Source: a virus
Reading direction: 5' to 3' (one strand)
IMG/VR virus record: IMGVR_UViG_3300032560_000078
Coordinates: 1 to 33,177 of that record
DNA: 33,177 bases
Shown: positions 1-33,177 of the stretch, piece after piece
How positions within the stretch are numbered: position 1 is the stretch's first letter
Layout of the letters: every line of letters begins with the position of its first letter
Program-made: the position numbers and the translations under genes
Notes under the pieces: generated by a model
Told to the model about the DNA's origin: nothing
Databases searched by the model: none
Seen by the model: only the letters and a program-made list of their open reading frames with translations

Positions 1-617
1 AGTGCGGCTATGTACTTAATTGGTCCTATGTGGCTTTCAGCAACACGACTTTTGGCCGCAATAGGCGCACGTTCTGCTTGTAGTGTGCTAATATTTTTCT
101 GTGCTATACTAATATCTGCTTGTAATGATTTGCGTTCCTTAGCTTGTTGCTTGCGTACTTGAACAGCACGATTAGCACCCTTGTCATCGTCTGTGCGTCC
201 TAGTAGTTGATCTACTTGGGCATCCATTTGTTTGAGGGCTTGTTTGCTAGTAGCAATATTATCTTGTTCCGTTTTAATCTTTTCATCTAATAGAGAAACT
301 TGTGATGAAATATCTTCATTTGCTGTTGATTGCGATAAGTGAGCGGCCGAAAGATACCCAAACGTACCCATGCTTGTGATTAACATTAAGATGACGATAG
401 CAGGCACTAGATAAGTTTTGAATTGCCATCCTGCCCTATTCCAGTATTTGTGTAACCAGACAGTTGCGGTAATTTTTCCCAACTCTAATGCGCCGCCCAT
501 GATAACTATAGGCCAAAATGCCGCGGCGAATATTGCTGTTAAACCTGTTACAGAATAAAAGGCACTAACACCAGATATGAATATTGCTACTGCTAGGGTG
601 AATAATCCAAATATCAT
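1..617 (-). CDS. Membrane-anchored coiled-coil protein, 3' end beyond window
   Basis: My own reading of the reverse strand gives an open frame from ATG at 617 through the window edge (205 codons, no stop). The protein begins MIFGLFTLAVAIF and has about three hydrophobic, membrane-spanning stretches in the first 100 residues (around 1-20, 22-45 and 72-92), separated by a short charged segment (ELGK, HKYWNRAG). It then becomes a long polar, coiled-coil-like region rich in Q, K, E and D. A sigma70-like and a late-type promoter lie just upstream. Similar membrane/coiled-coil proteins occur in marine T4-like phages, but I know no function for them. It could be a virion or lysis-related protein. 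Confidence 0.8.
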   Translation of the reverse strand, partial: MIFGLFTLAVAIFISGVSAFYSVTGLTAIFAAAFWPIVIMGGALELGKITATVWLHKYWNRAGWQFKTYLVPAIVILMLITSMGTFGYLSAAHLSQSTANEDISSQVSLLDEKIKTEQDNIATSKQALKQMDAQVDQLLGRTDDDKGANRAVQVRKQQAKERKSLQADISIAQKNISTLQAERAPIAAKSRVAESHIGPIKYIAA

Positions 618-623
618 AGTTAA

Positions 624-631
624 ATATTTAT
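624..631 (-). promoter_or_regulatory. Late-type promoter motif ATAAATAT
   Basis: Minus-strand ATAAATAT ends 6 nt before the ATG at 617. It matches the T4 late promoter core (TATAAATA) and would give an almost leaderless message. It is tandem with the sigma70-like promoter just upstream. Confidence 0.5.
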
Positions 632-647
632 AGAATGTTATCTATAT

Positions 648-675
648 GTTATAATAAAAGATAATTGAATGTCAA
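648..675 (-). promoter_or_regulatory. Sigma70-like promoter upstream of the membrane protein gene
   Basis: On the minus strand the -35 is TTGACA (670-675), the spacer is 16 nt, and the -10 is TATAAC (648-653), about 30 nt before the ATG at 617. The near-consensus -35 sits in the short gap between the fibre gene and the membrane protein gene. Confidence 0.5.
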
Positions 676-684
676 GAGTTTTGG

Positions 685-2520
685 TTAAAGTGTAGTTACA
701 GCCACGTAGGTATTAGCCGCTGTGCCATCATAGCAGGTATAGAGCAGTTGTATAGTACTGTTACTAATGTCAGTTGACCCTATACCATTACCGTTGTAAC
801 TGGTAGCGGCTGTACTGCTGTTTTCACCTGTGGACACACCATAATTGATATCACGGCTGGTATTGTCTAGTCTAATCTGTACTCTAACTGTAGCACCAGC
901 GGTGTAATTGCTTAGGTTAACTGTAAATGGCACAGTACCTGCTCCAGTGGGATGGTATGCTAATACCATACTGTCTGAAGCAAAGCTCACATTGGCCCAA
1001 ATACCACCATTAATAATGCGTAGGCCACCATCGTTAATAACCACACGTGGAGTTGTAAGTGTGCTGTTTGCACCAATGGCTATGTTGGCATTAACTGTCA
1101 TTTGACTAGAAGTTACAGATACTACACTAGTGATGCCGCTAGAATTACTGCCGTTTGGTGTTACCCAAAAATCAATACGACCACCTTGGTTAGTCAAGGT
1201 TTGATCTTCGTTAGCTACTATGCTTATTCTAGCAATACCGTTACCAAACCAACCACCTGATGTGTAGGCTGTGGCACCATAACGAGCCACATCTTGATTG
1301 TTTAATACCTGTGTGGGAACTATAATATTGCCGTTGTATCTACGACCTACGTATACTGCATAATTATTTTGTCCGTCGTTGTAAACTCGACCAGGAAGAT
1401 TATATTGTCCAGTAACCTGTAACATCACACCAGGGTTAATTGGTGCTTGGTATAAGCCACTACTATCACCAGTAATTTCCACCGCACCTTGTGTGGTATT
1501 TACTGTTGATACTATGTATGTTGCTAGACCAGTTTGAAAACTATTACCAGTGATTGATATAGTGCCAGTGACAAAACTGTTGCCTTGTAGGTAAGTGTTA
1601 CCAGTAATAGTTGTAACCTGTCCAGTTACATAGGTATTACCAACTACAGTCGTAGTTCCTGTAACAAAGGTATTGCCAGCTATATAACTATTACCAGTTA
1701 GAGTCGCAGTTCCTACTACTACAGTATTACCTGTAACCAGAGTATTGCCTGCTACTGTTGTGAATCCAGTTACTAGAGTGTTACCAGTTATGCTGGTGTT
1801 ACCAACTAAGTGCGCATTACCAGCAATAGTTAGGTCGCCGTTGAATATGCTTAGACCATTGTTGGTTGTTTGGCCTGTGATGACAATGTTACCTATGTGT
1901 GCTACATCGCCAACAAATGATGTGAATCCTGTGTGATAAGCATTACCATTGAATATAGTATTACCGTTAAATGTGCTGGTGCCGCTGTTAACTGAATTAC
2001 CAGTGATGTTTACATTACCAGTCTGATAAGTGTTGCCATTACGAGTAGTATCACCGTTGATGATAGTAGCACCGTTAAATGTTGTGACACCATTGACTAC
2101 TATGTTACCAAAATTAGTTTCATTGCCAATAAAGTAACTCTGTCCATTAACTACCAATTTACCATTGACTACAAGATTGCCCAGATTGTCTACTGATAGT
2201 AGCGGAGTTCCGACTGGACCTGTTGCTGTGGTAAAAAATCCAATGTTGCCTACCAGATTGATAACGCCGGTGCCATTGGTCTGTATACTGATGTTGGCAT
2301 TGGCAGAATAGGTACTAATAGTAGTGTTGGTAATTACCAGATTACCAATGTTGGCTGCGCCTACTGCGGTATAAACTGGCAAACCGCCTGGAGTAACACC
2401 GTTACTGATGCGTAGTTCGCCAGTGGCTGCATTATAGAATAGTCGGCCTGCTTCGCCTATATGAGTAGTAAATGGGTATTGGGTAAACCCTGAACTAACT
2501 TTTACCGCATTAGTTGACAT
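685..2520 (-). CDS. Large repeat-rich tail-fibre-like virion protein
   Basis: 611 residues. The N-terminus (about 1-60) contains HIGEAGRLFYNAATGELRI followed by a Ser-Asn-Gly turn, like the N-terminal domain of phage major tropism determinant and fibre proteins (G-E-x-G...D/N...L-x-I-x-N-G). Residues about 115-335 are tandem repeats of the form x-x-G-N-x-x-V-T-G, expected to build a beta-helix or beta-spiral shaft. The last 250 residues are a non-repetitive, beta-rich tip. Composition is rich in T, N, G, V and S with very few Cys or Lys, as in fibres. It is followed downstream by the membrane protein gene and preceded by small virion-like genes. The exact position in the virion is unknown. 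Confidence 0.8.
   Translation of the reverse strand: MSTNAVKVSSGFTQYPFTTHIGEAGRLFYNAATGELRISNGVTPGGLPVYTAVGAANIGNLVITNTTISTYSANANISIQTNGTGVINLVGNIGFFTTATGPVGTPLLSVDNLGNLVVNGKLVVNGQSYFIGNETNFGNIVVNGVTTFNGATIINGDTTRNGNTYQTGNVNITGNSVNSGTSTFNGNTIFNGNAYHTGFTSFVGDVAHIGNIVITGQTTNNGLSIFNGDLTIAGNAHLVGNTSITGNTLVTGFTTVAGNTLVTGNTVVVGTATLTGNSYIAGNTFVTGTTTVVGNTYVTGQVTTITGNTYLQGNSFVTGTISITGNSFQTGLATYIVSTVNTTQGAVEITGDSSGLYQAPINPGVMLQVTGQYNLPGRVYNDGQNNYAVYVGRRYNGNIIVPTQVLNNQDVARYGATAYTSGGWFGNGIARISIVANEDQTLTNQGGRIDFWVTPNGSNSSGITSVVSVTSSQMTVNANIAIGANSTLTTPRVVINDGGLRIINGGIWANVSFASDSMVLAYHPTGAGTVPFTVNLSNYTAGATVRVQIRLDNTSRDINYGVSTGENSSTAATSYNGNGIGSTDISNSTIQLLYTCYDGTAANTYVAVTTL
1518..2178 (-). repeat. Tandem 18-nt-type coding repeats of the fibre shaft
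   Basis: The plus-strand sequence shows repeated words such as gtattaccagt and gtgttaccag in phase with codons. They encode successive G-N-T-x-V-T-G units. Period is about six residues with occasional longer units. Such repeats recombine easily, giving shaft-length variation. Confidence 0.75.
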
Positions 2521-2524
2521 AGAA

Positions 2525-2872
2525 CTAGTCTCCTATGTCGTTATCTTCAGCTACGGCGTCAATGACTGCAACTGGAACGCCAGCTGCACGTTTAATAAAT
2601 GATAATTCGTCTTCAGGTTCATCACTGCATTCGCATGGGCAACCACCACAGACTGTGCATACCTCATCATCACTATGTACTGCCTGTTTAAGTAATTCTA
2701 GTTTTTGTTGTAAGGGCGGAACCATTGCTGCTGGTTCTGTACCATCAGTGTGATCAACTTCAACCGGAGTTAAATCAGCGTGTGGCATTGAATTTTCTGG
2801 ACGATGTTCTGCACCGCCTTCGTGTTGATCAATAACGTCTGCTAGTTTACGTAGGATTTCTGCTGTTTTCAT
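2525..2872 (-). CDS. Small acidic protein with a Cys cluster
   Basis: 115 residues, strongly acidic. The only clear motif is a Cys-rich CTVCGGCPCEC near residues 72-82, with cysteines spaced like a small metal-binding knuckle. The N-terminus (MKTAEILRKLADVID) is probably helical. It lies 4 nt upstream of the fibre gene start in the same direction, and its ATG follows the stop of the next virion-like gene by 2 nt, so the genes look co-transcribed. I do not recognise a family. Confidence 0.65.
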   Translation of the reverse strand: MKTAEILRKLADVIDQHEGGAEHRPENSMPHADLTPVEVDHTDGTEPAAMVPPLQQKLELLKQAVHSDDEVCTVCGGCPCECSDEPEDELSFIKRAAGVPVAVIDAVAEDNDIGD

Positions 2873-2874
2873 AA

Positions 2875-3222
2875 TTAACTCTGTACGTTGTTAAAGTTTA
2901 CAGTACCAATTTCAGTGAATGACACTGCCGCTGGACCAGGACCTGCTGATAAGAAGCTGATAAATGGACCTGTAGTACTGATAACATTCTTGTTGTTAGC
3001 ATCAATAGACAAATTAGCTGGGCCGCAGTCTACTGTGGTAATAACGTTTGGTGGGATAATAAAGCTACTGACATTGTTAGCTCTAACTGTGCTAACGTTG
3101 CCTACACCTACCCAAACGTGGTTGTTGGCTGCTACCTTAACTTTGGTGCTGGTTAATGCTTGGGCTGTGGTGGCCTGTGCTGTGTTTGCTACAACGTTCC
3201 AGGTAATGGTTTGAACTGCCAT
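2875..3222 (-). CDS. Small beta-rich virion-like protein
   Basis: 115 residues, rich in V, T, N and A with no Cys except one near residue 66 (VDCGP). The pattern of alternating hydrophobic residues fits a small all-beta structural protein. The layout (strand-rich start, SFIIPPN segment, C-terminal FTEIGTVNF) resembles the neighbouring 93-residue protein, so both may be decoration or fibre-associated proteins. A Shine-Dalgarno-like AGGAAAA precedes the ATG, and a late-type promoter lies about 25 nt upstream. Function not recognised. Confidence 0.65.
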   Translation of the reverse strand: MAVQTITWNVVANTAQATTAQALTSTKVKVAANNHVWVGVGNVSTVRANNVSSFIIPPNVITTVDCGPANLSIDANNKNVISTTGPFISFLSAGPGPAAVSFTEIGTVNFNNVQS

Positions 3223-3247
3223 AATGTTTTCCTAATATCTAATAACT

Positions 3248-3255
3248 ATATTTAT
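3248..3255 (-). promoter_or_regulatory. Late-type promoter motif overlapping a stop codon
   Basis: ATAAATAT on the minus strand overlaps the TAA stop of the upstream gene (3252-3254) and precedes the 115-residue virion-like gene starting at 3222. Confidence 0.5.
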
Positions 3256-3533
3256 GCAGAACAGCTAGCTTTGGTTCCATTTATTTCTACAATAGTAGCA
3301 AATCCTGGTGCGTCTACTGCTAGGAATGCTATTCGTAGGCATTTAACTGGTAAGCGTAGGGTAAGAGTTTGATTTGCGGCTATGACTGCGCAACGATCTG
3401 TGGCCACAGGTGTGTCACTGCCTACGGTGTAGTAGACAGGTACGTTAGCAAAAACCTGCACTGTACTACGTGGTAGTGTAGTAGCAGTGGTGGTACTAGT
3501 GGAATTATTTACTGGAATACTGTATGAAGCCAT
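3252..3533 (-). CDS. Small beta-rich virion-like protein
   Basis: 93 residues beginning MASYSIPVNNSTSTTT, rich in T, V, A and N. The segment VFANVPVYYTVGSDTPVATD, then TLTLRLPVK, predicts an all-beta fold. The sequence has the look of phage decoration or fibre-tip proteins, but I do not recognise the family. The ATG at 3533 lies only 3 nt after a late-type promoter motif, so this start implies a near-leaderless message. An alternative is a slightly later start, though the N-terminal residues look natural. Confidence 0.65.
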   Translation of the reverse strand: MASYSIPVNNSTSTTTATTLPRSTVQVFANVPVYYTVGSDTPVATDRCAVIAANQTLTLRLPVKCLRIAFLAVDAPGFATIVEINGTKASCSA

Positions 3534-3536
3534 ACA

Positions 3537-3544
3537 GTATTTAT
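3537..3544 (-). promoter_or_regulatory. Late-type promoter motif ATAAATAC
   Basis: Minus-strand ATAAATAC is separated from the ATG at 3533 by only TGT. By T4 late promoter geometry the transcript would begin at or next to the start codon. Confidence 0.5.
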
Positions 3545-3548
3545 GGAA

Positions 3549-3785
3549 TTATTTGTATTTGAGTAAGAACATAGTGCGCAAAGATTCGTCGTAGAAATCC
3601 AAACGAATATCAGTGAATCTATCTAGGAATCCATCTACATCTTCATACCAAGTATGTTCACGTACTGTAAATCCTAGGCGTTGACGACACACCCAGGATA
3701 TACGCACAGCCGCACCATTTTCTTCAATGATGCGGGGCCACAACTTCTTGTGCCAGTATTCAGATTCAAATACCACAGCTTTCAT
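3549..3785 (-). CDS. Small protein, divergent member of the L-R-W family
   Basis: 78 residues. It ends ESLRTMFLLKYK, which matches the C-terminal pattern (T-x-F-x-L-R-W) of the small proteins encoded on the plus strand at 5565-8911. It has Trp/Tyr-rich middle strands (TWYEDVDGFLDRF) like them. Its ATG overlaps the TGA of the preceding gene (ATGA). Here the terminal codons are AAA-TAC rather than AGG-TGG, and no gene is coupled immediately downstream. The function is unknown. Confidence 0.65.
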   Translation of the reverse strand: MKAVVFESEYWHKKLWPRIIEENGAAVRISWVCRQRLGFTVREHTWYEDVDGFLDRFTDIRLDFYDESLRTMFLLKYK

Positions 3786-3991
3786 CGTTTAATAGCGTTT
3801 TTAACTGCCCAAGTAGCTAGTTTAACTGTACACATCTGCGGAATACTAGTCCAGCCCTGTTCAAGTTTAAATGGACATCCGCCCTTGCCCCAAGCACCTG
3901 TGGTCATATACTTTTTATAAGCCAGTAGGTCGTCACGATTAGCGGGATCAAACCTGCGTTTAGGAAATAAATGGTCTAATGAAAAAATCAT
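3782..3991 (-). CDS. Small basic protein, first gene of a minus-strand pair
   Basis: 69 residues, basic and aromatic. Visible segments are LFPKRRFDPANRDDLLAYKK and GKGGCPFKLEQGW. It is preceded by AAGGA at good spacing from the ATG at 3991 and lies downstream of a TTGACT/TATAAT promoter. It overlaps the next gene by ATGA. It faces away from the plus-strand early island, so it is probably also an early gene. No family recognised. Confidence 0.65.
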   Translation of the reverse strand: MIFSLDHLFPKRRFDPANRDDLLAYKKYMTTGAWGKGGCPFKLEQGWTSIPQMCTVKLATWAVKNAIKR

Positions 3992-4016
3992 CTGTGGTTC
4001 CTTTTTTATTGTTCAT
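3960..4016 (-). other. Possible 18-codon leader ORF at a transcript 5' end
   Basis: An ATG lies 7 nt after the -10 box of the minus-strand promoter at 4024-4052. It opens an 18-codon frame (MNNKKGTTDDFFIRPFIS) that runs out of frame over the start of the 69-residue gene. It would be the first codon of a leaderless message. It may be chance; the main gene has its own Shine-Dalgarno. Confidence 0.25.
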
Positions 4017-4023
4017 GTGTAAC

Positions 4024-4052
4024 ATTATACACTCAAAATATCCAAGAGTCAA
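4024..4052 (-). promoter_or_regulatory. Sigma70-like promoter, leftward arm of divergent pair
   Basis: Minus strand: -35 TTGACT (4047-4052), 17-nt spacer, -10 TATAAT (4024-4029). It drives the pair of small genes ending at 3549. It is back to back with the rightward promoter at 4066-4094. Confidence 0.7.
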
Positions 4053-4065
4053 GTGGAATTTTGAC

Positions 4066-4094
4066 TTGCTTTTTTATCTTAAATACTGTATAAT
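4066..4094 (+). promoter_or_regulatory. Sigma70-like promoter of the early island
   Basis: -10 TATAAT (4089-4094), 17-nt spacer, -35 TTGCTT (4066-4071). An overlapping TTGACT lies at 4061-4066 but with a 22-nt spacer. Only 6 nt (acttgt) separate the -10 from the ATG at 4101, so the mRNA is predicted to be leaderless. A TTAAATAC late-like motif also lies at 4079-4086. Confidence 0.65.
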
Positions 4095-4100
4095 ACTTGT

Positions 4101-4418
4101 ATGTTTACTATAACCAAAAAACCTAAATGTTGGGCTATGACAGCTGAACAGGGCTTTATCAGCTTGCCTGCCGGGGTTGTTAAAGAACGCTATAACCAAA
4201 AGGTCTTTGGTGATGATGAGGGTGTTATAGGTTGGACACAGATCATAGACTATGTAGTAGAAGAACTAGAAGGTCGTGTGGGGGTCAAACGCATGAGTTA
4301 CGATACTTGGCATTGGACTAGCCACAGTGAACTTGAGCGATTTTTAACTTATTTTTATTTAAAATATCCTATGCAACTGTGGCAGAAACTACTAGATTCA
4401 GACAAAAATACAGATTGA
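4101..4418 (+). CDS. First gene of the early island, unknown function
   Basis: 105 residues. Its C-terminal part (YDTWHWTSHSELERFLTYFYL then K-Y) resembles the aromatic strand plus T-x-F-x-L-R-W ending of the small paralogues further right, but with an added tail of about 15 residues. The N-terminus MFTITKKPKCWAM is strand-like. There is no room for a Shine-Dalgarno: the -10 box ends 6 nt before the ATG. It is followed by the methyltransferase gene. It is probably a distant member of the island family; the function is unknown. Confidence 0.7.
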   Translation: MFTITKKPKCWAMTAEQGFISLPAGVVKERYNQKVFGDDEGVIGWTQIIDYVVEELEGRVGVKRMSYDTWHWTSHSELERFLTYFYLKYPMQLWQKLLDSDKNTD

Positions 4419-4431
4419 GAAAGAGCAAAGA

Positions 4432-5568
4432 TTGATTAATCAACTACATAAAACCTGGGGTGTTGAACAATATGCTACCCTAGCTAACTTAAGTGACCTG
4501 GGTGAATTTACCTGTTATGAAGCGCACTACGAACAGTTAGCAACCTACACCAAAGAACGTTATAGTCAAGAACCTGAAGTGTGCTTACAAGAAGTATTTG
4601 ACATCTATCGCAGTGTAAACATCACACCTATTGTTTACTTCACTGAACAGGGGTTGATCGCCAAGATCAAAGAGCTGGCCAATACCGCTGGTAATCAAGT
4701 TAACAAAGGTGTGTTAGGCCTAGGCAACAATGGTGGGCAGACAGTTAATCGTTTCTTGTTTCCTAACATGATGACAGCTGAACCCAAAGGTCGTGGCAGT
4801 AACAGTTTAAAGGATCGTTTTTATGATGATAGAAAACTTGAGCGGGCCATTAGGCTTTGTTTTGAGCACAGGGATGGTAATAATCTTGTTAGTCCTACCG
4901 CACTACGTAGAGCTCTTGAGTTGGTCACAGGAGAGAACATACAGAACTTCAAACCCTTAAATGCTCGTGCAGTCAGCTATGAGTTGTGTAATATGCTGTG
5001 GGGTCGTGTCTATGACTACTCAGCTGGCTATGGTGGTCGTATGTTGGGCATTGCCACTGGCAACCTGCGCCATGATTATGAGTGTATAGATCCCAACACT
5101 GAAACTGTCAAGTATCTAGTTTACCTAGCCACCCTAATAGAAAAGTCTGGATTCAGTCGTCCTAGAATTGCGCAGGCAGTCAGTGAAGAATACATTCCTG
5201 AGAACATAGACTTAGCATTTAGTAGTCCACCTTATTTTAACTTGGAAAAATACAGTGATGAACCCACACAGTGTATGAATCAGTTTACTACACTTGATGA
5301 ATGGTTTGATGGTTATGTAGTGCCTACTATGTCAAATATTCACAAAGGATTAAACAGTGATGGAGTATTTGCCACCAACATCGCTGACTATAAGAGTTAT
5401 GGCAACAAAGAATACAAGGTAGTTGACCGCTGGATTGCTACTGCTGAAAAACTAGGCTTCAAACATTCTCGCACTATCAAGATGATGTTGAACACTCGCC
5501 CAGGTGTAGGCAATGACAAAACCAAAGGTCGTGAAAAATGGGAAGGCGTTTACGTTTTTACTAAATGA
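4432..5568 (+). CDS. Putative DNA methyltransferase, SPPY type
   Basis: 378 residues. The catalytic motif IV reads SSPPYF at about 264-269, and the AdoMet-binding motif is DYSAGYGGRMLG at about 195-206, followed by an acidic residue in ECIDPN. The order (binding motif first, then SPPY) and the Ser-Pro-Pro-Tyr signature point to an amino-methyltransferase acting on N4-cytosine or N6-adenine in DNA. The first 190 residues are an extra domain, probably for target recognition. No restriction partner is visible, so it is probably an orphan used for self-protection or regulation. The start is uncertain: the TTG at 4432 has only a weak Shine-Dalgarno, and the frame is open upstream to 4396. Confidence 0.8.
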   Translation: MINQLHKTWGVEQYATLANLSDLGEFTCYEAHYEQLATYTKERYSQEPEVCLQEVFDIYRSVNITPIVYFTEQGLIAKIKELANTAGNQVNKGVLGLGNNGGQTVNRFLFPNMMTAEPKGRGSNSLKDRFYDDRKLERAIRLCFEHRDGNNLVSPTALRRALELVTGENIQNFKPLNARAVSYELCNMLWGRVYDYSAGYGGRMLGIATGNLRHDYECIDPNTETVKYLVYLATLIEKSGFSRPRIAQAVSEEYIPENIDLAFSSPPYFNLEKYSDEPTQCMNQFTTLDEWFDGYVVPTMSNIHKGLNSDGVFATNIADYKSYGNKEYKVVDRWIATAEKLGFKHSRTIKMMLNTRPGVGNDKTKGREKWEGVYVFTK

Positions 5569-5801
5569 GTATATTAGACGGAGGCAATGGGCGTAAGTTT
5601 ATTGCTAGTGGGCCATTTGATCACGAAATGCCTTACCACTATATTGTCATTGCTGACATTAGGTATTGGCTTAACCATGAGTCAGAAATATACACTTGGA
5701 TGGATGAAAATTTGCCTAGAGGTCGTATGCATCAAGAAGGCATGACCATAGCATTAGAAACCAAAGAACAACTGACAGCGTTTTTATTGAGGTGGGCATA
5801 A
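5565..5801 (+). CDS. L-R-W family small protein 1
   Basis: 78 residues. The middle is aromatic (IRYWLNHESEIYTWMDENL) and the end is KEQLTAFLLRWA. The ATG overlaps the methyltransferase stop (ATGA), suggesting translational coupling. The last codons TTG-AGG-TGG form GAGGTGG, the Shine-Dalgarno of the next gene. The layout strand, helix with W-L-x-E/H, aromatic strands, then a final D/E-x-x-T-A-F-x-L-R-W helix or strand is shared across the array. It could be a small ferredoxin-like alpha/beta fold; the function is unknown. Confidence 0.75.
   Translation: MSILDGGNGRKFIASGPFDHEMPYHYIVIADIRYWLNHESEIYTWMDENLPRGRMHQEGMTIALETKEQLTAFLLRWA
5787..5795 (+). promoter_or_regulatory. Shine-Dalgarno inside L-R-W codons
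   Basis: TTGAGGTGG encodes Leu-Arg-Trp at the end of one gene. Its GAGG lies 8 nt before the ATG at 5801. Confidence 0.75.
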
Positions 5802-6049
5802 TGGCTGAAAATTTATACTTAAACCTTAAAGACAACATTGAAGCTACTAAAGTTTGGAATAACTTTATATTAACTGTTATTGCTGAACACGGTCAATATT
5901 ATACATGGGATCATGTCAATACTGCGTTAGCTGACTACAATGCCAAATATCAACTTGTATTAGACAAGCGAGGGGATTACGCCAAAAAACATTATATACG
6001 CTTTGGTACGCCAAACGATCTAACAGCATTTTTAATGAGGTATGCATGA
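5801..6049 (+). CDS. L-R-W family small protein 2
   Basis: 82 residues from the ATG at 5801 (MAENLYLNLKDNIEATKVW). A GTG nine bases earlier is open but lies on the Shine-Dalgarno, so the ATG is preferred. The ATG shares a base with the previous stop (TAATG). It has aromatic strands (GQYYTWDHVN) and ends NDLTAFLMRYA, so the final Trp is replaced by Tyr (TAT) while AGG is kept. Unknown function; clearly one of the array. Confidence 0.75.
   Translation: MAENLYLNLKDNIEATKVWNNFILTVIAEHGQYYTWDHVNTALADYNAKYQLVLDKRGDYAKKHYIRFGTPNDLTAFLMRYA
6035..6043 (+). promoter_or_regulatory. Shine-Dalgarno inside M-R-Y codons
   Basis: ATGAGGTAT encodes Met-Arg-Tyr; GAGG lies 5 nt before the ATG at 6046. Confidence 0.7.
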
Positions 6050-6324
6050 GAGCAGCACCAGCAGAAAGACATCAAGCAGAACATCAGCTACTCAACGAAG
6101 GGTGGCATGCGGTTCGTTTGGTCAAAGTCACTGGCGACAATGGCTGGCGTTATCACAATATGATGAAGTGGTGCGAAGATACTGTTGGCCCAGGCAGACC
6201 AGAACCTGGACATAATTGGTTAGACGACCAAGATGTTTGGTATACATTTAATTGGTATGGTTATTATAATTTTCACTTTAAGCATGCCAATGATGCTACA
6301 GCATTTGCCCTGAGGTGGCTATGA
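6046..6324 (+). CDS. L-R-W family small protein 3
   Basis: 92 residues, start overlapping the previous stop as ATGA. It contains MMKWCEDTVG, shared with the member at 7486 (VMKWCENTWG), which supports common descent. Aromatic strands (VWYTFNWYGYYNFHF) precede the ending NDATAFALRWL. AGG-TGG near the end forms the next gene's ribosome site. Unknown function. Confidence 0.75.
   Translation: MRAAPAERHQAEHQLLNEGWHAVRLVKVTGDNGWRYHNMMKWCEDTVGPGRPEPGHNWLDDQDVWYTFNWYGYYNFHFKHANDATAFALRWL
6310..6318 (+). promoter_or_regulatory. Shine-Dalgarno inside L-R-W codons
   Basis: CTGAGGTGG encodes Leu-Arg-Trp; GAGG lies 6 nt before the ATG at 6321. Confidence 0.75.
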
Positions 6325-6608
6325 CTTCACAAAATGATTTATATAGCACACCAGAGGCTCGTGCCAATACGGCATTTGATCCTGATGCTGATTTATATCG
6401 TATTCATAAATTTTTATTAAAGAGTAATCATTATTGGCAGTCTATATCACCTAACAATGTTGATAATGATAAATTCTACGCTTGGCTAAAAGATGAATAC
6501 GGTGTAGAACTTCAATTTAACCATGGTGGTAATGGTATGATTGGTATTAATGGGTATACTGTTGTAGATGAACAAAAGTTTTTAATATTTACGTTAAAAT
6601 TCCAATGA
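6321..6608 (+). CDS. L-R-W family small protein 4, degenerate ending
   Basis: 95 residues from the ATG at 6321 (MTSQNDLYSTPEARAN), chosen over an in-frame GTG six bases upstream because of the spacing to GAGGTGG. The middle FYAWLKDEYGVELQF matches the family helix. It ends DEQKFLIFTLKFQ: the L-R-W is changed to L-K-F, the AGG-TGG codons are lost, and no Shine-Dalgarno precedes the next gene, which must rely on ATGA coupling. Confidence 0.7.
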   Translation: MTSQNDLYSTPEARANTAFDPDADLYRIHKFLLKSNHYWQSISPNNVDNDKFYAWLKDEYGVELQFNHGGNGMIGINGYTVVDEQKFLIFTLKFQ

Positions 6609-6826
6609 AAAGAACGCTAATCAACGGTGAATTACTAGACAGCATCGAAAGCCATTTCCAGCGAAATAATGGATATTTTGTTGCTGACGAACTACCGGGT
6701 TGGCTAATGGCCATGGATAGTAGTGTCACTGTGTGTAGATGGCACATGGATGAGTTTTATCTATATCTAGGTGTGGTGTTTGCTAAAGAAGAAGATTATA
6801 CTGCTTTTTGTCTGAGGTGGCTATGA
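6605..6826 (+). CDS. L-R-W family small protein 5
   Basis: 73 residues, start overlapping the previous stop (ATGA) without a visible Shine-Dalgarno. It contains LPGWLMAMDSSVTVCRW and ends EEDYTAFCLRWL. The final codons carry the ribosome site of the next gene. Unknown function; array member by its ending and position. Confidence 0.7.
   Translation: MKRTLINGELLDSIESHFQRNNGYFVADELPGWLMAMDSSVTVCRWHMDEFYLYLGVVFAKEEDYTAFCLRWL
6812..6820 (+). promoter_or_regulatory. Shine-Dalgarno inside L-R-W codons
   Basis: CTGAGGTGG encodes Leu-Arg-Trp; GAGG lies 6 nt before the ATG at 6823. Confidence 0.75.
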
Positions 6827-7038
6827 AAGTTCTAATACGTGACATCCCCTCAGCGTTTCGTAATGCCAATCAGGTGGTAATTGCCAAAGGTGGATTTGGG
6901 CTAGAGCGACACCAACACAAAGATGCCTTTGAGCAATTACACAATGTAAAAATTATTAGAAGTCCGTGGGGGTCTTGGGATGAATTGGTTTTTCCTAATA
7001 AACAAGCATATACTATGTTCTTGTTGAGGTGGAGTTAA
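6823..7038 (+). CDS. L-R-W family small protein 6
   Basis: 71 residues from the ATG at 6823 (MKVLIRDIPSAFRN); an in-frame TTG at 6808 lies within the upstream motif and is less likely. It has KDAFEQLHNVKIIRSPWGSW and ends KQAYTMFLLRWS. It is the least aromatic of the array. The start overlaps the previous stop (ATGA). Unknown function. Confidence 0.7.
   Translation: MKVLIRDIPSAFRNANQVVIAKGGFGLERHQHKDAFEQLHNVKIIRSPWGSWDELVFPNKQAYTMFLLRWS
7024..7032 (+). promoter_or_regulatory. Shine-Dalgarno inside L-R-W codons
   Basis: TTGAGGTGG encodes Leu-Arg-Trp; GAGG lies 8 nt before the ATG at 7038. Confidence 0.75.
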
Positions 7039-7271
7039 TGGCATACTATTACAACGGAACAAGTCATTATATTAAAGTCACAGCCCGTGGTGACTATTAT
7101 GAGTATTCAACGGCAGTTGCGTTTAGGGACGAAGTTGATGCTTGGTTAGAGGCCCATGAGATCAATACTCTTTACGAAGATATGGAATATATCGTCAATG
7201 GTAAGTATGAATACCATTTCCTCTGTTTAAAAGAAGAACATGCTACCATGGTAAAGTTGAGGTGGTCATGA
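7038..7271 (+). CDS. L-R-W family small protein 7
   Basis: 77 residues from the ATG at 7038, which shares a base with the previous stop (TAATG). It contains VDAWLEAHEINTLYEDMEYI, the family helix and strand, and ends EEHATMVKLRWS. The AGG-TGG codons again supply the next ribosome site. Unknown function. Confidence 0.75.
   Translation: MAYYYNGTSHYIKVTARGDYYEYSTAVAFRDEVDAWLEAHEINTLYEDMEYIVNGKYEYHFLCLKEEHATMVKLRWS
7257..7265 (+). promoter_or_regulatory. Shine-Dalgarno inside L-R-W codons
   Basis: TTGAGGTGG encodes Leu-Arg-Trp; GAGG lies 5 nt before the ATG at 7268. Confidence 0.75.
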
Positions 7272-7471
7272 ATCTAAAGAAAATATCTGGCAGTGATCGT
7301 GCTAGTATCTACATAATGAGTCCTTATGAGGACCTCTACGCTGATGACTATAAAAAATTTATTAATTGGTTAGAAGAGTACTGTCCAAATGAATATGAAA
7401 TAGACCATAGCTATTTAACTATAACCGCACATGCTGAAGTGATGTTGGCATTGACTTTTGAGTGCGTTTAG
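7268..7471 (+). CDS. L-R-W family small protein 8, ending replaced
   Basis: 67 residues, start overlapping the previous stop (ATGA). The helix FINWLEEYCPNEYEID fits the family (compare WLEAHE and WLKDEYG in neighbours). It ends AEVMLALTFECV, so L-R-W and its AGG-TGG codons are gone. Instead its last codons contain the -35 region of a promoter for the next gene. This looks like a trade of one downstream expression signal for another. Confidence 0.7.
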   Translation: MNLKKISGSDRASIYIMSPYEDLYADDYKKFINWLEEYCPNEYEIDHSYLTITAHAEVMLALTFECV

Positions 7472-7479
7472 TGTATAAT
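7451..7479 (+). promoter_or_regulatory. Consensus sigma70-like promoter inside the island
   Basis: -35 TTGACT (7451-7456), 17-nt spacer, -10 TATAAT (7474-7479). The ATG at 7486 follows after 6 nt (attagt), so the transcript should start at or next to the start codon. The -35 lies in the coding end of the upstream gene. Confidence 0.75.
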
Positions 7480-7485
7480 ATTAGT

Positions 7486-7800
7486 ATGAGTAAAATAATG
7501 CACTATAAATCACCAAATGTTGTCAAACTTGATGGCAGATACAAAGGCTACAATCGTGGCTTTAGGTATCGCATTGACTTTGACACACAAGGTGAAAAAT
7601 GGCACATTTGGATGGCGGTAATGAAATGGTGCGAAAATACCTGGGGTAAAGAATACACCTGGGGTAATGACGGGTTTCTTCCTCGCCAGGTGTGGAGCAA
7701 CGACTATAGTACAGCACATGGCAAAAAGAATAAGTATTACAGACATTTATATCTATGTCGTGAAGAGGATGTTACAATGATGTTATTGGTGGTACAATGA
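7486..7800 (+). CDS. L-R-W family small protein 9, ending shifted
   Basis: 104 residues from the ATG at 7486. An in-frame GTG at 7462 lies upstream of the -10 box, so the ATG is preferred. VMKWCENTWGKEYTW matches the member at 6046. It ends EEDVTMMLLVVQ from TTG-GTG-GTA, which looks like TTG-AGG-TGG after loss of a base pair or so, leaving GGTGG as a possible ribosome site for the phosphoesterase. The stop overlaps the next start (ATGA). Confidence 0.7.
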   Translation: MSKIMHYKSPNVVKLDGRYKGYNRGFRYRIDFDTQGEKWHIWMAVMKWCENTWGKEYTWGNDGFLPRQVWSNDYSTAHGKKNKYYRHLYLCREEDVTMMLLVVQ

Positions 7801-8687
7801 AAATTGCATTGGGTAGTGACCTACACTTAGAGTTTGGTACAATAGAACTACACAATACAGAAAGTGCAGATGTGCTTGTACTTGCTGGCGACATCTGTGT
7901 GGCCCGTGATATTGAACTTATGAACAGTAACTTAAAAGCACAGCGCGGTCGTGCTGAACGTTACTTGGCATTCTTTGAACAAATATCAAAGGAGTTTCCC
8001 AAGGTTGTCTACGTCATGGGCAATCACGAACACTATCACGGTGACTTCAAATATACCTATGGTATTCTTAAAAATGCCTTAGGTCATTTGGAAAACGTCC
8101 ATATATTAGAAAAAGACGTATTAGTTGTAGATGATGTTACCATCATTGGTGCTACTGTTTGGACTGATATGAATGGTAGTGATTCTGTTACCTTGCGTGA
8201 AATGCCGCACATAATGAACGACTTCCACGGTGTAGATAACAGCAATCATATGATACAACGTAAAGTGCCATTGTATCATTATGATGATGTAGCTAAGACA
8301 CAGACAGTTACATATAAGATTAAAGAGTCTGCTGGTAAGTTTAAACCAGAACACGCAGTAGAAGACCACAACAAGGCCCTAGACTACATCAATCATGTTG
8401 TAGCAGAACGTGCTGACCAAAAGTTTGTGGTTGTATCACATCACTGTCCAAGTGAGCAGAGTGTACATGCTAAGTACCGAGCTGACACAATTATGAATGG
8501 TGGCTTCCGTAGTAACCTAGATGACTTCATAGCTTATCGTCCACAGATTAAATTATGGTGTCATGGTCATACACACGAGGACTTTGACTATGTCTTAGGT
8601 GAAACACGTGTGGTGTGTAACCCACGTGGCTATGTCAATCATGAGAATCGTGCTGGATACTTTGAACTAAAATACATTGAGGTATGA
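7797..8687 (+). CDS. Calcineurin-like metallophosphoesterase
   Basis: 296 residues with the full metal-binding motif set of the family: D8-L-H10, G31-D32, G75-N76-H77-E, H215-H216, and G257-H258-T-H260. These bind two metal ions and catalyse phosphoester hydrolysis. The substrate (protein, nucleotide or nucleic-acid end) cannot be read from the sequence. It overlaps the upstream small gene by ATGA and the downstream one by four bases, so it is part of the early island. No signal peptide is seen, so it is cytoplasmic. Confidence 0.85.
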   Translation: MKIALGSDLHLEFGTIELHNTESADVLVLAGDICVARDIELMNSNLKAQRGRAERYLAFFEQISKEFPKVVYVMGNHEHYHGDFKYTYGILKNALGHLENVHILEKDVLVVDDVTIIGATVWTDMNGSDSVTLREMPHIMNDFHGVDNSNHMIQRKVPLYHYDDVAKTQTVTYKIKESAGKFKPEHAVEDHNKALDYINHVVAERADQKFVVVSHHCPSEQSVHAKYRADTIMNGGFRSNLDDFIAYRPQIKLWCHGHTHEDFDYVLGETRVVCNPRGYVNHENRAGYFELKYIEV

Positions 8688-8911
8688 TAGAGCTAAAATT
8701 GTGGCCGCCGCCTGAAGAATGGGAAGAAGTAGTAATAACCTGGGAAGTTATGTTGCACAGTGGAATTCACAAACCTCCTGTTATACTAGATTGGGTAGAA
8801 TCAGCTCCAGGTGGCCGCTATCATCTGCACGGGTGGCGTGGCACGGAAGGATTTGCCTTCCGCTTTGAAGATCCCGCAGATGCAACTTATTTTAGATTGA
8901 CTTGGTGTTAG
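8684..8911 (+). CDS. L-R-W family small protein 10, last of the island
   Basis: 75 residues. It ends DPADATYFRLTWC, matching the array ending apart from Arg to Thr. The middle (VILDWVESAPGGRYHLHGW) is the family helix and strand. No gene follows on this strand and the AGG codon is absent, which fits the idea that AGG-TGG is kept for the downstream gene. The ATG overlaps the phosphoesterase stop; the nearby GAGGT abuts the ATG and is too close to be an ideal ribosome site. Confidence 0.7.
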   Translation: MIELKLWPPPEEWEEVVITWEVMLHSGIHKPPVILDWVESAPGGRYHLHGWRGTEGFAFRFEDPADATYFRLTWC

Positions 8912-9138
8912 TGAATGGTTCTACTAGATAAGTAACCGTTGTCGTGGTTAATAAAGAACTTAAAAATTTCTTCTACTTTGGTAGTAGCTTCTACATCAAC
9001 TTCTGGCATGCTTATGCCTTTTAAGTGTCCGTCTTGCGCAACAACAAACACATAATCTTCTGGCTGTATATCACCTAGTACATCATCATTTACGTTTAGA
9101 TTGTGGTCGTTTGAAGGCCCGTCTGTGATTTTTGCCAT
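8908..9138 (-). CDS. Small acidic conserved phage protein
   Basis: 76 residues. YVFVVAQDGHLKGISMPE and TTKVEEIFKFF are the visible conserved-looking parts: a short beta-hairpin, then a helix. Similar small proteins occur in marine T4-like phages, to my knowledge without a function. It has a good AAGGAGAA ribosome site. The stop shares three bases with the convergent plus-strand gene. The 5' end lies within the end of the metalloprotease gene. Confidence 0.65.
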   Translation of the reverse strand: MAKITDGPSNDHNLNVNDDVLGDIQPEDYVFVVAQDGHLKGISMPEVDVEATTKVEEIFKFFINHDNGYLSSRTIH

Positions 9139-9793
9139 TATCGTTCTCCTTGAAGTATTTTACGTTTGCTTTAACTTTTTTTAGTAACAATTTAGTTACT
9201 TCGTGATCTTTACCAAATGCCTTGTAATATTGATTTAAATCTGGACTGTTGATTTTACTGGCGCTAGTAATATTTAACTTATATTTCATTAGGTATTGTC
9301 TGGCAGCTATGTTCTGCGCATACGCATCTATTTCGTCTGGATCACCTAGATATTCTTGATCAGCACGTTTGTTAGGATCTTTATGATTGCTTTTGTAGGT
9401 ATTTCTGTGATAGCGATATCTACGACTGCGGAACTGTCTTTGATGTTCATATTCATGTATCAGTGTTTCTACTAGATCTATAGCCATTTGATCAGCCATG
9501 TCAGCTGAGATAGTTATAGGTGCAGTCTTAGGGTGATTAAGAATAAAATCTATGATAAACTGTTTCTTTTTGATTTCATCTAGGCCAGGATCGTATTCTG
9601 CACCAATAGTCCACTCGCCTGGTTCTAGTGCGCCTTTGGCACCAGTATAGAGTTTCACACGTACAGGATGTTGATGTTTGTTTAGATGTTTGCTTAGACG
9701 TTTAACAAGACTGCGAGGAGTAATCTTCTCTCCAACTAGTGTAGATAACCATTCGCTAAGATGATTATATTCTACAGTTGGATTTAGATACAT
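9086..9793 (-). CDS. Putative HExxH zinc metalloprotease
   Basis: 235 residues. H113-E-Y-E-H117 is a zinc-binding HExxH in the helix DLVETLIHEYEHQRQ, and E154 in DEIDAYA is a likely third ligand. The basic segment after the motif (RSRRYRYHR) and the very basic C-terminus (RRAFKRPQSKRK) suggest contact with nucleic acid or an acidic partner. There is no signal peptide. It overlaps the next gene by 53 bases. It may be a prohead or host-protein protease, but the family is not certain. Confidence 0.65.
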   Translation of the reverse strand: MYLNPTVEYNHLSEWLSTLVGEKITPRSLVKRLSKHLNKHQHPVRVKLYTGAKGALEPGEWTIGAEYDPGLDEIKKKQFIIDFILNHPKTAPITISADMADQMAIDLVETLIHEYEHQRQFRSRRYRYHRNTYKSNHKDPNKRADQEYLGDPDEIDAYAQNIAARQYLMKYKLNITSASKINSPDLNQYYKAFGKDHEVTKLLLKKVKANVKYFKENDNGKNHRRAFKRPQSKRK

Positions 9794-9797
9794 ATCG

Positions 9798-11708
9798 CTA
9801 TCCTGTTACTGAAGGGCTTCCGCCACTTAATTGACTAGTAAGTTCCGCTTTCATTTGCGGTAATGCTTCATAAATTTGAGGAGCCGTTGAGGTAGCATCT
9901 CCCGACTGTTGCGCACTTGCTAGAAGTAGTGTAGCGTAGCTGCCGCTGAATAATTCTGCAAATGGTGGCTTACCAGCTTTGGATGGTGTTTCTCCATTTA
10001 TAACTTTCCATGTTTGTTCCCAAGCATTAGTACCTGTGGCTGTTGCTTCTACTGTTACATAGCTGCCTGTAGTACTTGTTGGCGGACGATCAAATCTTCT
10101 ACTAACAGTAATAGGAAAATTCACAGTTGATGTCTTGCCAACTGGAGGTGGCGGTGTAGTAGTCAACGGACTAATACCATTGTCTGACAGCAATCTACTA
10201 TTTTTACCTTCTGCTAGGCTGGCCTTGATTGCTTCACCGTAGGGAGTAGATGTATTGGCCATGTTATGTAGTATATCACCTATGCCGCTACCGCTATTGT
10301 CTGCACCAAACTTGTGTAGGTTTTGTGCAAAGTTCATTGATGAGCCTAGGGTATTTTTAACAGGTGCAGTAAAGTCTACACCTGCTTTGGTAAAAAGACT
10401 TGTAGCAGTTGCTATTGATGCGGTCAGTGCTGATATAGCGGCTGATGCATTAGAGCCCACTGTTTGAAGGAAACTGGTAATGCTAGGCCCACCTGCTAGA
10501 TGTTGAGTAAAGTCAGTCATGCTAGGCAAACCTTTGGGTCCACTACCAGTGCCTGTCATGCTGTCAATTATACTTTGATGATCACTGATTAACCCGCCTA
10601 GACTTGGAAAGGCCGCTGAGTGCAAAGGTGTTGTCACTGACTGTATTTGCCCAAATAGATCTGGTGCTTGGCCAGCATCTTTAACAGACCCAGCACCAAG
10701 ATCACTTAGATGTGTGGTCAGCGCACTAACACCAGAAAATCCTGCTGTGTCTGCTGGATTTGCTAGTTTACTAGGATCACTGAGATCTTTAAGACTCTGT
10801 ATACCGCCTGTACCAACTACTGGTGCGGCTGCGGCTCCAAAGGCTGTGCTAGCTGTACTATATCCTTGTGTTACTGTTCCTTCTACGGTAGAACCTAAAG
10901 AAGGTGCACCACCTGCAAACGCATTATTGGTATACAAACTACTGTCACTACCATTGTATGATGGTAATCCACCATATGGGGCTGTAATGCCAAATTGTGT
11001 TGCGGCTGTGTTAATTGTGGCAGAATTAGTAACACTGCCCATGACTTGATTTATTTGATCTGTGTAAACAGGGTTGTTAAGATCATCTAATGGCACACCA
11101 TTTTTTGCTAATAAATCATTAACGCCTGATGCATTCCCTAATTTATTATTGTTTAATGCTTCTACTAATCCGCTAGGTGTGCCAAAACTCTTAACACTTA
11201 TGCCATTAAACATTGAGCCCGTTGACAACATTGATGCGCCAGCACCACTTAGACTGCCCAGCTGATTTACCATACCTCGATCTGCACTACTGCCCATGTC
11301 AGTGATGCCAGCACCAAAATCACTGTAATTTATGTTAGCCATAAAATCAGTGCTGGTGCGCAGATCTGTTGCATTTTTTATGTGGCCCTGTGCTTGGTTT
11401 AAGAAATCACCAAAGGCGGCATGATTAGGAGTGCCACTAAATCCCAATCCAGATTGGAAACTAGTTAAACTAGACAGTGCAGCCGCGGCCTGCACATTAG
11501 CTGATGAATTACTGGCTGCAATATTTGCCAGCTGTGACATTGTAGCTTGAACTGGCGCCGCTAGTTGTAGTGCAGATCCTTGATTGATACCAATCATTGC
11601 TGTAAACGTACTAGGGGTAAGACTAGGTGCTGGAGTAGCCAGCGTAGCTTTTAAACCCTCTATTATGCTGGTAGCTGATTTGGAAGTTACAAGATCTGAT
11701 ATTGCCAT
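9798..11708 (-). CDS. Large Ala/Gly/Ser/Thr-rich protein, probable virion component
   Basis: 636 residues, low in charged residues and almost without Cys, rich in S, A, G, T and L. Helical low-complexity segments run from 1 to about 500; a more ordered domain (VNFPITVSRRFDRPP, then AWEQTWKVING) starts after a TTTPPPP linker. The size and composition fit an internal virion or tail-associated protein. I do not recognise the family. An AAGG ribosome site precedes the ATG. Its stop lies 5 nt before the metalloprotease start. Confidence 0.65.
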   Translation of the reverse strand: MAISDLVTSKSATSIIEGLKATLATPAPSLTPSTFTAMIGINQGSALQLAAPVQATMSQLANIAASNSSANVQAAAALSSLTSFQSGLGFSGTPNHAAFGDFLNQAQGHIKNATDLRTSTDFMANINYSDFGAGITDMGSSADRGMVNQLGSLSGAGASMLSTGSMFNGISVKSFGTPSGLVEALNNNKLGNASGVNDLLAKNGVPLDDLNNPVYTDQINQVMGSVTNSATINTAATQFGITAPYGGLPSYNGSDSSLYTNNAFAGGAPSLGSTVEGTVTQGYSTASTAFGAAAAPVVGTGGIQSLKDLSDPSKLANPADTAGFSGVSALTTHLSDLGAGSVKDAGQAPDLFGQIQSVTTPLHSAAFPSLGGLISDHQSIIDSMTGTGSGPKGLPSMTDFTQHLAGGPSITSFLQTVGSNASAAISALTASIATATSLFTKAGVDFTAPVKNTLGSSMNFAQNLHKFGADNSGSGIGDILHNMANTSTPYGEAIKASLAEGKNSRLLSDNGISPLTTTPPPPVGKTSTVNFPITVSRRFDRPPTSTTGSYVTVEATATGTNAWEQTWKVINGETPSKAGKPPFAELFSGSYATLLLASAQQSGDATSTAPQIYEALPQMKAELTSQLSGGSPSVTG

Positions 11709-11718
11709 TGGCGTTGCC

Positions 11719-12030
11719 TTAAGTTATAATGCCGCCTGCACCAACTGGGGTAATACCAGTGGTAGTTTGAATGTAATGGTCTTCCATGTCTTTGATTGTA
11801 GGACTATGTAACATCACATGTGCTTTTTGCAGGACTATACTCTTATTTAAGTCACTTGTAAAGAGGCTTTGTATCAGACCTAGGCCTTTTTGGCTAGGCA
11901 TTACTGTACATGGTTTGTCAATAGTAAAGCTGGTACTGTCCTCTGACAGAATTTTAGCAATGATTTCATCACCATTAACAATTTTGAATGATACTACTGT
12001 ATCTTTAGCGTAACCTTGTTTCTCAAGCAT
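11719..12030 (-). CDS. Possible Sm-like beta-barrel protein
   Basis: 103 residues. The start (TVVSFKIVNGDEIIAKILSE) has the V-x-x-K-x-x-N-G-x-E/D strand-turn pattern of Sm/Hfq-like folds, then STSFTIDKPCTVMP, and a KAHVMLHSPT strand. Short proteins of this kind are common in marine T4-like phages. RNA binding is possible but not shown. Its start overlaps the end of the glutaredoxin gene by 8 bases, with AGGAGC as ribosome site. Confidence 0.6.
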   Translation of the reverse strand: MLEKQGYAKDTVVSFKIVNGDEIIAKILSEDSTSFTIDKPCTVMPSQKGLGLIQSLFTSDLNKSIVLQKAHVMLHSPTIKDMEDHYIQTTTGITPVGAGGIIT

Positions 12031-12283
12031 TTGTTGCTCCTAAGCGTCGTTGAAATTCTTCTTCAGTTAATCCTACTAATCCTTTGAATCCACCTTCTAC
12101 AAACAGTTCATCTTTGTCTGTGTAGATCTGTGGCACACTTTGATGCCCTTTTGATTTTAACCAAACTAATTTATCTGGGTCTTGTTCTACGTTGATTTCT
12201 TCAAAATCAACTTTTTTCAGTTCTAACCATTTTTTTGCCTGCACGCAGAACGGGCAGTGATTTTTACTATATACTATTAACAT
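12023..12283 (-). CDS. grx: Glutaredoxin
   Basis: 86 residues with the active site C10-P-F-C13, the cis-proline motif SVPQIY and the GGFKGL glutathione-binding turn. It reduces disulfides in the cytoplasm. The position immediately after nrdA and nrdB shows the likely role: regenerating the reductase after each catalytic cycle, as T4 NrdC does. A TAGGAA ribosome site precedes the ATG. Confidence 0.92.
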   Translation of the reverse strand: MLIVYSKNHCPFCVQAKKWLELKKVDFEEINVEQDPDKLVWLKSKGHQSVPQIYTDKDELFVEGGFKGLVGLTEEEFQRRLGATNA

Positions 12284-12291
12284 TTTTTTTC

Positions 12292-13392
12292 CTATAAATC
12301 TGGTAATTCATTGTAGTCAATACCTTCGCCCATGACTCCAATTACATAATTTGTTGACTCATTTTCCTGTAATGCTGTTTGTTTCTTACTAGTGTCGCTG
12401 TGTTTGTTAAACCAAGGAATTGGTGTGGTCTTAGGTGCTGGTTCTTGATATTTAATACCAATTTCTTTTAGTGCGCCAAGTGCAGTATAGTCTACGAATT
12501 CTTTTAAGATATTAGCATTAAGACCAATCACTGGACCAAATTTAAACAAGTAATCAGCCCACTCCTTTTCTTCACGAATAACATCTTGATACATAGCATA
12601 GACTTCTGCCGTACACTCTTCTTTGACCTTGGCAAAACGTGGATCTTCTTTGGCTACCTGATTAATTAACCAAGCAGTCCATTCTTTGTGTAACAACTCG
12701 TCTTGCAAGATCAGTGATATAATATTGCCGTTACCAATAAAAATCTTGTTCTCCACCATCGCAAGTGAAGTAGCAAAACTGACCATAAAGCGGAATGCTT
12801 CTAGTCCGTAACTGGCGTTGAGAGCCAACCATATGGCTTTAATATGTTGTTGTTCATCTACTTTGTGTCCTAGCTCTACCTTGCAGTTTATTAGGTGGAG
12901 AGCATCATAGTAGTTGCCAATGGTTGATGCCATACTAACAATCTCTTCAGTGTCATGAATAGTGTTAAACACATCCTTGGGCACATTATAGATGTTGCGA
13001 ATGATATGGCTGTAACTGCGACTGTGTATATTAGTTTCAAAGAAACTCCAATTATACATCAGTGCTTCTAGTTCTGGAATACTTACTACCGGAGTAAACA
13101 CCTGTGCAGGGCCACGTCCTTGTAAACTGTCCAGGGCAGTTTGTCTTAGTAAATTGCTGGTAAAAATATGCTTGACTGTGTCGCTGGCATCTTTAAAATC
13201 ATTTGAGTCTTTGGTTAAGCTGACTTCTTCTGGGATCCAAAAGAACCCACGAGCTGTTTGTTCTAGTTTAACCAGCTTGTTATATTTTACTTCTTCAAAA
13301 CGTTGTATGGTTACAGGACCTGCTGGGTCAAGAAACATCTTACGTGATAGATAGTCTGTTTTGGTATTTAAATTGTATTGTGCTTTTGACAT
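12292..13392 (-). CDS. nrdB: Class Ia ribonucleotide reductase, small subunit
   Basis: 366 residues (E. coli NrdB: 376). The radical-bearing segment HSRSYSHIIRNI includes the expected Tyr. Other metal ligands are present: Asp in NDFKD, Glu in GLEAFRF, and Glu/His in QDELLH. Helix C reads F-F-E-T-N-I-H, so Glu and His are separated by three residues, not two as in E. coli. The C-terminal tail (GEGIDYNELPDL) should dock on NrdA. Its ATG directly follows the nrdA stop. Confidence 0.93.
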   Translation of the reverse strand: MSKAQYNLNTKTDYLSRKMFLDPAGPVTIQRFEEVKYNKLVKLEQTARGFFWIPEEVSLTKDSNDFKDASDTVKHIFTSNLLRQTALDSLQGRGPAQVFTPVVSIPELEALMYNWSFFETNIHSRSYSHIIRNIYNVPKDVFNTIHDTEEIVSMASTIGNYYDALHLINCKVELGHKVDEQQHIKAIWLALNASYGLEAFRFMVSFATSLAMVENKIFIGNGNIISLILQDELLHKEWTAWLINQVAKEDPRFAKVKEECTAEVYAMYQDVIREEKEWADYLFKFGPVIGLNANILKEFVDYTALGALKEIGIKYQEPAPKTTPIPWFNKHSDTSKKQTALQENESTNYVIGVMGEGIDYNELPDL

Positions 13393-15717
13393 TTATAATT
13401 TGCAGCTTTCGCAGTCCTCGTCGTCTAATGTTGATACTTCATCTACTAAGATTTCTTTAGGTTCGTCTTGTGCTTTTGCTCCAGCTTTATTAATCAAGCT
13501 ATAGTAGAATGTTTTAATACCCCACGCATGAGCCTGCATCAAGTTCTTAGCAATCAATGTAGTTGGAACTTTACGATCTGGGAAGTGCGCTGGATTGTAA
13601 AATGTATTTGTACTGATACTTTGATCCACATAAGCCGCTAGCACCGCCGCTGTTTTCAAATATGCGTCGCAGTCCTTTTGTTCCCACATCAATTGATACT
13701 TAGTTTTTAGTTTGTTGTATTCTGGAACAACTTGAATAAACGAGCCTGCTTTTGATTCTTTAACTGAGATCAAACTCATGGGCATTTCAATACCATTGGT
13801 ACTGTTAATCACCACACTAGAACTTTCAACAGGTGCTACTGCCATTAAGGTAGCGTTACGCACACCATATGATCTCATGTCACTGCGTAGCTGTTCCCAA
13901 TCCAATTCACGACTTGGTGTAAAGTCTGCTAGAGTGTTAACACCTTTAGCACGACTTTCCCAAGGGAAGTAACCTTTACCATAACGTGTGTGTTCGCTGT
14001 GTGTACAAGCACCACGTTCTTTAGCTAGTTCAACTGTGGCTTCTGTTAGGTAAAATGCCTGATGCTCCATCCATGTTTTAACATCTTGTAGTGCATCTGG
14101 TGTGCCGTATTGATAACTGCGTTTAGCATGCCAATAGGCAAGATTAGTAACACCAATACCTAGTGGTTGTATTTCGTCATTACTGAGTTTGCTTTGTATA
14201 CTTAAGAAATCTTGATAGTCAAGGATATTACATAGACTGCGCTGAAGTATACGGCAAGCACGACGCATGTCTTCTGGATTGCGGAACGCACCCCAGTTGA
14301 TTGATCCCAAAGTGCATAAAGCGATGCGGCCGTTACTGTCGTCAAGACGCTTAAAAGGACGGGTAGGAAGTAATATTTCACAACATAAATTTGACTGATA
14401 AATTGTGTGGTATTCTGGATCAAATGGACCTTGGTTCATGACATTGTCAATGAACACAAGATAGATACGCCCAGTATCAGTTCTCTCCTTTAAGATACCA
14501 CCTTTAAATACTTCTTCTGCTGGTAGGACTTTTTTACGTAGGTCTTTTTGCTTTTCGTATTTGACATAGAGTTCTTCAAATAGTGCAATGTCTTTGTAAA
14601 ATGCTTCATATAAGTCAGGCACTTCGTTTGGATCAAAGAACGTGATCATTTCTTTGTTTTTGAATCTACGCCAAAACAGTGCCGATAGTACGACCCCATA
14701 ATCCATATGACGTACACGAGTTTCCTCAGTGCCCTGATTATTTTTAAGCACAATAAGATCATCAAATTGATGATGCCATATTGGATAAAACACAGTAGCT
14801 GACGCATTTCTAATACCACCTTGTGAACATGAACGTAGGTCACCAAACCATTTTTTAAGGAAAGGGATCATACCAGTGTGCATGATTTCACCACCTCTGA
14901 TGGGAGATCCCAATGGGCGTAGACGTCCAATCTCCAAGCCAATACCAGCACGTTTACTTGCATACTTGGCCATCATTTCGCCTGATGCAAAAATACTATC
15001 TAGATCATCGTCTGATTTGATCAACACGCATGAACTAAATTGTTTTGTAGGGGTGCCCAGGCCAGCTAGAACAGGAGTAGCTAAGGTAAACAATCCATCG
15101 CTGGCGCAGGCGTAGTAATCTTTAATATAACGCAATCTTTGACTAGGTAGTTCTTTGTGAAACACTGTTGCGGCCGCAATTATATAGCGAATCTGCGGAG
15201 TTTCGTAAATTTGTTTTGTTGAGCGGTTACGAACTAGATACTTTTCAATTAGTTGTTCAATGGCTGCGTATGAATAACTTTCATCTTTTTCATGATCTAA
15301 CAGGTCATTCATTTTGTTCCACTCTTCTTCTGTGTACCAAGTTAATAGTTCATTGGTATACAATCCTGTGGCTACATTGGTTTTAACAATTTCCAATAGG
15401 TGCGGAACATTATAGTCACCATAGACGTCTTTACGCAGCATACTTAGGCGTTGTTTGCCTGCTACATATTGATAGTTGGTATGCCCTACATCGGGTTCGT
15501 GTTCTACGTCAATAAGATCAACAATAGCACGTAGAGTAATTTCATCAATTTCGCGTGTACTGATACCATCGTAAAAGTGTGGTTGGGCCTTGATCTCAAT
15601 CATCGATTGGCTAACATCAGCTATACCTTGACATACTTTAGCTACTTGATTTTGCCATTTTGTTAAATCTAACGGAACGATGGCTCCGCTGCGTTTCTTA
15701 ACTTGAATATTGCTCAA
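13393..15717 (-). CDS. nrdA: Class Ia ribonucleotide reductase, large subunit
   Basis: 774 residues (E. coli NrdA: 761). An N-terminal ATP-cone (VKKRSGAIVPLDLTKW) is present, so allosteric activity control is likely. The active site has N-L-C-C-E, the partner Cys in FSSCVLI, and the PVESSSVVIN loop. The C-terminal relay pair is D-C-E-S-C-K-L. It makes dNDPs for phage DNA synthesis. It starts with TTG at 15717, supported by GAGG 8 nt upstream; no nearer ATG fits the ATP-cone. Confidence 0.93.
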   Translation of the reverse strand: MSNIQVKKRSGAIVPLDLTKWQNQVAKVCQGIADVSQSMIEIKAQPHFYDGISTREIDEITLRAIVDLIDVEHEPDVGHTNYQYVAGKQRLSMLRKDVYGDYNVPHLLEIVKTNVATGLYTNELLTWYTEEEWNKMNDLLDHEKDESYSYAAIEQLIEKYLVRNRSTKQIYETPQIRYIIAAATVFHKELPSQRLRYIKDYYACASDGLFTLATPVLAGLGTPTKQFSSCVLIKSDDDLDSIFASGEMMAKYASKRAGIGLEIGRLRPLGSPIRGGEIMHTGMIPFLKKWFGDLRSCSQGGIRNASATVFYPIWHHQFDDLIVLKNNQGTEETRVRHMDYGVVLSALFWRRFKNKEMITFFDPNEVPDLYEAFYKDIALFEELYVKYEKQKDLRKKVLPAEEVFKGGILKERTDTGRIYLVFIDNVMNQGPFDPEYHTIYQSNLCCEILLPTRPFKRLDDSNGRIALCTLGSINWGAFRNPEDMRRACRILQRSLCNILDYQDFLSIQSKLSNDEIQPLGIGVTNLAYWHAKRSYQYGTPDALQDVKTWMEHQAFYLTEATVELAKERGACTHSEHTRYGKGYFPWESRAKGVNTLADFTPSRELDWEQLRSDMRSYGVRNATLMAVAPVESSSVVINSTNGIEMPMSLISVKESKAGSFIQVVPEYNKLKTKYQLMWEQKDCDAYLKTAAVLAAYVDQSISTNTFYNPAHFPDRKVPTTLIAKNLMQAHAWGIKTFYYSLINKAGAKAQDEPKEILVDEVSTLDDEDCESCKL

Positions 15718-15732
15718 CTTGAGTGCCTCTTT

Positions 15733-16194
15733 TTAATATTTTTCTAATTGTAAATCTGTACTTGAATATTGATACAGTAATTGCAACTGCATTTTTTCAA
15801 CTTCACTTGTATTTACTATCGTGTAAGGATAGAAATTAAGAATATATTTCCCATCTGCTAGCCACGCTACGTTACTGCGTTCTTTGGTTTCAGGATCATA
15901 ATATATTCTTATTTCTGGATTTAAATTTTTATGACCAGTAAAGTATATAGTATAAACTATTCCTAGGGCTTTTGCAATGTCGCAGTAATAATTTTCAGCC
16001 AATAATGTCCAGGGATCTGGCCAATCTGTTGTATTATCTGGTGCCAAATAGTAGCCAATGCCTGGAGCGCGGCTCCAAAATTGATTTAGTTGTTCTACTG
16101 CCTGTTCAATCGGCAATTGATCTAAATTGCGGCGGAAGTCCTTCCACTGCGCTAGTCTTTCATTAACTCGCAGATTCCAAAAATTTTCCAACAT
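15733..16194 (-). CDS. Conserved phage protein of unknown function
   Basis: 153 residues, aromatic. Visible landmarks are FWNLRVNERLAQWKDF, FWSRAPGIGYYLAPD, WPDPWTLLAENYYCDIAKALG and IYFTGH. I recall proteins with this layout in marine T4-like phages without assigned function. It is probably a single alpha/beta domain. It sits between nrdA and a fibre-like gene, directly after that gene's stop. Confidence 0.65.
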   Translation of the reverse strand: MLENFWNLRVNERLAQWKDFRRNLDQLPIEQAVEQLNQFWSRAPGIGYYLAPDNTTDWPDPWTLLAENYYCDIAKALGIVYTIYFTGHKNLNPEIRIYYDPETKERSNVAWLADGKYILNFYPYTIVNTSEVEKMQLQLLYQYSSTDLQLEKY

Positions 16195-16195
16195 G

Positions 16196-16771
16196 TTAAT
16201 TAAACGCTTTTAGGTAGTAGGTTAATACTGCCGCATTGCCTACATACGTACTAGTATAGGCTAAATTAGCTGTGGTTGTGGTTGTAGTAAAACTAAGATT
16301 AATACCTGTACTAGCAGTTTCACTATAGTCATCTTCATAGACCACTGTACCATTGTAGGTTGATACTTTGATAGTGCCTACTCTGGCTGCTGTGCCACGA
16401 ATGATATTATAATCAATGGTGTTAGTAGTTAATGAATTAAGTTGTACTGCGGTGTTGGTTACGTTAGCTTGATTGTCAGCTAGGGTAATTTTATAATCAC
16501 CCACTTCTGACTGTAAGGTAGCAACATTAGCCTGTAGAATAGCAATGTTAGCTTCAACAGCGCCAAGGGCAACGTTAAAATTACCTGCACTGTATTGAGT
16601 AAGTAATTCTGTAACACCGCCTGGATTTGGACTGCCTTCTGCAGCTGTACCATTACCAATATATAGTTGTTGAGTATCAATACTCCAACCAAACTCACCC
16701 GTAGACAACGAAGGAAGATCTGCGTTTAAGCCACTACGTACTTGAATTAAACTAACTTGTATAACAGCCAT
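16196..16771 (-). CDS. Fibre-like virion protein with Mtd-type N-terminus
   Basis: 191 residues. The start (LSTGEFGWSIDTQQLYIGNG) matches the N-terminal domain pattern of major tropism determinant and fibre proteins, also seen in the large fibre at 685-2520. A helical heptad segment follows (EANIAILQANVATLQSEVGDY), a likely trimeric coiled coil, then a T-rich beta domain. It lies just after a gene for an S74-chaperone-like fragment, so the two may form one fibre assembly set. Confidence 0.7.
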   Translation of the reverse strand: MAVIQVSLIQVRSGLNADLPSLSTGEFGWSIDTQQLYIGNGTAAEGSPNPGGVTELLTQYSAGNFNVALGAVEANIAILQANVATLQSEVGDYKITLADNQANVTNTAVQLNSLTTNTIDYNIIRGTAARVGTIKVSTYNGTVVYEDDYSETASTGINLSFTTTTTTANLAYTSTYVGNAAVLTYYLKAFN

Positions 16772-16773
16772 GA

Positions 16774-17040
16774 TTAATTACTATCCTCTAAATTTTGTAC
16801 CCTACCATTGAGTTCATGAATAGCATTAACTAGATAAGCAATAATACCATTATAGTTTACTACTGGATTACTGGGATTTGATAAATCTACAAATTCTGGG
16901 AATGTAACTGCTAATTCTTCTGCAACAACACCATAATTAGTTACACCATCTTTGTCAAATACGCGACCTTCTATTTGATTGATAGCTGACACAGCTGACT
17001 GAGTTGTGCTAATTGGCTGTATATTAGTTATTTCTGACAT
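16774..17040 (-). CDS. Stand-alone S74-like fibre chaperone fragment
   Basis: 88 residues. The segment NYGVVAEELAVTFPEFVD, then VVNYNGIIAYLVNAIHELNGRVQNLE, closely follows the conserved C-terminal part of the Peptidase_S74 intramolecular chaperone (G-x-x-A-E-E-V...F-P-E-x-V...Y...L-x-x-A-I-x-E-L). Such domains normally end long fibre proteins and cut themselves off after trimer assembly. Here the fragment is a separate gene and the Ser-Lys catalytic part seems absent. An AAGGTG ribosome site precedes it. Confidence 0.65.
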   Translation of the reverse strand: MSEITNIQPISTTQSAVSAINQIEGRVFDKDGVTNYGVVAEELAVTFPEFVDLSNPSNPVVNYNGIIAYLVNAIHELNGRVQNLEDSN

Positions 17041-17063
17041 GGTTACACCTTACTTTGTATCTA

Positions 17064-17071
17064 GTATTTAT
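17064..17071 (-). promoter_or_regulatory. Late-type promoter motif overlapping a stop codon
   Basis: ATAAATAC on the minus strand overlaps the TAA stop of the PD-(D/E)XK nuclease gene and precedes the S74-like gene by 23 nt, long enough to include its AAGGTG ribosome site. Confidence 0.55.
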
Positions 17072-17781
17072 GCTAGTTTATAATACTGTTCAACTCTATC
17101 AAACCAGCGATCCATCCAGATGTTCCACTCAGCACCTTCTACAGTCCAGGTTTGGAATTCAGGTTTTTCAAAGCCGCCTTCTGCTAGTATTTTAGGTGCC
17201 ACAGCCATTAAGATTACACCCTGTCGAATGTCTGTGCCATGGACTTCATTATGTGCGGCAGCATAGGCGCATAATTGAAGGAAATAGTCTTCAATCCACT
17301 CCTTTTTCTTAGGTTTATTGGTCTGTTTGTAGTCTAAAATTGCGGGCTGGCCTTTGTACACTCCACAGGCATCTGTAGTGCCTGCATACAAGCCGGGAAC
17401 ATATAAGGGCACTTCAATGCCCCATACTTCATCTACGTGTTTAAGCCCATGTTCTATAATCTGCTGTGCCATAGCATAGCTTTGTTGACTGTTGGGATTA
17501 GTACCAGGGGTTCCTAATTGGCGATCGTTACGCACATAGTCTTCTAACCACTTGTGCATACGTGTACCGCGGCTGGCAGCTTCTGTGGTAATTTCCTGTG
17601 CTTTCTTTTCGCCTACGGCTTTACGCCAGTTGTTAAGAGCTTCTACTTTTTCTCGAGGTTTAGTCTTGTCTAAGATTGTTGTAACACTAGGAACTCTGCT
17701 GCCATCTGGCAGGGTGTAGAGTCTTTTTCCTTCAACAGTGTCACGAGAGATGGGGGTATAGTCGTATCGTTGTATAAGCAT
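17068..17781 (-). CDS. PD-(D/E)XK exonuclease, RecB-like
   Basis: 237 residues. The nuclease core shows H76 (TRMHKWLED), E123, D137 in AGTTDACG, D150-Y-K152-Q in AILDYKQ, and the closing QLCAYAAAH helix: the RecB/Cas4-type order. The reaction is metal-dependent DNA cleavage, probably exonucleolytic, in recombination or host-DNA degradation. It has its own promoter and a start 6 nt behind the -10 box, so its message should lack a leader. Confidence 0.85.
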   Translation of the reverse strand: MLIQRYDYTPISRDTVEGKRLYTLPDGSRVPSVTTILDKTKPREKVEALNNWRKAVGEKKAQEITTEAASRGTRMHKWLEDYVRNDRQLGTPGTNPNSQQSYAMAQQIIEHGLKHVDEVWGIEVPLYVPGLYAGTTDACGVYKGQPAILDYKQTNKPKKKEWIEDYFLQLCAYAAAHNEVHGTDIRQGVILMAVAPKILAEGGFEKPEFQTWTVEGAEWNIWMDRWFDRVEQYYKLA

Positions 17782-17787
17782 AGTACT

Positions 17788-17816
17788 AGTATATAGTACT
17801 AATTAGAAAAGGTCAA
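17788..17816 (-). promoter_or_regulatory. Sigma70-like promoter of the exonuclease gene
   Basis: Minus strand: -35 TTGACC (17811-17816, overlapping the iscA stop), 17-nt spacer, -10 TATACT (17788-17793), then 6 nt to the ATG at 17781. It predicts a leaderless message. Confidence 0.65.
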
Positions 17817-18133
17817 ACAGTAAATGATTCGCCGCACCCACAACGTGCTTTCTCGTTAGGGTTAGCAAACTCAAAACCTTCATTAAGACCTTTTTTGGTA
17901 TAATCTATTTCCATACCCTGTAGGTATACTAGGTCTTTTTTATTGATTATAAGAGTAACGCCGCGTTCTTCTATTTCAAGATCGCCATCAAACGTTTGAT
18001 CAGCAAATTCTAGCAAGTAAGCAAAACCACTACAGCCACTGGTGCGCACACCAATACGCATGCCTATACCTTTCTTGCGATTGTACAAGGCATCTTGCAT
18101 TTTTTTTGCGGCATTAGCTGTTAAGGTTATCAT
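17813..18133 (-). CDS. iscA: Fe-S cluster assembly protein IscA
   Basis: 106 residues, the normal IscA length. The three cluster cysteines are C34 (SGCSGF) and C98-G-C100 (RCGCGESF). IscA carries iron or a [2Fe-2S]/[4Fe-4S] cluster to client enzymes in the cytoplasm. It overlaps the end of iscU by 20 bases, with AGGAAG as ribosome site, and the radical SAM gene lies upstream in the same direction. Its frame is intact, unlike iscU. Confidence 0.92.
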   Translation of the reverse strand: MITLTANAAKKMQDALYNRKKGIGMRIGVRTSGCSGFAYLLEFADQTFDGDLEIEERGVTLIINKKDLVYLQGMEIDYTKKGLNEGFEFANPNEKARCGCGESFTV

Positions 18134-18431
18134 GTTTCTTCCTATAATCTTCTATAGCTGATTTGATTGCATCCTCAGCAAGCACCGAACAGTGTATCTT
18201 AACGGGCGGTAATGCGAGTTCTTCTGCAATCGCTGAGTTCTTAATTTCACCAGCTTCCTTGAGCGTTCTGCCTTTGAGCATTTCTGTAACAAGAGACGAG
18301 CTAGCAATCGCTGAGCCACAGCCATAGGTTTTGAATTTTGCATCTGTTATAATTCCATTCTCCACTTTTATCTGGAGCTTCATTACATCTCCGTCATCCG
18401 CAAGCTGGCGCACCAACCATACCTGTGCCAA
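18114..18431 (-). CDS. iscU: IscU C-terminal part, open frame from TTG
   Basis: Open frame of 105 residues, from TTG at 18431. From residue 14 on it is IscU (GDVMKLQIKV, TYGCGSAIASSS, LPPVKIHC), with two of the three cluster cysteines and the HscA-binding LPPVK. The first 13 residues come from the wrong frame. GGAGG lies 9 nt upstream of the TTG, so separate translation is possible, but the sequence there also encodes normal IscU residues in the other frame, so the match may be chance. Confidence 0.6.
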   Translation of the reverse strand: MAQVWLVRQLADDGDVMKLQIKVENGIITDAKFKTYGCGSAIASSSLVTEMLKGRTLKEAGEIKNSAIAEELALPPVKIHCSVLAEDAIKSAIEDYRKKHDNLNS

Positions 18432-18510
18432 CTTGCGGATCCTCCTTATTCATGCTTCCAACATTTCTTGGATTTTCGTAATGGTCAAGCACTTTTGTGC
18501 TGTAAGACAT
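18114..18510 (-). pseudogene. iscU: iscU with a frame break after the first cysteine
   Basis: IscU is the scaffold on which Fe-S clusters are built. From ATG at 18510 the frame reads normally (MSYSTKVLDHYENPRNVG, then GAPACG) and stops at TGA (18394-18396), giving 38 residues. The rest of IscU follows in the +1 frame. Compared with the family's A-C-G-D-V-M-K, there are 7 extra bases (TGACGGA or an equivalent register), an imperfect tandem copy of CGGATGA/CGGAGAT. The break falls just after the first cluster cysteine. It may be a true mutation, an assembly error, or a programmed frameshift at TGA-C. AGGAGA in the HNH gene's last codons is its ribosome site. Confidence 0.8.
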
Positions 18511-18511
18511 T

Positions 18512-19099
18512 TTAATCTCCTATAATAGATTTAACAACATCATCAGGTTGGAAACTATCCCATTTACTTCTGTTTTCTTCACCTAATATAAATCTTAGAT
18601 TCTTTCTACCGCCAATTATTTTAGGATCTATCCCCAATTGAAATCCCTGTTCGTACGGAATAATATGATCCATTTGCCAATCTGTTTTTCTTTTGCCTAA
18701 TTTGGGAACCATACCTTCTTTCTTCATAGCGTACCAAGAACGATATGTTGCTTTTTTACATTCTCTTTTGTATGCTGTAAATTCATCATCTACATAATTC
18801 TTAGGGCGTTGATTATTAATTTTTCCATCCCAATTGGGATTTCCTTTGCCTGTCCATTTTTCTGATTGGAGTTGATTTGGTATGCCTTTATTCCATCCCC
18901 AACCTTTTGTAAGCCCGCTTGTATTTTGTTTTGCTTTTTGTTCTTCTGTAAGTTTAACCCCTTTATTCCAGGGATCATATTCTCCTCTATTTAAAGGATT
19001 TTTACATTTTTGAGAACAATAATCTAAGAAACGAGGTTTAGTTTCAAAGTCATTTCCGCAATATAAACACTTCTTAATAATACCATATTTGTTTTTCAT
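18512..19099 (-). CDS. HNH homing endonuclease, free-standing
   Basis: 195 residues from ATG at 19099. An in-frame ATG at 19141 exists, but the promoter motif ATAAATAC lies between the two, so 19099 is preferred. The N-terminus has a zinc knuckle (CLYCGNDF...YCSQKC), then NUMOD-like repeats (PWNKG, GWNKGIPN), then the HNH core W-Q-M-D-H-I-I-P with N-L-R and ENRSKWD. It lies between the radical SAM gene and iscU, and its stop is one base from the iscU start. Such enzymes nick or cut DNA near their own site to spread. Confidence 0.88.
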   Translation of the reverse strand: MKNKYGIIKKCLYCGNDFETKPRFLDYCSQKCKNPLNRGEYDPWNKGVKLTEEQKAKQNTSGLTKGWGWNKGIPNQLQSEKWTGKGNPNWDGKINNQRPKNYVDDEFTAYKRECKKATYRSWYAMKKEGMVPKLGKRKTDWQMDHIIPYEQGFQLGIDPKIIGGRKNLRFILGEENRSKWDSFQPDDVVKSIIGD

Positions 19100-19103
19100 A
19101 CAA

Positions 19104-19111
19104 GTATTTAT
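19104..19111 (-). promoter_or_regulatory. Late-type promoter motif before the HNH gene
   Basis: ATAAATAC followed by TTGT and the ATG at 19099. Near-leaderless geometry. Confidence 0.5.
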
Positions 19112-19161
19112 CATCTTGGCGCACAAGCATGTGAAAAACAATAGTATACTAAAATACTAAA

Positions 19162-19169
19162 GTATTTAT
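19162..19169 (-). promoter_or_regulatory. Late-type promoter motif after the radical SAM gene
   Basis: ATAAATAC lies 14 nt past the radical SAM stop. The following AATACT-TT-AGTATT inverted repeat, with T-rich sequence beyond, could alternatively be a weak terminator. Confidence 0.35.
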
Positions 19170-19183
19170 TGTGTTGTGTCAAG

Positions 19184-20002
19184 CTATTTGTAGAATTTTA
19201 ATTCAGCTTCTGTTACTGGCGGAGCAAACGTAGGTTTTGGTAGATTTTCTTTAAGTTCGCCTAGGGCAGTGTGCCACTGTAGATCCTGCGGGCAAAATTC
19301 ACATTGTGCTATAGGTGTATCTACGGTTGCGGCAAATTCTTGTAGGTCTTCTTCTGAGCAGTCCGCTGACAGTGGTTGGTAACTGTATAGCAATTCACGT
19401 TGTCTAGTATCCAACCGTAAATCAAACTGTTGATCAAAATCTGGTAAATTGCTCATTGCTGGACACTTATATAGTTTGCCCTGATACATAGTATGGTCGT
19501 GTTTCATATCACAACTATTAAATGCTTTTACAGTGTCGCTGTTGTGTAACACATAATGATCATCTTGTTTGATCACTGTTGATTGATGGAATACATAGGC
19601 TTCTATTTCGCCAGCATGGTATTTCCACTTGGCTTTTAGTTCTTCTGCTGTTGCAGGATCATGCAAACTTAATCCAAACCCCACACGATATTTGTCCCAA
19701 TAGGTTAAATGTTCAGGACGTTGATAGGTGCCGTTAGTCTGCACCATAATAACACTGTCAGGCCATAGGCGCCTTAGATTACTAACCCATAATTCTAAAT
19801 CAGGATTAAGTGTAGGTTCTCCACCTATGATAGTAATCTGCGGTAGATCTAAACGACGACTCCATGCTTCATATGCAGCCGCATGATCTGCCCAACGTTG
19901 ATGTCCTTTGAAATTTAAATTATTAAAGCGATTACACCCGCGACAGGTGAGATTACAGACGTTGGTTATATAGAATTCTACTCCAGGGAATAAACGAATC
20001 AT
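19184..20002 (-). CDS. Radical SAM protein with extra Cys motifs
   Basis: 272 residues. C16-N-L-T-C20-R-G-C23 binds the [4Fe-4S] cluster, and G60-G61-E-P-T is the SAM-binding strand. The C-terminal third adds SCDMKHDH, KLYKCPAM and QCEFCPQD cysteines, like a SPASM or twitch auxiliary-cluster domain. The reaction (radical methylation, cross-linking, cleavage) is unknown. It is not an obvious QueE or anaerobic NrdG. Cluster genes iscU and iscA lie downstream in the same direction, so they may supply its cofactor. Confidence 0.85.
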   Translation of the reverse strand: MIRLFPGVEFYITNVCNLTCRGCNRFNNLNFKGHQRWADHAAAYEAWSRRLDLPQITIIGGEPTLNPDLELWVSNLRRLWPDSVIMVQTNGTYQRPEHLTYWDKYRVGFGLSLHDPATAEELKAKWKYHAGEIEAYVFHQSTVIKQDDHYVLHNSDTVKAFNSCDMKHDHTMYQGKLYKCPAMSNLPDFDQQFDLRLDTRQRELLYSYQPLSADCSEEDLQEFAATVDTPIAQCEFCPQDLQWHTALGELKENLPKPTFAPPVTEAELKFYK

Positions 20003-20005
20003 CTA

Positions 20006-20013
20006 GTATTTAA
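20006..20013 (-). promoter_or_regulatory. Late-type motif TTAAATAC before the radical SAM gene
   Basis: TTAAATAC, then TAG, then ATG at 20002. It lies in a near-palindrome ctagtatt-t-aatactag (20004-20020). A near-leaderless start. Confidence 0.45.
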
Positions 20014-20015
20014 TA

Positions 20016-20405
20016 CTAGAATCCTGCGGCGCCGCGTTTTTTGGCCGCGGATTTAGCCATATCACCAACTGTGTCCACTGGTGCATTTGGGTCTACATCT
20101 TGACCTTTAGGATTTTCTACTGTTGCTGAGCTATCATTATCTTCACCGGCCGGACGTAATTCTATATAATCTTTATTGTAGCTTTTGATAATATTTTGAA
20201 TTGCTGGATTGTTAGTGTTAGCAGCAACCAGTGCGTCATAATCAAATGTCTTGTCTGTGTTAAGCACAAGATTGATTAGACTCTGTGTTGAAATTTTTGG
20301 AGGTGTGTCTTGATCTTTGTAACGATTGCGAATAAGCTCCAGAGCCGTTGTTAAATTTGACTCTGGAGTGTTTTTTGGGCTATGTGTAAATTCATGTAAG
20401 CGCAC
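20016..20405 (-). CDS. Conserved phage protein of unknown function
   Basis: 129 residues from GTG at 20405 (MRLHEFTHSPKNTPESN). The first 90 residues look helical (TALELIRNRYKDQDTPPKI, SLINLVLNTDKTFDYDALV); the rest is acidic and disordered (PAGEDNDSSATVENPKGQD) with a basic tip. No strong Shine-Dalgarno is visible. It follows a likely scaffold-type gene. Function unknown. Confidence 0.6.
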   Translation of the reverse strand: MRLHEFTHSPKNTPESNLTTALELIRNRYKDQDTPPKISTQSLINLVLNTDKTFDYDALVAANTNNPAIQNIIKSYNKDYIELRPAGEDNDSSATVENPKGQDVDPNAPVDTVGDMAKSAAKKRGAAGF

Positions 20406-20407
20406 GA

Positions 20408-21100
20408 TTAACGACGTTCGCGGCCAAGTTCTTCAGATCCACCAACTGCTGCATCGCTGGCTGCAAATCCATCAGTGTCTTCTTCAGAATCTAAATCACT
20501 AACTGGGGCTGGTGGTAAATCACCGCCTAGTTCATCACCTGGTAAGTCTGCACCTCCAATGTCCATTGGATTGTCAACTTGCTCGCCTGATAAAATACGA
20601 ACGCCATTGTCAACGCCTTCACGTGCTTGTTGTAGGTTCGACATTAGAGTTGCTAGTGTTTCACCTACTGCGTTTTTAAAGCCGTCAGCTTGTTCAGCGC
20701 CAATTTGATCACGGATTGAATCTAGTAGTTCAGGTAATTGCTCATTTTGCATTTTACCTACTTTTTCAATAGCGTCTTGTACACTGTCAACCATGTTCTT
20801 AGCAGCTAGTAAAACTTCAGCACTGCCAACTTCACCTTCGTTAAGTTGACGACGTTGTTCTTCTAACCATGTATTGATACTTTCACGCACTGTAAGTAAT
20901 TCCATATAACGTGGATTACGTTCAGCAGTGTGTAGGTCCACACTGTGGCGGATCTTGTTTAGGTTAGCTGTGATTGTTTCGCTTAATTGCTCTGCTTTGC
21001 TAACAGTTAAGCTGTTAAAATTAATAGCAAAACCAAAGCGGCTTTCCATTAATTTATTATATTTTTTGGCTGATTTTACTGCCATTTCTGAAAGTTTCAT
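20408..21100 (-). CDS. Helical, acidic-tailed protein, possible scaffold or head protein
   Basis: 230 residues. Helices cover 1-170 (KAEQLSETITANLNKIRHS, LLAAKNMVDSVQDAIEKV), followed by an acidic, Gly/Pro-rich tail (GGADLPGDELGGDLPP) and a basic end GSEELGRERR. This profile fits phage head scaffold or internal core proteins, but I have no specific family match. AGGA precedes the ATG with a slightly long gap. Confidence 0.55.
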   Translation of the reverse strand: MKLSEMAVKSAKKYNKLMESRFGFAINFNSLTVSKAEQLSETITANLNKIRHSVDLHTAERNPRYMELLTVRESINTWLEEQRRQLNEGEVGSAEVLLAAKNMVDSVQDAIEKVGKMQNEQLPELLDSIRDQIGAEQADGFKNAVGETLATLMSNLQQAREGVDNGVRILSGEQVDNPMDIGGADLPGDELGGDLPPAPVSDLDSEEDTDGFAASDAAVGGSEELGRERR

Positions 21101-21116
21101 ATGGTCCGATTCCTGT

Positions 21117-21614
21117 TTAGACTTTAATATATTTAGCCAGATCTAGATTTTTCTTAATTTCTTTTTTAGTGCTATCAATACGTTGCATAACCTCTTGATA
21201 GCGTGTTGAATAGTATTCTTCACTCCAACTATCGCCGTTTGTTATGGCTTTTTTGTATCTTTGACGATACAATGTGGCTTCAAACTCTAGTCTGTTTAAC
21301 AAGCTGTCGCTGTCTTTGATATCGTTAGCTAACTGTAATTTTTGTTTATGCAGGGCAATACAGTAAAATATAGCATCTTTACGACTAAAAAAGTCAAATA
21401 TCTGCTGTTCTTGATCCATTACACGCCAACATTTGTCATTGATCTTAACCACACGGTAACGACCCACAAGAACATCACTGCCTATTTGATAACAAAAGGG
21501 CAATTCATTGTTGGTTTGTGTTAGATTAGATAATTCTGTTTGTGTAAAACGACGTATCTTTTCTACATCAAACTCAGCCGATGCGTTTTTTGTAGTAGAT
21601 TTTGCCGGAGTCAT
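21117..21614 (-). CDS. Conserved phage protein, beta domain plus coiled coil
   Basis: 165 residues. A beta segment (LPFCYQIGSDVLVGRYRVVK...CWRVMDQEQQIFDFFSRKDAI) resembles a small wrapping domain. A helical C-terminus (LLNRLEFEATLYRQRYKKAI, VMQRIDSTKKEIKKNLDLAK) follows. It overlaps the end of the preceding 69-residue gene by 41 bases. No family recognised. Confidence 0.6.
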   Translation of the reverse strand: MTPAKSTTKNASAEFDVEKIRRFTQTELSNLTQTNNELPFCYQIGSDVLVGRYRVVKINDKCWRVMDQEQQIFDFFSRKDAIFYCIALHKQKLQLANDIKDSDSLLNRLEFEATLYRQRYKKAITNGDSWSEEYYSTRYQEVMQRIDSTKKEIKKNLDLAKYIKV

Positions 21615-21783
21615 TGGTTCGAAGTAACACGTCTTTAGTAGTCAAATGATTAGCAATCACTTGTTCACGTTCATTGAGTTGATTTTTTGCAATAGGGGTT
21701 TCACCTATAAAACGTTCAAGAAGGTCTTTCTCTTCGTTAGTGATAGGTAATAGTATTTTATTAGTTAATTCTACGATCTTCAT
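21574..21783 (-). CDS. Small possible winged-helix protein
   Basis: 69 residues. Two helices (TNEEKDLLERFIGE, LNEREQVIANHLTTKDVLL) then a beta turn (TNDSGKIYYKKRI) look like a small helix-turn-helix with wing, but this is only a pattern match. A late-type promoter motif lies 4 nt before the ATG. Confidence 0.55.
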   Translation of the reverse strand: MKIVELTNKILLPITNEEKDLLERFIGETPIAKNQLNEREQVIANHLTTKDVLLRTNDSGKIYYKKRIG

Positions 21784-21787
21784 GCAA

Positions 21788-21795
21788 GTATTTAT
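21788..21795 (-). promoter_or_regulatory. Late-type promoter motif ATAAATAC
   Basis: ATAAATAC, TTGC, then ATG at 21783. It immediately follows, and shares a base with, the TAA stop of the upstream gene. Confidence 0.5.
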
Positions 21796-22058
21796 TACTT
21801 GAACACGATGTGGGCTAATAAACCTAGTAGACCAGTCAGGACAACACTTAAGATGGTGACGATGATGCTGACGCTTTGTTTGCCGCGACCTTCAAGTTTG
21901 TCGTCTAGACTTTCCTTGATGCTGACTAGGTAGCCTTCAAGTTTATCCATACGATGTTCTAAATTAGATAGTTTAGTTTCCAAGTTGCTGTACCTTACGG
22001 CACATATTTCAACGTGGGCTTCTAAGCTCTGTTTCTCAATTTCTGATGGACCTGGCAT
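21795..22058 (-). CDS. Coiled-coil protein with a C-terminal membrane anchor
   Basis: 87 residues. A helical heptad region (LEAHVEICAVRYSNLETKLSN, EHRMDKLEGYLVSIK) ends in one hydrophobic stretch (VSIIVTILSVVLTGLLGLLAHIVF). This is the layout of XhlA-like haemolysin or holin-accessory proteins, so lysis is a possible role. AGGAAAG precedes the ATG. The 98-nt gap upstream holds a late-type motif and 12-nt repeats. Confidence 0.65.
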   Translation of the reverse strand: MPGPSEIEKQSLEAHVEICAVRYSNLETKLSNLEHRMDKLEGYLVSIKESLDDKLEGRGKQSVSIIVTILSVVLTGLLGLLAHIVFK

Positions 22059-22095
22059 CTCGCTTTCCTGTATGAGCGATGCTGTTTTTTGATGA

Positions 22096-22135
22096 GCCTT
22101 AATAATGTGCCTTAATATGTGCCTTAATGAATGCC
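22096..22135. repeat. Three 12-13-nt tandem repeats in the XhlA-like gene leader
   Basis: Plus-strand units gccttaataatgt, gccttaatatgt and gccttaatgaat, then gcc. They lie in the leader of the minus-strand gene, flanked by GATGCT (22078-22083) and AGCATC (22139-22144), a 6-bp inverted pair. The message leader could fold into a stem enclosing the repeats. Confidence 0.6.
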
Positions 22136-22148
22136 TATAGCATCTAAA

Positions 22149-22156
22149 GTATTTAG
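22149..22156 (-). promoter_or_regulatory. Late-type motif CTAAATAC
   Basis: CTAAATAC directly follows the upstream TAA stop and would start a leader of about 85 nt for the coiled-coil membrane gene at 22058. The CTAAATA form is like cyanophage late promoters. Confidence 0.45.
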
Positions 22157-22588
22157 TTAGTGTGGTAGAGCGTTAAAGTATATGTTTTTCCACGGACCGC
22201 TAGTGTAAAATATAGGTTGATTTGGATGTGCAGTTTCTGTGAGACCTAGGATTACTGGGGTCAGCTTAAAATCACTTTTTAGTAGTCCATATAAATCTGC
22301 ACCTTCTCTATAGACTTCTGCATAGTCTACTGAAAATTTAAAACTCCAAACTCTATGTTTGCCTGTGTAGTTAACGCCAAACACCTGATCAAGATTTTTA
22401 ATATTTTTTACTGAATTGGCCGTTTCTAAGATTTCAGTTTGTGTGCGTAGATTTATAAGTTGTAGAACAGTTTCCCAGTTACGCTGTTGATTGCGTTCAA
22501 GTTCATGTTCTCGTGAGTATATCGTTCGCCCTGTTGGGGTAATGTCTACTAGAGTATATGCTTGATAGATGTATCTTTGATCGTCCAC
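22157..22588 (-). CDS. Conserved phage protein of unknown function
   Basis: 143 residues from GTG at 22588, which lies 3 nt behind an ATAAATAC motif. Landmarks: IYQAYTLVDITPTGRTIYSR, ERNQQRNWETVLQLINLRTQ, VWSFKFSVDYAEVYREG and LTPVILGLTETA. I recall proteins with these segments in T4-like phages without an assigned role. It is probably a beta-rich virion-associated domain. Confidence 0.65.
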   Translation of the reverse strand: MDDQRYIYQAYTLVDITPTGRTIYSREHELERNQQRNWETVLQLINLRTQTEILETANSVKNIKNLDQVFGVNYTGKHRVWSFKFSVDYAEVYREGADLYGLLKSDFKLTPVILGLTETAHPNQPIFYTSGPWKNIYFNALPH

Positions 22589-22591
22589 TAG

Positions 22592-22599
22592 GTATTTAT
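22592..22599 (-). promoter_or_regulatory. Late-type promoter motif ATAAATAC
   Basis: ATAAATAC, CTA, then GTG at 22588. It lies directly after the terminator, so it restarts transcription. Confidence 0.55.
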
Positions 22600-22604
22600 G
22601 GCCA

Positions 22605-22635
22605 ATAAAAAAGGCACTTATAAAAGTGCCTTTCT
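22605..22635 (-). terminator. Rho-independent terminator
   Basis: A perfect 10-bp stem (22610-22619 with 22624-22633, AAAGGCACTT/AAGTGCCTTT) with a 4-nt loop. On the minus strand it runs into six T. It ends the gene at 22661. Confidence 0.9.
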
Positions 22636-22660
22636 TAAGTTTAGTACTTTCGTTTAGATA

Positions 22661-23011
22661 TTAGTAAACGAATGATGCAACTGTTGTACCAGAAACTGCT
22701 GCTGAACAAATACCTTGTAAGTTACCTGTACCACTTGATGCTGATGGAGCTGCACCTGAGATAGCAACACGGAAGCTACTTGGCCATGGTGTACCAATTG
22801 TTGGATCACCTAAAAGTTCAATAGAACCAATTGTTTCAATTGCTTTAACTAGTAAATCAAAGTTTGAACCAACTGTGTATGGGTTTGAACCAATGTTTGC
22901 GTATGTAACAGTGTAATGTGTTAGCGTACGACCTGTAATGGTTAAGTTACCATTTAAACCATCGGTTGGTTGTGGGAAACCGTTAATACGTGCGATTGTT
23001 GTGTATGACAT
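22661..23011 (-). CDS. Small virion-like protein, strongly isolated
   Basis: 116 residues, rich in T, G, S and I, nearly without charge in the C-terminal half (AISGAAPSASSGTGNLQ). It has a strong TTAGGAG ribosome site, its own late-type motif and a strong terminator, so it is a single-gene unit, perhaps made in large amounts. It may be a decoration or capsid-associated protein. Family not recognised. Confidence 0.65.
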   Translation of the reverse strand: MSYTTIARINGFPQPTDGLNGNLTITGRTLTHYTVTYANIGSNPYTVGSNFDLLVKAIETIGSIELLGDPTIGTPWPSSFRVAISGAAPSASSGTGNLQGICSAAVSGTTVASFVY

Positions 23012-23050
23012 TTGTATTTCTCCTAAGTTTGTGCGCAGTGCGCATACTAT

Positions 23051-23057
23051 TATTTAG
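23051..23057 (-). promoter_or_regulatory. Late-type motif CTAAATA
   Basis: CTAAATA lies about 40 nt before the ATG at 23011. TGCGCA-x-TGCGCA (23032-23044) lies in the leader and could form a small stem. Confidence 0.45.
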
Positions 23058-23085
23058 CCAAAATACAAAAAGTTAACTGACTAGA

Positions 23086-24312
23086 TTATTTGTTTAAGAA
23101 GTTAATTCTGCTGAATGCTAGACGATCAACTAGTTTAACAGCGCCACCATCATGTCCTATAGCTACAAAGCCTTCTGGCGCTGTGACTTTATATCCGTCT
23201 GCTGTTTTTTGGAATGTACCAATACCTTCTACTTGACTTAGTTTGTGTAAGAGTATTCCCTTAAGTTCTACTACACGCTTGTAGGTAGCTAGAACGCCTA
23301 ATAGGTTGTTGCTGTTGTCAGCGATCCATTGTTCTTTTTGCTTGATCTTTTCAACACGATTTTTAGCAACACGGCTAGTTGGATCTTCTACGCCTTTCAT
23401 CATTTCACTGTTATAGTGTGCGATAAAATCTTTTAAAAATTGTGTAGGCTCTGCGGCATGTACTCCACTGCGTACTAGTTTATTGATAAATGGTTTAACC
23501 ATGCGACCAAACTCTTTGTCTGCTAGTATAACATCAAAGCGTTGTTGGCCAATCTTTTCCATAGTAGCTTTGGTTGAGGCTAGATATTTTTTAATCTTGC
23601 TGTCTTCTGTAGGTGTTAGGCTAGCTACTCCTGTGTAGTCTTTATAGGTAGCATCATCAAACCATACTGCTTTGGTCTGATGGAATCCACTTACATTAAC
23701 TCCAAATGTAGCTGTCATTTCTTCTATACTGTTACCAGTGTAGGTAGTATGAAATATGATTCCTAGTTGTGCATTAGCGATGCGTTGACCAAGATGACTG
23801 TCAACTGGTACAGCGTAGGTAATAGTGTTAGGTGTAAACACATAGCACAACTCATCGTTGACTTCTACCTTAGTAACTTTACCAGGGGTAAACATTAGGT
23901 CGCCTTGTACTACTCCGCCAATGCCTAGTTTGCTGAGATATTTTAGTGCGGCTAATAGTATTTCTGCTAGTTCAGGTTTATCACCGTAGAACTGTTGTAC
24001 GTCTTGTGGTTTCTTACAGAGTTTAGGTTCACCTTTAGAAAACACTGATTTAGTGCCTACAAAAAATTTGCTGTCAGCAGGATCAATACCACAGATAATA
24101 GCTGGACTGCCGTCCCATTTGACTGTGAGTTTGGTAGTAGTACCTGTACCTTCTCCTAGCATGTGACGTAGGCTTTCAATGAAATTTAATGCTTCTACTG
24201 CGCCAGCATAGCCATTGTTAAAGATCAAATCTTCTAAATGCTCAAGGTGAGTGTTCTTGCTTTCTGTTAGCAAGAAGTTAGGTGTTTGATTCTTTATTTC
24301 AAATAATTTCAT
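23086..24312 (-). CDS. Ligase/nucleotidyltransferase-like protein with KxDG motif
   Basis: 408 residues. K65-W-D-G68 in TVKWDGSPA looks like motif I of covalent nucleotidyltransferases (ligases, capping enzymes). A later GGVVQGDLMFT and the C-terminal PEGFVAIG...AVKLVDR resemble the following E-G and K-x-V motifs. There is a helical insert of about 130 residues between them. Similar proteins are widespread in marine T4-like phages; activity has not been shown as far as I know. Its start overlaps the upstream stop as TAATG. Confidence 0.6.
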   Translation of the reverse strand: MKLFEIKNQTPNFLLTESKNTHLEHLEDLIFNNGYAGAVEALNFIESLRHMLGEGTGTTTKLTVKWDGSPAIICGIDPADSKFFVGTKSVFSKGEPKLCKKPQDVQQFYGDKPELAEILLAALKYLSKLGIGGVVQGDLMFTPGKVTKVEVNDELCYVFTPNTITYAVPVDSHLGQRIANAQLGIIFHTTYTGNSIEEMTATFGVNVSGFHQTKAVWFDDATYKDYTGVASLTPTEDSKIKKYLASTKATMEKIGQQRFDVILADKEFGRMVKPFINKLVRSGVHAAEPTQFLKDFIAHYNSEMMKGVEDPTSRVAKNRVEKIKQKEQWIADNSNNLLGVLATYKRVVELKGILLHKLSQVEGIGTFQKTADGYKVTAPEGFVAIGHDGGAVKLVDRLAFSRINFLNK

Positions 24313-25685
24313 TAAATGCGTGCCTTTATACCGTCTACTAGATATTTAAATTCTTTATAATCACGTGATTGGACTTGTACAGCTTTTCTGTTAATAGCCT
24401 TTGGTCTGTTTGGTTTTGCGTCAAGTGCATCTAGTTGTTTTAATAGTGCTTGTTTTTGTTGTAGTGTTAATTTACTAATATCAGGTAGGCGACTTCTATC
24501 AACCTTGGTAATGTTAATTGCTTTCATTGCATCCGATATAACTGCTGGATCAATACCTTGTTTTTGTAATATATCTACAATAGCTTCGCTGTCTGTTGGA
24601 CTGCCAGCAGCCTTCCATGCGGCCTGTAGTTTGTCTGCGGTAACTTTAGTAGTAAGGTTATGTCCTACTGTTTGTGCTTTGTTTTTAACTGCGCCAATAC
24701 CTTTGCCTAATAGATTTGCGGCTTTATCACCCAGGCCTGCTTTGCCGTAGGTACCTTTAGCGGTTCTACCTTGAGCATGTTTGCCTGCTATACCTCTGCT
24801 AACATTAGCCGCAGCTGTTTTAAATTTATCAAATAAGCCTTCAGCAATAAGGATATGTTCAAACAGTTGGTTAACCTGTGCCGATGAAAGCACAATACTT
24901 TCCATAGCATCAACACTTGGTCTTGTTGCTACTAGTTTACCTGCTTTGTCATAGATACTAAGATCTATACCATCTGTTTTATATGAAAACTTATCAAGCG
25001 GAAATTGTTGTTTAACTCCACTTGGAATGTCCCACGGACTTGCTGGTTGTAGTCCTGTGGTGTGTTGACTAAATGATGACGATGTAGTAGTTGTATCTCC
25101 ACCTTTCATTGCTTTGCCTAACGCACCAGCAGCATAGGCCATGCCACCTGTTTTAAGTCCTTGTCCAGCGGCTGTGCTAAACTCCTCACCTTGCAATAAC
25201 TTATCAGTCATTTTTAATAAGCCAAGTGCGGCTGCTCCGCCAGCACCTGCACCGCTAATGCCAGCAGCTGCTATCAGCGCACTGTAAATTAACGTTTGTG
25301 CTACGGGATGTGCTTTGGCAAATGTTCTATACTTTTGAACATATTGCATAACACCTTTGTCGCCACCTGTTGCCTGTTTTAATTTTTCAGCAACATCATC
25401 ATATGCGGCATCTGCATTTTTCATTGGGCCGCTATTTTGAACTTTACTCACTAGGTCATTGTATGCTGACTGCACTTTGGCGGCCGCATCTTTAGTTATT
25501 CCTAACCCTGTGCGATTGCCTCCAGCACCCGTAGCACCTTGTTCAATTTGTTGGAATAGGTTTAAGATTTGTTGAGGATTTAATTGTGCTTCTGCAATTA
25601 CACGACCAGCCGATTCCCATAGCATCATGCTATTTTTATTTTTAGGAGTTAATCCCTCGTATAGATATGACGTAGTCTTTTTCAT
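24312..25685 (-). CDS. Large probable internal virion protein with a membrane-like segment
   Basis: 457 residues. Helical N-terminus, then a hydrophobic Ala/Gly-rich region (TLIYSALIAAAGISGAGAGGA), a flexible Ser/Thr/Gly linker, then basic helices (KDKAANLLGKGIGAVK-type). A C-terminal SRLPDISKLTLQQKQALLKQ segment is shared with the next protein. The profile fits an internal head or pilot protein. Its start overlaps the upstream stop (TAATG). Confidence 0.55.
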   Translation of the reverse strand: MKKTTSYLYEGLTPKNKNSMMLWESAGRVIAEAQLNPQQILNLFQQIEQGATGAGGNRTGLGITKDAAAKVQSAYNDLVSKVQNSGPMKNADAAYDDVAEKLKQATGGDKGVMQYVQKYRTFAKAHPVAQTLIYSALIAAAGISGAGAGGAAALGLLKMTDKLLQGEEFSTAAGQGLKTGGMAYAAGALGKAMKGGDTTTTSSSFSQHTTGLQPASPWDIPSGVKQQFPLDKFSYKTDGIDLSIYDKAGKLVATRPSVDAMESIVLSSAQVNQLFEHILIAEGLFDKFKTAAANVSRGIAGKHAQGRTAKGTYGKAGLGDKAANLLGKGIGAVKNKAQTVGHNLTTKVTADKLQAAWKAAGSPTDSEAIVDILQKQGIDPAVISDAMKAINITKVDRSRLPDISKLTLQQKQALLKQLDALDAKPNRPKAINRKAVQVQSRDYKEFKYLVDGIKARI

Positions 25686-26323
25686 TATTTTGCCGCCATT
25701 GATGCTAGTAGTTGCCTGCGCAGTTCAGCACGTTCTTCTGGTGTTAATTTACTAATGTCAGGCAACCCGGCATCAGCTTGTTGTGCATCACCATCAGCTG
25801 CTGCTGTTGGCGGCGTGTTTGTGCCAGCTGACTGTTGTTGTGCTTTAATCTGATCAATAATGGCCTTTTCTTTAGGATTCTTAGGATCTAGTTTTTGACC
25901 ATTTATAGTAATTGGTTCGTCAGCTTGGTTAGCGTCTTGTTGTTGATTTCGTGTGGGTTTTTGCCTTGTTTGTGCTGCTTGTTTGTTTAGTTTGCCCATC
26001 TTATAGAGTTTTGTCACATCTGTTAGGTACTTACTGCTATTAGCAGGCGATAGGGTTTCTGGAGCAGGTGGTAATAAATTTTCATCACAACTGAAATATT
26101 TAGCGGCCCATGATGCTATGTCAGTGTCGCCTGTACCTCCAGTGTATTTGTTCCATGCAGTAACAACTTTGTTGGCTAATTGTTGTAATTCAATTTGACC
26201 TGTTTTTTGTTGCCAACCTGCTTTGGCTCCCACAACTCCACCAGTGGCTGCACCTCCAATGCCGGCTGCGGCTTTTCTAGTAAAATCAAGTAGACCTTCG
26301 TCTAAAAATTCATTAGTCTTCAT
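25685..26323 (-). CDS. Helical protein with the same LPDISKLT tail
   Basis: 212 residues from ATG at 26323 (MKTNEFLDEGLLDFTRKAA). An earlier in-frame start lies within the previous gene and has no better signal; AGGAAA precedes 26323. It has a Gly/Ala segment (GIGGAATGGVVGAKAG), a Gln/Pro-rich linker (QQQDANQADEP) and a final LPDISKLTPEERAELRRQL. The shared tail and ATG/stop overlap with the 457-residue gene suggest they act together, perhaps in the head. Confidence 0.6.
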   Translation of the reverse strand: MKTNEFLDEGLLDFTRKAAAGIGGAATGGVVGAKAGWQQKTGQIELQQLANKVVTAWNKYTGGTGDTDIASWAAKYFSCDENLLPPAPETLSPANSSKYLTDVTKLYKMGKLNKQAAQTRQKPTRNQQQDANQADEPITINGQKLDPKNPKEKAIIDQIKAQQQSAGTNTPPTAAADGDAQQADAGLPDISKLTPEERAELRRQLLASMAAK

Positions 26324-26561
26324 CTTTGAGTTTCCTGATACCACGTGAGAATTTAGCAGGATCTTGGCCTTTGATGGCATTAAGGAAACGACGTTCTAAC
26401 TCGCCAGCTGTTTCAGCATCGTAGTTTTCGTGTATGTTACGGATAAGGTTGATTGCGCCATTGATAATGTTGTTGGCGCGAGTCTCAAGGAGATTCTCCT
26501 TGTCCTTGTGCGTGAGTAACTCATCAAGTTCTGTGAGTATGCTACGAGTGCGTTTCTGCAA
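26313..26561 (-). CDS. Conserved small helical phage protein
   Basis: 82 residues from TTG at 26561. GGAG 9 nt upstream supports this start. Segments: SILTELDELLTHKDKENLLETR, INGAINLIRNIHENYD, GELERRFLNAIKGQDPAKFSRG. Proteins of this layout are common in marine T4-like phages and have no known function. Its stop lies 11 bases past the start of the next gene. Confidence 0.65.
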   Translation of the reverse strand: MQKRTRSILTELDELLTHKDKENLLETRANNIINGAINLIRNIHENYDAETAGELERRFLNAIKGQDPAKFSRGIRKLKDED

Positions 26562-26580
26562 AATCTTACTCCAATTTAGT

Positions 26581-26588
26581 ATATTTAT
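26581..26588 (-). promoter_or_regulatory. Late-type motif ATAAATAT
   Basis: ATAAATAT, then ACTAAATTGGAGTAAG and the TTG start at 26561. It is the leftward half of a divergent pair with 26626-26633. Confidence 0.5.
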
Positions 26589-26625
26589 CGTAGATTAAAA
26601 TTAATTTATTATAGTATAGCATGGA

Positions 26626-26633
26626 TTAAATAC
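26626..26633 (+). promoter_or_regulatory. Late-type motif TTAAATAC, plus strand
   Basis: TTAAATAC, then TCTTACA, then ATG at 26641. No Shine-Dalgarno is visible for the first gene of the plus-strand pair. Confidence 0.45.
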
Positions 26634-26640
26634 TCTTACA

Positions 26641-27123
26641 ATGACCCTAGAAACTATAAAATTTGAATTGGAATTTATCCCAGACTATTGGGGCATGCCA
26701 CCAAGGGCTAGTATATCTATAGACGATACTCGCAAATTCAATGGTGACATTACAAAAGAAGAATGTATAATATCATTTGATCATACTTTAGAATTTGGAA
26801 AAACACATACCCTCTGTATTGACAAGTATGGTAAAGGGCATAAACAGGTTCGTATCAATCCAGATGGTACTGTCAGCGACCAAACGTTAACAATTAAAAA
26901 CATAATTATAGATGGCATAAACATACGCAATTGGCTTTATACCCATAGCTATTATACGCCAATATATTTAGAACCTTGGGCCAGTGAACAAAAGGCCGCA
27001 GGAATAATTTTAGAAAAAACAGTACCTGGTGAAATGCATCTATCGCATGATGGAATTTGGACTTTTAATTTTTCTAGTCCGTTTTATCAATTTGTTTTTG
27101 ATGCCATGGATGGAGAAATATGA
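26641..27123 (+). CDS. Beta-rich protein of a two-gene plus-strand insert
   Basis: 160 residues. Strand-rich sequence: PPRASISIDDTRKFNGDI, CIISFDHTLEFGKTHTLCID, and closing SHDGIWTFNFSSPFYQFVF. It has the look of a carbohydrate-binding or jelly-roll domain, which I cannot assign. It overlaps the next gene by ATGA, so the two are likely translated together. They are the only plus-strand genes right of 8911. Confidence 0.6.
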   Translation: MTLETIKFELEFIPDYWGMPPRASISIDDTRKFNGDITKEECIISFDHTLEFGKTHTLCIDKYGKGHKQVRINPDGTVSDQTLTIKNIIIDGINIRNWLYTHSYYTPIYLEPWASEQKAAGIILEKTVPGEMHLSHDGIWTFNFSSPFYQFVFDAMDGEI

Positions 27124-27947
27124 AATACTCAATGAACGATATATCAAAAAAATTGATTCCAATCAATGATAATTTTTTTAAAAAATTAAAGCAAGATTGG
27201 TTTGAAAACTCACACAAAATTGTCAATTATCAAACCTTTATTCCAATGGCAGAAGAATGGTTTAGGGCAACTAAAATCAATGACATACAAGGGTGGGATC
27301 AATTTCCCTGTGTAGATGTATTACTTGGTTGCACACACTTTATTGAATCGTTAGTACTTAAATATGGGTGGAATGGTATACAGATACTGCCTGAAGAATA
27401 TGCATACTATGGTCTTATGGGCAAATGGGGTACTGATCTAGGTAATCTACAGCCTAATACTCCATTGATAATATCCTTGCCAAATTGGCGATATGCTGAT
27501 CTAAGACCAGAATGGCCTCAACTGTTAGCTGAGTGTGAACAAAAAAACATTGACATACATATTGATTTTGCTTGGATTATTGCCAGCAAAGATATTTCAA
27601 TTGACCTTGATCATCCCTGTATTAAATCCTTTGGCATGAGTATGAGCAAATATAGCCTAGAATGGAATAGAATAGGATTACGTTGGAGTCGTCAACGAGC
27701 TGTAGATTCAGTTACTATCTTAAATCGCTATCACGGCGATATTAACAGTGCATTGACCAGCTGTGGTGCATTTATGATGCAGAATATTCCTCGCGACTAC
27801 GCTTGGGATACCTACGGGCCATATCATTATGAGCTATGTCAAGACTTAGATCTATCGCCAACTAAATTAATTCATGTGGCAAAAAATAATTCTGGAGTAT
27901 TAGGAATTGGGGGAATACTATCCGCTGTGTCCCCACATAGCATATAA
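27120..27947 (+). CDS. Possible PLP-dependent aminotransferase-fold protein
   Basis: 275 residues. The order D149 in IDIHIDFAW, then F-G-M-S-M-S-K177-Y and R184 in NRIGLRWSR, resembles the PLP-binding Asp, Schiff-base Lys and phosphate Arg of fold-type I aminotransferases. It is shorter than usual (normally 350-420), so it may lack part of the C-terminal domain. The pairing with the beta-rich gene may mean a small-molecule or surface modification, which is only a guess. Its end overlaps the convergent gene by 30 bases. Confidence 0.45.
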   Translation: MKYSMNDISKKLIPINDNFFKKLKQDWFENSHKIVNYQTFIPMAEEWFRATKINDIQGWDQFPCVDVLLGCTHFIESLVLKYGWNGIQILPEEYAYYGLMGKWGTDLGNLQPNTPLIISLPNWRYADLRPEWPQLLAECEQKNIDIHIDFAWIIASKDISIDLDHPCIKSFGMSMSKYSLEWNRIGLRWSRQRAVDSVTILNRYHGDINSALTSCGAFMMQNIPRDYAWDTYGPYHYELCQDLDLSPTKLIHVAKNNSGVLGIGGILSAVSPHSI

Positions 27948-28505
27948 CGAATATCTAATATGATCTGCGGGAACAGGAGTATTCATGTAGTGCGGTACTC
28001 CAACACTATTATCTACTAGATATCCATAATTTTCTTTGTAGTCTGTTGATAGGATTGTGCCATTAACTAAAAATTTAGTTGCTAGATCAACAGTTGATTC
28101 TGATAGATAAATTTGTACAGCAACGTCAATAATGCTATTGTCTTTTTCATGCATACTAATAGTATACCCTTCTTGATCTTTCCATATAGATAGGCCAAGA
28201 AATTTATTAGTTCTATTAAATCTTTGATTTAAATCAGCAGTAAGATTGTCTAATACTATGTGTGTTTCTTCAATGACTGATTCAGGTATCCAATTTAATT
28301 TCAATCTATTATTATATTCTTGTTTTAGTTCCTTGGTCCAAACTATTTCTTCTGTTGTTATGTAGTCTAACAGTTTAACTAATAGATCAGGATTAATAAA
28401 ATCTTTAAGAAAAAACAAATGAGGACAAGCTGTAGAATCTATTTTTGATAGTCGGTCTAAAGAGTAACTAGTACTGTCAGTGATTAATTTAAAATCCAAC
28501 AGCAT
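27918..28505 (-). CDS. Possible 2OG-Fe(II) dioxygenase-like protein
   Basis: 195 residues. A double-stranded beta-helix pattern is visible in the second half: H119-E-K-D122-N, then DVAVQIYLSES, FLVNGTILSTD, NYGYLVDN, H172 in VPHYMN, and R184 in HIRYSLYAMW. These would be the metal ligands and 2-oxoglutarate Arg, but the first His-Asp spacing is H-x-x-D, not the usual H-x-D. The start shares a base with the helicase stop (TAATG). Confidence 0.55.
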   Translation of the reverse strand: MLLDFKLITDSTSYSLDRLSKIDSTACPHLFFLKDFINPDLLVKLLDYITTEEIVWTKELKQEYNNRLKLNWIPESVIEETHIVLDNLTADLNQRFNRTNKFLGLSIWKDQEGYTISMHEKDNSIIDVAVQIYLSESTVDLATKFLVNGTILSTDYKENYGYLVDNSVGVPHYMNTPVPADHIRYSLYAMWGHSG

Positions 28506-29899
28506 TATTCTGCACTCTTAAGACCTGCCAGCATGCTCTTTAATTTACTACTGTCTACCGTGGCATTGATCTTAGGGTGATCTTCTGCGGGACTTACACT
28601 GCTACCAGTTTTGATTTGGCTCAGAATGTTAGTAGTACCCGCACCACGCAGGCCACTTTCTTGTGCTTCTTCACCTGGGTCTGTGATGCGCATTGTATCA
28701 ATGTCGTAGTCTAGGTCAATCTTTTGTCCTACACCAGTTGAACTACGTGACTTCATACACTGTATTTGATAACGTCCACGCTCACGCATAGCACGACTTG
28801 TAAAGATACCAAATACATTATCTGCTGTGTTAATTTTTGATAATCCACCAGCAATATGACTATGGTCAAATTCAATTTCCTCAACCGCACCGCGATTTAA
28901 CTGTGACGCTGTAACAAATAGTACACCTAGTTCTTTAGCCAAGTTACGCAGTTCTTCTGACACATACTTGTCTTTAACAAACAAATCATTTGGGCTAACT
29001 TTTGCACTTACAGGCATGACTAAATCCAAATAGTCTACCATAACAAAGTCTACTTTGCGTCCTGTTTGGATTTGATACTCTTTTAAATATGCTCTAATGT
29101 CGTTAACGTTTGACTGTGCTGGGAAGCCTTTGATTTGATAGTTACCTGCTTTCTTACTAACCAACCGCACTTTCATTGTAGTTGTATCAATGTCTTTGCG
29201 AATATCTTTTGTGCCCATCCCAGTTAGCATAGCATCTGTTCTAAGTGCGCAAAGTTCTTCACTCAACTCCAGACTTACATACACACCACTTAGGCCTGCT
29301 TGTAACCAACTCAAAGCCAAGTTCATCATAACAAGTGATTTGCCTGATCCAGATCCACCAGCAAAGATGTTTAGTTCACCGCGACTAAATCCGCCATATA
29401 GCAGTCTATCAAGTTGTGGCCAACCTGTTGATACTTGACCGCCACTGTTATAATATTTTTCAATACGCTGTTTAGGATCTGCAAAGTAATCAGTACCCAT
29501 GTCTTTAGTAAGACTAATCTGTACTGCATCTTTGATTAGTTTTTCTACAGGATTGTAGTCACCCTTTTCCAACATGTCTGCGGCTTTAAGAATAGCACGT
29601 TCAAGTTCTTGACGTTTAGTAAAGCCTTCAAACTCTGTCATAAACCAATTATAGTGGTCTTCTGTTAGATCTGGTACGTGTTTTAACTCTGTTCCTGTAA
29701 CTGCCTTGACCTGCTCAATAGTAGGCAGAGTCTTGTGATTGTCACTGTGTTCTTTAATAAACTTAGCAACATCTTTAAGACTACGATCAAAGTTTTCTGG
29801 ATTATAGATATTCTGCACACGCACATAGCTTTGTGCATCCTGCAACATCATTTCAATAAAAAGTTTTTGTAAATCTAGTGAATAGTCTTTTGTGCTCAT
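28505..29899 (-). CDS. gp41: Replicative DNA helicase, T4 gp41-like (DnaB superfamily)
   Basis: 464 residues. Walker A G181-G-S-G-S-G-K-S188, Walker B in FVMVDYLDL, a sensor TASQLNR, and an arginine finger region (KSRSSTGVG). The N-terminal 140 residues form the primase-interacting helical domain. It unwinds DNA 5' to 3' at the replication fork and works with the primase encoded just upstream. It has its own promoter inside the end of the primase gene. Confidence 0.92.
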   Translation of the reverse strand: MSTKDYSLDLQKLFIEMMLQDAQSYVRVQNIYNPENFDRSLKDVAKFIKEHSDNHKTLPTIEQVKAVTGTELKHVPDLTEDHYNWFMTEFEGFTKRQELERAILKAADMLEKGDYNPVEKLIKDAVQISLTKDMGTDYFADPKQRIEKYYNSGGQVSTGWPQLDRLLYGGFSRGELNIFAGGSGSGKSLVMMNLALSWLQAGLSGVYVSLELSEELCALRTDAMLTGMGTKDIRKDIDTTTMKVRLVSKKAGNYQIKGFPAQSNVNDIRAYLKEYQIQTGRKVDFVMVDYLDLVMPVSAKVSPNDLFVKDKYVSEELRNLAKELGVLFVTASQLNRGAVEEIEFDHSHIAGGLSKINTADNVFGIFTSRAMRERGRYQIQCMKSRSSTGVGQKIDLDYDIDTMRITDPGEEAQESGLRGAGTTNILSQIKTGSSVSPAEDHPKINATVDSSKLKSMLAGLKSAE

Positions 29900-29903
29900 A
29901 ATA

Positions 29904-30932
29904 TTAATTATACAGTTTCTTTTTCATTAATTCAATCTTGAGTTTGCTTGTTTCTTTGCTGTCTATGATAGTTTTCAACACAAACAACTTGCCATATTTT
30001 ACCACTGCTTCATTTATATCCTTACATGTTTCTAACCACACTGGGAAACTAACACTCCATCCATACTCTATAGCATTGTTAATCATTTTAGCACCTGCCC
30101 GGTCACGATCAGCTACTACTATGACTTCCTTGCCCAGGCTTTCAATGATGTCTGCTTGAGTTTCATTACACTCATTGTTCAACACTGCTACACCATCTAT
30201 GCTCATAGCATCAAATGGCCCTTCACAGACTATGACAAACTTGCTGTCTGGTTGTTGGGCGTTTGTATTAAACACAAAGTTAGGTTCATAATGACTGTAG
30301 TATTTTGGCTTAACGCCATCAACAAAAGCACGACTGGTATAGCCAATGGTTTTACCTTGCCAAACGCAAGGAATAATCACACGCTGATGTAGGCTGTGTT
30401 CTGTTGAATCAGTCCAATAAAATTCATATTTTTGTGTGTCAATTTTACGAGCAGTAACATAATCAACTGCTGAATTTAGTAATGGCGGAACATTACGTAA
30501 ATCATCTAACAAGTGAAATGTAAGTAGTTGTTGGAAACTAATAGCACCTTCCGGTAAGTCACGATGTTTAAACTCAACTTTTTCTTCAGCTTCAGCTTTA
30601 ACCTCTTCTGGTGCGACTAATTCACGGATACGTATTGCTTCAATAACCAATCGTTTAATGTTGGTGTCATCTGCACCCAACCATTTTAGTAACTTACGAA
30701 ATTTGAATGTTAAATGTCTGCCTGGTTGATATGATGCTTTGAAGTTACAGTTAAAACAATGATAGCTGACTGATCCATCTGCGTTAGCAGTCAATCCACC
30801 ACGGCCACGAGTATCTGCACTTTCGCCATTATGATGACAACAGGGCGCATTAAAGCTAGTCCACCCACTAGGAGTAGTTTTCTTCTTAGCTGGTAAGATT
30901 GATTTTATGAAGTCGCTTATGATATTCAGCAT
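29904..30932 (-). CDS. gp61: DNA primase, T4 gp61-like
   Basis: 342 residues. An N-terminal zinc ribbon (C31-C-H-H34... C59-F-N-C62), then a Toprim fold with catalytic Glu in IVCEGPFDAMS and D-R-D-R-A-G. It makes RNA primers for lagging-strand synthesis together with gp41. The zinc-ribbon residues and Toprim order match phage primases. The ATG lies 7 nt after a -10 box, so the mRNA is probably leaderless. Confidence 0.9.
   Translation of the reverse strand: MLNIISDFIKSILPAKKKTTPSGWTSFNAPCCHHNGESADTRGRGGLTANADGSVSYHCFNCNFKASYQPGRHLTFKFRKLLKWLGADDTNIKRLVIEAIRIRELVAPEEVKAEAEEKVEFKHRDLPEGAISFQQLLTFHLLDDLRNVPPLLNSAVDYVTARKIDTQKYEFYWTDSTEHSLHQRVIIPCVWQGKTIGYTSRAFVDGVKPKYYSHYEPNFVFNTNAQQPDSKFVIVCEGPFDAMSIDGVAVLNNECNETQADIIESLGKEVIVVADRDRAGAKMINNAIEYGWSVSFPVWLETCKDINEAVVKYGKLFVLKTIIDSKETSKLKIELMKKKLYN
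29907..29935 (-). promoter_or_regulatory. Sigma70-like promoter of the helicase gene
   Basis: Minus strand: -35 TTGAAT (29930-29935), 17-nt spacer, -10 TATAAT (29907-29912), 7 nt to the ATG at 29899. The -10 codes for Tyr-Asn at the end of primase and abuts its TAA stop. Confidence 0.6.
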
Positions 30933-30939
30933 ATACTAT

Positions 30940-30968
30940 ATTATACACTGATTTTTTGGTTAGATCAA
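30940..30968 (-). promoter_or_regulatory. Sigma70-like promoter of the primase gene
   Basis: Minus strand: -35 TTGATC (30963-30968), 17-nt spacer, -10 TATAAT (30940-30945), 7 nt to the ATG at 30932. Confidence 0.65.
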
Positions 30969-30969
30969 C

Positions 30970-31680
30970 CTATATTCCAAACCTTGAACGAACTGCTTGA
31001 TAGTTTTGATTGATCTGTGTATTACCAAAGGCAGTGTTGTAAATACGGACAACACCCAATCCGCCACCCCAATAGTCACCAAGGTCCCAACGCCGCATCA
31101 ACACAATACCAGCTTGTGAACTGGTAGATGAACCCGTGTAGCCAAGGGTGCTAACCTGCGTATTATTTACGAACAGTTTAACTGTTGTGCCATCATAGGT
31201 ACCCACGATGTGATACCAAGCATTTGATGTCAATGAATAAGCTGGAGTAGCATGCCAGGTACCATCCCAGAATCCATTTTGTAAGCCACCAGAAACATCA
31301 ACACCAAGGCTAAAGTTAATCCTACTAGTAACCCCAGGATATTGTTCTGTGAGTATACAAGGATCTGCTCCCGTGTTAGTGCCAGTGTAGTAGTGCCAGG
31401 TTTCTACAGTCCAGCGTGACAGATTACCAAAGCTCTGATTTGGGCTGTAAGCATATTGACTGCTGCCAGGCACAAAGTTTAGGTATCCACCATTGTTGCT
31501 GCTGAATGTAGGACTACCGCTTAGGGTAAATGATAAGCCGTTAGCAGTATCACGCCAAGTGGTGTTGCCAGAGAAACTTGATGTCAATCCAGCGTCTAGG
31601 TTTAACACAAGGTTGGCAGTGACATAAGGTAAACTATCAACTACGTAAGTGCCTTTGAGTGTTACACCCTGTATTATCAT
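30970..31680 (-). CDS. LamG/concanavalin-like fibre-associated protein
   Basis: 236 residues. The segment LVLNLDAGLTSSFSGNTTWRD, then YLNFVPGSSQYAYSP, RWTVETWHYY, and WYHIVGTYDGTTVKLFVNN is the laminin G-like jelly-roll pattern. Such domains bind sugars or protein surfaces and occur on phage fibres. An AAGGAT ribosome site precedes the ATG. A second LamG gene lies directly upstream. Confidence 0.8.
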   Translation of the reverse strand: MIIQGVTLKGTYVVDSLPYVTANLVLNLDAGLTSSFSGNTTWRDTANGLSFTLSGSPTFSSNNGGYLNFVPGSSQYAYSPNQSFGNLSRWTVETWHYYTGTNTGADPCILTEQYPGVTSRINFSLGVDVSGGLQNGFWDGTWHATPAYSLTSNAWYHIVGTYDGTTVKLFVNNTQVSTLGYTGSSTSSQAGIVLMRRWDLGDYWGGGLGVVRIYNTAFGNTQINQNYQAVRSRFGI

Positions 31681-31689
31681 ATCTGATCC

Positions 31690-32376
31690 TTAGAATGGTT
31701 TGGTTGAGCTCAATGTTACTGTACCAGTGACTGTTATGGTCTGTGTAGCACTTGTGTCCAATGTCACGTTACCACCTAGCATGAGATATTTGGTATTGGC
31801 TATAGCTGTGAGTTCTTGATTAGGCACTGAGATCGATGTCTGCGTAGGATCGTAGACATTACTGCCAACTACAATGCGAAGATTGGTCATAAGTCCTGGC
31901 CAACTTGCTCCATAATATGATCCAATCCAAGGACTAGCGGCAGCATAGTTCAGCGAGTTAGTCTGGGTAGCACCAGCTCTGGTAGCGGTACCACCAGCTG
32001 TGTTACCAAGGAATAATGCTTCAGTTGTGCCGTTCCTTGTCAAGGCAAAATAATACCACTTGTTAGCCGTCATAGTGGGCACTGTGTAGCTGAACTGACC
32101 ACCACCACCGTATTTGTCTGTGGTAAATATCGTTGAACTAGAAACAATTAAAGTAAATCCATTTGTAGATGTAGCACCAACGATACCGTAGGCTGAAGTA
32201 AAGTTAGGTAGTTGGAACCATCCTTCAATGGTGTATGATCCTGCTCCAATAGTAACTCCAGGACTGAGTACCAATTGATTAGTACCACTAGCACCACCAG
32301 CGAAACTGAGGCTGCCTTGTAAACCAGCTGGTGGAAGGAAATTTAAACCTTGGATATTTACGCCATTAATATACAT
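31690..32376 (-). CDS. LamG-like fibre-associated protein
   Basis: 228 residues. LSFAGGASGTNQLVLSP, SYTIEGWFQLPNF, KWYYFALTRNGTTEALFLGN and SPWIGSYYG form the LamG-like strands. The N-terminus MYINGVNIQGLNF resembles that of the neighbour (MIIQGVTLKGTYV), suggesting a shared attachment strand and an ancient duplication. No strong Shine-Dalgarno: the start lies 3 nt after the previous stop. Confidence 0.78.
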   Translation of the reverse strand: MYINGVNIQGLNFLPPAGLQGSLSFAGGASGTNQLVLSPGVTIGAGSYTIEGWFQLPNFTSAYGIVGATSTNGFTLIVSSSTIFTTDKYGGGGQFSYTVPTMTANKWYYFALTRNGTTEALFLGNTAGGTATRAGATQTNSLNYAAASPWIGSYYGASWPGLMTNLRIVVGSNVYDPTQTSISVPNQELTAIANTKYLMLGGNVTLDTSATQTITVTGTVTLSSTKPF

Positions 32377-32379
32377 AAT

Positions 32380-33177
32380 TTACCAGTCTATTCTCAATTG
32401 ACGCACCCAGTTATTAGCTGTGCTACCACCAGTGTATGCTGCCACACCAAAGTTGTTGCCCGCCGGAGTCCACGAGCCAATATTCACAGCGCCTTGGTAT
32501 GCTTCATTTAGGTACACTTCCATCATACGGTTACCGTTTTGTATCTTACGTATTTTCAATGTCAAGTTATAGAAACTTGTGTAAGAACTATTCCAAACAG
32601 TAATGCCGCTTGGATTATAAGTGCCACTGCCTTCTAATATAAATGGAATGTTAGTCTGTGTGCCGTTAACGTAAACTTCAAATTGATTTGCACTTGAGTA
32701 ATAGTGGTTAAACACTGCAATGCCACCATTTGATGCATTTGCTCCAGGGTTGGATTGCGGTACCGCATTTGCACCAAAATAGATCCACTGTCCGTCAGCA
32801 CCAGTACCATTGCCTGCACCTATGCTGGCTGTTATAACCATGTCATAGTTGTAGTTTACGCTACTACTGTTCCAGTTTATATACCCGTTCTGTGTAGTTG
32901 ATGATGGAGTCAGCTTTAAACCATATGCTTGAGTGCTATCCCAAGCAGCGTTGCCGCCAATGGTACCACTTGGTGTAAATGCTGTTAATGCTGAAGTAGT
33001 GTTAGCCTGCCAAGTATCCCATAAGAAACGTGTTTGTGGGCCACTGCTGCCACCAGCTGTGATATTGCCAGTATATGTAGCTGTGGTACCATAGCTGTTA
33101 CCATATTGTGTAGCAACTATACCACCAGCTGTAACATTACCAGTGTAGGTAGCTGTGGTACCTACACTATTACCAAT
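32380..33177 (-). CDS. Fibre protein, 5' end beyond window
   Basis: 265 residues of an open frame with no upstream stop, continuing past the window edge. An internal ATG at 32841 exists but the upstream codons are clearly coding. The first 45 residues are two copies of GNSxGTTATYTGNxTAGG. The rest (TSALTAFTPSGTIGGNAAW, QFEVYVNGTQTNIPF, MMEVYLNEAYQG) is a beta-sandwich of LamG-like type. It is followed by two LamG genes. It is likely the C-terminal part of a longer fibre. Confidence 0.8.
   Translation of the reverse strand: MGNSVGTTATYTGNVTAGGIVATQYGNSYGTTATYTGNITAGGSSGPQTRFLWDTWQANTTSALTAFTPSGTIGGNAAWDSTQAYGLKLTPSSTTQNGYINWNSSSVNYNYDMVITASIGAGNGTGADGQWIYFGANAVPQSNPGANASNGGIAVFNHYYSSANQFEVYVNGTQTNIPFILEGSGTYNPSGITVWNSSYTSFYNLTLKIRKIQNGNRMMEVYLNEAYQGAVNIGSWTPAGNNFGVAAYTGGSTANNWVRQLRIDW
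33051..33174 (-). repeat. Two 52-nt coding repeats, 72-nt period
   Basis: Plus-strand units caccagctgtgatattgcc... and caccagctgtaacattacc..., both continuing to tagctgtggtacc. They encode fibre-shaft repeats and may continue beyond the window. Confidence 0.7.

What the first reader, a model, noticed from the sequence alone, without database searches (positions are those of the whole stretch)
3549..8911. Tandem array of small paralogous proteins ending in T-x-F-x-L-R-W
About ten small proteins (67-104 residues) at 5565-8911, plus diverged ones at 3549 and perhaps 4101, share a C-terminal pattern D/E-x-x-T-A/M-F-x-L-R-W, a W-L-E/W-C-E helix and aromatic strands. The rest of each sequence is very different (a shared MKWCE only in two). 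Such rapidly diverging tandem expansions in an early-expressed phage region are typical of host-takeover or anti-defence genes, but no function is known to me.
Basis: partly seen in the sequence, partly recalled or inferred. Interest (0 to 1): 0.75.

Follow-up and report, generated by a model that had tools for sequence, protein, structure and literature searches.

The report
Shuffled phage gene array, shared C-terminus
A freshwater virus of bacteria carries a row of overlapping tiny genes whose proteins share one small C-terminal domain, whose last codons also start translation of the next gene; the same undescribed family recurs in hundreds of copies in other uncultured and giant phages, and some relatives elsewhere carry pieces of the phage capsid protein.

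Summary
Ten small overlapping genes (5565-7800, 8684-8911) and the diverged gene at 3549-3785 belong to one unnamed family, called LRW here. Two window members are predicted to share a helix-strand-strand-helix core.

The shared ending has two causes. F-x-L-[R/K]-W is protein-level: it stays when no gene follows. Arg over Lys and the codon AGG are ribosome-site constraint: AGG in 238/306 Arg codons when a gene follows closely, 7/40 when none does. Each gene's last codons are the Shine-Dalgarno site of the next.

Orthologs are conserved (dN/dS about 0.05-0.3) but their order is scrambled, and a methylase-like and a phosphoesterase gene shuffle with them. Sigma70-like promoters sit about 6 nt before start codons, so first genes are probably leaderless and host-transcribed.

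Unexpected: in at least ten other phages, LRW cores are fused to pieces of major capsid protein gp23, mostly the conserved Gol region. No such piece was found in the window.

Most likely the arrays are early accessory antagonists of host defence; that function is inferred.

The parts
3549..3785 (-). LRW member A (78 aa, ends MFLLKYK), diverged, on the opposite strand here
   Evidence: profile E 0.067; orthologs inside arrays of L104 5e-14, L050 3e-14, L145 9e-16, L006 3e-11, L007, L123; strand opposite to the other members in the window
4101..4418 (+). Gene B (105 aa), possible member with a C-terminal extension after FYLKYP
   Evidence: orthologs inside arrays of L124 (9e-13), L144 (3e-12), L007 (5e-6); no profile hit
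4089..4100 (+). TATAAT followed by 6 nt and the ATG of gene B: predicted leaderless start
   Evidence: sequence; TATAAT-6 nt-ATG enriched in these loci, 29 cases against 0-5 for control hexamers
4432..5568 (+). DNA methylase-like gene that shuffles with the array
   Evidence: Pfam N6_N4_Mtase E 0.008, below its curated cut-off; position varies between relatives
5565..5801 (+). LRW member C, ends TAFLLRWA
   Evidence: profile E 5e-10; dN/dS about 0.05-0.2 with orthologs
5781..5803 (+). Example junction TTTTTATTGAGGTGGGCATAATG: coding end of C is the Shine-Dalgarno of D
   Evidence: sequence; junction consensus from 277 junctions
5801..6049 (+). LRW member D, ends TAFLMRYA
   Evidence: profile E 0.04; ortholog in the L144 array 8e-15
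6046..6324 (+). LRW member E, contains MKWCE, ends TAFALRWL
   Evidence: profile E 2e-14; AlphaFold pLDDT 85, pTM 0.78
6315..6608 (+). LRW member F, ends LIFTLKFQ, most diverged; no Shine-Dalgarno at its end
   Evidence: iterated search joins it to LRW proteins; model pLDDT 72.6, pTM 0.51, same C-terminal core
6605..6826 (+). LRW member G, ends TAFCLRWL
   Evidence: profile E 2e-5
6823..7038 (+). LRW member H, ends TMFLLRWS
   Evidence: profile E 8e-5; orthologs in L006 and L144
7038..7271 (+). LRW member I, ends TMVKLRWS
   Evidence: profile E 5e-5
7268..7471 (+). LRW member J, ends LALTFECV; its LTF codons carry a promoter -35 box
   Evidence: profile E 0.08; orthologs in L007, L104, L124
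7451..7479 (+). TTGACT-17-TATAAT promoter-like site, 6 nt before the ATG of K
   Evidence: 11 of 12 consensus matches; spacing enriched across loci; total promoter count in the region is not above shuffles
7486..7800 (+). LRW member K, contains MKWCE, ends TMMLLVVQ
   Evidence: profile E 7e-6; orthologs in L007 and L124
7797..8687 (+). Calcineurin-like metallophosphoesterase that travels with LRW arrays
   Evidence: Pfam Metallophos E 5e-10; beside or within arrays in L124, L050, L145, L006, L123, L152
8684..8911 (+). LRW member L, ends TYFRLTWC; no co-directional gene follows and no Shine-Dalgarno at its end
   Evidence: profile E 2e-9; sequence

Best explanation
The locus is a modular array of small phage proteins of one new family (LRW), each with a variable N-terminal part and a conserved helix-strand-strand-helix C-terminal core ending in F-x-L-[R/K]-W. 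SHOWN: members overlap head to tail; the codons for L-R-W read (C/T)TG AGG TGG and sit where the Shine-Dalgarno of the next gene must be, so each gene brings the ribosome site of its successor; orthologs are conserved while order is scrambled; sigma70-like promoter boxes lie 5-7 nt before start codons more often than chance. INFERRED: because almost any member can stand before any other without losing translation, arrays grow, lose and reorder members freely; first genes are read as leaderless mRNAs by host RNA polymerase early in infection; each member uses its variable part to bind one host or rival-phage target while the common core is a stable scaffold or docking part, so the array acts as a repertoire of accessory antagonists (host takeover or anti-defence). 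In other phages the variable part is a piece of gp23, suggesting that some members imitate the capsid protein to occupy a factor that recognises it (a capsid-sensing defence, EF-Tu or a Lit-like protease).
For: Overlaps and AGGTGG junctions. AGG 238/306 against 7/40, p 1e-13; R over K 306/376 against 40/80, p 3e-8; AAG among Lys codons 31/70 against 5/40. F-x-L-x-W in 400/448 with and 94/124 without a following gene. Shared core in two models. Order scrambled: window against L007 0 of 8 successive pairs kept, against L124 0 of 7. dN/dS about 0.05-0.3. TATAAT-6-ATG 29 times against 0-5 for control hexamers. gp23 modules E 5e-10 to 6e-4 against best control 0.0024; in L268 and L269 next to other LRW genes; L260 has the gp23 piece on the C-terminal side. 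Capsid proteins are known triggers of bacterial defences (PMC9712102, PMC11312562).
Against: No member has a tested function. No match to a defence family except scattered weak PADLOC hits in single relatives. No gp23 piece was found in the window's members. No expression data. Arrays of small ORFs could serve other purposes. The conserved core residues are aromatic and hydrophobic and may be purely structural.
Confidence: 0.4

Rival explanations
1. The shared ending is only a ribosome-site constraint: unrelated overlapping small genes converge on LRW because AGGTGG is needed for the next gene.
For: AGG and Arg are strongly enriched when a gene follows closely; the junction GAGGTGGTCATGA resembles the complement of the 16S 3' end (general knowledge).
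Against: F-x-L-x-W persists without a following gene (94 of 124; Trp in 82 of those 94) with AGG lost; 8684-8911 keeps FRLTW with no gene downstream; further conserved positions upstream, W42, F78 and the DAT stretch; shared predicted core.
Confidence: 0.05
2. The family acts on the phage's own particle or replication: gp23-derived arms dock LRW proteins on the prohead or its chaperone, and helicase-derived pieces on the replisome, as regulators or decoration proteins.
For: Modules come from core proteins: gp23 47-97, 148-226, 318-343 and the replicative helicase P-loop (E 9e-5).
Against: Most members show no such piece; isolated fragments of a capsid fold rarely assemble (general knowledge); host-type promoters suggest early rather than late use.
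Confidence: 0.2
3. Weapons against rival phages: gp23 and helicase fragments act as dominant negatives on co-infecting phages.
For: Fragments match the most conserved parts of core proteins and are no closer to the own gp23 than to others (Phosso gp170: 17/33 identities to its own gp23, 15/32 and 16/32 to others).
Against: They would also threaten the producing phage; no data.
Confidence: 0.12
4. Anti-restriction or DNA-mimic proteins, given the linked methylase-like gene.
For: A methylase-like gene shuffles within the array; 36 percent of members have net charge -3 or lower.
Against: Mean net charge is only -1.0 and 18 percent are +3 or higher; no family match.
Confidence: 0.1

Closest known systems
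Hypervariable early regions of T4-like phages (small host-takeover ORFs)
   Same: small, overlapping, accessory genes in T4-like genomes
   Different: those genes are mostly unrelated to each other (general knowledge); here one family fills the array and its ends double as ribosome sites; T4, P-SSM2, S-PM2, HTVC008M and S-CRM01 show no member
Major capsid protein gp23 (PF07068) and its Gol region
   Same: LRW members in about ten other phages carry gp23 segments
   Different: 30-55 residues only, fused to an unrelated core; never a full capsid fold; none in the window
Uncharacterized proteins of uncultured Caudovirales phage and Agrobacterium phage Atu_ph07 (BFVD)
   Same: best structural matches of the 6046-6324 model, best E 2e-4
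   Different: no name or function given; probably the same family
Gol/Lit exclusion (E. coli)
   Same: the gp23 piece most often borrowed is the region reported to bind EF-Tu and activate Lit (PMC3014915)
   Different: no Lit or EF-Tu link tested here; the Gol region is also reported as the most conserved part of gp23, so its frequency may be detection bias

Membership tests
LRW family (defined here) | C-terminal F-x-[LM]-x-[WYF] within 4 residues of the stop | tested here: met
   met by most window members, not by 7486-7800 and 7268-7471 in strict form
LRW family (defined here) | profile match or orthology to array members elsewhere | tested here: met
LRW family (defined here) | common helix-strand-strand-helix core | tested here: met
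   two models only; the second is modest, pTM 0.51
T4 gp23 major capsid protein | full HK97-type capsid domain | tested here: not met
   window members have no PF07068 match; relatives elsewhere have fragments only
Known anti-phage defence or anti-defence families | match to a PADLOC, Pfam or PHROG model | tested here: not met
   a single PtuB hit at 6e-5 in one of 105 aligned proteins
Phage early host-takeover proteins | early expression and effect on host | not testable with these tools
   only promoter-like sites seen
Gol-like EF-Tu binders | binding to EF-Tu | not testable with these tools
   sequence resemblance in other phages only

The most novel reading that the evidence does not exclude
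The arrays are a decoy repertoire: a common scaffold presents borrowed pieces of the phage's own conserved proteins (capsid gp23 in three different segments, replicative helicase P-loop), so that host sensors that recognise those proteins are occupied without being triggered, and the self-contained ribosome site lets new decoys be added or swapped by recombination.
Probability: 0.18. Interest if true: 0.92.

Novelty: new variant of a known kind. Interest (0 to 1): 0.66.

Why it matters
A large protein family of environmental and giant phages has gone unnamed because its members are short and almost unalike outside the last 40 residues. It shows how phages can build freely shuffled operons: the conserved protein end is also the next gene's ribosome site. 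The gp23 fusions, if confirmed, make it testable whether phages answer capsid-sensing immunity with capsid mimics, and cultured Phosso on Sinorhizobium meliloti offers a laboratory system.

Tried and rejected
Pfam and PHROG hits of single window members (IMS, DNA polymerase, 3-dmu-9_3-mt, DUF1642) are below cut-offs and taken as chance. PDB fold search gave nothing better than E 0.97. PDB sequence search gave only weak mTOR FRB hits, E 0.3. tblastn of single members or a consensus against annotated phages found nothing except Phosso at E 0.5, which proved real. My recollection that marine cyanophages carry this motif was tested and not supported. First clustering of N-termini by single linkage merged most members and was replaced by per-member search. 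Weak PHROG hits to NrdA, UvsX, terminase and RNA polymerase in single members (E 7e-4 to 0.02) were not confirmed by search against long ORFs of the fetched phages and are not claimed. A polymerase motif-like stretch in L123 2349-2621 was not confirmed. A scan of bacterial genomes found two stray matches only. Literature searches for the family or for capsid-fragment decoys found nothing.
Full report
Observation. From 5565 to 7471 every gene overlaps the next. Their ends share F-x-L-R-W with exceptions: 5801-6049 ends FLMRYA, 6315-6608 FTLKFQ, 7268-7471 ALTFECV, 7486-7800 MMLLVVQ, 8684-8911 FRLTWC. No Pfam or PHROG family fits.

Reach of the family. Close relatives of 6046-6324 exist in five IMG/VR contigs. 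A profile from these finds 713 matches at E below 0.01 among the 19,374 ORFs of the fetched loci (duplicates included), against none below 0.1 in reversed sequences; 572 are distinct. Some loci are almost nothing but this family: L115 has about 30 consecutive overlapping ORFs of this type between 2229 and 9719 (my reading of the ORF list, the strict profile counts 24). Contigs reach 385-607 kb. Cultured Sinorhizobium phage Phosso holds 47 members by profile, Agrobacterium phage Atu_ph07 six and Pseudoalteromonas phage XG4 one; T4, P-SSM2, S-PM2, HTVC008M, S-CRM01, Xanthomonas X1 and phiN3 none at E 0.01. Bacterial genomes gave two stray pattern matches.

One fold. AlphaFold with a 105-sequence alignment gives pLDDT 85 and pTM 0.78 for 6046-6324 (H5-17 E21-26 H34-47 E50-52 E65-69 E73-78 H81-91). 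The most diverged array gene, 6315-6608, modelled from its own 24-sequence alignment, ends in H51-62 E64-70 E76-83 H86-95 (pLDDT 72.6, pTM 0.51): the same C-terminal helix-strand-strand-helix order. Members are rich in Trp (5.1 against 1.4 percent).

What the ending is. Among distinct members, F-x-L-x-W is present in 400 of 448 followed by an overlapping or adjacent gene and in 94 of 124 that are not. So the pattern is a protein feature. The residue before Trp and its codon depend on the next gene: R:K is 306:70 with a next gene and 40:40 without; AGG is 238 of 306 Arg codons against 7 of 40 (p 1e-13); Lys AAG 31 of 70 against 5 of 40; AGG is rare among the other Arg codons of the same genes, 175 of 2288. 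The seed pattern required Arg, but the codon result holds in members outside the seed (178 of 226 against 3 of 29). Over 277 ATGA junctions the consensus is TTTATATTGAGGTGGTCATGA, which fits the complement of the 16S rRNA 3' end (general knowledge). Thus each gene's last codons are the Shine-Dalgarno of the next. In the window, 6315-6608 lacks it (AAAATTCCAATGA) and 8684-8911 has no successor.

Shuffling. Orthologs of A, B, methylase, C, D, E, F, H, J, K, phosphoesterase and L occur in other phages in other orders; between the window and L007 none of eight successive pairs is kept, with L124 none of seven, while L144 keeps three of three. Orthologs are conserved, dN/dS about 0.05-0.3 (Nei-Gojobori, dS near saturation for some C and H pairs). 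So the array is reordered old genes rather than fast-evolving ones. The near-repeat at every junction would help recombination; that is inference.

Transcription. TTGACT-17-TATAAT at 7451-7479 lies six bases before the ATG of 7486-7800, overlapping the coding end of 7268-7471. TATAAT at 4089-4094 lies six bases before the ATG of 4101. In the fetched loci TATAAT stands 6 nt before the ATG of an ORF 29 times, and 5 or 7 nt 12 and 13 times, against about 5 at most other short distances and 0-5 at 6 nt for control hexamers; many examples have TTGAC about 17 nt upstream. This suggests leaderless first genes read by host-type RNA polymerase. The number of promoter-like sites in the region as a whole is not above shuffled sequence, so the evidence is the spacing.

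Borrowed capsid pieces. One aligned member matched Pfam Gp23 at 6e-9, which led to the following. A systematic search of 613 N-termini against long ORFs of the same phages found gp23 in eight distinct members at E 5e-10 to 6e-4 and the DnaB-like replicative helicase P-loop in two (9e-5, 6e-4); the best hit of shuffled and reversed controls was 0.0024. The gp23 pieces are residues 47-97 of G003 gp23 (L115, L101, L102, L080/L083, L123, and L180; also L150, whose end is MLKHS), 148-226 (L117, L123) and 318-343 (Phosso gp170). Further phages gave L241 (6e-11), L268 and L269; in L269 the capsid-piece gene is followed at once by another LRW gene that bears an E-I-D-x-E-I-x helix. That helix module, found in 48 members, one per locus, matches all three full gp23 sequences at 7e-5 to 1e-4 and nothing else below 0.35; because its seeds were chosen by weak gp23 similarity this is partly circular. 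In L260 the gp23 piece follows an LRW-like stretch (AALFKFSW) instead of preceding it, so the fusions probably arose more than once. Phosso also has a gp23-like piece without LRW (182280). The 47-97 piece corresponds to the Gol region, reported to bind EF-Tu, activate Lit and be the most conserved part of gp23 (PMC3014915); the alignment to T4 numbering is from my knowledge, and its frequency may be detection bias. No window member showed such a piece.

Mechanism. I favour a repertoire of early accessory antagonists built on one scaffold, probability about 0.4. Shown: family, common core (by prediction), dual coding, shuffling, purifying selection. Inferred: early expression, target binding by the variable part, and anti-defence or takeover function.

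Noticed in passing
window 4089-4101, 7474-7486; also L048, L050, L070, L101, L106, L123 and others: Consensus promoters with TATAAT 5-7 nt before the start codon, i.e. probable leaderless phage mRNAs (29 cases at 6 nt against 0-5 for control hexamers). The window's primase (start 30932) and helicase (start 29899) genes show it too.
   Followed up: partly
L115:8467-8811, L123:3072-3470(-), L269:766-1122(-), L268:831-1217(-), L241, L180, L260, Phosso 113923-114303: Small proteins with pieces of major capsid protein gp23, mostly the Gol region, fused to the LRW core.
   Followed up: yes
L083, L080:9938-10294, L121, L123:5235-5660(-), L070:3831-4223(-): LRW members with an intact-looking Walker A motif (GRQTGKS, GRNIGKS); in L083/L080 similar to the replicative helicase P-loop.
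   Followed up: partly
window 17813-18525 and 18512-19141: Phage-encoded IscA-like and IscU-like proteins; the IscU-like frame seems to lack its normal N-terminus, and an ORF resembling an HNH homing endonuclease lies just upstream, so the gene may be interrupted. Judged by eye only.
   Followed up: no
window 4432-5568 and 7797-8687: The methylase-like and metallophosphoesterase genes change place between relatives just like LRW genes, as if part of the same shuffling pool.
   Followed up: partly
G002 (149 kb near-identical contig) 45196 +: Another LRW gene (64 aa open frame, ends TLFLLRWA, overlapping the next ATG) far from the array.
   Followed up: no
A2 alignment members: One relative matches the PADLOC PtuB (Septu) model at 6e-5; not identified further.
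   Followed up: no

Follow-up and report, generated by a model that had tools for sequence, protein, structure and literature searches.

The window analysed here is the whole of the virus record IMGVR_UViG_3300032560_000078 (33,177 bases, no further contigs). Positions 5565 to 8911 of its forward strand hold ten short genes and one metallophosphoesterase-like gene, and the full array is also present, with the protein of every gene identical, in a 149-kb viral contig (IMGVR_UViG_3300022602_000036). All array genes given below lie on the forward strand. Gene a (5565 to 5801) is a family member ending in L-R-W-A; its motif TTG-AGG-TGG occupies 5787 to 5795, with AGG at 5790 to 5792, and reads on as TTG-AGG-TGG-GCA-TAA(TG), so that the ATG of the next gene stands at 5801 in a TAATG, 8 nt away. 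Gene b (5801 to 6049) ends in L-M-R-Y-A, written ATG-AGG-TAT-GCA-TGA with the motif at 6035 to 6043, and is followed by an ATG at 6046 (ATGA, 5 nt). Gene c (6046 to 6324) ends in A-L-R-W-L, written CTG-AGG-TGG-CTA-TGA with the motif at 6310 to 6318, and the next ATG is at 6321 (ATGA, 5 nt). The same codons, here from 6812 with the motif extending to 6820, close gene e (6605 to 6826; C-L-R-W-L), whose neighbor starts at 6823 (ATGA, 5 nt). Gene f (6823 to 7038) ends in L-L-R-W-S, TTG-AGG-TGG-AGT-TAA(TG), with the motif at 7024 to 7032 and the next ATG at 7038 (TAATG, 8 nt), and gene g (7038 to 7271) ends in K-L-R-W-S, TTG-AGG-TGG-TCA-TGA, with the motif at 7257 to 7265 and the next ATG at 7268 (ATGA, 5 nt).

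The remaining genes of the array lack the AGG. Gene d (6321 to 6608), which ends in T-L-K-F-Q and is coupled through an ATGA to the start at 6605, is the exception among its neighbors. Array member h (7268 to 7471) ends in ALTFECV; the next ATG, at 7486, is 14 nt past its stop, in a frame that a GTG at -1 also opens. Array member i (7486 to 7800) ends in LLVVQ (TTG-GTG-GTA-CAA-TGA) and is coupled through an ATGA, with GGTGG upstream, to the metallophosphoesterase-like gene that comes after the array (7797 to 8687; phrog_1649, E 2.5e-50). We considered whether gene i might be a frameshifted or damaged version of the L-R-W ending and rejected this, as its homologues likewise end in LLVxx. The last family member, gene j (8684 to 8911), ends in R-L-T-W-C (TTG-ACT-TGG-TGT-TAG) with no gene behind it, and a solo family member on the reverse strand (3549 to 3785) ends in L-L-K-Y-K (CTC-AAA-TAC-AAA-TAA), again with no gene behind.

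Elsewhere in the window, all on the reverse strand, we noted two adjoining, overlapping genes for iron-sulphur cluster assembly at 17813 to 18431, NifU_N (Pfam, 1e-34) and an A-type Fe-S_biosyn protein (2.5e-19), and near them a radical SAM protein at 19184 to 20002 (Pfam, 5.6e-9). A 611-residue protein at 685 to 2520 is built of repeated G-N-T-x-V-T-G-N-T-like units; it looks like a beta-helical fibre and matches only PHROGs of unknown function. The 636-residue protein at 9798 to 11708 had no match in Pfam or PHROG.

Six gene junctions with an AGG before the next start

A sequence-only reading of this DNA had proposed that, at six junctions, the C-terminal codons of one gene provide the Shine-Dalgarno (SD) site of the next. 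The description was accurate throughout: every coordinate was exact, each junction reads [Leu/Met]-AGG-[TGG/TAT], and the start overlaps or adjoins the preceding stop (ATGA or TAATG) at 6/6, the AGG lying 5 nt before the ATG at the four ATGA junctions and 8 nt before it at the two TAATG junctions, within the 5 to 8 nt that had been claimed. The uncoupled members, 3549 to 3785 with AAA-TAC and 8684 to 8911 with ACT-TGG, lack the AGG as described. What the reading had overlooked is gene d, which is coupled and yet ends in TTA-AAA-TTC-CAA-TGA, and the likewise coupled gene i.

The claim that AGG is otherwise uncommon for Arg held up when we counted codons: the window has 373 Arg codons, 21 of them AGG, and outside the motif the figure is 15 of 367. 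Given the latter proportion, AGG at all six junctions far exceeds what chance would give, the probability being about (0.041)^6 = 5e-9 in a rough binomial estimate from window counts. Counting both strands, TGAGGTGG occurs five times in the window, every copy at these junctions (0.7 expected in shuffles), and GAGGTGG-N(0-3)-ATG is found three times against 0.09 expected.

A large family of small phage proteins

For the protein family itself, databases offered little. In the window, no member scored above a curated cut-off in Pfam or PHROG, and neither Pfam-A nor PHROG produced a match (curated cut-off or E<0.01) for 47 aligned members. Searching 50,697 records of cultured phages at nucleotide and protein level with the array and four of its members yielded no more than a short match, to a metallophosphoesterase. 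When bacterial genome contigs were scanned with one member, no relative appeared, and a literature search turned up the general phenomenon of internal SD sites but no description of this family.

AlphaFold2 predicts beta-alpha-beta-beta-alpha cores for two members, one from relative L213 (pLDDT 81.5) and gene c of the window (88.2), in which the motif would close the last helix. With a ferredoxin-like or ACT-like small alpha/beta fold as the candidate, a fold search against solved structures peaked at Z 5-6 with several unrelated chains, among them an ACT domain (5v0s_A; Z 5.5, 56 aligned, rmsd 2.1); Foldseek gave nothing below E 1, no clear fold relative emerged from the PDB, and searching PDB sequences with a profile reached E 0.17 at best. 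Foldseek did detect a likeness between the family model and BFVD proteins from uncultured Caudovirales (e.g., A0A6J7WFP6), at best with E 1.5e-4 and TM 0.79 by target length. Judged from these predicted models, the proteins of uncultured phages in BFVD are the only convincing fold matches; their annotation reads "uncharacterised", with no function, family name or remark on gene junctions. The paralogues are so diverged that little except the ending aligns. Their strong divergence, tandem layout and absence from curated families make a role as accessory phage proteins, highly variable from one phage to another, the most likely one. What has been uncovered is thus a large family of small proteins, with up to 14 members in a row among the matches listed, on contigs of up to 350 kb, and with neither a curated model nor a clear match to a solved structure.

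AGG use depends on a gene following

To collect relatives, we scanned viral contigs for T-M-F-x-L-R-W-x-stop, allowing every Arg codon and requiring nothing downstream (the pattern accepts TAA and TGA stops only). Since this pattern is blind to both the Arg codon and the downstream gene, relatives should not be picked by the very feature under test. The sample was extended by loci retrieved with the array genes and with the phosphoesterase, and by the whole arrays of larger contigs; hundreds of relatives entered the test, most of them from the Arg-codon-blind pattern. Among the matches listed, this regular-expression set comprises 821 members including those of the window, 465 of them ending in Arg-Trp, and may include a few unrelated ends; a start at -4 or -1 follows in 540/821. 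Judging by the type of data set involved, the source phages appear to be mainly from freshwater; they are uncultured and mostly large.

All counts in this paragraph refer to the matches listed. Arg-Trp endings use AGG in 306 of 378 cases (81%) if a start lies at -4 or -1, versus 18 of 87 (21%) otherwise (Fisher p=3e-26). Within the latter group, AGG was seen in 11/27 endings with an ATG 0 to 12 nt past the stop and in 7/38 with no start found, where gene calls are open reading frames, such that this class may hide genes of <45 codons; these two classes pooled give 18/65. Endings with a start inside the motif gave 0/22, partly by construction because AGG-TGG cannot form that ATG. The fraction seen when no start was found is still above background, AGG being 5.7% of the Arg codons in these phages and 1/40 at [LMVI]RW sites inside long ORFs; the excess could stem from short genes that went undetected or from neighbors lost recently.

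Relatedness among the sequences does not explain the contrast, since three tests that take it into account agree. With one member per homologue cluster, AGG use was 85% in coupled versus 28% in other endings (median p 1e-12); comparing contigs, AGG was higher when coupled in 40 and the opposite in 4; and in homologue clusters that contain both contexts, coupled members had the higher AGG use in 24 and the lower in 2 (p=1e-5). Thus, AGG choice depends on the presence of a downstream start. Had the AGG been equally frequent in terminal or solo members, the sequence-only reading would have lost its basis; we looked for this outcome and it did not occur, and the AGG was instead tied to a correctly spaced start across paralogues, clusters and contigs. 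An illustrative example is gene a, which has AGG before a gene in both the window and relative L011; its homologues without a start at -4 or -1 have CGT (L013, with nothing behind), CGA (L005) or AGA (L092). Similarly, gene j has Thr (ACT) at the end of the array in the window, while its homologue in L130 (5620 to 5847), with a gene behind, ends in L-R-W-F with AGG. At the same time, about 19% of the coupled Arg-Trp members among the matches listed lack AGG, which, together with the coupled but siteless gene at 6321 to 6608, argues that the site is an aid but dispensable.

Probable Shine-Dalgarno character of the AGG tail

TTG-AGG-TGG includes GAGGTG, of which all six bases match AAGGAGGTGA, the complement of the 16S rRNA 3′ end as derived from the general bacterial tail, from which the host's own may differ. 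The codon preceding AGG should therefore matter too; indeed, in coupled Arg-Trp members 87% of the Leu codons in front of AGG have G as third base, compared with 28% for Leu codons overall in long ORFs. Spacing had a visible effect, as only 2/8 tails had AGG when the distance to the start would be 11 nt or more. By comparison, AGG was found in 82% of tails before a family gene and in 75% before an unrelated gene (p=0.16), and in 11/12 tails when the unrelated gene exceeded 130 aa. This pattern marks the AGG tail as a probable signal for translation and not as a hallmark of the family. In three relatives (L011 at 8497, L026 at 4567, L057 at 7623), each with AGG in the tail, a family gene is directly followed by a similar unrelated gene starting with M-x-T-I-x-L-D-M-D-G-V-V, which looks like a HAD phosphatase by eye.

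Ordinary coupled pairs from the same contigs, taken after removal of true family members, also carried such sites: 45% had a tail match of 4 or more, and Arg codons 3 to 4 places from the end were AGG in 51/130. The family thus shows in strong form an effect that is general. SD sites inside the upstream gene have been published before, as in a 2009 study (PMC2784483, citing Eyre-Walker 1996), according to which genes 1 to 4 bp apart often have an SD site, located within the coding sequence of the upstream gene. The closely spaced genes studied here resemble those overlapping pairs in this respect; the difference is that here one protein motif of one multigene family repeatedly hosts the site, that the synonymous choice switches with context among homologues, and that the same codons can hold a start codon instead. 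At the Caulobacter trmD-rplS pair, synonymous changes in the upstream gene alter downstream translation (PMC8144410). While the regulatory region there also lies within the upstream coding sequence, it is a predicted mRNA hairpin at one gene pair, as opposed to a repeated GAGGTG in arrays of paralogues that we know from their sequences. The device as such is known already; what is novel is the family and the scale of its use.

The protein ending is separate from the codon choice

The sequence-only reading had further held that protein ending and translation signal are tied together. This is correct for the codons, as AGG goes with a following start, but not for the ending itself, which is kept without a gene behind: such members retain Leu-Arg/Lys-Trp, coded by CGT, CGC, CGA or AGA. 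A profile built solely from the part before the motif, albeit from seeds that themselves ended in LRW, recovered 211 members, 156 of them ending in L-R-W, and among the recovered members the Arg-Trp ending was about equally common with and without a coupled gene. Leu-Arg-Trp is thus a protein feature in its own right, and the codons alone are tuned. There is a suggestion that coupling also shifts the residue, favoring Arg over Lys: 87% of coupled endings had Arg versus 69% of the others (p=1e-4; one per cluster, p=0.04; clusters, 10 versus 4).

The same two codons have a second use. A codon with a final A (AGA, CGA, AAA) creates an ATG when TGG comes next (NNA-TGG). Where a Trp-ended tail had no start at -4 or -1, the frame from this inner ATG was open for 45 codons in 43/74 tails with NNA-TGG versus 10/62 others (p=5e-7), an excess indicating that the two codons can hold either a ribosome site or a start codon. 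As positions -10, -4 and -1 share a frame, the sequence of members that have several ATGs is compatible with the use of any of them.

Interpretation and alternatives

Tail codons very probably double as a predicted SD site, which fixes the synonymous choice only where a gene follows. We envision that the tandem arrays of diverged paralogues encode small (about 55 to 110 aa) alpha/beta proteins whose last helix would end in Leu-Arg-Trp plus one residue. With the genes overlapping or abutting (ATGA, TAATG), each start region would fall within the tail of the previous gene, where TTG/CTG-AGG-TGG spells GAGGTG and, at 5 or 8 nt from the following start, may pair with the 3′ end of 16S rRNA. Selection to initiate the next gene would then favor AGG and G-ending Leu codons only where a gene follows, the same residues elsewhere being written CGN, AGA or AAA; in the second mode, an A-ending codon before TGG would place the next gene's ATG within the Arg-Trp codons. 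The context dependence of the codons is a plain observation; that ribosomes use the predicted site, and that translation is coupled, we infer from the sequences. Selection for internal ribosome-binding sites usually appears as a faint average across many gene ends. Here, one ending exists in hundreds of copies with and without a next gene, a natural experiment that splits, codon by codon, the constraint on the protein from that on the translation signal.

The AGG might simply be inherited from an ancestral TTG-AGG-TGG, its codon choice having no role, as the ending common to all members and the above-background AGG in some without a gene behind would suggest. This is extremely unlikely, as homologues of the same gene switch to CGT, CGC, CGA, AGA or Lys/Thr without a start (24/26 informative clusters) and the third bases are kept in paralogues that are otherwise highly diverged. 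A role of AGG as a slow codon, whose rarity in these phages would let it delay the ribosome near the stop and so aid termination-reinitiation or folding, is very unlikely too: the even rarer CGG is not enriched in coupled tails (16/378, i.e., 4.2%, versus 3.5% background), the neighboring Leu also shifts to the G-ending codons that complete GAGGTG, and AGG use drops at the wrong spacing. Variable gene order among relatives, with the motif as the main DNA common to paralogues, would fit the idea that the repeated TTGAGGTGG serves as a homology seed for recombination that shuffles or duplicates cassettes. We nevertheless regard this as an improbable reason for the AGG, given that its frequency differs little before unrelated and family genes, that it is lost where nothing follows, and that adjacent members are not significantly more alike. 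Recombination may be a side effect of the repeated motif.

The preferred reading, an SD site in the tail codons, could be taken further to a modular format, in which the last codons supply a site (AGG-TGG) or a start (NNA-TGG) for any next gene, such that cassettes could shuffle without loss of expression, the need for a site biasing both codons and residue (Arg over Lys). We put this forward tentatively and lean slightly against it.

Array evolution

The suggestion that the array grows by tandem duplication fared less well. A few adjacent pairs do look like duplicates, but alike pairs were 1.9% of adjacent versus 0.9% of non-adjacent pairs (p=0.08), and recent tandem duplication is at most occasional, with weak support. 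Gene order is reshuffled between relatives while the junction geometry is kept: gene c is followed by gene d in the window and by gene a in G008, and gene f by gene g in the window and by gene c in G003. Arrays of 9 to 14 consecutive members, all differing in sequence, are seen in large contigs from uncultured phages, namely in L266 (G028, 43500 to 53500), L254 (G025, 155500 to 163000) and L247.
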